From Calditrichales bacterium (GTDB lineage Bacteria; Calditrichota; Calditrichia; Calditrichales; J004), in contig WGCN01000069.1 of assembly GCA_015493745.1 (NCBI GenBank), positions 1 to 63,354 of the forward strand: 63,354 nucleotides of DNA. The letters are read 5' to 3'. Shown here in pieces: positions 1 to 63,354 of this stretch (its first letter is position 1; every line of letters begins with the position of its first letter). The notes under the pieces are model-generated. The model made no database searches. It had not been told where the DNA came from and saw only the letters and a program-made list of their open reading frames with translations. The position numbers and the translations under genes were made by a program.

Positions 1-230
1 CCGTCCTGGGTAACCCTTATGTTACCCAGATGGTCTTTCAGGTAATAGGCTTCATTGATCTGGGTATAGGTGACGGTCAGCTTGGGCCAGCGGTTAGCAT
101 CGCTGTGCTGGGTGCTGGCGTAACGCACGCTGTGGTACTTCTGCTCCGTTTGCAGGCGCATCTCAAAGCCGTTGTTGCCCTCTTCGCTATTGAGTATATC
201 CTTTACCAGGCCGGTCACATCGGCGGACAT
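1..230 (-). pseudogene. RHS/DNRLRE protein fragment, runs off left edge
   Basis: The minus strand reads a DNRLRE-type module end (DVTGLVKDILNSEEGNNGF, then EMRLQTEQKYHSVRYAS) directly followed by the RHS core signature YYLKDHLGNIRVT at the window edge. This is the usual order in large FCB-group surface proteins, where a DNRLRE domain precedes RHS repeats. The frame closes upstream at a TAA only eight codons before the first ATG (228-230), so the long N-terminal part expected of such a protein is missing here. The C-terminal part lies outside the window. I read it as the remnant of a once larger RHS gene, although expression from the internal ATG is not excluded. Confidence 0.6.
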
Positions 231-253
231 GGGGGCGAAGTCCCTCTTTTACA

Positions 254-307
254 GGTCTTTCAATGAACAATAATCACAAACTATATAAAAGAGGCATATT
301 ATTCAAC
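254..307. repeat. 54-bp direct repeat, copy 1
   Basis: This 54-bp stretch recurs at 2157-2210 in the same orientation with one mismatch (A at 269 versus T at 2172). The two copies bracket the interval holding the DNRLRE fragment, the toxin-like RHS tip and the putative immunity gene. They could be recombination scars or duplicated junctions from insertion of the cassette. No integrase or transposase is visible between them. Confidence 0.85.
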
Positions 308-499
308 TACACTATACTTTTAAGTCAGCTCTCACAAGGTACAAAGCCTTGCACTCCCCTCTCTTCGAAGAGGAGAGGGGTCGGGGGTGAGGTGGGCAAG
401 ACTGCCTCTGGCAGGGGTGAAGTTCCTTAAAAACACCGCCGCGCCGTACGGCCCCTTTTACCCGTTTCGTTCTTTCAAAACCAAACGGCGCTTTTTCGT
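308..499. other. Non-coding stretch with hairpin repeat
   Basis: No gene is visible between the two RHS/DNRLRE fragments. At 356-380 there is an inverted repeat with 11-bp arms (one G-T pair) around a 3-nt loop, CCCCTCTCTTC / GAGGAGAGGGG. A G-rich tail follows (GTCGGGGGTGAGG, then GGCAGGGGTGAAG). Hairpin-plus-G-rich intergenic elements of this kind are frequently dispersed in bacterial genomes. The rest is AT-rich and featureless. Confidence 0.5.
356..380. repeat. Short hairpin repeat
   Basis: Arms at 356-366 and 370-380 with loop GAA. There is no T-run on either side, so it is more likely a dispersed palindromic repeat than a terminator. Confidence 0.45.
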
Positions 500-736
500 T
501 TACACAAAAAAGCTTATACTACCGGTACTGGTGTAACGCATGCTTCGGTATTTTTGCTCGTTTTGCAGGATCAGCTCAAAACCATGGTTGCCTTCGTCGC
601 TGTTTAAAATATCCTTGACCAGGGGCAGCACGTCCTGCACCAGGGAATCCGTTCCGTTGGACGGCGCGGGCACGGCAATTTGGTGTTCCGTGGTGGCGCC
701 GGGCTGTGTGTTCCAGGTAACGCTGTATTCGTTCAA
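500..736 (-). pseudogene. DNRLRE-module fragment (78 aa)
   Basis: The 78-residue frame contains the end of a DNRLRE module: WNTQPGATTEHQ, then DVLPLVKDILNSDEGNHGF, then NEQKYRSMRY. It matches the module at 1-230 (NGFEMRLQTEQKYHSVRY) closely enough to suggest duplication. It then stops after a short unrelated tail (SISFFV), with no RHS region following. I infer a decayed partial copy of a larger surface protein gene. It lies downstream of the putative immunity gene, as expected in an RHS locus that has recombined repeatedly. Confidence 0.55.
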
Positions 737-788
737 GGCGGAGGTCTTGCGCTATTCCGCAGAAGCCAAGTAACCATGTGTATTGACT

Positions 789-1205
789 CTAATCTTTCTT
801 AATTGAGCTTTCTGCTAAATTATTATGCCATTTTTTAAAAACAAAAAACAAGTATGTAGGTAATCCTAAAAATAATATTAGAAAGAAAAAATCTGACACA
901 TAATATTTTTCTTTAACTGGAGAGAATAGGGAAAAAAACAGAATATATAAAATGGCAAGACATGCAATATATGCTCTAAAAAACCACAACCTACTCTTAT
1001 AAAGCCCCCAGGATAATAGAAAGAATAAAATACTGATTACAAAACTTCCGATGCCAAATATAACTGATGATTCAAATTCAACTGAAATTTTAGATACCTC
1101 GTATTGAAAGTAATGATTGAGAACAACCATTATTGAAGAACCAAGAAAAACAACTCCTAATATTATAAACATACTCAACAATGTATATTTCAAAGATTTA
1201 TTCAT
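789..1205 (-). CDS. Putative membrane immunity protein for the RHS-Tlde1 toxin
   Basis: The protein has 138 residues from the ATG at 1205; an upstream in-frame start at 1247 would overlap the toxin gene. It shows four hydrophobic segments (about residues 7-28, 45-65, 72-92 and 104-124) with Lys/Arg-rich loops and a charged C-terminal tail. I recognise no family. The case for immunity is positional: it begins 29 bp after the stop of an RHS tip with a periplasm-acting toxin-like domain, on the same strand, and its base composition is markedly AT-rich like the toxin's 3' half. A membrane protein suits protection against an enzyme acting on peptidoglycan outside the cytoplasm. It could instead be an unrelated small membrane protein. 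Confidence 0.5.
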   Translation of the reverse strand: MNKSLKYTLLSMFIILGVVFLGSSIMVVLNHYFQYEVSKISVEFESSVIFGIGSFVISILFFLLSWGLYKSRLWFFRAYIACLAILYILFFSLFSPVKEKYYVSDFFFLILFLGLPTYLFFVFKKWHNNLAESSIKKD

Positions 1206-1233
1206 GTTATTAGCCTCAAAACTGACGGTAATA

Positions 1234-2088
1234 TTAGTAACCCACACTCAGTTTAATTTTACCAGTTTGTTTATTAAGTGTATGGAAAAAAGATGCGTTA
1301 TTTCCAGCTAGATCGATACAACCAATAGAACCTGGGACAAGCCCCCCATGTATAAAAAACTTTCCTCTACCACCAGGCACTGAAAATAACGGAACTAAAG
1401 GTAATCTTTGTTCTCCCCATGCAACTGTACCACCGGGCCATGCACCATGTTTCCCAAAAACTCCTACTCCACCAATCCAAGACGCTAGTTTATTAACAAA
1501 TGAAAGATCGCACCATCTTTGTATATTTCCGGGGTTAACAGAATACATACCTTCTGGAATCGGGCCAGCATTGGGAACAAATTGTAGACCTGGTTGGGTA
1601 TTACCAAATTCATCAAGTATTCCTGATACAGCACTCCAGCTTGTAATCCCACCGTCTTCCATTAAGAAAGATAATTTACTTCCGTCAAAGGTGAACAACA
1701 TGTCCAAACCCTTAACAGTATTCATTACTTTATTGCCACTATCATCATATTCACCATTCCAAATACTCTTTTCTTTTGTATCAGCATAATACTTCCACTT
1801 TTTTCTCGTTTTAGTAACTTTATTGCCGTCCTCATCTTCCTCTTCATATTCTTCCGTAACTTCATACCACTCCATACCGTTTGGATCAATATATCGAATA
1901 GGGTTGTTGTTCATGACAACATACGGGCTTGAAAATGGAAACTTGTGCGCCATTGGGTCCACACTCCCCCAGCGCCCAATCGCCGGGTCATCCCGAGTGG
2001 TCGGGATTTCCGCTTGCCTGCCTTTGGCAAGGCTGCGCTCCAATAGTACCTGGCCCCAAAGTAGTATCCCGGATTCCCGGGATTTCAT
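1234..2088 (-). CDS. Orphan RHS tip with Tlde1-like L,D-transpeptidase toxin domain
   Basis: The 284-aa frame begins within the RHS core end. Residues 34-71 carry DPAIGRWGSVDPMAHKF and NNPIRYIDPNG, the junction where RHS/YD proteins switch from core to variable toxin. Residues about 72-115 are an acidic/basic linker. Residues about 130-284 contain GPIPEGMYSV and FFIHGGLVPGSIGCIDL, with His247, Ser254 and Cys257 in the H-x6-S-x-G-C pattern of Tlde1/YkuD-type L,D-transpeptidase-like toxins, which act on peptidoglycan. Upstream of residue 33 the frame is shifted by a 53-bp palindromic insert (1990-2042): another frame reads GYYFGARYY just before it. The product is therefore an N-terminally truncated cassette, either silent until recombined onto a full RHS gene or decayed. 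The toxin domain itself looks intact. The start at 2088 is uncertain and has no convincing ribosome site. Confidence 0.65.
   Translation of the reverse strand: MKSRESGILLWGQVLLERSLAKGRQAEIPTTRDDPAIGRWGSVDPMAHKFPFSSPYVVMNNNPIRYIDPNGMEWYEVTEEYEEEDEDGNKVTKTRKKWKYYADTKEKSIWNGEYDDSGNKVMNTVKGLDMLFTFDGSKLSFLMEDGGITSWSAVSGILDEFGNTQPGLQFVPNAGPIPEGMYSVNPGNIQRWCDLSFVNKLASWIGGVGVFGKHGAWPGGTVAWGEQRLPLVPLFSVPGGRGKFFIHGGLVPGSIGCIDLAGNNASFFHTLNKQTGKIKLSVGY
1990..2042. repeat. 53-bp double-hairpin insert in RHS core
   Basis: It lies between the codons for GYYFGARYY and DPAIGRW, which are normally contiguous in RHS proteins. It holds two perfect hairpins: ATCCCGA/TCGGGAT (1990-1996 and 2001-2007) and CTTGCC/GGCAAG (2013-2018 and 2026-2031). 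Because 53 is not divisible by three, it shifts the frame. A related palindrome, ATCCCGG/CCGGGAT, lies nearby at 2066-2083. It looks like a small non-autonomous palindromic element. Confidence 0.6.
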
Positions 2089-2629
2089 CCCGATGTGCGA
2101 GCCCGGAAGCGAGTGTATTATCGGGGTTTAGGTAAATTTTATGGGTTACCGTCCCGGGTCTTTCAATGAACTATAATCACAAACTATATAAAAGAGGCAT
2201 ATTATTCAACCGCCGGGATAACGGCTTTTCCTGCAAGGCTCTGCCAAAACAATGATTCTTCTTCGTTCTTTTGTTTCGCCAAAAGAACCAAAAGCATCAG
2301 CGGAATTTTATCTCATTACCATGACGTCATTTACTGCTACCCGGTCACCCGAAAATTCCGCCTTTTTTTCCCGTGGGCGTGTTTGTGGGGTTATACAATA
2401 GTGTCCTGGCATGGCTCCAGGGAACTCACGCCAAAGGCTCACCAACCGGCCGGCTCATCCATCTTTTTGTATTTTTTATTTTTTATTTTATATTCCCTTC
2501 ATTTGTCATTTGCCTGCCCGGCTCCGTCGGGTCATTTGTCATTTGTCATATTTTCGCCAATGGCTCACCAAACGACTACCTCTGCCACCATTTTTATTTT
2601 GTATTTTGTATTTTGTATTCTTACCCCAA
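2089..2629. other. Non-coding, repeat-rich interval
   Basis: No convincing gene is present. From 2089 to 2156 it holds decayed RHS-like sequence. From 2157 to 2210 it holds the second copy of the 54-bp repeat. From about 2450 to 2635 it is low-complexity T-rich sequence with iterated TTTTGTATTTTG and CATTTGTCATTTG words, and two near-copies of CGCCAAAGGCTCACCAA (2429 and 2554 regions). This marks the edge of the accessory island. Confidence 0.5.
2157..2210. repeat. 54-bp direct repeat, copy 2
   Basis: Same orientation as the copy at 254-307, 53 of 54 bases identical, offset 1,903 bp. See that entry for interpretation. Confidence 0.85.
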
Positions 2630-3277
2630 CTAACCGCCTAAAGGGCGGCCGGCGTCGAAAACGATATTGAGGAAGGCGCTAAGCAAAAAACCGGTAACGC
2701 CCCAGATCAGATCATCCCCATAACGATAGTAGTGCACCTGCCATTCATAACCCCGGTGGCGGCGCTGTTCGGTATAAAATACAGCGTCATCCAAAAAATG
2801 ACACAGGGGGGCCTCTATCAACCGGTCGATCTCTCCCTCGCTGATGCGGTAGCGTTCCGGCGGACTAAACAGCCCCACATAGGGCGTCACCAGATAGTGG
2901 GTGTTGGTCAGCATGCCGTCGCTTTGCCCCAGTACTTCAATGCCGGAACGCGCAATGCCGACCTCCTCTTCCGTTTCGCGCAGGGCGGCATCCAGCCGGT
3001 TTTTGTCCCCGGCATCCTGGCGACCGCCGGGGAAGGAAATCTGTCCCTTGTGTTGCACCAGATTTTCACTACGCTTGGTAAAGAGAATATGGGCCTGCCC
3101 ATCCTTAAAAAAGAGGGGGATAAGAACCGAAGCCGGAATGGCGCGGATATCTTTATCAAAAATAAAATTTTGGGGAACATGGGCGTTCAGGCGGGCGCGG
3201 ATATGGGAGCTCCAGCGGCCGGATTGCCGGCAAAGCTCCGCGGCAGGGTCAGCTAAACTCTTCATCGCGGATATCAT
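2630..3277 (-). CDS. Nudix hydrolase, coenzyme A pyrophosphatase type
   Basis: A cytoplasmic protein of 215 aa. The Nudix box is complete (GGRQDAGDKNRLDAALRET followed by EEEVGI, about residues 88-112). Just before it lies the LFTKRSENLVQHKGQISFPG stretch, the signature that separates CoA pyrophosphatases (NudL/UPF0035 group) from other Nudix enzymes. By family it would cleave CoA or its derivatives to 4'-phosphopantetheine and 3',5'-ADP using Mg2+. The start overlaps the stop of the sigma-54 regulator (3249) by 29 bp; a second ATG at 3265 would shorten the overlap. The overlap suggests translational coupling. Confidence 0.85.
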   Translation of the reverse strand: MISAMKSLADPAAELCRQSGRWSSHIRARLNAHVPQNFIFDKDIRAIPASVLIPLFFKDGQAHILFTKRSENLVQHKGQISFPGGRQDAGDKNRLDAALRETEEEVGIARSGIEVLGQSDGMLTNTHYLVTPYVGLFSPPERYRISEGEIDRLIEAPLCHFLDDAVFYTEQRRHRGYEWQVHYYRYGDDLIWGVTGFLLSAFLNIVFDAGRPLGG

Positions 3278-4595
3278 ACTCTTCCAGTTTGTTATAAAGC
3301 GAGCGCCGGGAAATGGCCAGCATTTCCGCCGCCTTCAGTTTATTGCCGCGGGCCATTTTCAGGGTTTTTATGATCGACTCGCGCTCGATTTCCGGCAGGG
3401 GCGTGCCGGCGGGGAAACGGATTTCATGGCCGGCGCTGGTGCGTTTACGGATCACCTCCGGCAGATCTTTTTTGGTGATGCGGTTTTTAGCGGAAATCAT
3501 GGTGCGCAGCACAATGTTGCGCAATTCCCGGATATTGCCCGGCCAGCCATAGGCTTTCAGAATATTCAAAGCCTCGTCATCTATACCGCTGATATTACGC
3601 TTATACTGTTCGTTAAAACGATCGATAAAGTAATCCACCAACAGGGGGATATCATCCACCCGTTCGTTAAGCCGTGGCAGATCGATGGAGTAGACATTCA
3701 GCCGGTAATAGAGATCGTCGCGAAAGCGGCCCCTGCCGATCAGCTCTTCCATATTTTCATTGGTGGCCGCCACGATGCGCACATCCACCTTAATTTCCTG
3801 GCCGCTGCCCACCCGTTGCACCATTTGCGTTTCCAAAACGCGCAGCAGGGCAATTTGCACCTCTTCGCTCATGGAGCTGATCTCATCGAGAAACAGCGTG
3901 CCCCCGTCGGCCTCTTCAAAGCGGCCCTTTTTACGGTCGATGGCTCCGGTGAAGGCCCCTTTTTCATGACCGAACAGTTCGCTGGCGATCAGCTCCCGGG
4001 GGATGGCTCCGGTATTGACGGCCACAAAGGGTTTATCGCGCCGTGACGAGGCCTTGTGGATGGCCTGGGCCACCAGTTCCTTGCCCGTGCCGCTGGCCCC
4101 GAAAATCAGAACCGGCACGTCAATATCGGACACGTCGTTAATCTTTTTCACCAATTGACGGATGGGCCGGGAATTGCCGATTATCTGATCAAAATGCAGA
4201 TGATGTCTGTCGGCCGCTCTTTTCACCCCGGCGTTTTTTGCCAGCAGGCGGGCGATGATCTCTTTCAGCTTTACCGGGTCCACCGGCTTGGGAATATAGT
4301 CCGCCGCGCCCAGATGCACCGCCTCCACGGCGTGTTCAATGGAGCTGAAACCGGTCACCATGATCACCTTGAGCAGGGGATCATAATCGTTGATCATTTT
4401 CAGCAGCTCCATGCCGTCGATGTCCTGCATCTTATAGTCGGTTATGACCAGATCATAATGACGGCGCTGAATAAGACGCATGGCCGATTCGGCGCCGTCG
4501 GCCTCATCCACACTGTATTTTTGCGCCTGCAAAAGCAGAACCAGGCCCTCACGGTGATTTTTATCGTCGTCAATAACAAGAATATGTTCGTTCAT
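3249..4595 (-). CDS. NtrC-family sigma-54 response regulator
   Basis: The 448-aa protein has three domains: a receiver (residues 1-120, acidic pocket D10/D11, phospho-acceptor D53 in VITDYKMQ), an AAA+ sigma-54 interaction domain (about 140-370, Walker A GASGTGKE, GAFTGA loop, Walker B GGTLFLDE) and a Fis-type HTH (about 405-445, KAAEMLAISRRSLYNKL). It should activate sigma-54 promoters when phosphorylated. The only classical sensor kinase in the window is at 8511-9833 on the same strand, about 4 kb away. It is a reasonable partner, but nothing in the sequence proves it. The Nudix gene overlaps its 3' end. Confidence 0.92.
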   Translation of the reverse strand: MNEHILVIDDDKNHREGLVLLLQAQKYSVDEADGAESAMRLIQRRHYDLVITDYKMQDIDGMELLKMINDYDPLLKVIMVTGFSSIEHAVEAVHLGAADYIPKPVDPVKLKEIIARLLAKNAGVKRAADRHHLHFDQIIGNSRPIRQLVKKINDVSDIDVPVLIFGASGTGKELVAQAIHKASSRRDKPFVAVNTGAIPRELIASELFGHEKGAFTGAIDRKKGRFEEADGGTLFLDEISSMSEEVQIALLRVLETQMVQRVGSGQEIKVDVRIVAATNENMEELIGRGRFRDDLYYRLNVYSIDLPRLNERVDDIPLLVDYFIDRFNEQYKRNISGIDDEALNILKAYGWPGNIRELRNIVLRTMISAKNRITKKDLPEVIRKRTSAGHEIRFPAGTPLPEIERESIIKTLKMARGNKLKAAEMLAISRRSLYNKLEEYDIRDEEFS

Positions 4596-4929
4596 ATCTT
4601 CCCTGAATTATCCTTTGTGGCAGAATCGGCCTTTTTTATTAAAGATTTAAATATATGTGATTGAATAACTTAAGGGGGAGATTAAGGTTTCCGCCAAAAT
4701 AGTGGTGTGCCGCAGATCAAGTTTCCCCTTTCTTCCCGCTTTTAAAGAACGGCCCGCCATTTTATTTTCAGGGGTATCGTTTCATCCGACGCCAATAATC
4801 TGTAAATTGAATGATTACTCCGAAAAGCGGATTGTCAGGTTCAGGGCCAGGCGGAGAAGATTTTCCCCCGGTACTGACGTTCCGGTTTTTAGGGTTTTAC
4901 ACGGATTTCAGCAAGGAAAAGGACAGACC
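4596..4929. other. Divergent intergenic region, regulator / tryptophanase
   Basis: It separates the leftward sigma-54 regulator from the rightward lyase and must hold both promoters. I looked for a TnaC-like Trp-containing leader peptide followed by a stop and did not find a convincing one. The lyase frame stays open upstream to 4702, but that extension lacks family similarity. The real start has its own purine-rich ribosome site (AAGGAAAAGG, about 4912-4921). Confidence 0.5.
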
Positions 4930-6303
4930 ATGAGAAGAACCATCATAGAACCGTTTCGCATAAAAGTAACCGAACCCCTGAAAATCATCCCCCGTGAAAA
5001 ACGCGAGCAGGAGTTAATAAAAGCGCATAACAATGTCTTTCTGTTGCCCAGCACCAGCGTAAGTATCGACCTGCTCACCGATAGCGGTACCGGCGCCATG
5101 TCCACCAAACAATGGGCGGCCATGATGCTCGGTGACGAGAGCTACGCCGGCAGCCCCTCCTTCCGCCGTTTTGAGCGCACCATGCGCCGTATCACCGGTA
5201 TGAAGCACATCTTCCCCACCCATCAGGGGCGGGCGGCGGAAGGTATTCTGGCCATCACCCGCACCAGGCCCGGCGATGTGGTGCCCAACAACAGCCACTT
5301 CGATACCACCCGCGCCAATTTTGAATTTGTGGGCGTCAATGCCCTGGATTTGATTTGCGCAGAAGGGTTGGACAACGAAACCCCGGCGCCCTTTAAGGGT
5401 AATATGAACCTGGAACGGCTGGAGGAGGTCATAAAAAAATATGGCCGGGAACGTATCCCCTTTGCCATGATCACCGTAACCAACAACACCAGCGGCGGCC
5501 AGCCGGTCAGTATGCAAAATATCCGTGAGACCAGGGCCCTGCTCAAAAAATATGACATTCCGCTGGTGATGGACGCCTGCCGCTTTGCCGAAAACGCCTA
5601 TTTCATCCAGCAGCGGGAAGAGGGCTATGCCGATGTCTCCCTGTATCAAATCGCCCGTGAGATGTTTTCCCATGTGGATGCGGCCACCATGAGCCTGAAA
5701 AAGGACGGTCTGGTCAATATCGGCGGTTTTCTGGTCTGCCAGAACGATGATTGGGCTCAGGATTTTCAGAATATGCTCATCCTGCGCGAGGGCTTTATCT
5801 CCTACGGCGGCCTGGCCGGCCGTGATCTGGAAGCGGCGGCCGTGGGCATTATGGAAGCCCTGGACCCCGAATATCAGAATTACCGCCATGCCACGGTCAG
5901 CTATCTGGCCCGGGCCATGGAACAGCGCAATATCCCCTATGTGAAGCCGGTGGGCGGCCATGCCGTGTTTATCGACGCCAAAGCCTTTCTGCCCCATATC
6001 CCTCCCCTGCAATATCCGGGCATCGCCCTGGTTAACGCCCTATACCTGGAAGGCGGTATCCGCTCGGTGGAGCTGGGTTCGGTTATGTTCGGCCACTATG
6101 ATGAAAACGGCGTGGAGCAGCCTTCCAACCTGGAACTGGTGCGCCTGGCCATTCCCCGCCGCGTTTACACCCAAAGTCATTTTGACTACATTATCGAAAC
6201 GCTGGATGACCTGCTGCGGGATAGGGACAGCCTCAGGGGCTATAAAATCACCTATCAGCCGAAATTTCTGCGCCACTTTACCTGTCACTTCGAAGCACTG
6301 TAA
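4930..6303 (+). CDS. tnaA: Tryptophanase (tyrosine phenol-lyase family)
   Basis: A PLP enzyme of 457 aa, the usual length. By family it splits L-tryptophan to indole, pyruvate and ammonia. It is clearly TnaA/TPL: EPFRIKVTEPLK at the N-terminus, IDLLTDSGTGAMS, PTHQGR, DACRFAENAYFI, the PLP lysine K258 in SLKKDGLVNIGGF, and LRHFTCHF at the end. Two positions that separate the subfamilies point to tryptophanase. The site that is Thr124 in tyrosine phenol-lyase is Asp here (HFDTTR, residue 125), and the site of its substrate-binding Arg381 is Leu (SVELGS, residue 382). No Trp permease lies beside it. The start at 4930 is chosen because family homology begins there. A 9-bp inverted repeat (6331-6361) follows the stop. 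Confidence 0.85.
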   Translation: MRRTIIEPFRIKVTEPLKIIPREKREQELIKAHNNVFLLPSTSVSIDLLTDSGTGAMSTKQWAAMMLGDESYAGSPSFRRFERTMRRITGMKHIFPTHQGRAAEGILAITRTRPGDVVPNNSHFDTTRANFEFVGVNALDLICAEGLDNETPAPFKGNMNLERLEEVIKKYGRERIPFAMITVTNNTSGGQPVSMQNIRETRALLKKYDIPLVMDACRFAENAYFIQQREEGYADVSLYQIAREMFSHVDAATMSLKKDGLVNIGGFLVCQNDDWAQDFQNMLILREGFISYGGLAGRDLEAAAVGIMEALDPEYQNYRHATVSYLARAMEQRNIPYVKPVGGHAVFIDAKAFLPHIPPLQYPGIALVNALYLEGGIRSVELGSVMFGHYDENGVEQPSNLELVRLAIPRRVYTQSHFDYIIETLDDLLRDRDSLRGYKITYQPKFLRHFTCHFEAL

Positions 6304-6330
6304 GGCGTAACCGGCCGTTACGCTGCCCTC

Positions 6331-6361
6331 ACGGGGAGCACGCGCATTTTTAGCTCCCCGT
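6331..6361 (+). terminator. Stem-loop after tryptophanase gene
   Basis: ACGGGGAGC (6331-6339) pairs with GCTCCCCGT (6353-6361) around a 13-nt loop. No T-run follows, so termination is uncertain; it may be an RNA-stabilising hairpin. Confidence 0.4.
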
Positions 6362-6430
6362 AAATAAGGTTTGTTCAAAATCATACGAAAAAACAGCTCT
6401 TACCAACGGAATCAAAAAAGGAATACAGAA

Positions 6431-7168
6431 ATGAGCACACTCTCCACGGTTATTATGGCCGCCGGTAAAGGCACACGCATGAAATCCGACCTGCCCAAGG
6501 TTTTGCACCCCTTAAACGGAAGGGCCATGGTGCACTATGTTATCGATGTGGCCGAACAGCTAAACTCGGAAAAGATTGTATTAATCGTCGGGCATAAACG
6601 CGAGCTGGTAAAAGAAGAATGTAAAGAGCGGCCGGTGGACTTTGCCGTCCAGGATCCGCAACTGGGCACGGGGCACGCCGTGCAACAGACCGAACCTTTT
6701 TTCCGGGATTACGAGGGCGACATTCTGGTTCTCTCCGGAGACGTGCCCCTGTTAACCGCCCACACCCTGCGCGAAATGGTGGAGGGCCATCACAATTCCG
6801 GGGCCACGGCCACCCTGCTGACCGCCCGGCTGGAAGACCCCTCCGGTTACGGGCGCATTATCCGTGACGACCGGGGCCATGTGGAAGCCATCGTTGAGCA
6901 TAAGGACGCCAACGCGGAACAACTGAAGATCGACGAAATCAACGTCGGTATTTACATGTTTAAGGCCCGGGCCCTGTTCGACGCGCTAAAGAGGGTTAAG
7001 AACGACAACGCCCAGGGGGAGTATTATCTGCCCGATGTGATCCCCATGTTTCTGGCGGAGGGTAAAACGGTTAACGCCGTGGTGGCCAAAAGCTTTGATG
7101 AAACCCGGGGCATCAACACCATCGAACAGTTAAAGGAAGCGGAAGCGATCCTGAATAAGCGATCCTGA
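6431..7168 (+). CDS. UDP-N-acetylglucosamine pyrophosphorylase, GlmU N-domain only
   Basis: The 245-aa protein is a single nucleotidyltransferase domain. It has the GlmU signature MAAGKGTRMKSDLPKVLHP at residues 9-27, followed by QLGTGHAVQ, LSGDVPLL, GYGRI, VEHKDA and NVGIYMF. Bifunctional GlmU is about 450 aa and carries a C-terminal left-handed beta-helix acetyltransferase. That half is absent, and nothing in the next 40 bp could encode it. It should make UDP-GlcNAc from UTP and GlcNAc-1-phosphate. The acetylation must be done by another protein, or the substrate differs. The ATG at 6431 follows an A-rich leader; the in-frame extension to 6371 is not conserved. Confidence 0.82.
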   Translation: MSTLSTVIMAAGKGTRMKSDLPKVLHPLNGRAMVHYVIDVAEQLNSEKIVLIVGHKRELVKEECKERPVDFAVQDPQLGTGHAVQQTEPFFRDYEGDILVLSGDVPLLTAHTLREMVEGHHNSGATATLLTARLEDPSGYGRIIRDDRGHVEAIVEHKDANAEQLKIDEINVGIYMFKARALFDALKRVKNDNAQGEYYLPDVIPMFLAEGKTVNAVVAKSFDETRGINTIEQLKEAEAILNKRS

Positions 7169-7176
7169 TTTCACGG

Positions 7177-7207
7177 GCCGCCGCTAATCCCGGCGGCTCT
7201 TTTCTTT
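7177..7207. terminator. Rho-independent terminator between convergent genes
   Basis: GCCGCCG (7177-7183) pairs with CGGCGGC (7191-7197) and is followed by TCTTTTCTTT. It ends the GlmU-like gene; its T-rich side faces rightward transcription. Confidence 0.75.
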
Positions 7208-8507
7208 ATAAGGCGGTTTTGGCTTCGATGATGAACTCATGGTTAAACTGTGTATCAAAGGCCAGTTCCAGACGCAACACCTCCACATAGGGTACGCGAA
7301 TATGCAGCCCCACCCCAAAACCGGTTTGCATGGCCGCACCGTCGAAAGGCCGTTCCGCGCTCCATACCTGTCCGCTGTCCAGAAAAAGAGCGCCGTTTAA
7401 GCCGAAACGCAGGTTTTGGGTGGTACCGGACGGCATAAAAGTATCCGGCAATGACAGCCGGAACAGGGGAACTATGGGAAAGCGGAACTCAAAAGCGGCC
7501 AGAGCTACCCGGGTGCCCTCGTATATATCGTTAAAGTGACCGCGTATCCTTTCGGCAAATCCGAGATAGCTGAGCTGGTAAAAAGGCACATCACCCAGAC
7601 TGGCGCTGTGATAAAGGCGACCGGCCAGGGTAAAGCGGCCCAGCGGCCGGTAGTAGCGCATATCCAACTGATAATTGATCACATCATTGGCGCTGTTAAA
7701 CAGTCCCAGACGAAACAGGGTGGCATTCAGATACAAACCGCCGGAGGGATACTGCTTCAGATCGCGGCTGTCATATTGCGCGGTCATACCCACTCCCCAC
7801 ACATCATCACCGGCGGGATTCACCAGCAGCGAGCGCGCCTGTTCATCCGCCGTGATCTTATCATAGACGATACTGCCGTTCAGGGAAAAATAAAGCCCCC
7901 AATAGCGGCCAAGGGAAAGCTGGGCCCGGAAACGCTGCTCGTTAAAATCACCAATCGGATTAAGAATGCTGTAGTAACTTTTAAGACTATAGCTGCGCAC
8001 CAGCATGCCGAAGGTGTAGCGCTGATCGTTGCCGATCCACGGATTGTAGTACTGAAAGGCATAGCCGGGCCGGTTACCGAAGACCAGTTCGGCGACGATA
8101 TATTCGTTCAGACCGCGGAAATTGGTATGTACCAGCCCCAGCCCGTAGGAAATCTTGCCCCAGTCCCGGTCTTCCAGACGGACGATGGGTATGGGATAGA
8201 AAAAGACCCGCTCGGTGACATTTACCCACAAGGCCACCCGGTTGTGATCGGGGATGGGGATGATCTCCACATGGTTAAACAGTTGCAGGTTGTAGATGCG
8301 CTGTTCGCAAACGATCCGCAACGAGTCCGAGTAGACATCGCCGGGTTTCAGTACCATCTCCCGCAGAATCGTCTCATTGCGGGTGATTTTGTTGCCATTA
8401 AACATTATTTCCGAAACTACGCGCTTCCCGTTGTCCGCATTATTTTGAACGGCGGCCAGGGGCAACATCCCCAGGCATAAAACCCATACGGATATAATTC
8501 TCATCAT
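7206..8507 (-). CDS. Omp85-superfamily outer-membrane protein (one POTRA, barrel)
   Basis: A 433-aa exported protein with a signal peptide (residues 1-20). Residues about 28-100 are one POTRA-like domain (VSEIMFNGNKITRNETIL, DSLRIVCEQRIYNLQLFNHV). The rest alternates aromatic/hydrophobic strands typical of a beta-barrel. FAERIRGHF in the C-terminal half matches the Omp85 loop-6 (V/I)RG(Y/F) motif. With one POTRA it is shorter than BamA (five POTRAs) and resembles small surface-antigen/TamA-like members. Its substrate is unknown. The histidine kinase gene ends 4 bp upstream on the same strand. Confidence 0.75.
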   Translation of the reverse strand: MMRIISVWVLCLGMLPLAAVQNNADNGKRVVSEIMFNGNKITRNETILREMVLKPGDVYSDSLRIVCEQRIYNLQLFNHVEIIPIPDHNRVALWVNVTERVFFYPIPIVRLEDRDWGKISYGLGLVHTNFRGLNEYIVAELVFGNRPGYAFQYYNPWIGNDQRYTFGMLVRSYSLKSYYSILNPIGDFNEQRFRAQLSLGRYWGLYFSLNGSIVYDKITADEQARSLLVNPAGDDVWGVGMTAQYDSRDLKQYPSGGLYLNATLFRLGLFNSANDVINYQLDMRYYRPLGRFTLAGRLYHSASLGDVPFYQLSYLGFAERIRGHFNDIYEGTRVALAAFEFRFPIVPLFRLSLPDTFMPSGTTQNLRFGLNGALFLDSGQVWSAERPFDGAAMQTGFGVGLHIRVPYVEVLRLELAFDTQFNHEFIIEAKTAL

Positions 8508-8510
8508 TCT

Positions 8511-9833
8511 CTATTTTGTCCGATCTTCTTTTTTGCCAGGCACCAAAGGCGGTAGCGTCAAGGTTACCGTTGTCCCCTCTCCCGGCCGTGAACGAATCTC
8601 CAGGCGGCCGTTCATCACCTGCATCAGATGTTGCGATATGGCCAGCCCCAGCCCCGTGCCGGTTTCCCTGGTGGTAAAAAAGGGCGTGGTCACCTTATTC
8701 AGTGTTTCCGCATCCATACCTGTTCCCTGATCGACCACTGAGATGATCAGCTTTTGTTTTGACACACGAAACTTTATCGTGACCGGCATGCGTTCATCAC
8801 CCGCTTCAAAAGCATTACGAATGATATTGAGCATGACCTGTTCCAGTACATTGGGATCGCACAGCCATGTCCCGGCCTCTTCCAGCCCCTCGGTGCGCAA
8901 GCGCCGGGCCTGCTCCTCCGGCAAGCCGATCTTTATACGCCCGAACCATGTGGCAAGATCGCAACGCCGCGGTTTCATCTCCGGCGTGCGGGCAAACTGT
9001 AAAAAGTTATGAATCAAAGTATTGAGGCGTTGAATTTCATCGGGGATATAATCGAAAAGCGCATCCTCCCGTTGGCCGTATTTTTTACGGATCAGATCAT
9101 TGGTACCGGAAATGATGCCCAGGGGATTGCGGATTTCGTGGGCCACGGCGGCGGCCATGGTGCCCAGTTGCGCCAAATGTTCGGAATCCTTCAGAGCCAC
9201 CTGATAACGCAGGGTACGGTCGATCATGCGGAAGAGAAAAAAGGCGATCAGACCGATAACCACAAAATTGATAACACTGAACAGCAATAAACGCTCTCGC
9301 AGGGTGGATAGGGTTTCGAAATAGGCGGCCCGCGTTTCAATGCGTTGCACACCCGCCACAAAGCCGTCCACATCAAGAATGGGCGCGTATGCGGCCATAA
9401 ACCACTCACCGGCCACCTTTTCGGGCCGGGTGGTCACAAAGCGCCCCCGCAACGCTTTCACAAACAGCGAGTCCTTGCCAATGGCGCGGCTTTGTTGTTT
9501 AAGGATTTCCGGAGCGGCCACCAGCACCGTGCCGTCAACACCATATAAAATAATACTTTGCAGACTGTCCTGACTGCGCACCGATTGCAAACGCAGCAAC
9601 AGGCTAAGATAGGCGGCGGAGCTGTTATCCTCCGGCGTCAGCAGGGTCAGGGCGTCACTGTCCACCAAGGCGTTCAGAGCCCTGCTGTTCACACTCAGAC
9701 GGGCCTGCAGTTCCTGAACAAACCGTTTTTCCACCTGATTGACAAACAGCCACAGAGTGATGTTCAGGGCCAGGATAACGCTTGTTCCCAGCCAGAACCA
9801 TAAACCGTAACGTCGTTTAACCGGATTCATCAT
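8511..9833 (-). CDS. Membrane sensor histidine kinase
   Basis: From the ATG at 9833 the protein has 440 aa. It has a TM segment near residues 8-28, an extracytoplasmic sensor of about 140 residues, a second TM (LFSVINFVVIGLIAFFLF), then the kinase core: H-box VAHEIRNPLGIISG, N-box NIIRNAFEAG, G1 VDQGTGMD, and G2 ETGTGLGLAIS. It autophosphorylates on the H-box His and passes phosphate to a receiver protein. No receiver lies next to it; the NtrC-type regulator at 3249-4595 is the nearest candidate. A longer start at 9908 would overlap the NYN gene by 92 bp. The 9833/9830 ATG pair overlaps it by 17 and fits better. Confidence 0.88.
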   Translation of the reverse strand: MMNPVKRRYGLWFWLGTSVILALNITLWLFVNQVEKRFVQELQARLSVNSRALNALVDSDALTLLTPEDNSSAAYLSLLLRLQSVRSQDSLQSIILYGVDGTVLVAAPEILKQQSRAIGKDSLFVKALRGRFVTTRPEKVAGEWFMAAYAPILDVDGFVAGVQRIETRAAYFETLSTLRERLLLFSVINFVVIGLIAFFLFRMIDRTLRYQVALKDSEHLAQLGTMAAAVAHEIRNPLGIISGTNDLIRKKYGQREDALFDYIPDEIQRLNTLIHNFLQFARTPEMKPRRCDLATWFGRIKIGLPEEQARRLRTEGLEEAGTWLCDPNVLEQVMLNIIRNAFEAGDERMPVTIKFRVSKQKLIISVVDQGTGMDAETLNKVTTPFFTTRETGTGLGLAISQHLMQVMNGRLEIRSRPGEGTTVTLTLPPLVPGKKEDRTK

Positions 9834-10311
9834 CGCCGGCTTCAAAAAGTTTTTTCCAGTATGCCACATCAATGTTGGTCGCCGATGGTTTTTCGCTCCC
9901 TGTTTCATCCGTTTTCTTTTTTTTCGATCCCGGCCCGGCCCGCAACAGCTCCCCGGGGGTTATCACCGCCGCTCCCTGGTCACGGGCCGTATTTTGAATT
10001 TCATGATCGGCGCTGACCACGGTCCAGTCGGCAGGTCTCTTCTCCCGGCGAATAAAGTCCTGAATCAAATGATCGGCCTTAAGCGGAGCGCGGCTGTATC
10101 GTATTTCCACCCCGCTCTTCTGACCGGGGACACTGTGGCCCCGGGGACGGCCGTCCACCACCAGGATAATGCGCATACCCCGCCCCGGCAAGTGCAGACG
10201 GATATTATGGATCAGCAGATCAATGGCCGCCTCAATCTGCCCGCCGCGTATCAGCCGGGCAACAGCTGGAATTTTATAGCCTGTGTTAAAGGCGTCAATG
10301 ATATAGTTCAT
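9817..10311 (-). CDS. YacP-like NYN-domain RNase
   Basis: The protein has 164 aa from the ATG at 10311, where homology begins (MNYIIDAFNTGYKIP, the YacP-type NYN opening with its first conserved Asp). Further acidic residues follow in VVDGRP and in VVSADHEIQNTA, consistent with the metal-binding PIN/NYN active site; the last motif is typical of YacP/Rae1 proteins. Rae1 of Bacillus subtilis is a ribosome-associated mRNA endonuclease. The C-terminal 35 residues are a Lys-rich, low-complexity tail ending in an acidic stretch. The gene is co-transcribed with, and overlaps, the sensor kinase. Confidence 0.75.
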   Translation of the reverse strand: MNYIIDAFNTGYKIPAVARLIRGGQIEAAIDLLIHNIRLHLPGRGMRIILVVDGRPRGHSVPGQKSGVEIRYSRAPLKADHLIQDFIRREKRPADWTVVSADHEIQNTARDQGAAVITPGELLRAGPGSKKKKTDETGSEKPSATNIDVAYWKKLFEAGDDESG

Positions 10312-10496
10312 ATTGGGAATAATTATATAAAAATCGCTTGCAATATAGATATTTGTTCCCATAGATAAAAACAAAATCCCCAGGCAAACGTTACACTATT
10401 TATCCGGTGGTGATATTTCTATTTTTCTTTTTTTAGTAATAGTGGTATTATTCGAATAAATCAGGGCACACATAACATCATTTATGGGAGAAAACC

Positions 10497-12035
10497 ATGG
10501 CATTAAAAAAGGCAGCCCCGTTGCTGATACCTGTAATTATTGTTATCGGTATAATTTTGGGTCTGGGACTGGGCGTTTCCTCAAAGAAATTTAAGGAGGA
10601 AGTGGCCATGCCCGTCGTCGCCCCCGGCAGCCATCTTTACAGCGAAAGTGCCCCCGGCGTGCAAAACCCCGCGTCCGGCAACTCTCCCGCTTATCCCAAC
10701 CCGAACCGCATGTTCGTGGATATTTCCAAAAAGCTGAGACCCTCCATCGTAACCATCTATACCAGTAAGCAGATCAGTCAAAGCGAGCTGTTCGGCGACA
10801 AGGTGCCCGACGATGAAACACACCGCCGTCCCTTTAAATCCCGCGGGCTTGGCTCGGGGATCGTTATCCGCGAAGACGGCTATCTGCTGACCAATAACCA
10901 TGTTATCGCCGGCATGGATGAAATCACCATACGCCTGCTGGATCAACGTGAGTTTAAGGCCAAGATTATCGGCAGCGATCCCAAAACCGATGTGGCTTTG
11001 CTGAAGATTGATGCCCGGGGGCTGAAACCGGCCCTGTTGGGCAATTCCGATCTGCTTGAAATCGGCGAATGGGTCATGGCCATCGGCAGCCCGCTCAATC
11101 TGCAATCCACCGTCACCGCGGGCATCGTCAGCGCCATCTCCCGCAACATGAACATTCTGGATAACAGCAGCGGTGACGCCATTCAGAACTTTATCCAAAC
11201 CGACGCCGCCGTTAATCCCGGTAATTCCGGCGGGGCGCTGGTCAACCTTAAAGGCGAGGTGATCGGCATAAACACGGCCATCGCCACCCGATCCAATTAC
11301 TATATGGGATACAGTTTTGCCATTCCGATAAACATTGCCAAAAAGATCGTCGACGATCTGACACGCTTCGGTGAAATCCGCCGGGGTTATTTGGGGGTAT
11401 ATATCCGTGCCGTGGATGCGGTAACCGCCAAAGGTGTTGGCCTGGAAACCCCGCGCGGCGTATTGATCTACAGTGTGCAAAAAGGACGGGCCGCGGAAAG
11501 GGCCGGCCTGAAAACCGGAGACGTCATCCTGTCCGTTAACGGCGTCGAAGTTAACCAGCCCAATGAACTGCAGGTAGCCATCGGTACCCGGCGCCCCGGG
11601 GACAAGGTGCGCATTATTTACTGGCGGGACGGGAAACGCCTGGAAAAGGCCGTGATTCTTTTTGACCGGGATGGAAACATTCCCGCCAATTCCTCCTCCC
11701 TGCCGGAACTGAAACCGGAAAAGATGTCTCTTGAACGGCCCGTGGGCAGTATCGGCTTACGGTTTAAAAGTCTTGACAAAGAGATGCAGCAAAAGAACGG
11801 CTTGCAGGGCGGCGTTTTTATCGAGCATGTGGAAAGCCTTAGCGATGCCGCCGAAAAAGGCCTGTTGAACGGTGACATTGTTTTGGAAATCGATGATGTT
11901 TTCCCGGCCACTCCCGAAGAGGCGGAAAGAATACTGGCCCGGCACGGCCACGGGGATGTTGTGAAGTTCAAGCTTCGCAGCCGCCTGGATAATGACGAGT
12001 TGTTTGAGCGTATCCTTTTTATAGAAGTGCCCTGA
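10497..12035 (+). CDS. HtrA/DegP-family serine protease with two PDZ domains
   Basis: A 512-aa protein with an N-terminal signal anchor (residues 7-27), placing it in the periplasm. The trypsin-like domain shows the triad His in NNHVIAG (about residue 140), Asp in KTDVALLKID (about 170) and Ser in NPGNSGGALVN (about 243). Two PDZ domains follow (about 290-385 and 415-510; LYSVQKGRAAERAGLKTGDV-like carboxylate loop and a second copy). By family it degrades or refolds misfolded envelope proteins. The start follows GGGAGAAAACC. It is transcribed divergently from the NYN/kinase pair. Confidence 0.93.
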   Translation: MALKKAAPLLIPVIIVIGIILGLGLGVSSKKFKEEVAMPVVAPGSHLYSESAPGVQNPASGNSPAYPNPNRMFVDISKKLRPSIVTIYTSKQISQSELFGDKVPDDETHRRPFKSRGLGSGIVIREDGYLLTNNHVIAGMDEITIRLLDQREFKAKIIGSDPKTDVALLKIDARGLKPALLGNSDLLEIGEWVMAIGSPLNLQSTVTAGIVSAISRNMNILDNSSGDAIQNFIQTDAAVNPGNSGGALVNLKGEVIGINTAIATRSNYYMGYSFAIPINIAKKIVDDLTRFGEIRRGYLGVYIRAVDAVTAKGVGLETPRGVLIYSVQKGRAAERAGLKTGDVILSVNGVEVNQPNELQVAIGTRRPGDKVRIIYWRDGKRLEKAVILFDRDGNIPANSSSLPELKPEKMSLERPVGSIGLRFKSLDKEMQQKNGLQGGVFIEHVESLSDAAEKGLLNGDIVLEIDDVFPATPEEAERILARHGHGDVVKFKLRSRLDNDELFERILFIEVP

Positions 12036-12042
12036 AAAAAAA

Positions 12043-12070
12043 ATCCCGGTATGCGGACACACACCGGGAT
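12043..12070. terminator. Terminator between htrA-like and DUF3078 genes
   Basis: ATCCCGGT (12043-12050) pairs with ACCGGGAT (12063-12070). A nine-A run on the left gives a U-tract for leftward transcription, so it serves the DUF3078 gene best. It may also stop the protease transcript. Confidence 0.75.
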
Positions 12071-12085
12071 CTCTGATACTGCGTT

Positions 12086-12937
12086 TTAAATAAAGGTATA
12101 ACTTAAACCCACGGCCAGGGTTTGCTTCAACTGGCGTTTGTAATAAATATCCTTGTCATAAAGCAGGCGCAGGTTAAAGCTCAGCTTGATGATTTCCGAC
12201 ACCTGAGCGGAAAAGGTATTGTCCCAATCCACATCAATAACATCCACCCCCTTGAAGTTGGAAAATATCTGAAGCTTGCCTTCATAAATGATACGTTCGC
12301 TGACTTTAAAGTTGTAATCGGTTACCGACTCGGCGCCAAATTCATTTTTAAAAGATTCCACCTCGGCGGTAGCCGGGTCATCGGCATAATTGGTAAAACG
12401 GCTGGTCACGGTTTGTTTAAAAGCCGCTCCCAGGCGGGTTTTGATGTGATCATTCGGCTTAATACCCACGCCGGCACTTTCGGTAAAGTAAGCCGGATCA
12501 AACAGATCGGACACTTCCGTTTTCACGGGGTCATAGCTGTAACCCTTGGCAAACTGGGAAGTCATGGTGCCCGAAACATAGGGATTGATCAGCACACCCA
12601 GCTTATAGGTAAACACGCTTTCCAGCTTAATCTCATCGGCTGCCTTCCGCGCCGCGGCATCCCCCACCTGGGATTGGCCAAAGGCAAAGCGGCCGCTGTT
12701 GGACCAGTTGTACTTTTCCTGGTCATTTTCGAATTTGGCATTGAGGTTGGCTGCCCAGCTCCAGCTGTTTTCACCACCCTGTTTCCAGTCGGTAAAAGCA
12801 TTTTGGGTAAAATTCAAATCACCCACTACCGTGTTCTTCCATCCATAAGATGGAGCTTTTTTCTCAGGGGTGTCCTGAGCCCATAAAATACTAATAGAAA
12901 AAAGGATTACTCCTGTGATCAAACTCAATCTAGACAT
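12086..12937 (-). CDS. DUF3078 outer-membrane protein
   Basis: The 283-aa protein has a cleavable signal peptide (residues 1-20, ending ILWAQD). The body matches the DUF3078 pattern common in Bacteroidota and relatives: GDLNFTQNAFTDWKQGGENS near the start, YNWSNSGRFAFGQS, then alternating beta strands ending with an aromatic residue pattern (LAVGLSYTFI) typical of outer-membrane barrels. Its function is unknown. It stands alone, read toward the htrA-like gene with a shared terminator. Confidence 0.75.
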   Translation of the reverse strand: MSRLSLITGVILFSISILWAQDTPEKKAPSYGWKNTVVGDLNFTQNAFTDWKQGGENSWSWAANLNAKFENDQEKYNWSNSGRFAFGQSQVGDAAARKAADEIKLESVFTYKLGVLINPYVSGTMTSQFAKGYSYDPVKTEVSDLFDPAYFTESAGVGIKPNDHIKTRLGAAFKQTVTSRFTNYADDPATAEVESFKNEFGAESVTDYNFKVSERIIYEGKLQIFSNFKGVDVIDVDWDNTFSAQVSEIIKLSFNLRLLYDKDIYYKRQLKQTLAVGLSYTFI

Positions 12938-13003
12938 TTATTCCTCCAATTTAATCTTTTTTGTTACCCCACAAGTCCCTCCCGCAAGCGGAAGGGATTA
13001 AGG

Positions 13004-13408
13004 TTAGTTCTTTTGCCGAAGGGCATCCCGTATTTCCGTCAACAACACCTCTTCCTTTGAAGGTGCCGGGGGAGCTTTAGGAGCTTCTTCCTCTTTTTTC
13101 TTCATTTTATTCATGGCTTTAACCACCATAAAAATGGCGAAAGCAATAATAAGGAAATCAACCACATTCTGAATAAAAGCTCCATAGTTTAAGGTTACCG
13201 CAGCAGATTCTCCTACAGCTTCCTTAAGGATCAAACTTAAATCCGTAAAATTAACGTCCCCAAGTAAAAGTCCGATGGGTGGCATCAGAACATCTTTTAC
13301 AAAAGAGGATACGATCTTACCGAAAGCCCCTCCGATAATAATTCCGACGGCCATGTCCATCACATTGCCCTTTACAGCAAAGTCCTTGAATTCCTTCATC
13401 ATACTCAT
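13004..13408 (-). CDS. mscL: Large-conductance mechanosensitive channel MscL
   Basis: The 134 aa are the family's usual length. The N-terminus has the amphipathic helix and pore helix TM1 ([20 protein letters not shown] with [12 protein letters not shown]). TM2 follows ([20 protein letters not shown]), then the cytoplasmic Lys/Glu bundle ending LTEIRDALR. It releases solutes on hypo-osmotic shock by opening a wide inner-membrane pore. An MscS-type channel lies 85 bp upstream on the same strand, so both osmotic safety valves are encoded together. Confidence 0.96.
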
Positions 13409-13492
13409 AGTGTACTCCTATCTTTTTTGTGGTAGTGTATGATTATGTATGGGGACTTTTAATATCAAAATTTATAAAAACCTGAAAAAACT

Positions 13493-14314
13493 CTAATTGC
13501 CCTGATAACTATGAATATCCATCTGCGGATAGGGTATGGAAATCCCCTCGACGTCAAAGGCGTTTTTAACATTCTCAATCATATCAAAATGAACCCCCCA
13601 GTAATCGGAGGCGTTAACCCAAACCCTGACGGTAAAATCGACCGTGCTGTCGCCCAGGTTGCCCACGGCCACAAAAGGAGCGGGTTCTTTAAGTATGCGC
13701 TCATCTTTTTCAATCAGACCCAATAACACCTTGCGCGCTTTCTGCATGTCATCGCCATAGCCGATGCCAAAGGTAAAATCCACCCGGCGTGTTTTTTCGG
13801 TGGAGTAATTGGTGATGGTGCTGCCGGCCAGGGCGCCGTTGGGAATGATGATGGTTTTATTGTCGGGCGTTTTCATGGTGGTGGCCAACACCTCTATGGC
13901 ACTCACCGTACCGCTGACGCCGGCGCCATCGATATAATCCCCGACCTTAAAGGGCTTGAAGATCAGGATCAAAACCCCGCCGGCAAAATTGGACAGGCTG
14001 CCCTGCAGGGCAAAGCCCACAGCCAGACCGGCCGCCCCCAGGATAGCCACGAAGGAAGTGGTCTCGATACCCACCATGGAAATCACGCTGATGCCCAGCA
14101 TAACCTTCAGGCCCATGCTAAACAGACTGGAAAGAAACTTTTGCAACGAAACATCCATTTTGGAACGGGTAGTGGCTTTGTTGAAGCCTTTAACAACTAC
14201 TTTAATTATCCACAAGCCGATGACCAAAACAGCAATGGCTGCGGCCAGCTTCGGTGTATAATTGACAACCAGATCCTTTATCAGATCCAGATATTGATTA
14301 ACGTCGGGCATAAA
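13493..14314 (-). CDS. Small-conductance mechanosensitive channel, MscS family
   Basis: A 273-aa protein of MscS size. Three N-terminal TM helices include a Gly/Ala-rich pore helix (AILGAAGLAVGFALQGSLSN), then the MscS beta domain (FKVGDYIDGAGVSGTVSAIE, IIIPNGALAGSTITNYS) and the C-terminal alpha/beta cage ending YPQMDIHSY. The start at 14314 has a strong site (AGGAGGTTTT); the in-frame ATG at 14338 does not. It sits beside mscL. Confidence 0.95.
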   Translation of the reverse strand, partial: FMPDVNQYLDLIKDLVVNYTPKLAAAIAVLVIGLWIIKVVVKGFNKATTRSKMDVSLQKFLSSLFSMGLKVMLGISVISMVGIETTSFVAILGAAGLAVGFALQGSLSNFAGGVLILIFKPFKVGDYIDGAGVSGTVSAIEVLATTMKTPDNKTIIIPNGALAGSTITNYSTEKTRRVDFTFGIGYGDDMQKARKVLLGLIEKDERILKEPAPFVAVGNLGDSTVDFTVRVWVNASDYWGVHFDMIENVKNAFDVEGISIPYPQMDIHSYQGN

Positions 14315-14483
14315 ACCTCCTTTTATTATTAAAATCATCTTTCAGGATTCCGCGACCGTTTCCGGAAGTCGGTTATCCGTTTTATCAAAAAAATCGATGC
14401 GAGGAGAGCCGGACAGCGGCAGGAGCTAAGCCTGTTCCGTCATAAATCCCATTAAACCGGAATGCCTGCCCATCATAGAAAAA

Positions 14484-14651
14484 TTACCTGATCCCCAAAC
14501 GGGCTTTCCTTTTTTCTATTTCGGCCAGAACCTTTATTTTCCGAACTTCGGACATTTTACGCCATTCGGAGATTTCCTCGATGGTACGCCAACAACCTTT
14601 ACACAGATTGGTAACGTCGTCCATCTCGCATAGATTGGTACATGGGGACAT
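14484..14651 (-). CDS. Small DUF1289-type Cys-rich protein (55 aa)
   Basis: A 55-residue frame with the DUF1289 layout: N-terminal SPCTNLCEM, then LCKGCWRTIEEISEW, giving C4, C8, C17 and C20 followed by the conserved RTxxEIxxW. A charged helix follows. The cysteines suggest a small metal or Fe-S site, though the family's role is unknown. It begins with ATG at 14651 and ends TAA at 14484. No close neighbour suggests a partner. Confidence 0.8.
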   Translation of the reverse strand: MSPCTNLCEMDDVTNLCKGCWRTIEEISEWRKMSEVRKIKVLAEIEKRKARLGIR

Positions 14652-14717
14652 AATACTAAGAGATATAAGTGAGTTGGGTTAGGCAAATGTAAGTAATAAC
14701 CAACCGTAAATTCAAGT

Positions 14718-15029
14718 TTATTTGCCGCTGCTTATCATGGCATATACAATTATGCTCACAAATCCGCCCATAAGCCCGGCAAGGACATCCTTCACGGAAA
14801 ATCCTTCAATGTTTTTTCCGTCATAGGGGCGCAACCCGTCACGGACTTCCCAGAGTAATATAAAGGCCAGCCAGCCCCCCAAAACCGGTGCGTTTAAACC
14901 AAACAACAAAGCTGCGGATAACAGCAGTATAAAATCACGGATAAAATGTTCCAGCTTGTCATACTTCAACAGATGACCGTTTCTGCTTTTCCACTTATCC
15001 TCGGTCCAGGGTAAAAATCTAAACTTCAT
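14718..15029 (-). CDS. Small membrane protein with DKLEHF motif
   Basis: The protein has 103 aa from the ATG at 15029, which follows AAGGAGATCGC. Two or three hydrophobic segments (about residues 33-49, 52-66 and 82-98) are preceded by YDKLEHFIRDF and separated by LWEVRDGLRPYDG. The DKxxHF-then-TM arrangement recalls VanZ-like and DUF2279-type small membrane proteins, but I cannot assign it. An acidic residue within the membrane region (EVRD) might be functional. It lies downstream of the feo operon, about 100 bp from feoB's end, on the same strand. Confidence 0.6.
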   Translation of the reverse strand: MKFRFLPWTEDKWKSRNGHLLKYDKLEHFIRDFILLLSAALLFGLNAPVLGGWLAFILLWEVRDGLRPYDGKNIEGFSVKDVLAGLMGGFVSIIVYAMISSGK

Positions 15030-15129
15030 GCGATCTCCTTCTAAACCCAAAAGAGCGCTAAGTATAGCTCTTTCCCAACCCTCTTCCTATGATTTAAAAC
15101 ACGTGCTTAGGCAGGAGATGTTACTTTCC

Positions 15130-16572
15130 CTAAAAAGCAATACGTGCCCATTGGGTTACAAAAAAGATTACGATAAAACCCAGAGCCAGAGGCAAAAAGG
15201 TGGAAACCATCGTCCACTTCCAACTGCCGGTTTCCTTGTAAATGGTGTAGATGGTGGTGGAGCAGGGGTTATGCAGCAAACTGAACAACATCAGGTTTAC
15301 AGCGGTCAACAGGGTCCAGTTTGCCTGATGGAAAAGTTGCATATAGCTGTTCAGGCTGTCGGGTTCAAAAAGAACGCCGGCCCCCGTACCCATGCCGTGC
15401 AAATTCAGGCTCAGTACCGTCAACATTAAAATGGAGGGAATAACAATTTCATTAGCGGGAATGGCCACAATAAAAGCCAGCAGGATGACGCCGTTCAGGC
15501 CGACCAGTCCGCCCAGGGGATCCAGGGCCCGGATAAACCACTCCGCCAGGCTCAAATCGCCCACGGTTATATTTGAAATCAGCCATATCACGGCGCCGGC
15601 GGGCATGGCAAAGATGACGGCCCGCCACAGAACAATCGCCGTACGGTCGATCAGGGATGTGTAGAGGGTCTGCCAAAAACGCGGCGGCCGGTACGGGGGC
15701 AGTTCCAGGCTGAAAGCCGAAGCCTCGCCCCGCAGGATGGTTTTGGAAAGCCCCCAGGAGGTGATAAAGGTAAAAAAGATGCCCAGCAGGGCCACGGCAA
15801 TAACCGCGCCCGCGGCCACAATGCCACTCAGGGCGGGCGGAGCCACCGCTCCGATAAAAAGACTGGCTATTAATATCTGCGTGGGCCAGCGGCCGTTGCA
15901 CAGGGAAAAATTATTGGTAATGATGGCAATTAAACGTTCACGGGGACTGTCAATAATACGCGTGGCCACAACGCCCGCGGCATTACAACCATAGCCCATG
16001 GTCATGGTCAGCGCCTGTTTGCCGTGGGCGCCCGCTTTACGGAACAGACCGTCCAGATTGAAGGCAATGCGCGGCAGATAGCCAAAATCCTCCAGCAGGG
16101 TAAAGAGGGGGAAAAAAATGGCCATGGGGGGCAGCATCACCGCCACCACCCAGGCGGAGGTCAGATACATGCCGTCGATCAGTAAGCCGGACATCCAGGC
16201 GGGTAAGAATCCGCTGAAAAAGTTTTTGAGCAAGGGGTGCAAACTGTCTATCAATAAACCGGAAAGCATGGCCGAAGGATAGTTTGACCCCACAATGGTA
16301 ATCCAGAACACCAGTGAAAGTAAAATGAGCATCATCGGCAAGCCGGTCCAACGGCCGGTTAAAAACCTGTCCAGCTTTTGATCCCAGTCGTAACGTTTCT
16401 TACCGTCATGCCGCACAACCTTGTCCGAAATATCGGCGGCCTGTTCATAGATGTTTTTCAACAACTGGTCGTGAATGTCATCACCCACCGTCCAGCGTAG
16501 ATCGCGCGCATTGCTTAACAGCTCTTCGATGGCCCTGTTATTTTCCTCATGCGGGCCGGAAGACTTATTCAT
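15130..16572 (-). CDS. feoB: FeoB membrane domain (Fe2+ permease), separate gene
   Basis: The 480 aa correspond to the FeoB permease half without its GTPase. Residues 1-70 are the cytoplasmic linker helix, then about ten TM segments with two Gate domains. The first carries [17 protein letters not shown] (the FeoB GxGCN motif) and the second [10 protein letters not shown], the Cys-containing motif of the last helices. It moves ferrous iron through the inner membrane. Its start overlaps the stop of the separate GTPase gene by 8 bp, so the two halves are probably made in equal amounts. Confidence 0.88.
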
Positions 16573-17371
16573 ATACCTTCTCCACTGCCGGAGTCTGCAA
16601 CGCCTCCCCCCGTGTCAGCTCGCTTATGGTACCATTCCGGAAAGCCCCGATGATGCGCTCATCGCCCTCCAACAGACGCAAGGCCAGCCAATCGGCATTG
16701 GGCAGGACGGGATAAAGCGCGTGAATCTGCTCCACCAGTTTTTGGACCGCCCGCTCCAGTTTACGGTTCTTATTTTTTACCTGCCGGGGGCGGCAAACGT
16801 AACTGCCCGTGGCCACTTCATGGATCATCTTCAATAAGGCATCCACACCGTCCCCCTGACGCGCGGCCATGGGCACTACCGGGATGCCCAGTTCCCTGCT
16901 CAGGGCCCGGTCATCAATCGAAACACCATGGCGACGCGCCTCATCGATTAAATTCAGAGCCAGCACCGCCCGGCGGGTTATCTTCAAAATCTGCAATGTC
17001 AGATTCAGATTGCGTTCCAACCGGGTGGCATCGGCAACAATAACCGTTACATCCGGCCGGCCGAACAAAATAAAATCCCGGGCCACCTCTTCATCCACGC
17101 TGGTGGAAAGCAGCGAATAGGTCCCCGGCAGATCCACCAGCTTAAACCGCTTATCACCATAGGCAAAGCCCCCCTCGGCACGGGTAACGGTTTTGCCCGG
17201 CCAGTTGCCGGTGTGCTGTTTTAAACCGGTCAGGGCATTGAACACCGTGCTTTTTCCGGTGTTGGGATTGCCGGCCAGAGCCACCATATAGTCAAAGCTG
17301 CCCATATCCAGACCCAAACGACGCAGATGGTTGCTGTTATGAACGGCACAGCTCTCACAATTGGGGTTCAT
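16565..17371 (-). CDS. feoB: FeoB GTPase domain, separate gene
   Basis: The 268 aa equal the N-terminal GTPase and guanine-dissociation-inhibitor part of FeoB. Motifs are G1 [10 protein letters not shown]3 DLPGTYSL, G4 NLID (canonical NxxD) and the usual switch region [12 protein letters not shown]. The N-terminus bears an extra CESC pair ([12 protein letters not shown]), seen in some FeoB lineages, that could bind metal. The frame ends after the GDI-like helices with a stop; the membrane domain begins in a different frame. This is a genuine gene split or a recent frameshift: the 8-bp overlap with a plausible start favours a real split. It overlaps the upstream FeoA-fusion gene by 17 bp. Confidence 0.85.
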
Positions 17372-18401
17372 GATGCTCCTTTTTTATTTTCACACGAATC
17401 AGGCGGGCCTGATCCCGGCGCAGGGCGATCAAGGCCCCGCGGACATTATAGGCCACCGGATCGCCGCCCATGCTCTCCAGCTCGCGGGTGATGACGCTGC
17501 CCGGAAGGATACCCAGATCCATCAAGCGGCGGCGTTGCATGCCCCGGCATTGGGGAGAGATACCGATAACCTCGGCGGCCTCCCCCTCCCTGACATCGGC
17601 CAATGTCAGAAAAGGCTCTTTTTCCGCTTCCTCCGCTTCTTTTGCCTCTTCCACGGGTATGGTGATATTGGCGGCCACAACGGGAGCCAGGGTTATCTTC
17701 TTCCCTTCGCCCTTTATCACCACCCGTTCATCATTGTTTTCCAGAACGGTAACAGCCATGCCGGGATACAGCCCCTCGGCGCTCAGCTGCTCAAACAGAA
17801 TGGCCGGTTCATCTTCCAGGTGAACGATTGTGGTGTGTGTTCCCGGCTGCGCCGCCGTCAATGGCCGTCCCGATTTGGGCGGCAATTCGCCAAACCGGTT
17901 GGGAATGGGATCACCATGCGGGTCATACACCGGATAGCCCAGGGTTTCCGACAGGCGGTCCGCTTCATCCATGGTCAAATCATGCTCGCGCTTTTCCGCC
18001 CTGCGGTGCCACTCGGCCTCGCTGACGCCGGTTTCATCGGCCAGATAGCGCTCCCACAGACGGTGAATCCTTAAAATACGCAGGGCATAGCCCCGCCCTT
18101 CCGCGGTAAGATGCCACTGCCCCCCGGAAAAAACAGCCAGTTTCAACTGAGCCAGGCTTTGCAGGGCCCGGGTGGTTTTTTCCTGGCTTAAATTGAGGGC
18201 GCCGGCCAGGCTGGCAATACTGACCGGCTTTTGATAATACTCATGGTCATACAGTTGTTTCAGCGTATCCTCCAGCAATATGCGTTGACGCCGGACGCGG
18301 GCCTCCCTAATCCGGGCCCAGATCCCCTTCTCCGGCCAAAAAATCAGCGCCAGCAGGATCAATATGAGAGTACCATCGATAAGCAAAAGTATCGGATTCA
18401 T
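17355..18401 (-). CDS. Membrane-anchored DtxR-like / FeoA-like fusion protein
   Basis: The 348-aa protein has an unusual layout: an N-terminal TM helix (residues 3-22), a winged HTH (about 40-105, [21 protein letters not shown]), a DtxR/MntR-like dimerisation and metal segment (about 110-170, with [26 protein letters not shown] and [15 protein letters not shown]), and two SH3-like FeoA-type domains (about 180-250 and 262-340, the second with [18 protein letters not shown]). DtxR relatives repress iron uptake when loaded with metal; FeoA domains support FeoB. I infer a dual iron-sensing regulator and Feo accessory tethered to the membrane. It is first in the feo operon, 38 bp from a perfect palindrome that may be its own operator. 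Confidence 0.8.
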
Positions 18402-18438
18402 GGATTTTCCTTAAAAACAGGTAATATAATTCCCCATA

Positions 18439-18473
18439 TTAGTCATAGCAAGCTATTTATTAGCTATGACTAA
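18439..18473. promoter_or_regulatory. Palindromic operator candidate upstream of feo operon
   Basis: TTAGTCATAGC (18439-18449) and GCTATGACTAA (18463-18473) form perfect 11-bp arms around 13 bp. An inner palindrome ATAGC-AA-GCTAT (18445-18456) overlaps the left arm. AT-rich dyads of this size just before a metal-uptake operon are typical of DtxR/IdeR/MntR-type sites, and the operon's first gene encodes such a domain. The placement is seen; the binding is inferred. Confidence 0.6.
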
Positions 18474-18600
18474 TTATCCAAACAACCATGAATACTTTAA
18501 GAGGTTCCGCAAGTAGCAGGTTATTCCGCCTTATGAAAATAAGGGTTGCGCCGCCCGCCGGTAGCGTATTGCGCCGAAAACGAGGATAAGCAAAAAAAAA

Positions 18601-18634
18601 CCCCGGTAATCCAGGGATAGAAAGATTACCGGGG
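18601..18634 (-). terminator. Strong rho-independent terminator
   Basis: CCCCGGTAATC (18601-18611) pairs perfectly with GATTACCGGGG (18624-18634). Reading leftward, the stem is followed by nine Ts, so it ends the DUF5666-repeat gene whose stop is at 18659. Confidence 0.9.
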
Positions 18635-18658
18635 GTGGGGTTTTAGGCAAAAGTTGGT

Positions 18659-20701
18659 TTAGCGCAGTAAAATCATTTTACGGCTAATAACATTGCTGCC
18701 TGAGGTTAAGCGGTAAAAATACATGCCACTGGCCGAAGCCTGACCCAGCGCGTTACGGCCATTCCACTTAAAGCGGTACTGACCGGCATCCAGCGGGCCG
18801 CTGAACAGTGTTTGTATCTTGCGTCCGGTGATATCATAAACTTCCAGCGTCACCTGACGGAAGCCCTGATAATTGGCGGAGAAGGAAATGGTGGTTTCCG
18901 GGTTAAACGGATTGGGATAGTTGGCATTGAGGATAAAAGCCCTGGGGGCCACAACGGTGCCCTTTTCAACCGGCAAACCGGTGATGGTGGCATTGACGCC
19001 CAGTTGTGACTGTACCACTTGCGGACTGCCGCTGCCATCATTTACGGCCAGCAGGGTTACGTCGTCACCAATCGCATACTGGCTGAGGTTGACCGGCTGA
19101 TAGTTTTTATCCAGTATGGTCGTGTTGCCGGTAAAACGGAACTGGGGACCGTTTACCCAGATGCTGCTGTCGGAGATGGCGGTAATCGGTCCGACAACCA
19201 TGATCATATCCGAGCTGTCTTCCAGTTTGATTTTCAGGGCTTTAAAGGTGCCGTCGGCCAGCATTTCGGCTTTAACTTCCACGACGTCACCGACTTTCAG
19301 ACTGTCAAAAGATATGGCCTGTCCCTGGAAACCAAAGATAGCGGTGGTACTGTCCACGAAAAACAGCCTGTTGTTTACATTGATGGAATCGGCGGAGATG
19401 CTGATGATTTCACCGGTATATTCCACCATGCCGCGGTTGCGGTCTTCCACTTTTATTTTAACGGCCCACAGGACGCCGGAGTCATCATAACGGCCCTTGA
19501 CCTCAACATACATACCCACGGTCAATTGATCCAGGCCGATGCGGTTATGGAGGTCATCAAAAACCACCGTATTACTGTCGGTGTTGAACAGGGTTTGTCC
19601 CACCTGAATATCATTGGCGCCGATGGCCGTGATATCCCCATAGAACTCGACTTTGTTCTCGTAGAAACGCTTCACCTTGATCTTACGGGCGGTAATGGTA
19701 TTATCTGCTGTCAGATTGCCCTTTACCTTGACACGCAACCCTTTTTCCAGGGAGGCGATACCCAGGGAGTCGGAATTGTAGTTATAGATCCGTGTGTACG
19801 CATCTATGATGACATGGTAGCCGAGCACGGTGATAAAATCGGTTCCCACGGAATCAATGGCGCCGGTTATTTCGATCTCTTTTTCCTGATCGTTTTCGAC
19901 GTGGATTTTAAGAGCAACTAAAGCACTGTCCGTATAACGGGCTTCTACCTCCACGTACATACCGGCGGTCAGATCCTGCAAGGAACCGAGTACATCATGC
20001 GCCAATTTGATCGATGTTTGGTCGTTAACCAAGATGATATAATTGTTTATGGCGATGGCGTCGCTTAACACGGAATCGATGACACCCTTAAACTCTATTT
20101 CATCTTCATGATGATCCTCGCCATCCTTAACCTCGACCTTTTTGGCGATCAACAGGGTATCTCCCTGCCAGTAACCTTCAACCTTAACCTCCATGTCCAC
20201 GGCCAGGTCGTCATAACCGATCATCATGTCATTCTCGGCTTTGAACATGGTATACGGGGTAACCAGGAAGGTATAGTCATTCACGGTTAAACTGCTGTCA
20301 CCCAGGGCGCTGATATATCCGCGGGTTTCCAGCTCGCGACCGTCGTGGTCATCATCCCCGTGATCATCGTCATGGTCATTATCACGGTTTTTACGCTTGA
20401 TCTCCCGGGCCAGATAGCGGTTATTCCGCATGGACTCGGCTTCCACTTTTACCCAGTCTCCCTGTTGCAGGTCACTGTAAGAGATCATCCCCAGGGAATC
20501 ATCCTTAACCCGCGTCTGGCTATTGACCTCAAATACAAAACCGTTGACCACCAGGCTATCGGCATCAATCGTCTGGATAGCTCCCTCGGTCTTGAAATTA
20601 CCTTCGTCATCGGCAAAAAGAGGTGCCGAACCCACCAGCAACAATGCCAGGGCAAAGTAGATGGCACGCATTATTGTGCTATAAGTAGCTGTTCCGGACA
20701 T
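18659..20701 (-). CDS. Secreted DUF5666-repeat protein with T9SS sorting domain
   Basis: From the ATG at 20701 (preceded by AAGGAGACAGAAG) the protein has 680 aa, with a signal peptide (about residues 8-28). Seven tandem repeats of about 70-85 residues follow, each reading like GxIxxIxxDSIxVNxxxFxV, then TxxxxxxxDLxxGxxVEVKxxxxxDGxxxAxKIKV: the DUF5666 pattern. An Asp/His-rich spacer (NRDNDHDDDHGDDDHDGRE) lies after the first repeat. The last 85 residues are a type IX secretion sorting domain (NYPNPFNPETTISF, YDITGRKIQTL, GMYFYRLTSG, KMILLR). It is probably a surface-attached or released fibre-like protein; the His/Asp tract may bind metal. It stands between the feo operon and an anion transporter. 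Confidence 0.82.
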   Translation of the reverse strand: MSGTATYSTIMRAIYFALALLLVGSAPLFADDEGNFKTEGAIQTIDADSLVVNGFVFEVNSQTRVKDDSLGMISYSDLQQGDWVKVEAESMRNNRYLAREIKRKNRDNDHDDDHGDDDHDGRELETRGYISALGDSSLTVNDYTFLVTPYTMFKAENDMMIGYDDLAVDMEVKVEGYWQGDTLLIAKKVEVKDGEDHHEDEIEFKGVIDSVLSDAIAINNYIILVNDQTSIKLAHDVLGSLQDLTAGMYVEVEARYTDSALVALKIHVENDQEKEIEITGAIDSVGTDFITVLGYHVIIDAYTRIYNYNSDSLGIASLEKGLRVKVKGNLTADNTITARKIKVKRFYENKVEFYGDITAIGANDIQVGQTLFNTDSNTVVFDDLHNRIGLDQLTVGMYVEVKGRYDDSGVLWAVKIKVEDRNRGMVEYTGEIISISADSINVNNRLFFVDSTTAIFGFQGQAISFDSLKVGDVVEVKAEMLADGTFKALKIKLEDSSDMIMVVGPITAISDSSIWVNGPQFRFTGNTTILDKNYQPVNLSQYAIGDDVTLLAVNDGSGSPQVVQSQLGVNATITGLPVEKGTVVAPRAFILNANYPNPFNPETTISFSANYQGFRQVTLEVYDITGRKIQTLFSGPLDAGQYRFKWNGRNALGQASASGMYFYRLTSGSNVISRKMILLR

Positions 20702-20939
20702 CTTCTGTCTCCTTAAGTTTATTATGATTATCGCTTTTTTATAATCAATATGCGTGCCAAACTCCCGGGCCCTTATAAACAGGCGCTTTACGATCACTAT
20801 TACAATAGATTTTTTATTTCAAAGAGCAAAATATAACCGGGCCGCGCAAAACATGCGCACCCTCTGTCCGCAAAGGGAGCATGGGAGAAGGAATACGCCG
20901 GCCGGGCCCGCGCCAACAGGAAAGAAGAGCGTAGTTTCC

Positions 20940-22436
20940 TTAAAACAGAAACCGGCTCAGAGTGGAAAAGAATTCACGGGGAAAGGCCTGCATATCCATA
21001 TTCCAAACCAGGGGTAAAACCCATAAAACATAAAAACTGACCAGGACGATGGAGATCAGATTCATTCTGAGACCGGCGCGTACCATATCGGCCATTTCTA
21101 TTTCACCGGAGCCAAAGACCACGGCATTGGGCGGTGTGGCCACCGGTAGCATAAAAGCGCAGGAAGCGGCGATGGTGGCGGCAATCATCGGGCCAAAGGG
21201 ATGCACGCCTATGGCCTGGGAAAAGGCGGCCAAAACAGGAAGAATCACCGAGGCCGTGGCCACATTGGAAGTGATTTCCGTTAAAAAGTTTACCGCGCCG
21301 ACAATGATGAGGATCAATACAAAATAGGGAATGTGATCCAGCCCCTGAATACGGCCGCCAAGCCATTCTGCCAGGCCGGACTCCTTAAACCCCGCCGCCA
21401 GGGAAAGGCCGCCGCCAAACAGCAGGATAATCCCCCAGGGCAAACGGACGGCATCTTCCCAGCACAGCAGCCGCTCACCCCTGTTTTTCCCCGAAGGAAG
21501 AATGAAAAGCACAACCGCTCCCGTAAGAGCGATAATGGTATCGTTGATACCGGGTATCCAGGAAGAGAGAATATAACTGCGGCCAATCCAGGACAGGGCC
21601 GTAAGTATAAAAATCAGAGCGACCCTCTTTTCCGGCCTGCTCATGGGGCCCATCTGCCGGAGTTGCGCCTCGATATTTTCCTTGCCGCCGGCAATGGAAT
21701 CATATTTGAGGGGAAAGGCAACGCGCACCAAATACAGCCAGCTCAGGATCAAAAGCAGGATCGATAGCGGCAGGGCAAACATAAACCAGTTGGAAAAGGT
21801 AACATCATAACCGTACAACTGCCTGACAATAGCCGAAAAAATAACATTGGTGGGGGTGCCGATAAGGGTTGCGATTCCTCCGATGGAAGCGGCATAGGCG
21901 ATGCTGAGCATCAGGGCCTTGCCGAAAACCGGTTTTTCCTTTTTATCCCCCACCTGTGTACTGAGCTGGTGCACCACCGCCATACCGATGGGCATCATCA
22001 TCAGGGCGGTGGCGGTGTTGGAAATCCACATGGAAAGCAGGGCCGTTGCCAGCATAAAGCCAAAAATGATCTTTGTACTGGAGGTGCCCATGGCCGATAT
22101 GACATTCAGGGCGATACGCCTGTGTAACTGCCAGCGTTCTATGGCCACGGCGATGATAAAGCCGCCGATAAACAGGAAAATCATGGGATGGCCATAAGCC
22201 GCCGTGGTGTGTTGAATGCTCAGGCCGCCGCTGAGCGGAAAGAGTATGATCGGTAAAAGGGAGCTGACGGCAATGGGCACCGCCTCCGTAATCCACCAAA
22301 AGGCAACCCACAGGGTGGAAGCCAGCACCCCCACGGCGGCAGGGTTCATATTTGTTGCCGGAGCCAGGGTCATTACCAGTACAAAAAGTACCGGCCCTCC
22401 GGCCAAACCCACTATCTGTTTTGTGCCCTTTTCCAT
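20940..22436 (-). CDS. DASS/SLC13-family anion:sodium symporter
   Basis: A 498-aa integral membrane protein with about 11-12 TM segments. Both halves carry the SNT-type motif of this family: SNTATALMMMPIGMAVVHQ in the first half and SNVATASVILPVLAAF in the second, with ATPPNAVVFGSGEI near the end. Members import dicarboxylates, citrate or sulfate with Na+. The exact substrate cannot be read from the sequence. It is read leftward, about 240 bp from the DUF5666 gene start, with an 86-bp gap to hemH. Confidence 0.85.
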   Translation of the reverse strand: MEKGTKQIVGLAGGPVLFVLVMTLAPATNMNPAAVGVLASTLWVAFWWITEAVPIAVSSLLPIILFPLSGGLSIQHTTAAYGHPMIFLFIGGFIIAVAIERWQLHRRIALNVISAMGTSSTKIIFGFMLATALLSMWISNTATALMMMPIGMAVVHQLSTQVGDKKEKPVFGKALMLSIAYAASIGGIATLIGTPTNVIFSAIVRQLYGYDVTFSNWFMFALPLSILLLILSWLYLVRVAFPLKYDSIAGGKENIEAQLRQMGPMSRPEKRVALIFILTALSWIGRSYILSSWIPGINDTIIALTGAVVLFILPSGKNRGERLLCWEDAVRLPWGIILLFGGGLSLAAGFKESGLAEWLGGRIQGLDHIPYFVLILIIVGAVNFLTEITSNVATASVILPVLAAFSQAIGVHPFGPMIAATIAASCAFMLPVATPPNAVVFGSGEIEMADMVRAGLRMNLISIVLVSFYVLWVLPLVWNMDMQAFPREFFSTLSRFLF

Positions 22437-22522
22437 GATGCCGCCGTTCCATATTTTAGGGAGATATGGAAATATACAATCATAAGGTCAAACTTTAAAG
22501 GGCGTTGGCCCGCGGCCTTGTT

Positions 22523-23578
22523 TTAAGCGGAGCCGCTCCAGAGGGCCAGCAGCTTAACCCATTGCGGATGTTCGTTCAGGCAGGGAATCATGGTATAGCT
22601 TTCACCGCCGGCTTGCAAAAAGGTCTCCTTACCCTGTATCCCGATTTCCTCCAGAGTTTCCAGACAATCGGTTACAAAGGAAGGACAGGCCACCAGCAAT
22701 TTCCTTACCCCCTGCCGCGGCAGTTTTTCCAGTATCTCCGCCGTGGATGGTTTTAGCCATTGGTCCACCCCCAAGCGGGATTGGAAAGCCAGGGTATATT
22801 TACCGGCGGGAATACCCGCGCGCCGGGCCAGCAGCTCCGTGGTGCGTATTACCTGGTGCCGGTAGCAGGTTTTATGCGCCGGCGAGTCTGCATGGCAACA
22901 GTTCTCTTTTTTCAAACAATGGCTGCCGGTGGGATCACTCTTATATATATGGCGTTCCGGCAGACCGTGATAGCTGAAAAGGATATGGTCATAGTCCTGC
23001 CGCAGATAGGAGGCCATACTGTTATAAAGCGCCTCGATGTATTCCTTGTCCTCATAAAAGGGGGGGATCACCCGGAGCTTTATGGCCTTTTTTTTGCGGC
23101 CCAAAACCCGGGTTACCTCTTCCTCCACCGTTTGCGTGGTGGCCATGGCATAATGAGGGTAGAGCGGGATAAGCAGCACCTCCTCCAGACCGGGATAGTT
23201 TTCCAGCACCCTGCCGATGGAAGGTTCGCCATAGCGCATGGCCAGGGCCACCGGTACGGATATCTCCTCCTGCAGCTTCGCCCGGAGATGTTCGCTTAAA
23301 ACGATAAGGGGTGAGCCGTCCGGCCGCCAGATGGCGCGATAGGCTTCGGCCGAGTATTTGGGACGAAAGGGTAATATAAAGCCCTCTACTATCAGCTTGC
23401 GAATGGGGTACGGCGCATCGATGACATATTTATCCATCAAAAACTGCCGCAGATACCGGCGCACATCATCCACCTCCGTGGAAGCGGGCGATCCGAGATT
23501 CACCAGCAAAACTATACGTTTAATATCGTTTTCCAAAAGACTATCCCCGGTTGAGTGCCGTGCGTAAGGCCTTTTCAT
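22523..23578 (-). CDS. hemH: Ferrochelatase (heme synthesis, last step)
   Basis: The 351 aa begin the ferrochelatase fold at VLLVNLGSPASTEVDDVRRY (residue 25 on). The catalytic His lies in FSYHGLPERH, and the C-terminal signature is FQSRLGVDQWLKPST with CPSFVTDCLETLEEI. A Cys cluster (CLKKENCCHADS and KTCY, residues about 221-238) occupies the place where some ferrochelatases have an internal Fe-S ligand or extra Cys. It inserts Fe2+ into protoporphyrin IX at the inner membrane. The start uses GGAGGCAC-ATG and overlaps hemL by 38 bp. It is last in the ten-gene hem operon. Confidence 0.93.
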   Translation of the reverse strand: MKRPYARHSTGDSLLENDIKRIVLLVNLGSPASTEVDDVRRYLRQFLMDKYVIDAPYPIRKLIVEGFILPFRPKYSAEAYRAIWRPDGSPLIVLSEHLRAKLQEEISVPVALAMRYGEPSIGRVLENYPGLEEVLLIPLYPHYAMATTQTVEEEVTRVLGRKKKAIKLRVIPPFYEDKEYIEALYNSMASYLRQDYDHILFSYHGLPERHIYKSDPTGSHCLKKENCCHADSPAHKTCYRHQVIRTTELLARRAGIPAGKYTLAFQSRLGVDQWLKPSTAEILEKLPRQGVRKLLVACPSFVTDCLETLEEIGIQGKETFLQAGGESYTMIPCLNEHPQWVKLLALWSGSA

Positions 23579-24848
23579 GTGCCTCCGTCATAAAAGCCAC
23601 CTCCGCCTCACCATGGGCGGCGGAAAGGAAAAAGGCTTCAAATTGCGAGGGGGCCACGTAAACACCCGCCTCAAGCAGCGCCTGAAAATAGCGGGCAAAG
23701 AGCTGCGTATCGCATTGTTTGGCCTGCCGGTAATTGTAAACCGGCTGTTCGTTGAAAAAGAGACAGCCCATGGAGCCGACACGGGTCATATAATAATCCA
23801 CCCCCAGCCGCTTCATGTTTTGACGTAAGCCTTCCTCGAGGAGAGCGGCCTGTTGTTCCAGTTTTTCATAAAAGCCCTCTTCTCTTACCAGCTTTAAGGT
23901 TTCCAGACCGGCGCGCATGGCCAGGGGATTGCCGGAAAGCGTACCCGCCTGATAGATATCCCCGGCGGGGGATACGCGGCCCATGATCTCTTTTTTGCCG
24001 CCATAGGCGCCCACGGGTAAGCCGCCGCCGATGATTTTACCCAGGGTCGTCAGATCGGGCTGAATGCCGTATAACTGTTGTGCCCCGCCGGCAGCCACCC
24101 GAAAACCACTCATCACTTCATCAAAAATAAGCAGGATGCCCGCCGCTTCCGTCACTTGCCGCAGTTCCCGTAAAAAATCCTTCCCGGCCGGAATGACGCC
24201 CATGTTGCCGGCCACCGGTTCTATGATCACGGCGGCGATATCGGTGCCATGATCCCGCACCAGTTGCTTTACGGAGTCGATATCATTATAGACCGCGATC
24301 AGCGTATCCGCGGCAACGGCCTTCGGTATGCCGGGACTGTTGGGCGCGCCCAGGGTGGTGGCGCCGGAGCCGGCCTCGATCAGGAAGCTGTCACCATGAC
24401 CGTGGTAGCACCCGCTGAACTTGATGATTTTATCACGCCCGGTGTATCCCCGGGCCAGACGGATCGCGCTCATGGTGGCCTCGGTACCGGAGTTAACCAT
24501 ACGCACCATCTCCACCGACGGGATCATGTCCACAATCAGCCGGGCCAGTTCCACCTCGCTTTCCACACAGGCCCCAAAGCTGGTGCCCTGTTCCACGGTC
24601 TCCTTCAGGGCCTCAACCACCCGCGGATGGCCGTAACCCAAAATCATCGGTCCCCAGGAGCCGACAAAATCCAGATAGCGGTTGCCATCCACATCAAACA
24701 ACCAGGCCCCCTCCCCTTTTTTAAAAAAGAGCGGTTGCCCCCCCACGGCATTGAAAGCCCGCACCGGGGAATTTACCCCGCCGGGGATATAGGTGCAGGC
24801 CTGTTCAAAAAGTTCCTTACTCCGGTCTCGTTTGAGCATTGTTTTCAT
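23541..24848 (-). CDS. hemL: Glutamate-1-semialdehyde 2,1-aminomutase
   Basis: A 435-aa PLP enzyme converting glutamate-1-semialdehyde to 5-aminolevulinate. The opening is the family's (FEQACTYIPGGVNSPVRAF), with GSWGPMILGYGHP, MVNSGTEATMSAIRLARG, the DEVMSGFR PLP aspartate region and LGKIIGGGLPVGAYGG containing the PLP lysine. YQAGTLSGNPLAM is also present. It lies between hemB and hemH in the operon. A second ATG three codons in is an alternative start. Confidence 0.97.
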   Translation of the reverse strand: MKTMLKRDRSKELFEQACTYIPGGVNSPVRAFNAVGGQPLFFKKGEGAWLFDVDGNRYLDFVGSWGPMILGYGHPRVVEALKETVEQGTSFGACVESEVELARLIVDMIPSVEMVRMVNSGTEATMSAIRLARGYTGRDKIIKFSGCYHGHGDSFLIEAGSGATTLGAPNSPGIPKAVAADTLIAVYNDIDSVKQLVRDHGTDIAAVIIEPVAGNMGVIPAGKDFLRELRQVTEAAGILLIFDEVMSGFRVAAGGAQQLYGIQPDLTTLGKIIGGGLPVGAYGGKKEIMGRVSPAGDIYQAGTLSGNPLAMRAGLETLKLVREEGFYEKLEQQAALLEEGLRQNMKRLGVDYYMTRVGSMGCLFFNEQPVYNYRQAKQCDTQLFARYFQALLEAGVYVAPSQFEAFFLSAAHGEAEVAFMTEAHEKALRTALNRG

Positions 24849-24870
24849 TCTCCATAATTAGTAGAAAGGA

Positions 24871-25851
24871 TTAACGGTCCTGGCCCAGCTTCAGAGCGGC
24901 CTCCCGCGCAAAATAGGTCAGAATTAAATCCGCGCCGGCCCGTTTTATGGCAATCAGCGATTCCATCATCACCCGGTCATGCTCCAGCCAGCCGTTGGCG
25001 GCCGCGGCCTTGATCATGGCAAACTCCCCGGAGACCTGATAGGCGGCCGTGGGCATGCCAAATTCCTGCTTTACACGGTAAAGGATATCCAGATAAGGCA
25101 TGGCCGGTTTTACCATGATAATATCGGCGCCCTCCTGTATATCGATGGCCGCCTCGCGCATGGCTTCGTCCCCGTTGGCCGGATCCATCTGATAGCTGTT
25201 GCGGTCGCCGAACTGCGGCGCGGACTCGGCGGCATCGCGGAAGGGTCCGTAGAAACCGGAGGCATATTTCACGGCATAACTCATGATGGGCAGTTGACTG
25301 TAGCCCTCCTCGTCCAGGGCCTGGCGAATGGCCCCGACCATGCCATCCATCATTCCGGAAGGAGCGACCATGTCGGCGCCGTTGCGCGCGTGTACCCGCA
25401 CCTGATCCTGAAGCATGGCCAGCGTCCCGTCGTTCTCCACATCCTCGCCATGCAACAGACCGCAATGGCCGTGATCGGTATACTCACAAAAACAGACGTC
25501 GGTGATGACGTATAATCCGGGCAAAGCATCCTTCAGGGCGCGTAAAGCCCGGCTGATGATGCCCTCATCGCTGACGGCATCGCTGCCCAGGGGATCCTTA
25601 CTTTCCGGAATGCCGAACAGAATTACCGCCTTTATACCCAGCTTCATCGCTTCCCGCGCATCTTTAATCAATTCGTCTATGGAAAGCTGGAAATGACCGG
25701 GCATGCTTTTTATGGCATTGCGCACCCCCCGGCCGGGCACCACAAAATACGGCAGAATAAAATCATCAACCGACAGATGTGTTTCGCGAATCAGTGAACG
25801 TATATTGCTGTTGGCGCGTAAACGGCGCATGCGGTATTCGGGTGTATACAT
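24871..25851 (-). CDS. hemB: 5-aminolevulinate dehydratase (porphobilinogen synthase)
   Basis: The protein has 326 aa. The two Schiff-base lysines are K195 ([20 protein letters not shown]) and K248 ([13 protein letters not shown]). The metal loop reads [14 protein letters not shown] with C120, C122 and C130, so this is a zinc-type enzyme rather than an Asp-rich Mg-type one. It condenses two 5-aminolevulinate molecules into porphobilinogen. It sits 21 bp after the hemY stop in the operon. Confidence 0.97.
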
Positions 25852-25872
25852 TATAAAACCTCTCTTTATTCT

Positions 25873-27327
25873 TTAATTGAAGCCATGACTGTTTTCGCTT
25901 AAAACCCGGTGCAGGTTTTCACTAAGCTGCCAGGACTGTTTGATACAATCGGCTACGGAAATGCCGTTACGGAAATTACCCGCCAGATGCAGGCGCGGAT
26001 TTTTCTTTTCGAAGGCTTCCATGGCCTCCAGCACCGCGCCATACCCCGGAACGTACTGAGGAATGGCCCGGGGCCACGGCTTGACAAAGGCATAGGCGGG
26101 TTCGGAATTCAGCCCCATGATGTCCCGCAGTTCTTCCTTTACCAGATTTATTAATTCCTCCGAGGATTGTTTGGCCATTTCCGGCTGACGGCTTCCGCCG
26201 ACAAAGGTGGTCAGGGCCATCCCCTTTTCCGGCGCGCGTCCGCGGAAAATGGAGGAGTTCCACAAAGTGCCCAAAATGCGCCGCTTCTCCCGTGCCGGTA
26301 CCAAAAAGCCGAAACCGTCGCGCGGTACATGGGGAGCTATACTGTCATAACCTAAAAAAACCATACTGACCGGCGGATAATAAATCTCTTTCAGCTTTTG
26401 CATAAAATCGCTGCCCGGGGTGAGCGGCAGATGATTATAGGCCTGGGCGGGAACGGTAAATAAAAGGTGACCGGCATACACGGCCTGTTCCCGGCCCTTT
26501 TGTTTATATTTAAGCCAAACGCCATCACGGCGGGCATCCACATGGGTCAGCTCCGCTTGCCGTTGTAACGATTCCTTGAGCCGCTCGCCCAGGGTATCGG
26601 TGAGTTGGGAGAGTCCCTCTTCAAAGCTCAGCATGCGCGCCCTGTCCTTGGCGGTTTCCCCGGAACGTTTCCGTTCGCGCATCCCGCCGATGGTTCCGCG
26701 AATAAGGCTGCCGTATTTTTGCTCCAATTGATATAATTTGGGAAAACCGTGGCGCACGCTGAGCCTTTCCGGCGCACCGGCATAAACACCGGCCACAAAG
26801 GGATTGATGGCATAATCTAAAAATTCCTGCCCCAGCCGGCGTACCACAAAAGCCGCCAGACTTTCATCGTCTTCCCCGCTATAGGGTTTGATAAAGGGCT
26901 CGCGCAGCAAACGGCGCTTGGCCCGGCCGGAGAAAAGTTCCGTCTTAATAAAGGCCGGCAATGATGTGGGCAAGGGCTGTAAACGGCGGTCGCGCAGGAT
27001 ATATCTCTTTTTGGCGGTCTCCCCGGCATATATCACGCGCTCGCGCAGGCCCGCGGCGTCAATCAGTGTGCCCAGGGCCGGGGTGGTTTCCAGAATACTG
27101 TTGGGGCCATATTCAATCAAAAAACCCTGTCGGCGCTCGCTGCGGATATTCCCCCCAACCCGGGACTCCTTCTCCACAATCATAACACGGTATCCTTTTT
27201 CCTTTAAAAAAAAGGCGGCGCTTAAACCGGATATGCCGGCGCCGACGACGACGACATCCACCATTTTTCCCCGCCGGGCGGCGGCACGGTCTGATCCGTG
27301 ACGATCCTCTTTAATCTTTTTCATCAT
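25873..27327 (-). CDS. hemY: Protoporphyrinogen/coproporphyrinogen III oxidase, HemY type
   Basis: A 484-aa FAD-dependent oxidase. The FAD dinucleotide fold lies at about residue 25 (VVVGAGISGLSAAFFLKEKG), with ESRVGGNIRSE just after, and the C-terminal FAD motif is near LAGNFRNGISVADCI. It oxidises protoporphyrinogen IX to protoporphyrin IX. Because the operon encodes HemN and no HemQ, the protoporphyrin-dependent branch is the likelier role. It starts by ATGA overlap with the hemN stop. Confidence 0.93.
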   Translation of the reverse strand: MMKKIKEDRHGSDRAAARRGKMVDVVVVGAGISGLSAAFFLKEKGYRVMIVEKESRVGGNIRSERRQGFLIEYGPNSILETTPALGTLIDAAGLRERVIYAGETAKKRYILRDRRLQPLPTSLPAFIKTELFSGRAKRRLLREPFIKPYSGEDDESLAAFVVRRLGQEFLDYAINPFVAGVYAGAPERLSVRHGFPKLYQLEQKYGSLIRGTIGGMRERKRSGETAKDRARMLSFEEGLSQLTDTLGERLKESLQRQAELTHVDARRDGVWLKYKQKGREQAVYAGHLLFTVPAQAYNHLPLTPGSDFMQKLKEIYYPPVSMVFLGYDSIAPHVPRDGFGFLVPAREKRRILGTLWNSSIFRGRAPEKGMALTTFVGGSRQPEMAKQSSEELINLVKEELRDIMGLNSEPAYAFVKPWPRAIPQYVPGYGAVLEAMEAFEKKNPRLHLAGNFRNGISVADCIKQSWQLSENLHRVLSENSHGFN

Positions 27328-28724
27328 ACGGTCCTCGAATAAGTGGGACGGGCATTTTGCATATCCTCTTTCAGATAGGCGTCAAAAACCATGGCGATAT
27401 TGCGTACCACCAGGCGACCGGCGTCGGGCACTTCGATACGGTCACCGTGCAGCGTCAGCAAACCGTCATCAACAAACCGGTTCAATTCCGGCAACACGGC
27501 CGCAAAATGACGGTCAAAATCTATGGAAAAGCGGTTTTCCACTTCCCCTTTCATCACCCGGTTATTGCACATGATTTCATTGATCACATAACGGCGCAGT
27601 TGATCCTCCCCGGTAAGACGCACGCCGATTTGTGTTGCCGGCAGCCCCTCTTCAATACGCCGTTCATACTCCTTGACCGATTTCAGGTTTTGGGCATAGG
27701 CGTTTTTTAACTGGCTGATGGAAGACATCCCCAGGGCGTAGATCTCGGAATCGGCCCGGGTGCTGTAGCCCTGAAAATTACGGTGCAGGGTACGCCCGGC
27801 CAGAGCCACGGAAAGCTCATCCTCAGGGCGGGCGAAGTGATCCATGCCGATATAGACATAGCCGGAGGCGGTCAGTTCCTCAATGGCCAGTTTCAAAATA
27901 CCCAGCCGTTCGCTGGTTCCGGGCATGGCCTCCTCGGGCAGGATGGCCTGATGCTTTTTCATCCAGGGTACGTGGGCGTAGTTAAAAACGGCCAGCCGGT
28001 CCGGCGAGAAAGCGATGATCTGATCCAGGGTATCCTTATAGGATTCCACCGTCTGATGAGGCAGTCCGTACATCAGATCCACATTGACCGAGTCATAGTT
28101 CAGACGGCGGCTCTCCCCGATAACAAAGGCATTTTGCTCATAGGTTTGTATGCGGTTGACCTCTTTTTGCACCTTGGGGTTGAAGTCCTGCACCCCGAAA
28201 CTGACCCGGTTAAAGCCGGTTTCCCGCAGGATGGCCAGGTGATCCTCGCGGATGGTGCGCGGATCAATCTCGATACTGATTTCGGCATCGGGGGCCAGGT
28301 GAAAATGTTTGCGGATATGCTCAAAAACAGAACGGCTTTGACCGGGCGTCAAATAGGTGGGGGTCCCCCCGCCCCAGTGCACCTGCACCACGCGGCGATC
28401 CGGATGGATATAGGCGGCAATCAGTTCAATCTCTTTTTTAAGATAGTACAGGTAACGCTCCACGCGATCCATATTGTGGGTGATGACCATGTTGCAGGCA
28501 CAAAAATAGCACAGCGAATGGCAGAAGGGAAAATGGAAATAGAGGGAAACATCGGCCATCTCCCCGTCCGCACGATTGGAGGCTTCCATCTCCCGCATAA
28601 AGCTGTTGGCATCAAAATCGGCCGTAAAGTGCGGCGCCGTGGGATAGCTGGTATAACGCGGGCCGGGTTGGTTGTATTTTTCCAGCATCCGTTGGTCTAC
28701 ATGCAAAACTGTTGATTTTTTCAT
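27324..28724 (-). CDS. hemN: Oxygen-independent coproporphyrinogen III dehydrogenase
   Basis: From the ATG at 28724 the protein has 466 aa, the family's usual size. The radical-SAM cluster motif is CHSLCYFCAC (C68, C72, C75 plus C77), in the HemN-specific form with the fourth cysteine. HWGGGTPTYL, EIDPRTI and GVQDFNPKVQKEVNRIQ follow. It decarboxylates coproporphyrinogen III to protoporphyrinogen IX without oxygen, so heme can be made anaerobically. The open frame extends upstream to 28874, but that part overlaps hemE and lacks homology. Confidence 0.96.
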   Translation of the reverse strand: MKKSTVLHVDQRMLEKYNQPGPRYTSYPTAPHFTADFDANSFMREMEASNRADGEMADVSLYFHFPFCHSLCYFCACNMVITHNMDRVERYLYYLKKEIELIAAYIHPDRRVVQVHWGGGTPTYLTPGQSRSVFEHIRKHFHLAPDAEISIEIDPRTIREDHLAILRETGFNRVSFGVQDFNPKVQKEVNRIQTYEQNAFVIGESRRLNYDSVNVDLMYGLPHQTVESYKDTLDQIIAFSPDRLAVFNYAHVPWMKKHQAILPEEAMPGTSERLGILKLAIEELTASGYVYIGMDHFARPEDELSVALAGRTLHRNFQGYSTRADSEIYALGMSSISQLKNAYAQNLKSVKEYERRIEEGLPATQIGVRLTGEDQLRRYVINEIMCNNRVMKGEVENRFSIDFDRHFAAVLPELNRFVDDGLLTLHGDRIEVPDAGRLVVRNIAMVFDAYLKEDMQNARPTYSRTV

Positions 28725-28737
28725 GATATTTTCCTTT

Positions 28738-29793
28738 TTAGCCGGCCTGTTCCGTTTTACGAAAGGCGGCACTTTCGCTCTGAATGGTTTCCACAAAGGC
28801 CCTGGCACTTTCCACCGGGATATCGGGCAGAATGCCGTGTCCCAGGTTGGCGACATGGCCGGTGCCGTCGCCAAAAGCGGCCAGCATCTTCAGCGTATGC
28901 CGGCGCACCTGTTCCGGGTCGGCATACAGAGCCGTCGGATCCAGATTCCCTTGCAGGGCAAAGCGGCCCGCGGTAATTCTTTGAGCTTCCACGGGGTCCA
29001 CATTCCAATCCAGACCGATAACATCGGCATCGAGTTGGTTTAGTTTTTCCAGCCACAACATGCCCCCCTTGGGGAAATAGATCAGCGGCACACCCGGACG
29101 GCGGATGGCGGCCAGCAGTTTTTTTACAGGCTTCAGGGCAAAGCGCTCAAAGCCTTCGGCATCGAGCAATCCGGCCCAGGAATCAAAAATCTGGATGGCC
29201 TGAGCTCCGGCATCCATTTGCGCGCGGCAATAGGCGATCAGGGATTCGGTGATCCGGTTTATCAGATTTTCCAGTAAATCCGGCCTTTTAAAACGCCATT
29301 CCTTAATATGACGGTAATTGCGCGAAGCCCCGCCCTCCACCATATAGGTGGCCAGGGTCCAGGGGGCTCCGCAAAAACCGATCAGCGGAACACGATCACC
29401 CAAAGCGCGGCGGATTTGCTTTATGGCCTGCATAACAAAATCAAGATCACGGGTCGCCTCCACGGCGTTCAGATTTTTTAACTGTTGCTCCGTGCGCAGG
29501 GGATCGGCAAAAACTGGCCCTTTCCCTTCCAGAAAGTTAAGTTCCATGCCCATGGCCTCCGGTACCACCAGGATATCGGAAAAAAGGATGGCGGCATCCA
29601 CCCCCAGGATATCCAGAGGTTGCAGGGTGACTTCCGTGGCCAGATCGGGTGTTTTATACATGTCCGTAAAGGAGTGCCCGGCCCGTACGGCGCGGTATTG
29701 CGGCAAATAACGTCCGGCCTGGCGCATAATCCAGACCGGGGTGCGTTCCGTGGGCTGCTTAAAGCAGGCGCGTATAAATAGTGAGTCGGTCAT
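28738..29793 (-). CDS. hemE: Uroporphyrinogen decarboxylase
   Basis: From the ATG at 29793 (after GAAAAG) the protein has 351 aa. The family signature WIMRQAGRYLPQYRAVR lies at residues 21-37. IGFCGAPWTLATYMVEGG, QIFDSWAGLL and NLGHGILPD follow. It removes four acetate carboxyls from uroporphyrinogen III to give coproporphyrinogen III. It is 4 bp from the hemD stop and 13 bp before hemN. Confidence 0.96.
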   Translation of the reverse strand: MTDSLFIRACFKQPTERTPVWIMRQAGRYLPQYRAVRAGHSFTDMYKTPDLATEVTLQPLDILGVDAAILFSDILVVPEAMGMELNFLEGKGPVFADPLRTEQQLKNLNAVEATRDLDFVMQAIKQIRRALGDRVPLIGFCGAPWTLATYMVEGGASRNYRHIKEWRFKRPDLLENLINRITESLIAYCRAQMDAGAQAIQIFDSWAGLLDAEGFERFALKPVKKLLAAIRRPGVPLIYFPKGGMLWLEKLNQLDADVIGLDWNVDPVEAQRITAGRFALQGNLDPTALYADPEQVRRHTLKMLAAFGDGTGHVANLGHGILPDIPVESARAFVETIQSESAAFRKTEQAG

Positions 29794-29797
29794 CTTT

Positions 29798-30592
29798 TCA
29801 GGCCTTTCCTTTATAATGTGTAATGGTATCCCTGGCATCATGCAGCGCTTGTATAAACAACACGGGTGTGGGGGATGACGGAGAGACGGCCACCGGAAAG
29901 CCCTGCCCCTCGATATAATGACGGCTGCGCTCCCCCAGAACGGCAATGGCTGTATTTTGCAGATGTTTTCCGGCAAAGGGCCACTCCCGGAAAAAGTAAA
30001 AAGTGCTGGGGCTGTTAAAAAACAGCAGATCAAAATTTTCCCGGCTCAAGGCATTCTGTGTCTTTTCATCAAGATCAACCCCCACCATGCGATAAAGGGG
30101 CAGGCGTTCCAGATCGATGGTGGCCGGTGGATATATTTGCAACAAGGCCAGGGATTCCCGGCTGGTCAAATGCAGTACTTTTTGTTGTTCATCGGGGTTT
30201 CGCGCGGCAATATCCCGTAGCAGTTGATTGATATTCCCGGCGCGCAAGGGCTTATCCCATTGCGGGAAATAGAGCTTAAAGGCCTGCCAGGCTTTTTTAC
30301 CCACCAGTCCCACCTTTAAGCTGTTTTGGCGGCGGTTGAAGGCGGTATGAATCTCCTTTAAACGGTGAAAGGCATTCATACCGTGAATACTGCTGAAGAT
30401 GACCCAGTCGCTTATTTCCATCTTTTCGATCAGCAGGAAAATCGGCACATGTTCTTCATTAAAATACTGTACCTTGATCAGCGGCAATGAGGTCACCCGG
30501 CAGCCCTCTTCGCTCAGGCGCCGGGCATAGATGCTGTCACTGTTTGTGGTACTGCAGCAATGCAGAACACGCAGTCCCTGTAAGCCGGACAT
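29798..30592 (-). CDS. hemD: Uroporphyrinogen III synthase
   Basis: The 264 aa fit the poorly conserved HemD fold by length, position and motifs: LSEEGCRVTSLPLIKV near the N-terminus, ISDWVIFSSIHGMNAF, GLVGKKAWQAF in the middle and FFNSPSTFYFFREW then IAVLGERSRHYIEGQGF toward the end. It closes hydroxymethylbilane with inversion of ring D. It lies directly after hemC and before hemE. Confidence 0.88.
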   Translation of the reverse strand: MSGLQGLRVLHCCSTTNSDSIYARRLSEEGCRVTSLPLIKVQYFNEEHVPIFLLIEKMEISDWVIFSSIHGMNAFHRLKEIHTAFNRRQNSLKVGLVGKKAWQAFKLYFPQWDKPLRAGNINQLLRDIAARNPDEQQKVLHLTSRESLALLQIYPPATIDLERLPLYRMVGVDLDEKTQNALSRENFDLLFFNSPSTFYFFREWPFAGKHLQNTAIAVLGERSRHYIEGQGFPVAVSPSSPTPVLFIQALHDARDTITHYKGKA

Positions 30593-30594
30593 CG

Positions 30595-31524
30595 TTATTC
30601 CTTTCCGCGGATAAGATCCAATATATCTCCCGCCCCTTTGTTCAAAGCTTCCCGGGCCAGATTGCGGCCCAGTTCCCGCGCTTCATCCGCCGCGCCGCCG
30701 ATCTCCACGCGCAGAGTTGTTTGGCCGTCCACACTGCCCACAAAACCGCGCAAACGCAGTTCCCGGCCGTTGACATCCGCCTTGGCCCCTATCGGTACCT
30801 GGCAGCCCCCTTCCAGGGCGTTCAAAAAAGAACGTTCCGCGCGGGCCATAAGACGCGATTCCCTGTCTTCCACAACGGCCAGGCGGTCGATAAGCCTTTT
30901 ATCGTCCGCGCGACAAACGACGGCCAGGCTGCCCTGGCCTACTCCGGGCAGCATGATATCAAAATCCAGTTTTTGCGTAATGCGTTCACCCAGCCCCATG
31001 CGTTCCAGACCGGCCACGGCCAGTATCATGGCCTGCCAGTCCGATTCGTCAAACTTACGCAGGCGTGTTTGGATATTGCCGCGGATATCACAGACCTTTA
31101 AATCGGGACGCCAGGCCAGCAATTGAGACTGCCGCCGCAGGCTACCGGTGGCCACAACGGCGCCGGCGGGCAGATCGTTTAGCCTCAGACCCTGGCGTGA
31201 AATCAAAGCGTCGCGGCAATCCCAGCGTTTGGTAACGGCGGCAATGGTTAAACCGGCGGGCATCTCCGTGGGCAGATCCTTTAAACTATGGACGGCAAAG
31301 TCGATCTCCCCGGCCAGTAACGCGTTATCCAGTTCCCTGGTGAAAAGCCCCTTGTCACCTATTTTGGCCAGGGGAACATCCAGGATTTTATCTCCGCGCG
31401 CCTTAACGGACTTAATGTGAACGGTAATGGCGGGGAGGGATTTTTTCAGTTGCTCTTCCACCCAGCGGGTTTGCCACATGGCCAGTTTACTATCGCGCGA
31501 TCCGGCGATCATTGTGTCATACAT
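30595..31524 (-). CDS. hemC: Porphobilinogen deaminase (hydroxymethylbilane synthase)
   Basis: The 309 aa match the usual length. The catalytic Asp is D83 (VHSLKDLPTEMPAG) and the dipyrromethane cofactor Cys is C241 (ALEGGCQVPIGA). GSRDSKLAMWQTRWV opens the protein, and GSLRRQSQLL and DIRGNIQTRLRKFD are also typical. It polymerises four porphobilinogens. Its start overlaps the hemA stop by 8 bp. Confidence 0.97.
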   Translation of the reverse strand: MYDTMIAGSRDSKLAMWQTRWVEEQLKKSLPAITVHIKSVKARGDKILDVPLAKIGDKGLFTRELDNALLAGEIDFAVHSLKDLPTEMPAGLTIAAVTKRWDCRDALISRQGLRLNDLPAGAVVATGSLRRQSQLLAWRPDLKVCDIRGNIQTRLRKFDESDWQAMILAVAGLERMGLGERITQKLDFDIMLPGVGQGSLAVVCRADDKRLIDRLAVVEDRESRLMARAERSFLNALEGGCQVPIGAKADVNGRELRLRGFVGSVDGQTTLRVEIGGAADEARELGRNLAREALNKGAGDILDLIRGKE

Positions 31525-32797
31525 TTTCTTCTTCCCTTAAATCAAATATTTCCCGGACCAGGTTTATTTTACGGTGTACCTCTCCCTGGCCGCCTTCCAT
31601 TTCCTTAAGGTTGGAGAGGGGTAAATGGAGGATTTTGTTGAGCAGGCCCCGGGTAATCTGCTCCACCAGCACCCAGTGCGCCTCATCCACACGGTGGCGG
31701 TATTTCTCTATTTCACCGTTTCGGATATCTTCCATTTTACGGCGCAGGGAGATGATGGTCGGTTTTAGTTCCAGGCCGCGGCACCATTGTAAAAACTTTC
31801 CGGTCTCCTCGCGTATAATCACTCCGGCCTTGTCAAACTCTTCGCGCCGGCGCGTTTTATTGTTTTCCACGATTTTTTCCAGTGAACTCATATCATGCAA
31901 AAAGATATTTTCAAAACGGCTCAGGGCCGGGTCAAAGTCCCGGGGGATGGCAATATCGATCATGATCAGCGGGCGTTGATTGCGGATTTTCATAACCTGC
32001 CGCATCATCGGGCCGGAGATCATATAATCCGGTGATGCCGTGGCGCCCACCACCAAATCCACCTCGGGCAGCACCTTATGGATATCTTGCAGCGGCAATG
32101 CCTCTCCCGAGAATTTTTCAGCCAGGGTACGGGCATGGGCGCCGGTGCGGTTGGCCACATAAATATGCCCGATGCCTTTCTGTTTCAGATGCAGGGCCAC
32201 CAGTTGCCCGGTTTCCCCGCTGCCGATCAGCAGGGCCTTTTTATCCGACATGCGGCGGATTATTTTTTGAGCCAGTTCCACGGCAGCATAAGCCACGCTG
32301 ACCGCCCCGACCGATATGGAGGTTTGCGTGCGAACGCGCTTTTCCACCTGCAATGCGGTTTCGAAGAGGTGGTTGAGATAAATTCCGGTGAACGAAGCCG
32401 ATGCGGCCCGGCGAAAGGCGGACTTTACCTGACCGACAATCTCCGTCTCTCCGGGGATCAGGGAATCCATCCCCGCCGTTACCCGGAACAGATGTTCAAT
32501 AGCCTGCTCATTCTCCCACAGATAGAAGAACTCAAAATCCTTCTCCGTCAGGCGCGGATTAAAATCCTGCCAACACTTCTTCAACTCCTCCCGGGTAAGG
32601 GTACGACCCTCCGTGCGGACATACAGTTCATTGCGGTTGCATGTGGAAACAATGCAGGCTTCGGCAATGAGAGGCCTCGCCAGCAAAATCCGGGGAAATT
32701 CAAGCTGCTCCTCCGGGGAAAAAGCTGCCCGGCTCAACAAATCAAAACCGGCCCGCTGATGGCTGACGCCCAATATGTATATGTTGTTGTGTGCCAT
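31517..32797 (-). CDS. hemA: Glutamyl-tRNA reductase
   Basis: The protein has 426 aa from the ATG at 32797, which has the site GGATAAGG; a TTG at 32809 is an inferior alternative. The catalytic Cys is C53 in IVSTCNRNELYV. GETEIVGQVKSAFRRA, the NADPH-binding fold (LLIGSGETGQLVALHL) and the C-terminal dimerisation helix are present. It reduces glutamyl-tRNA(Glu) to glutamate-1-semialdehyde, the committed step. It follows hemX by 4 bp. Confidence 0.97.
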   Translation of the reverse strand: MAHNNIYILGVSHQRAGFDLLSRAAFSPEEQLEFPRILLARPLIAEACIVSTCNRNELYVRTEGRTLTREELKKCWQDFNPRLTEKDFEFFYLWENEQAIEHLFRVTAGMDSLIPGETEIVGQVKSAFRRAASASFTGIYLNHLFETALQVEKRVRTQTSISVGAVSVAYAAVELAQKIIRRMSDKKALLIGSGETGQLVALHLKQKGIGHIYVANRTGAHARTLAEKFSGEALPLQDIHKVLPEVDLVVGATASPDYMISGPMMRQVMKIRNQRPLIMIDIAIPRDFDPALSRFENIFLHDMSSLEKIVENNKTRRREEFDKAGVIIREETGKFLQWCRGLELKPTIISLRRKMEDIRNGEIEKYRHRVDEAHWVLVEQITRGLLNKILHLPLSNLKEMEGGQGEVHRKINLVREIFDLREEENV

Positions 32798-32801
32798 GGC
32801 C

Positions 32802-33626
32802 TTATCCAAATTGGTGAAAGCTTTGCAGCAGATAATTTACGATGATCAGGGAGCTGATTATAACACCCGCGCCACCAACCGAAAGATAGGATAGTCGTTT
32901 GGCACTCCAGCTTCTGCGGTACTTGCCATAAATAAAAATACCATAGATACTCCAAATCAGATAGGAGACCACTACCTGAGGATCGAAATGCGCCAAATCG
33001 GGAAAGGCCTCCTTGCGCCACAGGATACCGGTAACAATAGTCACCGAAAGAAGAATAAAACCGATGATGCCGGACAGATAGCTGAAACGGCTCAACTCTT
33101 CCAGGGAAAACGAGATTTGATAAATAAAGCCGAAACGCGCCTTTTTTAAACTGTGATACAGAACCAGATAAATAATACTGAACAGGGTGCAGATAAAAAG
33201 AGCGGAATAGGCCACCACCACGCTGGAAACATGAAAGAGAAACATCGGTTCCTGTAAAACCTCATCCACCGGGGCGCTCAGGTCGATCAAAAAAGCGGAA
33301 AGAAATTGCAAAAAAAACAGGGCGATAAAGATAAACATACCCGTGGTGATCACTTTGAGCTTTCTTTCCAACAGCCAATAGAGCAAGGCGATAAACAATG
33401 CGGAAAGGGACAGCAGCTCCCCGGGGGTGGTGACCGGAAAATAGTGTTTGTAAACGGCCAGAAGTGCCGTATACAGCAGGTGTATCACAAGGGTGACCGT
33501 AAACAGCGTGGCGGATATGCGCGTAATCCTTTTCTCACGGTTTACTACCAGCAGGGCATACAGCCAAATCAAAACGGCATACAATACCGGTAAAATGATG
33601 GTTATAAGTTCCAGAAGGTTTCTCAT
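32802..33626 (-). CDS. hemX: CcsA/HemX-like membrane protein
   Basis: A 274-aa inner-membrane protein with about eight TM helices. It resembles the CcsA/CcmC cytochrome-assembly family through FHVSSVVVAYSALFICTLFS and the later SYLIWSIYGIFIYGKYRRSW. The WGxxWxWD heme-handling loop of true CcsA is not visible, as in HemX of Bacillus. HemX is encoded with hemA in that genus and affects GluTR levels. A similar regulatory or heme-handling role is inferred. The ATG at 33626 has GGAAAG upstream; a TTG at 33641 is less likely. Confidence 0.82.
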   Translation of the reverse strand: MRNLLELITIILPVLYAVLIWLYALLVVNREKRITRISATLFTVTLVIHLLYTALLAVYKHYFPVTTPGELLSLSALFIALLYWLLERKLKVITTGMFIFIALFFLQFLSAFLIDLSAPVDEVLQEPMFLFHVSSVVVAYSALFICTLFSIIYLVLYHSLKKARFGFIYQISFSLEELSRFSYLSGIIGFILLSVTIVTGILWRKEAFPDLAHFDPQVVVSYLIWSIYGIFIYGKYRRSWSAKRLSYLSVGGAGVIISSLIIVNYLLQSFHQFG

Positions 33627-34006
33627 GGTCTGTCTTTCCAAAAAAAGGTATTTTAAAATTTATTCCTATCTCTTCAATTTTCGTGCCTAAGCCGTAACAC
33701 CGGGAAGAAAACGTCTATCTGGAAACAGCAGGGAGGGGCGGGAAGAAAAAATGCATTATCCGTTCGGATAACTTCAGAGTCATTACGGCCGTAAACAATA
33801 TATTTTCAACAACTTACACCGACAGATATTTTATGAGCAGGAAATAATTACGGTTATCAGGCAAATGGGAACGAGCAGCAAAAAATAAAGCGGTTTTTTA
33901 TCGGGTGGTTTCATATTTCATAATGAAACAATTTAATTTCAATATGAAACGCTGTAAAAAATGGCGGAAAAGAGGGGTAACGCTATAAGCATGCTCTCAG
34001 AGAATA
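33627..34006. other. Upstream region of hem operon
   Basis: A gene-free stretch of about 380 bp between the hem operon and the VanZ-like gene. It must hold the main hem promoter. Apart from the inverted-repeat cluster at 33908-33950 I see AT-rich sequence and no open frame worth calling. Confidence 0.6.
33908..33950. promoter_or_regulatory. GTTTCAT/ATGAAAC inverted-repeat cluster upstream of hem operon
   Basis: GTTTCATATT (33908-33917) and AATATGAAAC (33941-33950) are perfect 10-bp arms 23 bp apart. Between them lies a second dyad, TTTCAT-A-ATGAAA (33916-33928). The same half-site word thus occurs four times in 43 bp. It is about 280 bp before the hemX start, and no competing gene start is nearby. 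It looks like a multi-site operator for an unknown regulator. It could also be a terminator-like hairpin for the VanZ gene, but no GC stem or T-run supports that. Confidence 0.45.
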
Positions 34007-34405
34007 TTATTCCGGGGTCAGAGCGGTAACATTTTTATTACGGCCGTTCAGATAATAATACCAAAGCCCGGCGGATATTATTCCGGCCATGTCGGCCAGC
34101 CAATCCATGGTATCGGCAACCCGACCGGGAACCAGGGATTGATGCCATTCGTCCAGCAGGGCGAAAAGAGCGCCACCGGCCAGGATGATCAGCCACTTTA
34201 GCAGCAGGGATATTTTTTCCGAATCATACATGCCCCGGGTCATAAGCCAACCCAAAACAAAAAAGATCAAAAAGTGAATAAACTTATCCATCCCGGACGG
34301 CAGTTTCACCAACAGGGTGGAAGTCATGGCCGATTGGATGGTAATCAGGATCATCATCGTCACCCAGGGCAGTTGTCCGTTAAGCAGTTTAATTAATCGA
34401 TCCAT
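34007..34405 (-). CDS. VanZ-like membrane protein
   Basis: The 132-aa protein has four TM helices and the VanZ-like motif set: MDKFIHFLIFFVLGW at about residue 39 (DKxxHF) and DEWHQSLVPGRVADTMDW (about 85-102), then a last helix. VanZ relatives are widespread small membrane proteins of unclear role; only some affect glycopeptide resistance. The gene stands alone, divergent from the ATPase/mnmA operon. Confidence 0.75.
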   Translation of the reverse strand: MDRLIKLLNGQLPWVTMMILITIQSAMTSTLLVKLPSGMDKFIHFLIFFVLGWLMTRGMYDSEKISLLLKWLIILAGGALFALLDEWHQSLVPGRVADTMDWLADMAGIISAGLWYYYLNGRNKNVTALTPE

Positions 34406-34572
34406 GCTTTTTTAATCCATAATTTGTATATTTAAAAATAGCCCGTATCCGTTTGGCCGGCATTGACCCGTGACAAGAACGTACCAAATATCAGACCAAA
34501 GATGAAAATAAAAATTCATGGTTTGACATTGGCCCGGCCAGACAATAAATTTCCCGGCTGATCGGAGAAGAA

Positions 34573-35001
34573 ATGTCTGAAAAGATTGAGTTTGAACATA
34601 CGGAACGTTTTCCTAGTTCCATTGAGTATCTGGACAAAATTGAGAGCATCTCAACGCAAATCGCTCATGAGGCCGGTTTTAATGATTCCACCGTGGATGA
34701 TATCTCCATTGCCCTGACGGAACTGGTTAACAACGCCATCCACCACGGCAATAAGGATGATATTTCCAAAACGGTAACCGTAAAGTTTACACGAACGGGC
34801 AAGGCTTTGACCATCTCTATCCGCGATGAAGGATCCGGCTTCAAAATGGAGGCCCTGAACGACCCCTTGCATCCTGAGAATCTGCTGGCCGACAACGGTC
34901 GCGGTATCTATCTGGTAAAAGCGCTGATGGATGATGTTTCTTTTAATTTCCGGGATGGCAGCACGGAAGTCATAATATCCAAAAACAGAAAACTAAAATG
35001 A
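34573..35001 (+). CDS. RsbW-like anti-sigma-factor ATPase
   Basis: The 142 aa form a single GHKL ATPase of the HATPase_c_2/RsbW type. The N-box is ALTELVNNAIHHGNK (about residues 47-61), G1 is IRDEGSGFK, G2 is DNGRGIYLVKALMDDV. Such proteins bind an anti-anti-sigma STAS partner or a sigma factor and act as serine kinases. No STAS protein or phosphatase is encoded beside it. Its stop overlaps the mnmA start (ATGA), so it is translated with a tRNA-modification enzyme. Confidence 0.85.
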   Translation: MSEKIEFEHTERFPSSIEYLDKIESISTQIAHEAGFNDSTVDDISIALTELVNNAIHHGNKDDISKTVTVKFTRTGKALTISIRDEGSGFKMEALNDPLHPENLLADNGRGIYLVKALMDDVSFNFRDGSTEVIISKNRKLK

Positions 35002-36110
35002 ACACTCAAAAAACCGTTGTCGTCGCCATGAGCGGCGGCGTAGACAGCTCGGTCGCCGCAGCCCTGTTGAAAGAGCAGGGATATCGCTGCATCGGCATTA
35101 CCATGAAATTGTGGGACTATGAATTGGTGGGAGGCAACCTTAACCATGAAAGCGGCTGTTGCTCACTGGATTCCATCAACGACGCCCGCATGGTGTGCGC
35201 CAAGCTGGACATGCCCCACTATGTTTTAAATTTCAGCCGGGACTTTCATGACGGCGTGGTATCCAATTTTATCAATGAGTATGTGCAGGGCCGCACACCC
35301 AATCCCTGCGTTCAGTGCAATATAAAGATCAAGTGGAAGTCGCTTTTTGAAAAGGCGGCCGAACTGGGCGCCGACTATATCGCCACCGGTCACTATGCCC
35401 GCATACGTTTTAATGAAGATAGCGGTCGTTATGAACTCTATAAGGGACAATATGACCGGAAAGATCAATCCTACGTTCTTTGGGGCACCAAACAGGAAAA
35501 CCTGGCCAAAACCCTTTACCCCGTGGGTGAATTTACCAAGGCCGAGGTCCGCCAACTGGCGGAAAAATACGGACTGCGCACCGCCTCCAAAAAAGAAAGC
35601 CAGGAAATCTGCTTTGTACCGGATAACGACTATAACCGTTTTCTGAAAAAGGTTGTCCCCGGCCTGGAAGAGAAAGTGAAGGATGGCGATCTGGTAACGA
35701 CAGACGGGAAAAAGGTCGGCAAGCACAAAGGATATCCATTTTTCACCATCGGCCAGCGTCGCGGCATCGGCACCGGCTTTGGCAAGCCGATGTATGTCAT
35801 CGAAACCGAGCCCAAAACCAACCGGGTTGTTATCGGTGAAGCCCGTGACCTGATGCACACAAGTTTTATGCTGCATTCGATGAACCTGATCAAATATGCC
35901 TCCCTGCCGGAAGCGGGTCTGAAGGCAACGATAAAAATACGCTATAACGACCCGGGAAAAAGCGGCCGGGTTTATCCGGCGGGCGGCGGACAGGCGCGTG
36001 TAGTTTTTGACGAACCGCAAAAAGCCATCACCCCCGGTCAATCTGCCGTTTTTTATGAGGATGACTGTGTTCTGGGCGGTGGTATCATCGATCATATTAT
36101 AAAAGAGTAG
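34998..36110 (+). CDS. mnmA: tRNA-specific 2-thiouridylase
   Basis: A 370-aa enzyme that thiolates U34 of tRNA(Lys/Glu/Gln). The ATP-pyrophosphatase P-loop is MSGGVDSSVAA (residues 11-21). The catalytic cysteines lie in TPNPCVQCNIKIKW and in ESQEICFVPD; THY/tRNA contacts are in ATGHYARI, and FFTIGQRRGIG follows. It begins within the ATPase stop. panB starts 3 bp after its stop. Confidence 0.97.
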   Translation: MNTQKTVVVAMSGGVDSSVAAALLKEQGYRCIGITMKLWDYELVGGNLNHESGCCSLDSINDARMVCAKLDMPHYVLNFSRDFHDGVVSNFINEYVQGRTPNPCVQCNIKIKWKSLFEKAAELGADYIATGHYARIRFNEDSGRYELYKGQYDRKDQSYVLWGTKQENLAKTLYPVGEFTKAEVRQLAEKYGLRTASKKESQEICFVPDNDYNRFLKKVVPGLEEKVKDGDLVTTDGKKVGKHKGYPFFTIGQRRGIGTGFGKPMYVIETEPKTNRVVIGEARDLMHTSFMLHSMNLIKYASLPEAGLKATIKIRYNDPGKSGRVYPAGGGQARVVFDEPQKAITPGQSAVFYEDDCVLGGGIIDHIIKE

Positions 36111-36112
36111 CC

Positions 36113-36928
36113 ATGTCCATTACCTCCGGTAAAAAAAAGATCACCGCCCCCGATATCATCAGCATGAAGAAGGATGGTGAAAAGATCGCCATGCTCACCG
36201 CCTATGACGCGCTCATGGCCGGGCTCGTCGATCAGTCCGGCGTCGATATTATTTTAGTGGGGGATTCCGCGGGCATGGTTATGGGTGGCAGGGAAAACAC
36301 CCTTTCGGTAACGATGGAAGAAATGCTGCACTACACCCGCGCCGTTCACAGTGCGGTAAAGCGGGCCCTGCTGGTGGCGGACATGCCTTTTCTCAGTTAT
36401 CAGCTTAACCCGGAACAGGCCCTGAAAAACGCGGGACGTTTTTTACAGGAAGCCGGCGCGGAAGCGGTAAAGATCGAAGGCGGCGCGCCCATGGCCGACA
36501 CGGTGCGGCGACTGGTATCGGTCGGCATTCCCGTGATGGGGCATTTAGGCCTGACCCCGCAATCGATGCATCAGCTCGGTGGCTACAAGGTTCAGGGCCG
36601 GGAGAGCGATAAGGCGGAAGAATTATTACGTGACGCGCGGATATTACAGGAAGCCGGTGTTTTCAGTCTTGTTTTGGAAAAAGTGCCGGCAAGTCTGGCC
36701 CGGGAAATAACCGGAGCGGTAAGCATTCCCACGATCGGCATCGGCGCCGGGGTGCATTGCGACGGCCAGGTGCTGGTCACCCACGATATGCTGGGTCTGT
36801 TCCGCAAATTCCGGCCGAAATTTGTGCGCCGCTACGCCGAGTTGGGCAACGCCATGGAAGAGGCGGTCAAAAACTATGTTTCCGATGTAAAATCCAATAC
36901 CTTTCCCGATGACTCCGAAAGTTATTAA
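36113..36928 (+). CDS. panB: 3-methyl-2-oxobutanoate hydroxymethyltransferase
   Basis: A 271-aa TIM-barrel enzyme of pantothenate (CoA) synthesis. It adds the hydroxymethyl group from methylene-THF to alpha-ketoisovalerate. KIAMLTAYDALMAGLVDQSG and VGDSAGMVMGG hold the Mg2+ ligands (Asp). Later come GHLGLTPQS and PTIGIGAGVHCDGQVLV. panC overlaps its last 20 bp. The ketopantoate reductase and panD are not in the window. Confidence 0.97.
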   Translation: MSITSGKKKITAPDIISMKKDGEKIAMLTAYDALMAGLVDQSGVDIILVGDSAGMVMGGRENTLSVTMEEMLHYTRAVHSAVKRALLVADMPFLSYQLNPEQALKNAGRFLQEAGAEAVKIEGGAPMADTVRRLVSVGIPVMGHLGLTPQSMHQLGGYKVQGRESDKAEELLRDARILQEAGVFSLVLEKVPASLAREITGAVSIPTIGIGAGVHCDGQVLVTHDMLGLFRKFRPKFVRRYAELGNAMEEAVKNYVSDVKSNTFPDDSESY

Positions 36929-37760
36929 GACCATCGCCGCGATGCGCCGCCAATCCCGTCAATGGCAGCGTGAAGGCCGGAGCATTGCCTTTGTCCCCAC
37001 GATGGGTTTCCTGCATGAGGGACACCTGAGCCTTATCCGCAAGGGCCGTGAACTGGCGGACGTTTCCGTGGTCAGTATTTACGTAAATCCCACCCAGTTT
37101 GCGCCGGGCGAAGACCTGGACAAATATCCCCGTGATTTTGAGCGGGATATCCGCTTGTGTGCCGAAGAACAGGTCGATGTTGTTTTTTTTCCCTCAAACG
37201 AAGAGATGTATCCCGGGGGCTACCAAACCTTTGTGCTCAATGAGAGTCTGAGCGACAAGCTTTGCGGCCGCACCCGCCCGACGCATTTTAAAGGGGTAAC
37301 GACCATCGTGGCCAAGCTGTTCAATATCGTGGACGCGGACTATGCCCTGTTTGGCCGCAAGGATGCCCAACAGGCGCTGATTATCCGCAACATGGCCCGT
37401 GATCTCAATTTTCGTACCGAAATTATAGTCGCACCGATTGTGCGGGAGCCCGACGGGCTGGCCATGAGTTCAAGGAATAAATATCTCAGCCCCGTACAAC
37501 GGCAACAGGCGCTGGTTTTGAACGAAAGCCTGCGCCGGGTGGAGGCCTTGTGGCGGGAAGGAGAACGGGACCTCGACCGGCTGAAAAAGGAAATGGCGAC
37601 AGCCATAGAATCCCGGCCGGAATGTCGCGTGGATTACATCTCTTTTGTCGACGCCGACACCCTGGAGAACGCCGGGGATGATTCAAAAAAAATATTGCTG
37701 GCCCTGGCTGTTTTTGTCGGCAATACCCGGCTTATCGACAATACCCTGCTGCAGCGATAA
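36909..37760 (+). CDS. panC: Pantothenate synthetase
   Basis: The 283 aa join pantoate and beta-alanine with ATP. The HIGH-like motif is FVPTMGFLHEGHLSLI (residues about 29-44), with VSIYVNPTQFAPGEDLDKY, GRTRPTHFKGVTTIV and the KMSKS-like MSSRNKYL. It overlaps panB, so the two steps are translationally coupled. The end lies 22 bp from the convergent msrB stop, with no clear terminator between. Confidence 0.97.
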   Translation: MTPKVIKTIAAMRRQSRQWQREGRSIAFVPTMGFLHEGHLSLIRKGRELADVSVVSIYVNPTQFAPGEDLDKYPRDFERDIRLCAEEQVDVVFFPSNEEMYPGGYQTFVLNESLSDKLCGRTRPTHFKGVTTIVAKLFNIVDADYALFGRKDAQQALIIRNMARDLNFRTEIIVAPIVREPDGLAMSSRNKYLSPVQRQQALVLNESLRRVEALWREGERDLDRLKKEMATAIESRPECRVDYISFVDADTLENAGDDSKKILLALAVFVGNTRLIDNTLLQR

Positions 37761-37781
37761 GTCAGCGACGGCTCTTTCGGA

Positions 37782-38153
37782 TTAGCTTTCCTTTTTTTTA
37801 AATTCCAGACTCAGGGAATTGATGCAGTAACGCAATCCGGTGGGTTGGGGGCCGTCGGGGAACAGGTGACCGAGATGGCCGCCGCAATGGGGGCAAAGCA
37901 CCTCCACCCGCCGCATGCCGTGACTCCGGTCTTCGGCCGTGGCCACGGCTTCCCCGGAGAGGGGCTTAAAAAAACTGGGCCAGCCGCTGCCGGAATCATA
38001 TTTTGCATCCGATGAAAAAAGGGCCTGCCCGCAGGAAGCGCAATGATAAGTGCCCTTCTCCGTATTATGATAATAAGCGCCGCTAAACGGGGGTTCCGTC
38101 CCTTTATTAAACAAAATATTCTCCTGTTGCGGAGTGAGTTTTTTCCCGGCCAT
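37782..38153 (-). CDS. msrB: Peptide methionine-(R)-sulfoxide reductase
   Basis: A 123-aa cytoplasmic enzyme from the ATG at 38153 (site AAAAAGGA); a GTG six codons upstream is the only alternative. Zn-binding pairs CASCGQAL and [10 protein letters not shown], the FKPLSGEAV stretch and the catalytic Cys in [12 protein letters not shown] are all in place, the last as Cys rather than selenocysteine. It repairs oxidised methionine. It follows the Omp85-like gene by 24 bp. Confidence 0.96.
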
Positions 38154-38176
38154 GACCGATTCCTTTTTCACAAATG

Positions 38177-39952
38177 TTAAAATCTGTTGATGATACCGAA
38201 ATGCAGCTTGGCGTCACCAAAGCTGTCCCCCTGCCCCAGTCCGAAGTCCACAGCCATGATTCCCAGGGCGGTTTGCATGCGGATGCCCAGCCCATAACCG
38301 TATAAGACATCCACCCCGTTACGCCCGCCTTCATCGAAATGATAGGCCGCCCAATCGTTAAAAACAAACAGACGGGTATTTTTTCCAAGGATCAGACGGT
38401 ACTCCAGGTTCATCCAGCTCACCTTGTCACTGCGAAACTGGTTTTCACGATAGCCGCGGAGAGACTTGCTGCCGCCAAACCAGAACATATCGGTAATCTG
38501 TACCCGTCCGCCGCTCACCTGGTGGGCGGTCAGGGCCAGGGCCAGCACCTGTTTTTTAAACAGTTCGTAATACCATTCAAAACGGAGAGAAACGGTTTCC
38601 AGTCTTTCCTTAACGGCAATGCTGTCTTCACGGAGTAGAAATCCGGGGCCATAGTTGTTTTTCAATCCCAGACCATAGCTGTTTTTAAAATAGAGCCCGG
38701 AACGGGGGTTTAACAGATAATCCCGGGTATCGTACACCACACCGATGGTAAAGTCATGCTGGGAAAAGCGCACCAGCCGGCGGCTCACATTGGCCACGGA
38801 ATCGGGCAGCACCACCCGCCGCCCGTAACTAAGCGCAACGCGCAGGTTTCGGAACAGGCGGTAGCTGGCATTGATATCCCCTTTCCATTCCAGATAGCTG
38901 CTGTCGCGTACGGTACGTTCGATCCCGCCTTCCAGGTTTAAGGGATAGCCCGCCACCCAGGGTTCCATATAACGCATCCAGAAGTTTTCCGACACCTCTT
39001 CCGGCCGTTCCCAATGCACCGCCAGGCGTCGCCCCGTGCCAAAAAGGTTATTAAAGCGGATATTAAACAATCCGGAGAAATAGCCTTTTTTTCCATCCAC
39101 GGTTCCGCCGGGCGGCACATAACCGGCGACACCGTCAAAGGTGGTGGCCTGGCCCTCTTTAACCTCTATCAGCAATTCATAACGCCCCTCCGGGGTGATG
39201 CGTACCTGGGGTTCCTTTACGGATTCAAACAGTTGTAAACGCTCCAGCCGGCGCTTTATGGCGCTGAGTTCCGAGCGGCTGTATATCTGCCCGGGCTGAA
39301 TATCGACCTCACGTAGCACCACCCGGGCATTGGTATAACTGTTCCCACTTACCGCCACGCCGGAGAGGCGCACCCGCTCGTTTTCATGGATATGCACGTC
39401 CAGATCAATACGCCCTCTCTCCTGCGAAAGGGTCCGCATATGGCCGACGGGGTCAATCTCGGCAAAGGCGAAACCGGAATCGGCGGCAATGCTCAGCCAC
39501 TCCTTAAAAAGCTGCTCCAGTTCCTTTTCGTTGTACACGGAACCCGTATCCGCCTCAAAGCTATGGGTGTAGCTCTCAACGGCAAGGGAATCGCTAAAAA
39601 GGGTCACCTTACCCAAATAGATCCGGGACCCGGCCCCGCCGAAAAGATGCAGATTGACCCCTTTGTCGCTTATCCGTGTCCCGATTCGGCTGATACCGGC
39701 ATAGAGCCAGCCGCGGGCATGGAAGGCCTTTTCCATTTTACTTTTGTAAGAGGCCAGCGCCGAGGTATCCAGACGGCCGCCCATACTCAGGCCGGCAGCC
39801 CGCAGCAGCTCCCCGGCCGGGATCACCCGCAGGGAACTGTCCATGGTCAGACCTGTCAGGGTCAGCGATACGCTTTGCGCTTTGGGCGCAACGACAAAGA
39901 GAACAAGCCAAAGCAGGCTATGGTACAGTTTTTTTGAAGTGTGCATGATCAT
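38177..39952 (-). CDS. Omp85/BamA-like outer-membrane assembly protein
   Basis: From the ATG at 39952 (or 39946) the protein has 591 aa and starts with a signal peptide ([16 protein letters not shown]). The N-terminal half holds about three POTRA-like repeats, the last with [22 protein letters not shown] and [21 protein letters not shown]. The C-terminal half is a 16-strand-like barrel with the loop-6 motif [11 protein letters not shown] and a final FGIINRF ending in Phe, the BAM recognition signal. It is probably a TamA/BamA-type insertase or a two-partner exporter; the essential BamA would normally be longer with five POTRAs. The open frame upstream to 40219 is not convincing. No ribosome site is obvious. 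Confidence 0.8.
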
Positions 39953-40098
39953 GATAATAATTCGACAGGAGCAAGTGTACAATGAAATAAGATAGAAAAA
40001 AAGGTGAAAAAAAAGAAAGCGGTTCACGGAGGCGTCATGAATAAGCCCATGATCCGCCGGAAGGCCGGGCAAGGGCCTGCCGGCGGAAGGGGCAAGGG

Positions 40099-40986
40099 TC
40101 AGGACAATTCTTTTAACAAGGTATCTACCCTGGCCCGTACCGGACTTTTGGGATGTTCCTTTTGCAGCTTTTCCAGTTCCGCGCGCGCCTCGGCGGCCTG
40201 TCCGTTCTCCTTCAGACAAAGGGCCAGCTTAAAACGTGCCGGGAAATAATGTCCGTTAACATCAAGGGCCTGGCGGTATTGTGCGATGGCCTTTTCCCAA
40301 TCGGCTTCCTGGCGCGCAACATCCGCGGCCAGCTCAAAGCTTATCAGGGAGCGGGGATTCATTTGCACATATCTTTCCGTCGCTTCCCGGGCTTTACCCG
40401 CTTCATTCTGCTCCAAAAAGAAACGTGCCGAACGCAATAGCACTTCCGGATCTTCCTCACACATGGCCGCTGCCTGGCCGAAGGCTTCCATGGCCTGATC
40501 CTTCTCTTTTCTTTTGCTGTGATATATCCCTTGCATTAACCGGGCGTGGGACCCGCTGACCCGGGAGGTTTTTTCAATCAGCTCCAGCGCTTTGGATTCA
40601 TCGCCACCGGCAACACCGGGGGAAAAAAGATAAAACATAAACAAGCCCTGTAGCGCATCCAGATTGGCATCATCGAGTTCCAGGGCCCGGGTAAAGGCCT
40701 TTTTAACCTTGGGCAGTAAAAGGGCGCCTTTCACGGCACCGGAATGTTGCGCTTTTAAACCCAGAGCTTGCCCCAGTAAGGCATAGGCCCGGCTTTGGCC
40801 CTCATCCTGCCGGAGGAGTTCCTCGCACAGGCGAATGGCTTCATCATATTGATCCCGCTTAAATGAGACCAGTGCCGTATAGTAAAGCCGTTGTTTTTCA
40901 TCGGCGGAAGCCGTTTGCAAAGCTTGCAGCGCCTCATCAAAAGCCCCGCCGCGGATTTTTTGTTCTACTTCGTTTAAAGGCGACAT
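40099..40986 (-). CDS. TPR-repeat protein
   Basis: A 295-aa soluble helical protein without a signal peptide. Tetratricopeptide-like repeats can be counted through most of its length (VSFKRDQYDEAIRLCEELLR, AYALLGQALGLKA, EVLLRSARFFLEQNEAGKA, AIAQYRQALDVNGHYFPAR). No catalytic motif is seen; it is likely a scaffold. It lies 19 bp from mtgA and in front of the Omp85-like gene, possibly one transcript for envelope functions. Confidence 0.75.
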   Translation of the reverse strand: MSPLNEVEQKIRGGAFDEALQALQTASADEKQRLYYTALVSFKRDQYDEAIRLCEELLRQDEGQSRAYALLGQALGLKAQHSGAVKGALLLPKVKKAFTRALELDDANLDALQGLFMFYLFSPGVAGGDESKALELIEKTSRVSGSHARLMQGIYHSKRKEKDQAMEAFGQAAAMCEEDPEVLLRSARFFLEQNEAGKAREATERYVQMNPRSLISFELAADVARQEADWEKAIAQYRQALDVNGHYFPARFKLALCLKENGQAAEARAELEKLQKEHPKSPVRARVDTLLKELS

Positions 40987-41004
40987 ATCTCCTCCCTGAT
41001 TGAT

Positions 41005-41790
41005 TTATGGTTTAAATTTTGCAATCGTTGCTTTATACTGCCCGTCCGATATATAACGGTACTTTTTCAATTTACTTACAATCCATCTGCATTTCCACAT
41101 TAACCAACGATTTTTTGAATTCACTTTTACCGATAGCGGTCGTGGAATTATGGCCGTTAAACGGATGATCTGTTCCAGGTCAAGACCGGAAACATGACGT
41201 TTGAAATAAAACCGTGAAGCGGCCTCCACACCAAAAATCCCCGGCCCCAGTTCAATAACATTCAGATAGAGATGAAAAATACGGTTTTTGGAAAGATGCT
41301 TTTCCAGCTCCCGGGCAATAAAATATTCCCGTATCTTTCGCCAATAGGATTTTTCGGTTGACAGATACAGGTTTTTAGCCAATTGCTGGGTTATGGTGCT
41401 GCCCCCCCTGACCACACGGCCCCGGCGCCAGTTTTTACGGAAGGCGTTCAGCATCTCTTCGGTATCTATCCCCTCATGCCGGTAAAAGGAAGCATCTTCG
41501 GTAATACGTACCGCTTTTTTTAGCAAATCCGGAATTTCCCTGAAGCGCACCCAATATTGACGCTTGCGCCATTTTTTTCCGGCAGCCGCTGCCTGTGCCT
41601 TGCGCAGCTCCATCATGGCCGTGGTTTCGGGGTTCTGTCTGACCAGCACCTCCACATCGGGCAGGGTAAGCAGGATGTACACATAAAACGCCAAAGCCGT
41701 TGCCGGAATCATGGCCAGAGTAACGATTCCGCCCCAGGCCAGGCGGGCTTTTATGGAGGCATCCCTCCACCATAATGATAATCTTTTCAT
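41005..41790 (-). CDS. mtgA: Monofunctional peptidoglycan glycosyltransferase
   Basis: The 261-aa protein has an N-terminal TM anchor (residues 17-38), then a GT51 domain: RITEDASFYRHEGID (catalytic Glu), GGSTITQQLAKNLYLS, RKIREYFIARELEKHLSK and LNVIELGPGIFGVEAASRFY. There is no penicillin-binding transpeptidase domain, as in MtgA. It polymerises lipid II into glycan strands. It is first in the leftward run mtgA, TPR, Omp85-like, msrB. Confidence 0.95.
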   Translation of the reverse strand: MKRLSLWWRDASIKARLAWGGIVTLAMIPATALAFYVYILLTLPDVEVLVRQNPETTAMMELRKAQAAAAGKKWRKRQYWVRFREIPDLLKKAVRITEDASFYRHEGIDTEEMLNAFRKNWRRGRVVRGGSTITQQLAKNLYLSTEKSYWRKIREYFIARELEKHLSKNRIFHLYLNVIELGPGIFGVEAASRFYFKRHVSGLDLEQIIRLTAIIPRPLSVKVNSKNRWLMWKCRWIVSKLKKYRYISDGQYKATIAKFKP

Positions 41791-41900
41791 AGCGATGGCA
41801 AACTATTCATTGTTCCGTTGGACTCCAAATCAAATTTTGCTTAGGTTTCCATTAAATAAATGATCAGGCCTGTCATAAACGGAAAAGATTTTCACAGCTC

Positions 41901-44384
41901 ATGAATCGCTTTAATATTGAAGTCCGGCTCAAATGCACCATTAAGCGCCATCATTTGGATTTGCTTTTTTCCTTTTTAAAACCTTTCGGCTTTAATCAAA
42001 CCGATATTCAGGCCAACCCGCAGGGACTAAAACTGCTAAGCCATTATCTGACGGATCATGAGCATCCCGAAGTGCGTTATGATCACACGCCTCTTTTGAA
42101 ACATCTGCTGATCAAGAACATTCATCAAACCACGCAGGTATTTCTTCCGATACTCTTTTGCCGGCGCAATTACTTCAAACAGCATAAATCCTGGGGTTAT
42201 CCCATTATTCATTTTATGGATGAACAGCCGGAAATATATCCGATTTCCACCGCCGATACGCAATTCCACCGCGTGCTGGGTTATCCCGAAGACATTGCGG
42301 CGATCATTGTTCTGCGAGAGGCCGAAGCGGGCACCAAGGCTAAAAACATAATCCGTCAGTTAAACCGGGAAAGCGGACTGCTGGAGTTTAACATAGCCCG
42401 GCCCTTCAACGGTTCGGTGGTGATATTGCGCAAAATGTATCTCTATTATGACCACGGCCTGCGCTACCATGTGAACATCCATGATGAGTTCCTGTTAAAA
42501 CACCACATCAAAAAGATTTATGAATTTATAAATCCCGCCCAGTTTCGGGGTGCCTGGATTGATGCGGATACTTTTTTTATGCAGGATACCTTTCTCTCCT
42601 ACACGCCGGAGATTAGCCGCAACTACAATCGCCTGTCCGATGAGAGGCTGCTGCATGACTGGGCCCGATTTTTGGTACAGTTTCATCACAAGGAAGTTAC
42701 CCGCAATGCACGTCTGACTCAAATGTATAAAAGCTATCTTAACGGAATTTTGCTGCCGAAGATGAATTACATTCATACCGAATGCGGGTTAAAATCCTCG
42801 GCAAACAACCCCTTTTTATCGGAAAACCTCCATGCGGGCAAAACCGTTTATACTGTTGATGACAGCGCTTTCATCTATCACCGGCCCTACTATTTTGACA
42901 TTCAGGTCTCCCTGAAAAGGTTAAAAAGCTTTATGACCTTCCATGATTTAAAGCCTTTAACCGCCGGTTTCGGAGATTTTTTGAATATTAAATTTTCTTT
43001 CCGGGAAAAAGCGGTTTTTTCCCTATTGCTCAAGTTGTGGGGGGTGGACCGTTTTGAGAGCCTCCTAACCATGGATCCCGAGAACCTGGCTTTTATGGAA
43101 CGTATCCTTCAGGAAGACAGCGTGGTGGGCCGTGATCTGAAACTGTTTCAGGATATGCAGAATCATCTGCACCGCTTTGTGGAAAAAACGGAACCGCTCA
43201 GCAAGGTACTGGTACTCTTCCCGGATGAGGACGAGGACTGGTCGCACCTGTTTCGCCTGGTGGAAGCCCTTGAGAAAACAACGGTGGAATATGACGTCAT
43301 CAGCCTGAACCACTTTCTGCAAGTGCGCCCGGAGCTGTCCGGGGACGGTTCCTTCCGTGTGGACGGTCAGCATTACGCCATGCTTGTTCTACCGGGCATC
43401 CGGCACCTGCCGATGGAAGCGCTGGTAAAAATCAACGATCTGCATCAGGCGGGGGGCAAACTGATAACCATGGGGCGCCTGCCCGAAAACCCGGACCGGG
43501 ATCAGGAGCTGTATAAGGCCATTCATAACACCCTTTGGCTGGACAGGGAAATGGACCGGGCCCTCTATTTTAAAAAATCGCCAAACAACGGATTCAGCTA
43601 CTTTATCAGCGACGGACAGGCCCTGGCCCATATCCTCCATAGCAACACGGCCGGTCAATACCTGAAATGGGAAACGTTGCCGGCAGGCTTGAAGTACTTT
43701 GAACGCCGCCTGGGCAAAAAACGTTTTTTACTTTTTTTAAATCTAAGCGCCCGGGAACAGGAGTTTCCCGGTTTTCAACTGGCACAGACCTGTACCATAA
43801 AGCTTTTACATGCCACACAGGAAGCGGCGTTAAAATTTATTAATGCCTTCCGGCTGGAAAAAGGAGCACAAAAGCTGCCGTTTAAAATCCCCGAATTCAG
43901 CTTTATACTTTGTGAGGTGCTGGCGGACAATGAGAAACACAGGGTTCGCAGCCATATACAACCGGTGGAAAGCAACGACTGGTACGTTGAGATCGACGGA
44001 CAAGAGCAGCTATCCCGTTTGGGCGATCGCAGCGTGGAAGCCCCCTATAACTGGAAACCGGTAACCTATTCCAAGGTGGTGGAAATCGACGGGAAACAGC
44101 TTGAGGGCAACCGGGTTTTTCTAAAGCTGGGTACCGTTTACGACTGGTGTACCATAAGGATCAATGATAAAAAAGATATACATTGCTTTTCGCCCCCGTT
44201 TGAGGTGGATATCACCCCATGGGTCAAAGCGGGTACAAACGGTCTGACCATCAGCATCGGGCATCGTCTGTCAAACCATATGGCCGTGGCCGCGCAACAG
44301 GAACACACCATCGTTCCCGTTACCCCATACGGATTGATCGGGCCTGTGGAAATTGCCTATCGCGCCATCGGCTCAATGAATTAA
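41901..44384 (+). CDS. Large unclassified protein, glycosidase-like C-terminal domains
   Basis: The 827-aa protein has no signal peptide or TM helix. The N-terminal half (1-430) matches nothing I know. Residues about 445-560 read like the class-I amidotransferase-like domain found after the catalytic barrel in GH42/GH106-type enzymes (VEYDVISLNHFLQ, YAMLVLPGIRHLPMEALV, GGKLITMGRLPENPD). Residues about 735-815 resemble a beta-sandwich sugar-binding domain (VFLKLGTVYDWCTIRINDK, FEVDITPWVKAGTNGLTISI). The barrel itself is not identifiable, so it may be a very divergent glycoside hydrolase or a binding protein that has lost catalysis. Its stop overlaps a convergent lipoprotein gene by 4 bp. Confidence 0.5.
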   Translation: MNRFNIEVRLKCTIKRHHLDLLFSFLKPFGFNQTDIQANPQGLKLLSHYLTDHEHPEVRYDHTPLLKHLLIKNIHQTTQVFLPILFCRRNYFKQHKSWGYPIIHFMDEQPEIYPISTADTQFHRVLGYPEDIAAIIVLREAEAGTKAKNIIRQLNRESGLLEFNIARPFNGSVVILRKMYLYYDHGLRYHVNIHDEFLLKHHIKKIYEFINPAQFRGAWIDADTFFMQDTFLSYTPEISRNYNRLSDERLLHDWARFLVQFHHKEVTRNARLTQMYKSYLNGILLPKMNYIHTECGLKSSANNPFLSENLHAGKTVYTVDDSAFIYHRPYYFDIQVSLKRLKSFMTFHDLKPLTAGFGDFLNIKFSFREKAVFSLLLKLWGVDRFESLLTMDPENLAFMERILQEDSVVGRDLKLFQDMQNHLHRFVEKTEPLSKVLVLFPDEDEDWSHLFRLVEALEKTTVEYDVISLNHFLQVRPELSGDGSFRVDGQHYAMLVLPGIRHLPMEALVKINDLHQAGGKLITMGRLPENPDRDQELYKAIHNTLWLDREMDRALYFKKSPNNGFSYFISDGQALAHILHSNTAGQYLKWETLPAGLKYFERRLGKKRFLLFLNLSAREQEFPGFQLAQTCTIKLLHATQEAALKFINAFRLEKGAQKLPFKIPEFSFILCEVLADNEKHRVRSHIQPVESNDWYVEIDGQEQLSRLGDRSVEAPYNWKPVTYSKVVEIDGKQLEGNRVFLKLGTVYDWCTIRINDKKDIHCFSPPFEVDITPWVKAGTNGLTISIGHRLSNHMAVAAQQEHTIVPVTPYGLIGPVEIAYRAIGSMN

Positions 44385-44827
44385 TCCCGGGCCCCTTCGG
44401 ATATCCATACACGGATTCCTTCGATTTCCTTATCCGTTAAGGGAGCGCGGTTCAAAGAAATGGGCGGCTGACGTTCAAAACCGGCATAGTTTGGCTCGGT
44501 AATAATCAGATAGAGCGGAGCCTGGGTTGGCGTGCGCCGGTGCACCTCGGGGTCAACCAGGGGGCTGTTAAGGCCGGGTATGACATGGGAAATGAATACT
44601 TCCTTTGTGGTGAAAAAAAGCAGGTTGTCCGGGTTTTCGGGTGAATGACAGTTGGAACCGAAACCGCATTTGCCGTTAAAAAGAGGTTGCAGGTCTTTAT
44701 AATAACTTACATTCTTATCCGGTATATCATAATCGGTCAAATAGGGCGCCGTGCCCTGATCGTTGCATTTAACGCTCATAAACAGAATGAAAAAAAGAAC
44801 TGTAGCAAAAAAAATGATCTGTTTCAC
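44381..44827 (-). CDS. Lipoprotein with cytochrome c-like CX5CH motif
   Basis: The 148-aa protein has a hydrophobic N-terminus ending FMSVKC, a poor but plausible lipobox (Cys21; Lys at -1 is unusual). The body has YYKDLQPLFNGKCGFGSNCHSPENPDNLLFF, reminiscent of cytochrome-like domains of FCB/Planctomycete lipoproteins, where qPIF...C...CH occurs with wide Cys spacing. The spacing here is C-x5-C-H rather than CxxCH, so covalent heme is uncertain. It ends with an IRVWISEGA helix typical of that domain. Confidence 0.6.
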   Translation of the reverse strand: MKQIIFFATVLFFILFMSVKCNDQGTAPYLTDYDIPDKNVSYYKDLQPLFNGKCGFGSNCHSPENPDNLLFFTTKEVFISHVIPGLNSPLVDPEVHRRTPTQAPLYLIITEPNYAGFERQPPISLNRAPLTDKEIEGIRVWISEGARD

Positions 44828-45084
44828 AGGGACCTCTCTCTGTTTTTGTTATAAAAATACAGTACCGTTCGCCCGGGAAGAAAAGTACGGTAATTTTTAA
44901 TAATATTCATAAACAATGGCGTGATAATATATTATTAACTCTGATAATATGTCGTGTGATTATTCATTTTAAAGACATATTTGTTCCTTAAGTAAAGAAA
45001 AAACAATCCTCGACGAAGATGAGGGCCAAGCAAAGAATCGCGCCTGCCGGTATGGATTTAATCGTCAAAACAGATATAGGGATT
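44828..45084. other. Divergent intergenic region, lipoprotein / diguanylate cyclase
   Basis: An AT-rich 257-bp interval holding the promoters of both neighbours. No palindrome or RNA stands out. The cyclase frame is open from 45019, but homology starts at 45085. Confidence 0.5.
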
Positions 45085-46605
45085 ATGAACAAAGAGACGC
45101 CACTTAAAGTACTGATTATTGAAGATCATAAAGATATGTTGATGGTCCTGAAGAAATACCTTGAAGATCAGGACTTTAAGATCATCACCGCCGAAACCGG
45201 TGAAGAAGGGCTGGAGCTTTTTAATGCTCAAAAACCCGACCTGATACTGGTGGACATCATGCTGCCGGGAATTTCCGGTCTGGATGTTATCCAGACCATC
45301 AAAGACCGTGATGACAAGGAAGAAAGTACCTACATCCCAATCATCGTCATAACCGCCAAAAACGACATTCAGGATATCGTAACCGGTTTTAACAACGGGG
45401 CGGATGACTATATCATCAAGCCCTTTCATTTCGAGGAACTCAGTGCCCGTATAAAATCGGCCGTGCGTATCAAACGGCTAAACGAGATGCTGCTCACCCA
45501 ATCCCATAGTCTGGAAAACGCCAACAAGGAGATTTCCGGACTGAATAACACCCTGGTGGCCAAGAACAAGGAGCTGAGAAAAAATATCTACGGGCTTCAT
45601 TCCCTGTTTGAAATCTCTATGGAGTTGAGCTCCATTTTGGAATATAACGAACTCATCTCCCGTACCATATTCACCATGATGGGTCAATACTCCGTGAAGG
45701 CGGCCTTTTACATGCAGGCCGACCAAAAAATGAATCAACTGCGGGTGTATGACAGCCGTGGCGATATTCCCGTAACCATTGAGGAACTGAAGCTGGATGC
45801 CGAAGACAGTCTTATCTCCTATTTCCGTATCCACCCGGCACCCAGTCTGATTGAGGAGATCAGGAAAGAGATCAATACCTCATCCGTATTTCATAAGCTG
45901 GAGAATCATAACGTTACCCTGATAGCACCGGTGATGCTCAAAGGCAAGATAGAAGGACTCTTCTGTTTTGGGGAAAGAGTAAAATCCTCTCCCTACGAAG
46001 AGCGGGAGCTGCAACAGATTGCCATCCTGGCCAACATTATCTCCATCGCCATCAACAACGCCCGCCTCTATCGGGAGGTGGAACAACTCTCCTATACGGA
46101 CGCCATGACCGACCTGCACAACTACCGCTATTTTCGTATGCGTCTGAATGAAGAGATTATGCGGGATAAACGTACCCGTTCCGGTCTTTCCCTGCTCATT
46201 TTGGATGTGGACTATTTCAAAAACTTTAACGATACTCTGGGGCATCAGGCCGGAGACCGCGTTCTTAAACAACTCAGCGACATTCTAAAGGAAACCGTTC
46301 GCGAAAATGATATTGTCGCCCGATACGGTGGCGAGGAATTTGCCGTTATTTTACCTTCCGTGGATAAAAAAGGGGCCATGATTTTGGCCGAACGTTTGCG
46401 GGTGAACATCGAGCAGGCTAAATTTGACGGCGAGGAAGTTCAACCGGGCCAACGCGTTACCGTGAGTATCGGTGAAGCCTCATTACTGGACAGTGAAATG
46501 GAAGCGGATACTTTGATCAAGCATGCCGACCTGGCCCTATACGCGGCCAAGGAAAGCGGGCGCAACAAAGTGGTCGCTTTTTCTCCCGATCTAATAGAAG
46601 AGTAA
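45085..46605 (+). CDS. Response-regulator diguanylate cyclase (REC-GAF-GGDEF)
   Basis: The protein has 506 aa from the ATG at 45085. The receiver (about 1-125) has phospho-acceptor Asp in DLILVDIMLPG and the conserved Lys in DDYIIKPFH. A short coiled coil (about 130-170) leads to a GAF-like domain (180-325). The GGDEF domain (335-500) has YTDAMTDLHNYRYF, an intact active site ARYGGEEFAVI and the RxxD inhibitory I-site (REND) five residues before it. It should make c-di-GMP on phosphorylation, with product feedback. No kinase lies beside it. bshA starts 2 bp after its stop. Confidence 0.93.
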   Translation: MNKETPLKVLIIEDHKDMLMVLKKYLEDQDFKIITAETGEEGLELFNAQKPDLILVDIMLPGISGLDVIQTIKDRDDKEESTYIPIIVITAKNDIQDIVTGFNNGADDYIIKPFHFEELSARIKSAVRIKRLNEMLLTQSHSLENANKEISGLNNTLVAKNKELRKNIYGLHSLFEISMELSSILEYNELISRTIFTMMGQYSVKAAFYMQADQKMNQLRVYDSRGDIPVTIEELKLDAEDSLISYFRIHPAPSLIEEIRKEINTSSVFHKLENHNVTLIAPVMLKGKIEGLFCFGERVKSSPYEERELQQIAILANIISIAINNARLYREVEQLSYTDAMTDLHNYRYFRMRLNEEIMRDKRTRSGLSLLILDVDYFKNFNDTLGHQAGDRVLKQLSDILKETVRENDIVARYGGEEFAVILPSVDKKGAMILAERLRVNIEQAKFDGEEVQPGQRVTVSIGEASLLDSEMEADTLIKHADLALYAAKESGRNKVVAFSPDLIEE

Positions 46606-46606
46606 T

Positions 46607-47731
46607 ATGAAAATTGGAATCACCTGCTACCCCACCTATGGCGGCAGCGGGGTTGTGGCAACCGAGCTGGGTATAAAAATGGCCGCCCTGGGTCATGAAG
46701 TCCACTTTATCGCCTATGCCCTGCCTTATCGCCTGGGCTCTTTTACAACCAACCTTTTTTTTCATGAAGTGGATGTTCTGCAATATCCCCTGTTCGAATA
46801 TCCACCCTACTCCCTTTCCCTGGCTCATAAGATGGTGGATGTGATTGAACATGAAAAACTGGATATTCTACACGTGCACTACGCCATCCCCCATGCCACC
46901 AGCGCCTATCTGGCCCGGGAAATCATGGGCGATGATTCATTTAAATTTGTAACCACCCTGCACGGCACCGATATCACCCTGATCGGTTCGGATCCCTCTT
47001 ATTTAAAAATTGTTAAATTTTCCATTGAGAAGAGTGACGGCGTTACCGCCGTTTCCAGGTACTTACAGGAAGAGACCTATAAAACCTTTCAAATAAAAAA
47101 TGACATTGAGGTCATCCCCAACTTTGTCCCGGACCGCTTCTGGATAAACAATAAGGAGCTGGAACGCCACCGCTGCTTCGGCCAGAACAACGAGGTTATT
47201 CTGACCCATATTTCCAATTTCCGCCCTGTAAAGCGGGTTGTGGATCTGGTTGACGTCATGGGCCATCTGATACCCAAATATCCGGTAAAGCTGCTGATGG
47301 TGGGTGACGGACCCGAGCGTTCCCGCATGGAGCAAATATGCCGTGAACGCGGACTGTGCGATCATATTCAATTTTTAGGCAAGCAACAGAATGTGGAACA
47401 GGTTCTGGCCTGCAGCGATCTGTTTTTATTGCCCAGCGAGGACGAAAGTTTTGGACTGGCCGCTTTGGAAGCCATGGCCTGTGGCCTGCCGGTGGTTACC
47501 ACCAACGCCGGCGGCCTGCCGGAGGTAAACATTGACGGCCAAACCGGTTTCACGGTCGATGTGGGAGACACCAAAGCCTTTGCCGACAGAATCGCCCGCA
47601 TTATAAGCGACCGGCCCTTTTACTTTCAGCTTTCCCGAAATGCCAAAAAACGGGCGCATGCCGAGTTTAATTCCGAAAAGATTGTTCCCCAATACTTAGG
47701 CTATTATGAGAAGATCATTTCCGGTGCTTAA
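46607..47731 (+). CDS. bshA: Bacillithiol synthase BshA (GlcNAc-malate glycosyltransferase)
   Basis: A 374-aa GT4-family enzyme. The BshA-specific opening is MKIGITCYPTYGGSGVVATE, followed by HVHYAIPHATSAYLA and TLHGTDITLIGSDPS, with the acidic EX7E region LLPSEDESFGLAALEAMACG. It joins UDP-GlcNAc to L-malate, the first step of bacillithiol. bshB and bshC are not in the window. The upstream single-domain GlmU-like enzyme would supply UDP-GlcNAc. Confidence 0.94.
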   Translation: MKIGITCYPTYGGSGVVATELGIKMAALGHEVHFIAYALPYRLGSFTTNLFFHEVDVLQYPLFEYPPYSLSLAHKMVDVIEHEKLDILHVHYAIPHATSAYLAREIMGDDSFKFVTTLHGTDITLIGSDPSYLKIVKFSIEKSDGVTAVSRYLQEETYKTFQIKNDIEVIPNFVPDRFWINNKELERHRCFGQNNEVILTHISNFRPVKRVVDLVDVMGHLIPKYPVKLLMVGDGPERSRMEQICRERGLCDHIQFLGKQQNVEQVLACSDLFLLPSEDESFGLAALEAMACGLPVVTTNAGGLPEVNIDGQTGFTVDVGDTKAFADRIARIISDRPFYFQLSRNAKKRAHAEFNSEKIVPQYLGYYEKIISGA

Positions 47732-47804
47732 GGTCATGGCGAAGAGTTGTTACAAAATTTAAGATCCATTAACTTTAAATAGTATGATTTAGCCGGCGGT
47801 ATCT

Positions 47805-48560
47805 TTGAAGCAAACTATTCCATATCTCATTTCTCATCGCGGACGAGCCGACCACTCTTATGTGGAAAACACCATAGAGGCCTTTCAAAGTGCACTGGAT
47901 CAGGGAGCCAACGGACTGGAGATTGATGTACAGCTTTGCGGTTCCGGTGAGATTATCGTCTTCCATGATTTTTATCTGCGGCGCCTTTTTAACAAACGGC
48001 GTTTCACCTGGTCCACCCCGCTAAAGGAAATACGGGCCTGGGGCCGCCGCAACAGCGGGCGTCAGGATTTTTATATCCCAACCCTGAATGAGTTCATCGA
48101 GCACTTTAAAGGTACGGTTCCGGTCAACCTGGACGCCAAGGTTTTTCTGCCCTTTTTCGGCGCCTTTGCCAAATACCTGGTGCGTACCATAAAAGCCTCC
48201 GGCTATCGCAGCCAGTTTTGGGTCTCCTCCTTTAACCCTATGTTTATACGTATGATCAAACATAACGGCGCCGACATACAAACCGGATTTCTCTTTTCCC
48301 GTTACGATATCATGCGGCGTCTTTCCGAACCTCTATGGCACTGTGATTTTTGGCATCCCAAGGCGCATCTTATCGATGACGATTTTATTCAACTGGCCCG
48401 GAGCCACAACAAAAAGATTTTTACCTGGACGGTAAATGAACCCGCTGAATGGAAAAGGCTGAGCGCCTATCCGGAAGTTCGCGGCATCATAAGTGACAAA
48501 ATACACCTGCTCAGGAAAGAGATTGATCAGGAACTGACCAAAAATCCGCTACTTCTTTAA
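47805..48560 (+). CDS. Glycerophosphodiester phosphodiesterase
   Basis: A 251-aa TIM-barrel enzyme. YLISHRGRADHSYVENTIEAF is the GDPD opening with its catalytic His, then GANGLEIDVQL (Glu, Asp metal ligands) and IIVFHDFYLRR (second His). FTWTVNEPAEWKRL near the end is also family-typical. It hydrolyses glycerophosphodiesters to glycerol-3-phosphate. No signal peptide is present, so it is cytoplasmic. It starts with TTG at 47805; no in-frame ATG fits the conserved start. Confidence 0.9.
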   Translation: MKQTIPYLISHRGRADHSYVENTIEAFQSALDQGANGLEIDVQLCGSGEIIVFHDFYLRRLFNKRRFTWSTPLKEIRAWGRRNSGRQDFYIPTLNEFIEHFKGTVPVNLDAKVFLPFFGAFAKYLVRTIKASGYRSQFWVSSFNPMFIRMIKHNGADIQTGFLFSRYDIMRRLSEPLWHCDFWHPKAHLIDDDFIQLARSHNKKIFTWTVNEPAEWKRLSAYPEVRGIISDKIHLLRKEIDQELTKNPLLL

Positions 48561-48632
48561 AATCCCTAATTTCATTCTGCCACTTGCCGATGTTTTGCCT
48601 ATAACCTTAAAAAGGATTTTAGGAGTAACACC

Positions 48633-49022
48633 ATGCCGGTATATTTAAAGAACAGCGACGTTCAGGAGACTGAGGAGATCACCCTCCATCCTGTTTTGGA
48701 AACCGCCGCCCACCCTGAACTGAAGCTCAGCCTGCCCAATTTCAACATCATTTTACACTACGACAGACAGCACAGTTACGATTATATCGTGGAAATGTTA
48801 AGCAATATCTTTGGTTACAGCCCCTCCACAGCCTTTGAGATGTGCTGTAAGCTGGATATTTCGGGACGCCTGGTGGTCTTTACGGGTAACCGGGATCAGG
48901 CCGAATTAAAAAGACACCAGATCATAAATTATGGCCCCGACTGGCGTATTCCCGGCTGTAATGATTCCATGAAAGCCACTTTGGAAATTGCTCACCCTGT
49001 TGTTGATTTTAGCGTTAATTAG
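48633..49022 (+). CDS. ClpS-like adaptor protein
   Basis: A 129-aa protein. A variable N-terminus of about 35 residues precedes a ClpS fold: FNIILHYDRQHSYDYIVEML, SNIFGYSPSTAFEMCCKLDISG and NRDQAELKRHQIINYGPD. ClpS presents N-degron substrates to ClpAP or ClpCP. The usual NDD near the binding pocket is HYD here, so ligand preference may differ. clpA is not next to it, and the ClpS family is about 80-106 aa. The start follows GGAGTAACACC. Confidence 0.78.
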   Translation: MPVYLKNSDVQETEEITLHPVLETAAHPELKLSLPNFNIILHYDRQHSYDYIVEMLSNIFGYSPSTAFEMCCKLDISGRLVVFTGNRDQAELKRHQIINYGPDWRIPGCNDSMKATLEIAHPVVDFSVN

Positions 49023-49034
49023 ACTACCGGCTGC

Positions 49035-49601
49035 TTAATCCCCGGGTTCATCTTTCTCTTTCCCAAAATTCTTTTCCAGGGCCGTCAGGGTATCAAGAAA
49101 TACATTATAATCGTCCCGTGAATACAAATAGACATAAATATGCGGAGCGGATGCCTGTTCCCGCTGGAATTGTTGCGCGGTGCCCAATAGTATCCGGGCA
49201 CACCTCTCCAGCGGAAAACCGAATATCCCACTGCTGATAGCCGGAAAGGCCAGCGACTTAACAGCATGGTTAACGGCCAGCTTCAGGGCGGATAGTACCG
49301 CGGATTTCAACTTGGCGTCTTCATCTCCTTCCCCCATCATGGGGCCGACAGCATGAATAACATAGCGTGCTTTTAAACGCCCCGCGCCGCTGATAACCGC
49401 CGATCCCACCGGAACATACCCCAGCTTATCGCACTCTTCCTGAATCGTATATCCTCCCCGGCGCACAATGGCCCGGGCCACGCCTCCCCCATGCTGCAGA
49501 TGGCTGTTGGCGGCATTGACCACGGCATCGCAATCCGCCAGCGTGATATCGCCCTGAACAAGACAAAGCTTTTTTTCACCGCTTTTTATACATTTCATCA
49601 T
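49035..49601 (-). CDS. Macro-domain protein (ADP-ribose hydrolase type)
   Basis: The 188 aa are one macro domain: DCDAVVNAANSHLQHGGGVA (ADP-ribose contacts Asn and the GGG loop), VGSAVISGAGRLKARYVIHAVG, and FPAISSGIFGFPLERCARIL. Such proteins deacetylate O-acetyl-ADP-ribose or remove ADP-ribose from proteins. Which one is unclear. It begins in a 4-bp ATGA overlap with the end of hutI, last in a four-gene run. Confidence 0.9.
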   Translation of the reverse strand: MMKCIKSGEKKLCLVQGDITLADCDAVVNAANSHLQHGGGVARAIVRRGGYTIQEECDKLGYVPVGSAVISGAGRLKARYVIHAVGPMMGEGDEDAKLKSAVLSALKLAVNHAVKSLAFPAISSGIFGFPLERCARILLGTAQQFQREQASAPHIYVYLYSRDDYNVFLDTLTALEKNFGKEKDEPGD

Positions 49602-50824
49602 TCGGCCTTTCGGTAAACGATATGTCCCTTTTTGATGGTCATAACCGTATGGTTAATACCATAATGGTAGGGCAAATAGTCCAGGTTGGGAATGTCCAAA
49701 ACCACAAAATCGGCTTGCATCCCCTCCTCAATGCGTCCGATACGGTTTTCCATCCGGATGGCCCGGGCCGCGGAACAGGTGGTGGCCCAAAGGATCTCCC
49801 CGGGAAGCATTTTCATTTTCAAAGCGGAGATGGTCCATATCAGTTGCAAATTCTGGGTTGTGGAACTTCCCGGATTAAAGTCGGTGGCAATGGCCACATC
49901 CAGGCCGTTATCCAGCATTTTACGCGCCGGCGCGTAACCGTCCTTACCCAGAAAAAAGGTCGTACCGGGCAGCAGCACGGCTATCACCCTGTTTTCAGCC
50001 ATACGGGCGATACCCTCGTCGGAAATTTCCAGCAGATGATCGGCGGAGATGGCCTTCACTTCGGCACTGAGTTCGGCGCCGCCAAAAGGATAGAGCTCAT
50101 CGGCATGAAGTTTGGGAATCAAACCGTATTGCTTGCCACACTCCAGTATCCTGCGGCTTTCATCCACGGTAAATACCCCCTTCTCACAAAACACATCGCA
50201 AAAACGGGCCAGCTTCCGTTCCGCTACCCGGGGAATCATTTCGTCACAAAGAAGACGGATATAATCTTCCCGGCGTGACTGATACTCATCGGGAATTTCA
50301 TGTGCGCCAAGAAAGGTGGGGACCATTTCAAGATTTTGTTCGTCATTAAGCTCGCTTATAATCTCCAGGGACTTCAGTTCATCCTCCGTGGAAAGCCCGT
50401 AGCCGGACTTGGCTTCGATCGTCGTGGTCCCATATTCCAGAAATGTATGAATACGCTGACGGGTTAAGGCCTTAATTTCCTCCTTTGTGGCACGGCGGAA
50501 TTTACGAACGCTGTTACGAATCCCCCCTCCGGCGGCGGCGATTTCCTCATAGGTTTTTCCCTGAATACGCATGATAAATTCTTCTTCCCGGCTGTTGTAG
50601 AAAACCGGATGCGTATGGGCATCCACGAAGCCGGGCAACAGGGTTAACCCCCGGCAGTTGATCCGTTGGTCGGCCTCAACCTCTTGTGAGTCCGGGACAA
50701 TTTTTTCTATCTTTTCATCATCAACTATAATCTGTACATCTGTTAATTCCCGTACCCGTCCGTATCCACCGTCAACATCGGCGGTATAGACTCTTCCAAT
50801 ATTATAATAGACAATCTTAGACAT
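49598..50824 (-). CDS. hutI: Imidazolonepropionase
   Basis: The 408-aa amidohydrolase has the family opening of metal ligands DAHTHPVF (H70, H72), then RIQGKTYEEIAAAGGGI and TIEAKSGYGLSTEDELK. The late part has HADELYPFGGAELSAEV and DVAIATDFNPGSS. It opens the imidazolone ring in histidine breakdown. hutH and hutU are absent here, so the rest of the pathway lies elsewhere or substrates differ. It overlaps the VOC gene by 8 bp and the macro gene by 4. Confidence 0.95.
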   Translation of the reverse strand: MSKIVYYNIGRVYTADVDGGYGRVRELTDVQIIVDDEKIEKIVPDSQEVEADQRINCRGLTLLPGFVDAHTHPVFYNSREEEFIMRIQGKTYEEIAAAGGGIRNSVRKFRRATKEEIKALTRQRIHTFLEYGTTTIEAKSGYGLSTEDELKSLEIISELNDEQNLEMVPTFLGAHEIPDEYQSRREDYIRLLCDEMIPRVAERKLARFCDVFCEKGVFTVDESRRILECGKQYGLIPKLHADELYPFGGAELSAEVKAISADHLLEISDEGIARMAENRVIAVLLPGTTFFLGKDGYAPARKMLDNGLDVAIATDFNPGSSTTQNLQLIWTISALKMKMLPGEILWATTCSAARAIRMENRIGRIEEGMQADFVVLDIPNLDYLPYHYGINHTVMTIKKGHIVYRKAE

Positions 50825-51200
50825 AAGTTATATTTTCCTCCTCTACGATGCACAGGGGGGTGCCAAAGGGATCACTGGCACAAAAGAAGCGGCTGCCGTT
50901 TTCCGCCGTGGAGATGGAAGCATCTATGGTATTGCAACCGATATTGCGATAGCGGATATAGGCAGTGTCAAGATTGGTGACACTCAGATAAATATATTGC
51001 CGCGGATGCATCAGCCAGCCCTGCCCCAGGTCATCACCTTCCAGCAGGGGGTCATAGCAAATAATCTCCGAGGCCCCGCACTCGAAAGCACAACGCCCCT
51101 TGGATAACATTTGAGCTTTGGTCTGTAAGGCCTTGCTGTAAAAATCCATGGCCTCTTCCAGGTCGGATACGACAATTGTAACCTTGACAAGTCGAACCAT
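50817..51200 (-). CDS. VOC/glyoxalase-family protein
   Basis: A 127-aa protein of vicinal-oxygen-chelate size and fold: VKVTIVVSDLEEAMDFYSKAL at the start and RFFCASDPFGTPLCIVEE at the end. It lacks an obvious complete His/Glu metal triad in the first repeat, so catalysis is uncertain. It overlaps hutI by 8 bp and touches the HIT gene. Substrate not deducible. Confidence 0.75.
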   Translation of the reverse strand: MVRLVKVTIVVSDLEEAMDFYSKALQTKAQMLSKGRCAFECGASEIICYDPLLEGDDLGQGWLMHPRQYIYLSVTNLDTAYIRYRNIGCNTIDASISTAENGSRFFCASDPFGTPLCIVEEENITYV

Positions 51201-51691
51201 CAGTCTGTCTCCTTAATTGCTTCGGAAAGCATTTTCCATGACCGCTCCAATGATTCCGATATCACCTTTGTCCCGGTAATTACCGGCATAAAATTGGTAT
51301 CCCCGTTCCATCTCGGCACAATATGGTAATGAATATGTTCATCGATACCCGCTCCCGCCGCCCGGCCCATATTCATACCCAGATTTATGGCATCCGGATT
51401 ATAGACCTTGCGCAGGGCACGGATAACGATATTTATCGTTTGCTGACAATCCAACTGCTCAGCGGAACTCAGTTCCAGTAAGTCATGCGTATGATGAAAA
51501 GGAACCACCATGACGTGCCCGTTATTATAGGGATATTTATTAAGTATCACATAACAGTGTTGGCTACGATGAACAATCAAATAGCGTTCATCATCCTTTT
51601 GTTCCGGAAACACACAGAAAATACAGCCATCCGTTTTTTCTTCGTCTCCGGCAATATATTCCATACGCCAGGGCGCCCACATATGATTCAT
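51200..51691 (-). CDS. HIT-family hydrolase
   Basis: A 163-aa histidine-triad protein. Opening APWRMEYIAGDEEKTDGCIF resembles the AP4A-phosphorylase-like HIT subgroup. YLIVHRSQHCYVILNKYPYN follows. The triad lies in IDEHIHYHIVPRWNGDTNF (HxHxHxx) at about residues 116-130. It hydrolyses or phosphorolyses nucleoside-phosphate bonds, probably dinucleoside polyphosphates. It is first in the operon HIT, VOC, hutI, macro. Confidence 0.9.
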   Translation of the reverse strand: MNHMWAPWRMEYIAGDEEKTDGCIFCVFPEQKDDERYLIVHRSQHCYVILNKYPYNNGHVMVVPFHHTHDLLELSSAEQLDCQQTINIVIRALRKVYNPDAINLGMNMGRAAGAGIDEHIHYHIVPRWNGDTNFMPVITGTKVISESLERSWKMLSEAIKETD

Positions 51692-51765
51692 AGAATGATC
51701 CTTTCCTTTCCCTGTTTCCCCGCCATTACCGGTACCCCTAAAAATAGGAATTTTTGTTAAAAAAA

Positions 51766-51799
51766 ACCCGGTATGATGGTTTTAATTATCATACCGGGT
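51766..51799 (-). terminator. Rho-independent terminator after EF-G-like gene
   Basis: ACCCGGTATGAT (51766-51777) pairs perfectly with ATCATACCGGGT (51788-51799). Leftward transcription then meets a run of six or more Ts, so it serves the EF-G-like gene ending at 51820. Confidence 0.9.
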
Positions 51800-51819
51800 C
51801 AATGAGTTTATTGCGGGAA

Positions 51820-53886
51820 TTAGTCCTCTTCCCTGTTTTGGGCTTCCTCGATTATTTTTTTCGCGGCGTCTGCCGGCACTTCCTCATAACTCGAGAATTT
51901 TCGTGTATGAATGCCACGTCCCTGGGTCATGGAACGCAGGGTGGTTGAATATTTATACAACTCGGCCAAAGGCACCGCCGCCCGGACCACCTGGAATTTT
52001 CCATCGGCATCCATGCCCAGAATACGTCCGCGCCGGCTGCTGATATCGCCCATCACATCCCCCATATATTCATCGGGTATGCGTATTTCAACTTCATAGA
52101 TGGGCTCCAGCAAAACAGGTTTCGCCTTTTCAAAAGCAGCTTTAAACCCCATGGAAGCGGCCACCTTAAAGGCCATTTCCGAAGAGTCCACATTGTGGTA
52201 ACTGCCGTCGTAAACGGTTACCTTAACATCGACGATGGGAAAACCGGCCAGGATACCCTTTTCCATGGTTTCCAGAACACCTTTTTCCACGGCGGGGATA
52301 AACTTGCCGGGAATAACACCGCCCACAATGGCATCGACAAACTCAAACTGTGCGCCGCGCTCCAACGGTTCTATCCGTAGGTGACAATCACCATATTGCC
52401 CGCGCCCACCGGATTGTTTTTTGAATTTTCCCTGGGCCTCGGCCGTTTTTTTTATGGTTTCCCGGTAGGGAATGCGCGGCTCTTCCTGATCCACCTCCAC
52501 CCCAAAGCGATGTTTCAGTCTGCTTAGAATGGTAGCCAGATGCATCTCTCCCTGGCCGGAAATGATTGTTTGATGCAGCTCGGGATCATTTTCATACATA
52601 AAGGTGGGGTCTTCCTCATGCAAGGTGTGCAGGCCCTGGCCTATTTTATCCTCATCTCCCTTGGATTTGGGCTTGATGGCCTCACGGATACGCGGCTTCG
52701 GGAATTCGATCGGCGGAAATTTAATCCGGGCGTTTTTATCACTCAACGAATCACCGGTATGGGTAACCTTTAGTTTAACCAGGGCGGCAATGTCACCGGC
52801 CATGAGGCTGTCAACGCTCTCTTTCTGCTTACCGTTGAGTACAAATATCTGGGTAATGCGTTCGCCCATATCCCTGTTGGTATTGAGTACCTCTTCTCCC
52901 GTTTTTAAAACTCCCGAAAAAACCTTGATAAAGGAGAGTTCGCCCATATGCTGTTCACCCATGGTTTTAAAAATAAGGGCGGAAAAAGGCGCGCTCTTGT
53001 CCAGCTTTATCTCTTTTCCTTCTACTGTTTTTACGGACTTCAACTCATTGGGCGCCGGGCAAAAGTTAACGATCACATCCAACAGCCTTTTGGGGCCGAT
53101 ATTCGTCGTGGCACTGGTGCAGAATACGGGATAGATCAAATCATGGGCCATGGCTTCTTTCAGCCCCTTACGAAAATCATCTTCATCCAGACCGCTGTCA
53201 AAGTACTTTTCCATCAGGGAGTCGTCACTTTCGGCCACGGCCTCCACCAGTTTCATGTGCAAGGCATCCGCCTTTTCCTTTAATTCGCCGGGGATGTCCG
53301 ATTCGGTAAAATCTCCGCTGCCATCGGTTTTAAAGGTCAGCATCTTCATACGGATCAGATCGACAATGCGGTTAAAATCCGGGCCGGGATTAACCGGAAA
53401 CTGAGCCAGAACCACGCGTTGGTCGAAATCCTCCACCAGGCTGTTAAAAACGGCGTCAAAATCGATATTTTCCTGATCCAGTTTATTGAGGATAATTACC
53501 CGGGGAATGTCATCTTTTTCGGCGCGTTGCCAAACAAGTTCCGATCCCACTTCCACACCGGATTTGGCGGAAACCACCAAAAAAACCGTATCGATAACGC
53601 GCATGGCACCAACGACCTCGCCGTAAAAATCCGAATATCCGGGTGTATCAATCAGGTTGAGTTTATGATCACGCCAAACACCGTTCATTAGAGAAGTATT
53701 TATGGAAATCTGCCGCTCCGTCTCATCCGGGTTATAATCCGAAACCGTCGACCCCTGCTCGATGCTGCCCATGCGGGTAATGTTTTTCAAGCCCAGTTGA
53801 AAAGCTTCGTTCAACATGGTTTTACCCACACTGCCATGTCCAAAAATACCTATATTCCGAATCTGTTCCGTATTAAATACTTTCAC
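51820..53886 (-). CDS. EF-G-like (FusA2-type) translational GTPase
   Basis: A 688-aa protein with all five EF-G domains by length. The P-loop is GIFGHGSVGKTMLNEAF rather than AHIDAGKTT. Switch II reads DTPGYSDFYGE, with Tyr where EF-G has the catalytic His (DTPGH). G4 is LNKLDQENIDF. The C-terminal half shows GRGQYGDCHLRIEPLERG and VDSSEMAFKVAASMGFK. This places it in the FusA2/EF-G-like paralogue group, not the canonical EF-G. Function: an auxiliary ribosome GTPase, unclear. It stands alone. Confidence 0.88.
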   Translation of the reverse strand: MKVFNTEQIRNIGIFGHGSVGKTMLNEAFQLGLKNITRMGSIEQGSTVSDYNPDETERQISINTSLMNGVWRDHKLNLIDTPGYSDFYGEVVGAMRVIDTVFLVVSAKSGVEVGSELVWQRAEKDDIPRVIILNKLDQENIDFDAVFNSLVEDFDQRVVLAQFPVNPGPDFNRIVDLIRMKMLTFKTDGSGDFTESDIPGELKEKADALHMKLVEAVAESDDSLMEKYFDSGLDEDDFRKGLKEAMAHDLIYPVFCTSATTNIGPKRLLDVIVNFCPAPNELKSVKTVEGKEIKLDKSAPFSALIFKTMGEQHMGELSFIKVFSGVLKTGEEVLNTNRDMGERITQIFVLNGKQKESVDSLMAGDIAALVKLKVTHTGDSLSDKNARIKFPPIEFPKPRIREAIKPKSKGDEDKIGQGLHTLHEEDPTFMYENDPELHQTIISGQGEMHLATILSRLKHRFGVEVDQEEPRIPYRETIKKTAEAQGKFKKQSGGRGQYGDCHLRIEPLERGAQFEFVDAIVGGVIPGKFIPAVEKGVLETMEKGILAGFPIVDVKVTVYDGSYHNVDSSEMAFKVAASMGFKAAFEKAKPVLLEPIYEVEIRIPDEYMGDVMGDISSRRGRILGMDADGKFQVVRAAVPLAELYKYSTTLRSMTQGRGIHTRKFSSYEEVPADAAKKIIEEAQNREED

Positions 53887-54294
53887 CGATTTCCTCCTTA
53901 CCTTTCTGCAAGTCCGGTTGAATGTTTATGATACTTTTTTCATACAATAAAAGACCTGGTCGTCTTAATAATCCGAATAGATGGATTGGTGAATAAAATA
54001 CTAAACAACATATATATATACAAAAAAATGGAGCGTCTAATCCCCGGAATTAACCGGAGGGTACCCCCCAAAATATTTTGCCCGAAGCGGACGTCGCTGA
54101 GTAACGGGCTTTTCAATGACGAAACAGGAAAAAAACATTCGGTCGTTCCAAAGACAGGGACCGAAAAACCAACCGGCCGCGAACGGAATTTTAGTGCTAA
54201 TAAATGAGTTTTTACAAATTTGACATTTTTATTGTTTTATGTTCTAAACGTTTGATAAATTATGCATTTGTTTTTGAGGACAGAAAGGGGATAT
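53887..54294. other. Divergent intergenic region, EF-G-like / membrane protein
   Basis: About 400 bp without a gene. It includes a TTGACA-like box at 54220-54225 before the rightward membrane protein, without a convincing -10 at 17 bp. No conserved RNA or repeat was recognised. Confidence 0.4.
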
Positions 54295-55002
54295 ATGGAA
54301 CACTCAAGGGGAAGACACAATCCGTATCTGGTAAAAACAGCGGGACTTTTCAGCATCCTGGCCGGCATACTCTCACTGGCTTTTGTCTTTTATGTATTGG
54401 TGGTTCTCGGCAGTTATGGTTTCAGGGTACAGATGTCATCGGATTCAACCGCGCTGATGGCCTGGGTAAACAAACATACTTTTGCCTATTCCATCCTGTG
54501 GCTGCATCAAATCATCTTCAGTATTCTTATGATTCCCGTGCCTTTTGCCGCCTCACAGGTTTTCAAACAGCATCAAAGCAGCCGTTCTTCGGCCCTGGCA
54601 ACGCTCTCCTATTTGCTGGGCATGGTCGGCTTTATCCTTATGCTCATCAGCGGCATCATCTTTTTTGCCTCATCGCCCATCTCGGCCAGGGCTTTTGCCC
54701 ACGGTATGGAAAGCGCGCGTCTCATGTACGATCTTTTCGAAGCCACGGCCATGCAGTTAAGGCTTTTTGGCGAAATTATGATCAGCCTGTGGTTTTTGGG
54801 CATCGGCCTTCATTTGGTGCGTAAAAACAGTATCGATATGTTCGGCTGGTACAGCTTTGTTTTATTTCTGTTTACGGTAATCGTAGCCATGGGAAAATCC
54901 TACAATGTTTTTAACTGGGAGCCCTTTCTGGCTATCATCCTGGCCTTTACCTATGTCTGGCTGGGCTGGCTGATGCGCCAAAAGGTTTCCAGAGGATTGT
55001 AA
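54295..55002 (+). CDS. Multi-TM membrane protein, unknown
   Basis: A 235-aa protein from the ATG at 54295, behind AGAAAGGGGATAT; an in-frame ATG at 54262 is less likely. I count six TM segments (about residues 15-38, 58-80, 93-114, 140-160, 165-190 and 195-225). The layout resembles DUF4386-type membrane proteins common in FCB bacteria; I cannot confirm the family. No signal or catalytic motif is visible. Confidence 0.6.
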   Translation: MEHSRGRHNPYLVKTAGLFSILAGILSLAFVFYVLVVLGSYGFRVQMSSDSTALMAWVNKHTFAYSILWLHQIIFSILMIPVPFAASQVFKQHQSSRSSALATLSYLLGMVGFILMLISGIIFFASSPISARAFAHGMESARLMYDLFEATAMQLRLFGEIMISLWFLGIGLHLVRKNSIDMFGWYSFVLFLFTVIVAMGKSYNVFNWEPFLAIILAFTYVWLGWLMRQKVSRGL

Positions 55003-55011
55003 ACCACAAAA

Positions 55012-55040
55012 AAGGCCCGTGGAAATATCCGGCGGGCCTT
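55012..55040. terminator. Bidirectional terminator
   Basis: AAGGCCCG (55012-55019) pairs with CGGGCCTT (55033-55040), with an A-run on the left and a T-run on the right. It serves both the membrane protein and the M1 peptidase gene (convergent). Confidence 0.85.
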
Positions 55041-55061
55041 TTTCATTCTACGCGATAAGTT

Positions 55062-56927
55062 TTATTTCAAAACACGGTCTACCGCGCTATAGGTAACCGG
55101 GTGATATCCTTCCCGCGCCTTTTTATAAACTTCCCGGGCAAACTTTTTATAGGCATCCTGTTTGTTCAGCGCTGCGTAAAGCGGAACCACGAATTTTGCC
55201 CGGCCCACATGCAACAGAAAACGCTCAATATAGGGCAACGCCCCGGAATAGTTATGATTAATGGCCTGCAGGAACCAGGCGAAAGCGATCTCACTGTTGG
55301 GGGATGCGCTCAGTTTAAAGGTTTTATCCAGATCCGCCATACGGCTGTGTGTTAAATTTGCCGGCAAGGCGCGTAAAAAATGCAGCCAGTGATGTGTGGT
55401 CCACCCCTGAACCTTTAGCTGCCCGGCCGCGGCGCCTTTTAAAAAGGCCATGCGTTGTTCATCCACCTTGCGGAACTCGGGGGAATCGGGCACCGGGCAA
55501 TTTTCCGGTAAACCGGGTTCATATATCCATTGCCGCAAATGAATCTGGCTCTCCACCCGGCGGCGGTGTTTGATTAAATTGTCGCGAAGATAGCGGGTAA
55601 AACGCTCCGTATCCATGGACTGAAAGGCGTAGGTGTCAAAATATTTCTTCAGAAAAGCATCAAAACGGGAACGGCCGAACTCGGTTTCCAGCATTTTTAA
55701 AAAGGATCGTCCTTTCTCATAGGCGATAAGGGATAGTCCCTCATCGGGATCACGGTCATCCACATTCAAAGCCAGCCGGGAGTCCGGGCTATCCTTACCC
55801 AGTTCTTCCAAAGTGCGCAACAGATCCTGATAACCGATCTGTTCCAGCATCTGTTCATAGTCCCTGCCGTACAGGGCCTCCATAATACGCAGCTCAAAGT
55901 AGGTGGTAAACCCTTCATTCAGCCAGACGTCGTTCCAGGTGGCATTGGTAACCAGATTACCGGACCAGGAGTGAGCCAGTTCGTGGGCGATCAGGGAAAC
56001 CAGGGAACGGTCACCGGTGATCACCGTCGGCGTGGCAAAGGTCAGACGTGGATTCTCCATGCCGCCATACGGAAAACTGGGAGGCAACACCAAAATATCA
56101 TATCGTCCCCACCGGTATGGGCCATACAGTTTTTCCGCGGTTTTTATCATGCGCGGCGTATCGGCAAATTCGTAAGCGGCCTTATCGATCATTTCCGGCT
56201 CGGCGTAAACCCCGCTACGCTCATCAAACGCGCGGAAACGCAAGTCTCCCACGGCCAGGGCCAGCAGATAGGACGGGATCGGCTGTTCCATCTCAAAATG
56301 GTAGATTCCCGTTTTGTTTTTTTGTTGCGGATTGGAGGCACTCATCAACGCCATCAGGTCCCTGGGGACCTGTACCGTGGCCGTGTAGGTAAAGCGGATA
56401 CCGGGCGTATCCTGGCAGGGTATCCAGGTACGCGCCAGGATGGCCTGGGATTGTGAAAACAGAAACGGGTATTTTTTTCCGGCAGTCTGTTCCGGGGCAA
56501 GCCATTGCAAGGCGGCCGCCCGGGGCGAGGTTTTATAAGCCACGGAAATGATACTGTCTCCCGCTTGCAGGTCAATGGTTAACGGTAGCCCCATATAGCC
56601 CTTCCCGGACTCTCCGAGGGAATAATGGCGCTGCGGATTTTCACCTTCCGCTTCCACCTTAAAAATCTCCAGATCACGGGTGTCCAGAATAAGAGTGCGC
56701 GCTTTTTTAAAGTTATCGATCTTTAAGGAAACCACCCCGCTGAGCGTGCGCTTCTCAAAATCAACGTTCAGGGTTAAGTCCATATGACGGATATGCACCG
56801 AATCCGTATTGGCGAAACTATGCGCATCTTGAAAACCACCATCCGCCTCCGTGGAACCGGAACGACAGCCGCTGAAAAAAAGAGTGGTCAGAAAAAGCGG
56901 AAGCAAAACAATCCGAACTGAAAACAT
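55062..56927 (-). CDS. M1-family metalloaminopeptidase lipoprotein
   Basis: The 621-aa protein has a lipoprotein signal (lipobox FFSGC, Cys21). The M1 fold includes the GxMEN substrate motif YGGMENPR (288-294) and zinc site HELAHSW, H315, E316 and H319, with E338 in NEGFTTY. The C-terminal part is an ARM-like helical domain as in leukotriene-A4-hydrolase-type members. It trims N-terminal residues from peptides in the periplasm or at the outer membrane. Family members usually have about 600-650 aa. Confidence 0.92.
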   Translation of the reverse strand: MFSVRIVLLPLFLTTLFFSGCRSGSTEADGGFQDAHSFANTDSVHIRHMDLTLNVDFEKRTLSGVVSLKIDNFKKARTLILDTRDLEIFKVEAEGENPQRHYSLGESGKGYMGLPLTIDLQAGDSIISVAYKTSPRAAALQWLAPEQTAGKKYPFLFSQSQAILARTWIPCQDTPGIRFTYTATVQVPRDLMALMSASNPQQKNKTGIYHFEMEQPIPSYLLALAVGDLRFRAFDERSGVYAEPEMIDKAAYEFADTPRMIKTAEKLYGPYRWGRYDILVLPPSFPYGGMENPRLTFATPTVITGDRSLVSLIAHELAHSWSGNLVTNATWNDVWLNEGFTTYFELRIMEALYGRDYEQMLEQIGYQDLLRTLEELGKDSPDSRLALNVDDRDPDEGLSLIAYEKGRSFLKMLETEFGRSRFDAFLKKYFDTYAFQSMDTERFTRYLRDNLIKHRRRVESQIHLRQWIYEPGLPENCPVPDSPEFRKVDEQRMAFLKGAAAGQLKVQGWTTHHWLHFLRALPANLTHSRMADLDKTFKLSASPNSEIAFAWFLQAINHNYSGALPYIERFLLHVGRAKFVVPLYAALNKQDAYKKFAREVYKKAREGYHPVTYSAVDRVLK

Positions 56928-56960
56928 TTATAAATCCTTTTGAAAAAGTTGAAAAATTTC

Positions 56961-56991
56961 CTGCCGGGGTGCGATCATATACGCCCGGCAG
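56961..56991 (-). terminator. Terminator after HTH gene
   Basis: CTGCCGGG (56961-56968) pairs with CCCGGCAG (56984-56991). Reading leftward, GAAATTTTTCAACTTTTT follows. It lies 18 bp after the stop of the HTH gene (57009). Confidence 0.65.
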
Positions 56992-57008
56992 CACCAAGTC
57001 CCGGCCTG

Positions 57009-57341
57009 TTAAAGTGCTTTTTTTATCACATCGAACAAGTCGTTTAGCATGAAATAAAGCTTATCCGTGGGTAAGCCGGAGAAGTCGCGTTTCTTAAGTT
57101 CGGCGGCCATCCGTTCATAGGTATCCACGAGATAATCCACACGATGAGCGGCATCCACCTGCCGCTCATGGAGCTGCTGATCAATATAAAGCCGGCGATG
57201 CGCGTAAAGTTCCGGCTCCAGTTCACTTTCCCAGGATACCACCGTCAGTGCATCCGTATTCATTTTAGCGGCGATGGTTTTCAGGGAGCAGCCTTCATCG
57301 ATACGCAAACGGATAAACTCCGCCTTTTGTTGATCTGTCAT
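57009..57341 (-). CDS. Small HTH protein
   Basis: A 110-aa protein from the ATG at 57341 behind GGAGAGAAAA. Residues 5-36 form a helix-turn-helix of the kind used by recombinase/terminase small subunits (EFIRLRIDEGCSLKTIAAKM, NTDALTVVSWESE). The remainder is helical (ELYAHRRLYIDQQLHER, LVDTYERMAAELKKRDF). It could bind DNA as a regulator. It is divergent from a lone receiver at 57458, but no link is shown. Confidence 0.6.
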   Translation of the reverse strand: MTDQQKAEFIRLRIDEGCSLKTIAAKMNTDALTVVSWESELEPELYAHRRLYIDQQLHERQVDAAHRVDYLVDTYERMAAELKKRDFSGLPTDKLYFMLNDLFDVIKKAL

Positions 57342-57457
57342 TTTTCTCTCCATATCTTTTAAAATCCGTACAAATCAATCTAACGGTTTAACATTTAAAA
57401 TTATTTACCGATATTAGCAATGTAAAAAATATTGAACTCGCATAAAGAATCAAATAT

Positions 57458-57823
57458 ATGAAAAAAATACTATTTATTGATGACGACCCCTTTTTAAGAG
57501 AAGCTTTTTCGGAAATCCTTCAACGCAACGGTTTTGAGGTGATCACTCTGGAAGACGGAAAGAATGCCAAAAACAAGGTTCATGACCTGGAATTTGATCT
57601 GGTGATTACCGATATCGTCATGCCGGAAAAGGAGGGTATTGAAACCATTACCGAAATCCGCTCCATCAATGAATCCATCCCCATTCTGGCGATTTCCGGC
57701 GGCGGACGCATATCTCCGCGCAGCCACCTGCATCTGGCCGAACACATGGGGGCCAACGCCACGCTGGAGAAACCGTTTGACGGCTCCACACTCATCGCCA
57801 AAATCAACTCCATGCTGGGCTGA
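57458..57823 (+). CDS. Single-domain response regulator
   Basis: The 121 aa are a receiver domain alone: acidic pair DDD at residues 8-10, phospho-acceptor Asp in LVITDIVMPEKEGIE (about residue 50), Thr/Ser in LAISGGG, and the conserved Lys in LEKPFDG. There is no output domain, like CheY or Spo0F. No partner kinase is adjacent. Confidence 0.9.
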   Translation: MKKILFIDDDPFLREAFSEILQRNGFEVITLEDGKNAKNKVHDLEFDLVITDIVMPEKEGIETITEIRSINESIPILAISGGGRISPRSHLHLAEHMGANATLEKPFDGSTLIAKINSMLG

Positions 57824-57907
57824 GGCAAAACATTCCCCGGACCCGATTCTTTGCCGGCCGGGACTTCAACCTTCAAAGGCGGTGAGGTCTGCACATGGAC
57901 CGCTCCC

Positions 57908-60900
57908 TTACCTTAACAGCAACATACGGCGGGTCATGGTAAGGCCTCCCGCCGTAAGCCGGTAAAAATATATACCGCTGGCCAGATTGCCCCCATTGAA
58001 ATACACCCTGTGATCACCGGCCTTTTGACGGCTGTTAACCAGGGTCTTAATCTTTTTTCCATTCATATCAAACACGGTTAACACCACCCGCGTATTTTTC
58101 TTCAGATGATAGCGGATCAGGGTGGCAGGATTAAAGGGGTTGGGTATGTTTTGTTCGAGCTTAAAACCTTGCGGCACCGTGGCTGCTTCCGCCTCCAGGG
58201 CAGTCAGTGTGCTTCCGCGAACGGCAAGGCCAATGGCCCCTTTTTGACCGGTATCGTCGACCAGGGTGGCCTGAGCGGTGGCCGGGTTGATCCGGTATAT
58301 AAGCGCCGGACCATTTTCCGTGGCACTCAGGGCCAGCAGCCGGCCGTCGCCGTCAAAGGCCAGGTCCCGGATATTTCCGGCATCGATGGTATCGATCATG
58401 ACGGTGGCCCCGTCGGTCTTGCTCACCCGGTACAAAATACTTTCACCATCCACGGCATAAAGCTTTCCGGAGCGCGGGTTTACGGCCATGCCCAGGGATT
58501 TTGAAACAGAGGAGCGTCCAAGCACCTCATAGCTGCCGGTCGCAACATCGATTTTAAGCAGATAGCGGGTATAATAGTTAAGACTGTAAATAAAACCGGA
58601 GGCCGGATCAAAGGAAAAGGCATATAGCTGGTTATAATCCAGAGAAGAGGTGCGATATCCCTTGCCGCTGACCGCATCGATGCGCATGAACTCGGTGCCA
58701 TAGGTCAGCGGGTGTATCGTGTAGAGCTGCCCGGTTTGCGGATGTATGGACAGACCGTAAAGCTCTTCCAGGCCGGTATCCCCCACAAGGCTGCCCCTGC
58801 CGCTGCTGTCCACGGTAAAAAAAGAGGCCGAGCGGGTAACCCCGTACACCTGCCCCGGTTCGGCCGCGGATATTTCATAACCCGTCCCGCGTATGATGCG
58901 CATTTCCGTTTTGCCCAGGGAATCACTGTACTCGACAAACAGCGTATCAACCACCTGCCCGGTCTCCCGCGGTTCATAAACTATTTGCAGGTGCAGGGTA
59001 TCGGGAAAGGCTATTTTGCGGGGCAGACTGTCGGCCCCCATAAGATTAAAGAGCTCTCCGGATAACCAGACCCGTGAAATCGTCAGGGAATCCATTCCCG
59101 CATTGGCAATGCTGATACGGCCGGTATCGGCGGAGACCTTCCACTCCGCGACCAGATCAAGGGAGTCCGGCGTGATGCTCAGGCTGCTTCCGGTTACCGG
59201 GAAATAGACACCCACGGCGTTCCAGGCCTCGATCACGGCGGCAAGCTCCGGGGAATTGCCGCCGTAGAGATCGGCAGCGGCGTTGATGCTTCCCAGGCGG
59301 GCATGAAAGTATTGAGAGGAGGGTTGCAAATATACCGTTAAACTGCGATAGGCGATTTTAGCGGCTTTTTCTATGCCAATTCCGTTAAGCTGATAGGCGC
59401 GTCCGTTGTCATCACTGCCGCTGCCCCCTTCCGTCAACAGATAAAACCATTTGTTCTGTACGGCGCTGTTGGTATGCACACCCCCATTGTCACCGGAGCC
59501 AAAATACCAGTTTTGCCCCTTATAGGTATCGGGGTCGCCATATTGCGTCGGATCGGACATGGAGCGAAAAGTGCCCACATCCTCGCCAATCAACCAGTTG
59601 GCAGCCGAACCCAATGTATAAAATTCCACCGCCGTGCCGAAGATATCGCTAAAGGATTCGTTTAAGGCACCGGATTCATTTTGATATATCAATCCGGCAC
59701 TGCTGCCGGTAACCCCATGGGCCAGTTCATGGGCACAAATATCAATCGTTGTCAGGGGTGTGCTGTTATTGTTTCCATCGCCATAAGTCATGAACTGCCC
59801 GTTCCAAAAAGCGTTAAAATATCCGTTGTCGTAATGCACATAGCTGATCAGCGGACTGCCCTGGTTGTCATAACTGTCCCGGTTATGTACGGCCTTAAAA
59901 TAATCATAGGTACTCTCAATACCGTAGTGCGCGCTTACCCCCGCTTCATCCCGGGAGCTTAGGAAAAGACTGTCATCACTTACAAAGTCCACCGCCGAGG
60001 CATAAGATGTACCGTTTTTCATATCAAAGGTAAAAACCCCGCCGCGCGCCTCCTGTCTTAAGCGGTAATTTCCGGCGATAAGGTTTTCCTTCTGCCGGGC
60101 GCTCATGCCCTTGCTGCTGCCGGAATTCCTGAACAGCGTATCGGTACCGGCGGTGACCGTGATATTATCCACCTGCCATCCGAACCAGTCATTATCCATA
60201 TCCGCCGTGGAGGCTGCCGGATCGGAGGCAAAGGCAAACCGCAGACGCACGGTTTTACCGGCATAGGCGGAAAGATCAAAATAAACGGCGTGCCAGGTAC
60301 GGTTTTCCGCCGCCCAGCCGGGTATGCCGGTGCCCTCGCCATGCTGGAACCCGAAACTGTATAAACTGGAGGCGGTGTAGGCCGGATCGGGATTGCTCAG
60401 CACCTGCCAGCTCTCTCCGTTATCGGTGGAGATGCGCACATTCATGCCGTCCCAGCCATCATATCCGTCCGGCTCTCCCCCGGGGCTTTCCACGGCATAG
60501 CGCTGATAAAACTTCAGAACAGGCTGTGTACCATCCAAATTAAACGGATCGGTATCCAGCACCTGATACCATAAATTGTCATAGCCGCCTAAAAGTCCCA
60601 GCGAGGTATCGGCACACCACCAACTGCTGTCCACGGCATCATAGGTGGCAAAGGTGTCCGGATGCCAGTAGCTTAACTGGGGAGAGGGAAAGCCGCTGTC
60701 GGAAACCGTTACGGCCACACGTCCGTAATAGGGGGTGTTGCCATATCCGGTAAGATCGGCCGTATGTATCCGGGAGATGGAATTCACCCACTCCCCGCTG
60801 CGCGCGTCGATATCCACCCATTGGCGGGACATGGGCTTGCGGGCATAAATATCAAACCGGTATACCAACCGCAGGTTTTCCGCCTTTGTTTCCCGGGTTC

Positions 60901-61435
60901 CGCTGGTTAACAACAGTTCTCCGCGCGGCATGTAACTTTCATCCTTGTTTCCGGTAAGCTTCCTTAACCAGGCTTCCTCGTTTTTATCCTCCCACATATA
61001 GCTGTCCGCCCCAACAACCCGCAGGGCCCGGGCCAGGGCCTGTTCACGGGAAATCAAGGGGCGTGTTTCCGCCCGGATGCCGGCCAGGGCCATGCCGTTG
61101 GCCTTTTGCACGCGCCCCTCCTTTAAGTGCAAAATATACTGCACATCGGCGATGCGTATCCCTTTATAATATTGATCCAGCCGGTGGTGTTCCATACCCA
61201 GTTCATCCCGCTCCACAGCGGCCACTTTAAAACTGCTTGCCGGGCCAAGATTATATTTTTTACTAAAGGCGCTGATAAAAGCCGCCTCCGGGGGGTGTCC
61301 CCCGGAAAAAGAGATTTGTGCCGGTACGCTGCCCGTAAGCGGTGGAATGATTTCCGCCCGGATAAAGATATCCCGGTTTTCCCGGGCCGGAAGGATGGCC
61401 AGGCTTAAAAGCAGTCCAAAATAAAATGCGCGCAT
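57908..61435 (-). CDS. Secreted M4 metalloprotease with inserted domain and T9SS signal
   Basis: The 1175-aa protein has a signal peptide (1-18), then an FTP/PepSY propeptide (about 35-220). A MAM- or immune-inhibitor-A-like domain (about 250-430: GMNVRISTDNGESWQVL, WHAVYFDLSAYAGKTVRLRF, FGWQVDNITV) is inserted into the N-terminal subdomain of the thermolysin-like catalytic domain, which resumes at YRLRQEARGGVFTFDM. The zinc site is HELAHGV (H569, E570, H573) with E593 in LNESFSDIFG, and NGGVHTNSAV supplies the late active-site His. A HYDIN-type/beta-sandwich part (about 765-870) and a six-bladed-like propeller (about 875-1080) follow. The end is a T9SS sorting domain (IPNPFNPATLIRYHL, YFYRLTAGG). 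Confidence 0.9.
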   Translation of the reverse strand: MRAFYFGLLLSLAILPARENRDIFIRAEIIPPLTGSVPAQISFSGGHPPEAAFISAFSKKYNLGPASSFKVAAVERDELGMEHHRLDQYYKGIRIADVQYILHLKEGRVQKANGMALAGIRAETRPLISREQALARALRVVGADSYMWEDKNEEAWLRKLTGNKDESYMPRGELLLTSGTRETKAENLRLVYRFDIYARKPMSRQWVDIDARSGEWVNSISRIHTADLTGYGNTPYYGRVAVTVSDSGFPSPQLSYWHPDTFATYDAVDSSWWCADTSLGLLGGYDNLWYQVLDTDPFNLDGTQPVLKFYQRYAVESPGGEPDGYDGWDGMNVRISTDNGESWQVLSNPDPAYTASSLYSFGFQHGEGTGIPGWAAENRTWHAVYFDLSAYAGKTVRLRFAFASDPAASTADMDNDWFGWQVDNITVTAGTDTLFRNSGSSKGMSARQKENLIAGNYRLRQEARGGVFTFDMKNGTSYASAVDFVSDDSLFLSSRDEAGVSAHYGIESTYDYFKAVHNRDSYDNQGSPLISYVHYDNGYFNAFWNGQFMTYGDGNNNSTPLTTIDICAHELAHGVTGSSAGLIYQNESGALNESFSDIFGTAVEFYTLGSAANWLIGEDVGTFRSMSDPTQYGDPDTYKGQNWYFGSGDNGGVHTNSAVQNKWFYLLTEGGSGSDDNGRAYQLNGIGIEKAAKIAYRSLTVYLQPSSQYFHARLGSINAAADLYGGNSPELAAVIEAWNAVGVYFPVTGSSLSITPDSLDLVAEWKVSADTGRISIANAGMDSLTISRVWLSGELFNLMGADSLPRKIAFPDTLHLQIVYEPRETGQVVDTLFVEYSDSLGKTEMRIIRGTGYEISAAEPGQVYGVTRSASFFTVDSSGRGSLVGDTGLEELYGLSIHPQTGQLYTIHPLTYGTEFMRIDAVSGKGYRTSSLDYNQLYAFSFDPASGFIYSLNYYTRYLLKIDVATGSYEVLGRSSVSKSLGMAVNPRSGKLYAVDGESILYRVSKTDGATVMIDTIDAGNIRDLAFDGDGRLLALSATENGPALIYRINPATAQATLVDDTGQKGAIGLAVRGSTLTALEAEAATVPQGFKLEQNIPNPFNPATLIRYHLKKNTRVVLTVFDMNGKKIKTLVNSRQKAGDHRVYFNGGNLASGIYFYRLTAGGLTMTRRMLLLR

Positions 61436-61609
61436 GCTGATTCCTTAATTCTTTTTCCGCCCTTCCCGTATGTTTTCTCCGCAAAAGGGGGATTGGTAAA
61501 TAAAACCTGAATATCGTCAAAAAGGTTTTCTAAAGTTGTGATGCATCCGTCTAAACCCTGCCCCGGTCTCTTTTAACAAAAACATTGTAAGTCCTTCGCG
61601 TAAAAAGGT

Positions 61610-62503
61610 TCACGGGCTCTCTTTGCCGCTCCAGTATTGCTGGGCCAAAATCCCACCGATGATAACCAACAGCCCGGTCAGCGTACTGCCGTGGATCGGT
61701 TCATGTAAAAACAAAGCCAGAAAAAGCAGGGAAAGGAAAGGGGTCAGGTAGATCAGGTTGCCGATCTGGGCGGCACTATCGGCCAATTGCAGGGCTTTGA
61801 GCCAAAGGAAGAAGGTTACCCCCATCTCCAGCACTCCCACATAGAGCATGGCCCCCCAGGGCACTCCGGTGGCGGGCAACATCTCATCCAACATAAAAAA
61901 GCCGTAGAGCAGCGTCAGGATGCCGCCACTGAGGAACCCGGTGAAAAGCTTAACCGTGGCCGTAACCTGTATGCGTGCACTCAGCAACCAGTACAGGGCC
62001 CAGACCAGGGTGCTGGCCAGGGCCAGGGCCACGCCCGGGCCACTGATACCCTCTATGGCCACCATCTCTCCCCGGGTGGCAATGATCAGGGCGCCGGTAA
62101 AGCTTAGTGTAATCGCCAAAAGATTGCGCGCCTTCAGCTTATGCCCCAGTACCGGTACGGAAAGCAAAGCCAAAACCACCGGCCACAGGTAATTAAGCGA
62201 CATGGCCACCTGCCCCGGTAACAGGGCATAGGCTTTAAACAGAATGATGTAATAGAGGAAAGGGTTTAAAATGCCCAAAGCCAGCAAGGCGGCCCATTCC
62301 CGGATGCTAAGGGCGCGCAGTTGCCTTATTTGTCCCTGCCATAGCAGAAACAGGGTCATAACCGTCAGGGAGATGAGGGCGGAGCTCCATAGCAGCATAA
62401 GGGGCGTGAGGACGGTCAGGGCCATTTTAAAGGCACTGGCGGAGCCGGCCCAAAAGAGAATGGAAAACGCGGTATATAAATAGACTTTGTGTTTGCTGAT
62501 CAT
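61610..62503 (-). CDS. EamA/DMT-family transporter
   Basis: A 297-aa inner-membrane protein with ten TM helices in two EamA repeats (first ending about residue 135, second from about 150). FWAGSASAFKMALTVLTPL is the usual start of repeat one. The substrate is unknown; relatives export amino acids or nucleotides. It stands alone, after the M4 protease start by about 170 bp. Confidence 0.9.
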   Translation of the reverse strand: MISKHKVYLYTAFSILFWAGSASAFKMALTVLTPLMLLWSSALISLTVMTLFLLWQGQIRQLRALSIREWAALLALGILNPFLYYIILFKAYALLPGQVAMSLNYLWPVVLALLSVPVLGHKLKARNLLAITLSFTGALIIATRGEMVAIEGISGPGVALALASTLVWALYWLLSARIQVTATVKLFTGFLSGGILTLLYGFFMLDEMLPATGVPWGAMLYVGVLEMGVTFFLWLKALQLADSAAQIGNLIYLTPFLSLLFLALFLHEPIHGSTLTGLLVIIGGILAQQYWSGKESP

Positions 62504-62593
62504 AATATAAGATAAGAAAAAAAGAGATGGCCTTCGGCAATCTGTCTGAAAAGGGCGGATGCGAGCGGAAAAAACCCCGGGAAAAGTAAAAAA

Positions 62594-62950
62594 CTACTTT
62601 TTAAATTGTATTTTAACCTGCACATAACTCCCCGAGTCGTCAAGCACCATCAGGGAAGCATTATAGTTTTTCAAAGCCTCGGCCACATTGGGGCTCAGCG
62701 GACTTTCCGGCAACGTATCGGTATAGGCCATCAACGTCATTAACGGACCCTCCCCCATCAAATCCAGGGAAATGGCCAGCGGCTTATCCGTAATAGAGGC
62801 CAGATAATTTATGATATAGTTAAGGATTTTAATCAGCGGTTTTTGATCTTCGGCCTCAATCACACATCCCTCATCAAGAATGAGGTTGGTTTCAATATCT
62901 TTTTGATCATCGATGAGACGGATCAGGCTCTTCAGGTCAATGCGTTGCAT
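62594..62950 (-). CDS. Unknown protein, degenerate GHKL-ATPase-like
   Basis: The 118 aa contain a layout reminiscent of a histidine-kinase ATPase domain with lost residues: IKILNYIINYLASITDKPLA in place of the N-box, ISLDLMGEGPLMTLMAYTD in place of G1, and SYVQVKIQFKK at the end like the final strand. The catalytic Asn and Gly residues are missing. It may be a non-catalytic signalling protein, or the likeness may be chance. No partner is adjacent. Confidence 0.45.
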   Translation of the reverse strand: MQRIDLKSLIRLIDDQKDIETNLILDEGCVIEAEDQKPLIKILNYIINYLASITDKPLAISLDLMGEGPLMTLMAYTDTLPESPLSPNVAEALKNYNASLMVLDDSGSYVQVKIQFKK

Positions 62951-63050
62951 AATGGCTCTCCAAAATTTGAATAAGACATCGGCGAAATTGGAGGAATTCT
63001 TAAGTTTTCCGGCCTATTTACCTTATGCGCTTTCATGATGGGTTAAAAAA

Positions 63051-63072
63051 AAGCCCCGAATAAACGGGGCTT
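63051..63072 (-). terminator. Rho-independent terminator
   Basis: AAGCCCCG (63051-63058) pairs with CGGGGCTT (63065-63072). Leftward, the stem is followed by a run of eight Ts. It ends the small gene at 63078. Confidence 0.88.
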
Positions 63073-63077
63073 ATATA

Positions 63078-63284
63078 TTACTCATCCATGTAATCCGTAT
63101 CCATGAAGTCGATATCACTGTGAGAATCGGCCTCATCAATGGTCAGCTGCAGATGGCCGCCATTGTTGGATGCGCTGGTGATTTCGTAAATTTCCTGAGA
63201 ACCCTCAATACTGTATAAAGTTACAAACACTTCTGCCTGCTCATCAAAGTCATCAAGATATTCGCGGAGTTGGTGAATTTTCAT
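63078..63284 (-). CDS. Small acidic unknown protein (68 aa)
   Basis: From the ATG at 63284 (site GGGAGGATAT) the protein has 68 residues. It opens MKIHQLREYLDDFDEQAEVF and ends in a highly acidic tail (DSHSDIDFMDTDYMDE). The N-terminal half could form a small alpha-beta unit. I do not recognise it. An upstream in-frame start at 63335 is not supported by a ribosome site. Confidence 0.6.
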   Translation of the reverse strand: MKIHQLREYLDDFDEQAEVFVTLYSIEGSQEIYEITSASNNGGHLQLTIDEADSHSDIDFMDTDYMDE

Positions 63285-63354
63285 ATATCCTCCCAAAAAG
63301 AAGCGTGTCAATATTTCCTGTACAAAAGGTGACAATAATAAATGAATTGGATAC

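What the first reader, a model, noticed from the sequence alone, without database searches (positions are those of the whole stretch)
789..2088. Candidate RHS-linked Tlde1-type toxin and membrane immunity pair
The RHS tip ends in a domain with GPIPEGMY and HGGLVPGSIGC, the His...Ser-x-Gly-Cys pattern of L,D-transpeptidase-like Tlde1 toxins that attack peptidoglycan. A four-helix membrane protein starts 29 bp after it, the usual place for an immunity gene. Immunity by an inner-membrane protein fits a periplasmic target. The pairing of this toxin fold with this immunity type in an FCB-lineage RHS locus is, as far as I know, not described.
Basis: partly seen in the sequence, partly recalled or inferred. 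Interest (0 to 1): 0.75.

Follow-up and report, generated by a model that had tools for sequence, protein, structure and literature searches.

The report
Orphan RHS peptidoglycan-toxin tip with membrane immunity
A displaced, low-GC cassette carries the tip of a bacterial weapon protein (an enzyme fold that trims cell-wall peptides) and, right behind it, a small membrane protein that probably protects its owner; this is a new member of a kind of toxin-immunity pair outlined in 2012, and this copy is not attached to a delivery gene.

Summary
On the minus strand, ORF 2088-1234 is an RHS-core remnant (residues 34-72) followed by a Tlde1/L,D-transpeptidase-like domain (about residues 130-284) with H247, S254, G256 and C257 in register. 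ORF 1205-789 is a 138-aa protein with four hydrophobic segments, starting 29 bp after the toxin stop. Pfam alone is weak (E 0.004-0.03), but a family profile finds the Tlde1a crystal structure (E 4e-13), and the AlphaFold model's best PDB match is Tlde1a (E 2e-7). In 28 of 32 dereplicated genomic homologues a small protein with at least two TM segments directly follows the toxin, against 3 of 243 control genes. Six other homologues are also RHS tips with a 3-5-TM protein behind; the nearest are Ignavibacteria tips. The toxin/membrane-immunity reading is well supported by homology but untested. Corrections: (1) it is an orphan tip with a frame-shifted RHS remnant, no attached RHS gene, and no T6SS sheath gene found in the assembly; (2) the pairing is not new: Zhang et al. 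2012 list RHS-linked Tox-LD-peptidases and say some of their immunity proteins are secreted or TM; (3) H129 of Tlde1a is Ile here, and non-His in every relative collected. Solid but ordinary.

The parts
1234..2088 (-). Orphan RHS tip ORF, 284 aa (broken RHS-core remnant plus C-terminal toxin domain)
1873..1989 (-). RHS-associated core remnant (DPAIGRWGSVDPM...YIDPNGM), residues 34-72
   Evidence: TIGR03696: E 1.6e-6
1237..1701 (-). Tlde1/L,D-transpeptidase-like toxin domain, about residues 130-284; H247, S254, I255, G256, C257
   Evidence: Pfam PF10908 E 0.0036; profile to Tlde1a 7uma E 3.9e-13; AlphaFold pLDDT 87.9, Foldseek 7uo3 E 1.6e-7
789..1205 (-). Candidate immunity protein, 138 aa, four hydrophobic segments, 26.6% G+C
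   Evidence: positional association in relatives
1206..1233 (-). Short intergenic gap with a GAGG before the immunity ATG
2157..2210 (-). 54-bp repeat upstream of the tip (7 matches in the assembly, one partial; also upstream of the orphan tip on C175)
254..307 (-). Second copy of the 54-bp repeat, just before the next RHS fragment
500..736 (-). Truncated fragment of the CBM96-like region that precedes RHS cores in this genome
   Evidence: Pfam CBM96 E 0.0041, below cut-off
3..230 (-). Next RHS fragment (CBM96-like end plus YYLKDHLGNIRVT core start), runs off the contig end

Best explanation
The locus is a displaced ('orphan') polymorphic-toxin cassette in a Gram-negative bacterium, probably Calditrichota. 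The tip encodes a Tlde1-like L,D-carboxypeptidase/transpeptidase domain that, when carried on a full-length RHS protein and delivered to the periplasm of a neighbour, would attack the tetrapeptide stems of peptidoglycan through C257 assisted by H247. The 138-aa four-helix protein would sit in the producer's inner membrane and neutralise the toxin in the periplasm. As it stands the tip has a broken RHS remnant and no attached delivery gene, so it is most likely a silent spare that could be brought onto a main RHS gene by homologous recombination, while the immunity gene may be expressed by itself. Shown: the fold family, the catalytic residues in register, the gene order, the association of such toxins with small TM proteins, the orphan state. 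Inferred: enzyme activity, periplasmic target, membrane topology, neutralisation, recombination.
For: A profile of the family (including this domain) finds Tlde1a 7uma at E 3.9e-13, and at 3.4e-9 from a larger alignment. The AlphaFold model (pLDDT 87.9, pTM 0.84) has Tlde1a as its best PDB match (E 1.6e-7, TM about 0.6), then YkuD and other L,D-transpeptidases. H, S, G and C are invariant among 25 aligned relatives. A small protein with at least two TM segments follows directly in 28 of 32 dereplicated genomic homologues against 3 of 243 control ORFs in the same loci (Fisher p about 1e-30), but in only 1 of 8 viral-contig homologues. RHS core is confirmed in L035, L040, L054, L076, L081 and L104, all followed by a 3-5-TM protein. 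The window tip groups with the Ignavibacteria RHS tips (98/92). In Nostoc a LysM domain lies between RHS and toxin. G+C falls from 55% (RHS remnant) to 39% (toxin) and 27% (immunity), as expected of an imported module. Orphan state; a second orphan with another tip behind a leader about 80% identical. Precedent for orphan activation: PMC3967940.
Against: The Pfam score is below the curated cut-off (15-18 against 30 bits). I255 replaces H129 and P230 replaces R99 of Tlde1a, two residues of its catalytic pocket. The 138-aa protein has no convincing relative, so its role rests on position and analogy. No complete RHS gene was found, only fragments and contig ends. No T6SS sheath protein was found, so the delivery route is unknown.
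Confidence: 0.8

Rival explanations
1. Decayed debris: the tip and its neighbour are remnants of an RHS gene, no longer expressed and no longer under selection.
For: Frame-shifting insertion in the RHS motif, stops upstream, truncated fragments beside it, many repeats; no clear ribosome-binding site before ATG 2088.
Against: Toxin and immunity frames are fully open with all catalytic residues kept; the insertion is shared with a second orphan whose tip and following gene are also open, which suggests re-use of the same leader with different tips.
Confidence: 0.3
2. The domain is a housekeeping or phage-type cell-wall enzyme and the 138-aa gene is an unrelated neighbour.
For: The fold occurs in phage endolysin and tail-lysozyme proteins, and 7 of 8 viral-contig homologues have no TM neighbour.
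Against: It lies behind an RHS remnant; its nearest relatives are RHS tips with multi-TM neighbours; there is no signal peptide or wall-binding domain here.
Confidence: 0.05
3. The 138-aa protein is not an immunity protein but a helper, such as a holin-like or export protein.
For: It has no relatives, and topology alone cannot tell.
Against: Small TM proteins, mostly without detectable similarity to each other, occupy this place across the family: the pattern of fast-changing immunity genes, not of a conserved helper.
Confidence: 0.1

Closest known systems
Tlde1a (Salmonella Typhimurium T6SS effector, PDB 7uma/7uo3)
   Same: Fold and catalytic H/S/G/C in the same spacing; W93 and R115 equivalents kept (W224, R241); matched by profile and by structure.
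   Different: RHS tip, not a T6SS-cluster effector; I255 instead of H129, P230 instead of R99; immunity candidate downstream and multi-TM, whereas Tldi1a has a sec signal (PMC9638812) and its gene lies upstream (PMC10434147).
Tox-LD-peptidase of polymorphic toxin systems (Zhang et al. 2012, PMC3482391)
   Same: L,D-peptidase (H, S, C) as toxin of RHS proteins, also in Bacteroidetes; [quoted passage not shown]
   Different: The immunity families named there (Imm16, Imm57) do not match the 138-aa protein; this phylum is not listed.
Ignavibacteria RHS tips L035 and L040
   Same: RHS core, same toxin subfamily (98/92 support), multi-TM gene 8-10 bp downstream.
   Different: Carried on long RHS ORFs (1812 and 520 aa); immunity candidates have five TM segments and no detectable similarity to the 138-aa protein.
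Orphan rhs-CT/rhsI modules (Salmonella LT2, PMC3967940)
   Same: Displaced tip plus immunity gene, partial RHS sequence, apparently lacking expression and export signals.
   Different: Different toxin; the long stretch shared here is with another orphan, and recombination with a main gene was not observed.

Membership tests
Tlde1 / PF10908 domain | Pfam gathering score (30.1 bits) | tested here: not met
   15.4-18.2 bits, E 0.004-0.03; several relatives do pass, e.g. L054 with 39.4 bits
Tlde1 / PF10908 domain | Sequence-profile and structural match to Tlde1a | tested here: met
   E 3.9e-13; Foldseek E 1.6e-7
Tlde1 / PF10908 domain | Catalytic H121, S128, G130, C131 in register | tested here: met
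   H247, S254, G256, C257
Tlde1 / PF10908 domain | Full L,D-transpeptidase motif (S/T)HGC with H129 | tested here: not met
   SIGC here; A, I, R, N or G in 61 homologues, never His (the search pattern itself favoured A or I)
Tlde1 / PF10908 domain | L,D-carboxypeptidase/transpeptidase activity | not testable with these tools
   needs a muropeptide assay
RHS polymorphic toxin | RHS-associated core ending in the junction before a variable tip | tested here: inconclusive
   TIGR03696 E 1.6e-6, but only the C-terminal half of the model and 28.5 bits against a cut-off of 32.5
RHS polymorphic toxin | Complete delivery protein | tested here: not met
   orphan tip; only fragments in the assembly
Orphan rhs-CT/immunity module | Displaced tip plus immunity gene with partial RHS sequence and no intact carrier | tested here: met
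   lack of expression not tested
Membrane immunity protein | Small multi-TM protein directly downstream of the toxin | tested here: met
   29 bp, four hydrophobic segments; pattern in 28 of 32 relatives
Membrane immunity protein | Specific protection against the cognate toxin | not testable with these tools
   needs a toxicity assay
Type VI secretion effector | T6SS present in the genome | tested here: not met
   No VipB/TssC match; assembly 94% complete

The most novel reading that the evidence does not exclude
A coherent subfamily of Tlde1-like toxins with S-(A/I)-G-C in place of S-H-G-C, coupled almost always to fast-diverging 2-5-TM immunity proteins, is shared across at least six phyla and several carriers (RHS, DUF4280, MuF-like phage head proteins, and others), and the loss of the second His together with membrane immunity marks a distinct specificity or a membrane-proximal substrate.
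Probability: 0.25. Interest if true: 0.5.

Novelty: new member of a known kind. Interest (0 to 1): 0.3.

Why it matters
It adds this little-known lineage (probably Calditrichota) to the hosts of RHS-linked peptidoglycan toxins and gives a count (28 of 32 against 3 of 243) showing that this toxin subfamily comes with small membrane proteins. Membrane immunity against periplasmic L,D-peptidases was proposed in 2012 and becomes directly testable with many ready pairs.

Tried and rejected
Single-protein scans of genome contigs and viral contigs found nothing; an alignment query was needed. Relatives of the 138-aa protein: none in plasmids, viral contigs or 60 relatives (one hit at E 0.005); in 385 relatives only weak hits (E 1e-4 to 1e-3) in hydrophobic stretches, two of three with stop codons, judged chance. 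Among the immunity candidates blastp gave no hit for the window protein. Pfam hits to Deltameth_res and Tetraspanin (E 0.2-0.6) rejected as composition. PHROGs and PADLOC gave nothing for either protein. T6SS delivery rejected for lack of a sheath gene. The 54-bp repeat as a recombination site of the cassette was considered; copies sit near RHS fragments and contig ends, but nothing shows the mechanism. Promoter and terminator scans were uninformative for promoters.

Full report
What is there. The window is contig C69 of a 3.7-Mb, 94%-complete assembly, and its first base is a contig end. The host phylum is held with only 40 genomes; a single-contig 5.0-Mb genome in the same order and the sparse phylum suggest Calditrichota, which is my inference. 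On the minus strand lie ORF 2088-1234 (284 aa) and ORF 1205-789 (138 aa), 29 bp apart, the latter preceded by a GAGG. Residues 34-72 of the first match the C-terminal half of the RHS-associated core.

Toxin domain. Pfam gives Tlde1_dom only weakly (E 0.026 for the whole ORF, 0.0036 for the domain). tblastn found relatives in Cupriavidus, Eleftheria (annotated as Tlde1 domain-containing), Ensifer and faecal contigs. A profile of eight sequences including this one finds the Tlde1a crystal structure at E 3.9e-13; a profile of 25 gives 3.4e-9. The AlphaFold model (pLDDT 87.9) has Tlde1a as best PDB match (E 1.6e-7), followed by YkuD and other L,D-transpeptidases. H121, S128, G130 and C131 of Tlde1a correspond to H247, S254, G256 and C257; W93 and R115 to W224 and R241. 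H129 is replaced by I255 and R99 by P230. In Tlde1a the substitutions tested other than D40A abolished toxicity, with S128A and R99A explained by misfolding (PMC9638812). In the collected homologues the H129 position is A, I, R, N or G, never His, but the search pattern itself asked in part for A or I.

Immunity candidate. The 138-aa protein has four hydrophobic segments, no family and no convincing relative. The case for immunity is positional. An alignment-based scan gave 53 genome loci and 18 viral loci. After dereplication at 75% identity, 28 of 32 genomic homologues have a 70-200-aa protein with at least two hydrophobic segments starting within -60 to +110 bp of the toxin stop; of 243 other ORFs of at least 150 aa in the same loci, 3 do (Fisher p about 1e-30). 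Of 8 viral-contig homologues only 1 does. The TM count is a simple hydropathy rule and the ORFs are mechanical, so the numbers are approximate. Most of these small proteins are not detectably related to each other, as expected of immunity genes.

RHS-linked relatives. RHS core is confirmed in L035 and L040 (Ignavibacteria), L054 (Nostoc, with a LysM domain between RHS and toxin), L076, L081 and L104, and each is followed by a 3-5-TM protein. The window tip groups with L035 and L040 (98/92). A more distant RHS-Tlde1 tip in the same phylum (L007) is followed at once by a 363-aa protein with a signal-peptide-like N-terminus, so both secreted and TM types occur. Other carriers in the family are DUF4280 (L046) and MuF-like proteins (L041, L047, L052), and large proteins in Ensifer and Ciceribacter that look like contractile-injection cargo by eye.

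Orphan state. Stops lie just upstream of the tip ORF. The motif YYFGARYY-DPAIGRW, intact on contig C168, is split here by a 52-nt insertion that shifts the frame, so the first 30 or so residues of the 284-aa ORF are not RHS sequence. Contig C175 has a second orphan tip, with a different tip and following gene, behind a leader about 80% identical over 493 bp that has the same insertion. Downstream of the pair lie two more truncated RHS-region fragments, the last running off the contig. The closest described case is the Salmonella orphan rhs toxin, silent until fused to the main rhs gene by recombination (PMC3967940). No full RHS gene and no T6SS sheath gene was found in the assembly, so delivery here is unknown. 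G+C drops from 55% to 39% to 27% across remnant, toxin and immunity gene.

How it probably works, and what is known. On a complete RHS carrier the domain would reach a neighbour's periplasm and trim or exchange the fourth residue of the peptide stems, as Tlde1a does (PMC9638812); the four-helix protein would shield the producer from the membrane. Activity and protection are inferred. This is not a new pairing in kind: Zhang et al. 2012 list Tox-LD-peptidase (H, S, C) with RHS repeats, including in Bacteroidetes, and state that a subset of its immunity proteins are secreted or TM (PMC3482391). I therefore file it as a new member of a known kind, with low to moderate interest.

Noticed in passing
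window 254-307 and 2157-2210; C175:591-650 and 1945-1998; C86:113-169; C15:62331-62384; C185:1075-1106 (partial): 54-bp repeat family in this genome, several copies next to RHS fragments or at contig ends; possibly part of a mobile or recombining element.
   Followed up: partly
L027 (C175) 1919-3334: Second orphan RHS tip (322-aa ORF, no Pfam match for its tip) followed by a 144-aa protein with a signal-like N-terminus, behind the same leader as the window tip.
   Followed up: partly
L028 (C168) 79-1908: RHS core with a 378-aa ORF and unidentified tip, followed by a 228-aa protein with a signal-like N-terminus: a third tip/immunity candidate pair in this genome.
   Followed up: no
L007 1396-2298 and 301-1392: Another RHS-linked Tlde1-like tip in the same phylum (HPGNSNYATGC) with a putatively secreted 363-aa partner.
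   Followed up: partly
L014, L016: Tlde1-like domain inside large proteins next to an ATPase-like gene in Ensifer and Ciceribacter, resembling contractile-injection cargo by eye; followed by a further large gene, not by a small TM gene.
   Followed up: no
L013 5629-6372: Homologue with an N-terminal membrane region and the catalytic Cys lost (HGGTKNSSPWGID): possible inactive relative.
   Followed up: no
L088, L089, L091, L093, L099: Tlde1-like proteins in large phage contigs without TM neighbours; viral structure matches include endolysin and tail-lysozyme proteins, so the fold also seems used as a phage wall enzyme.
   Followed up: partly
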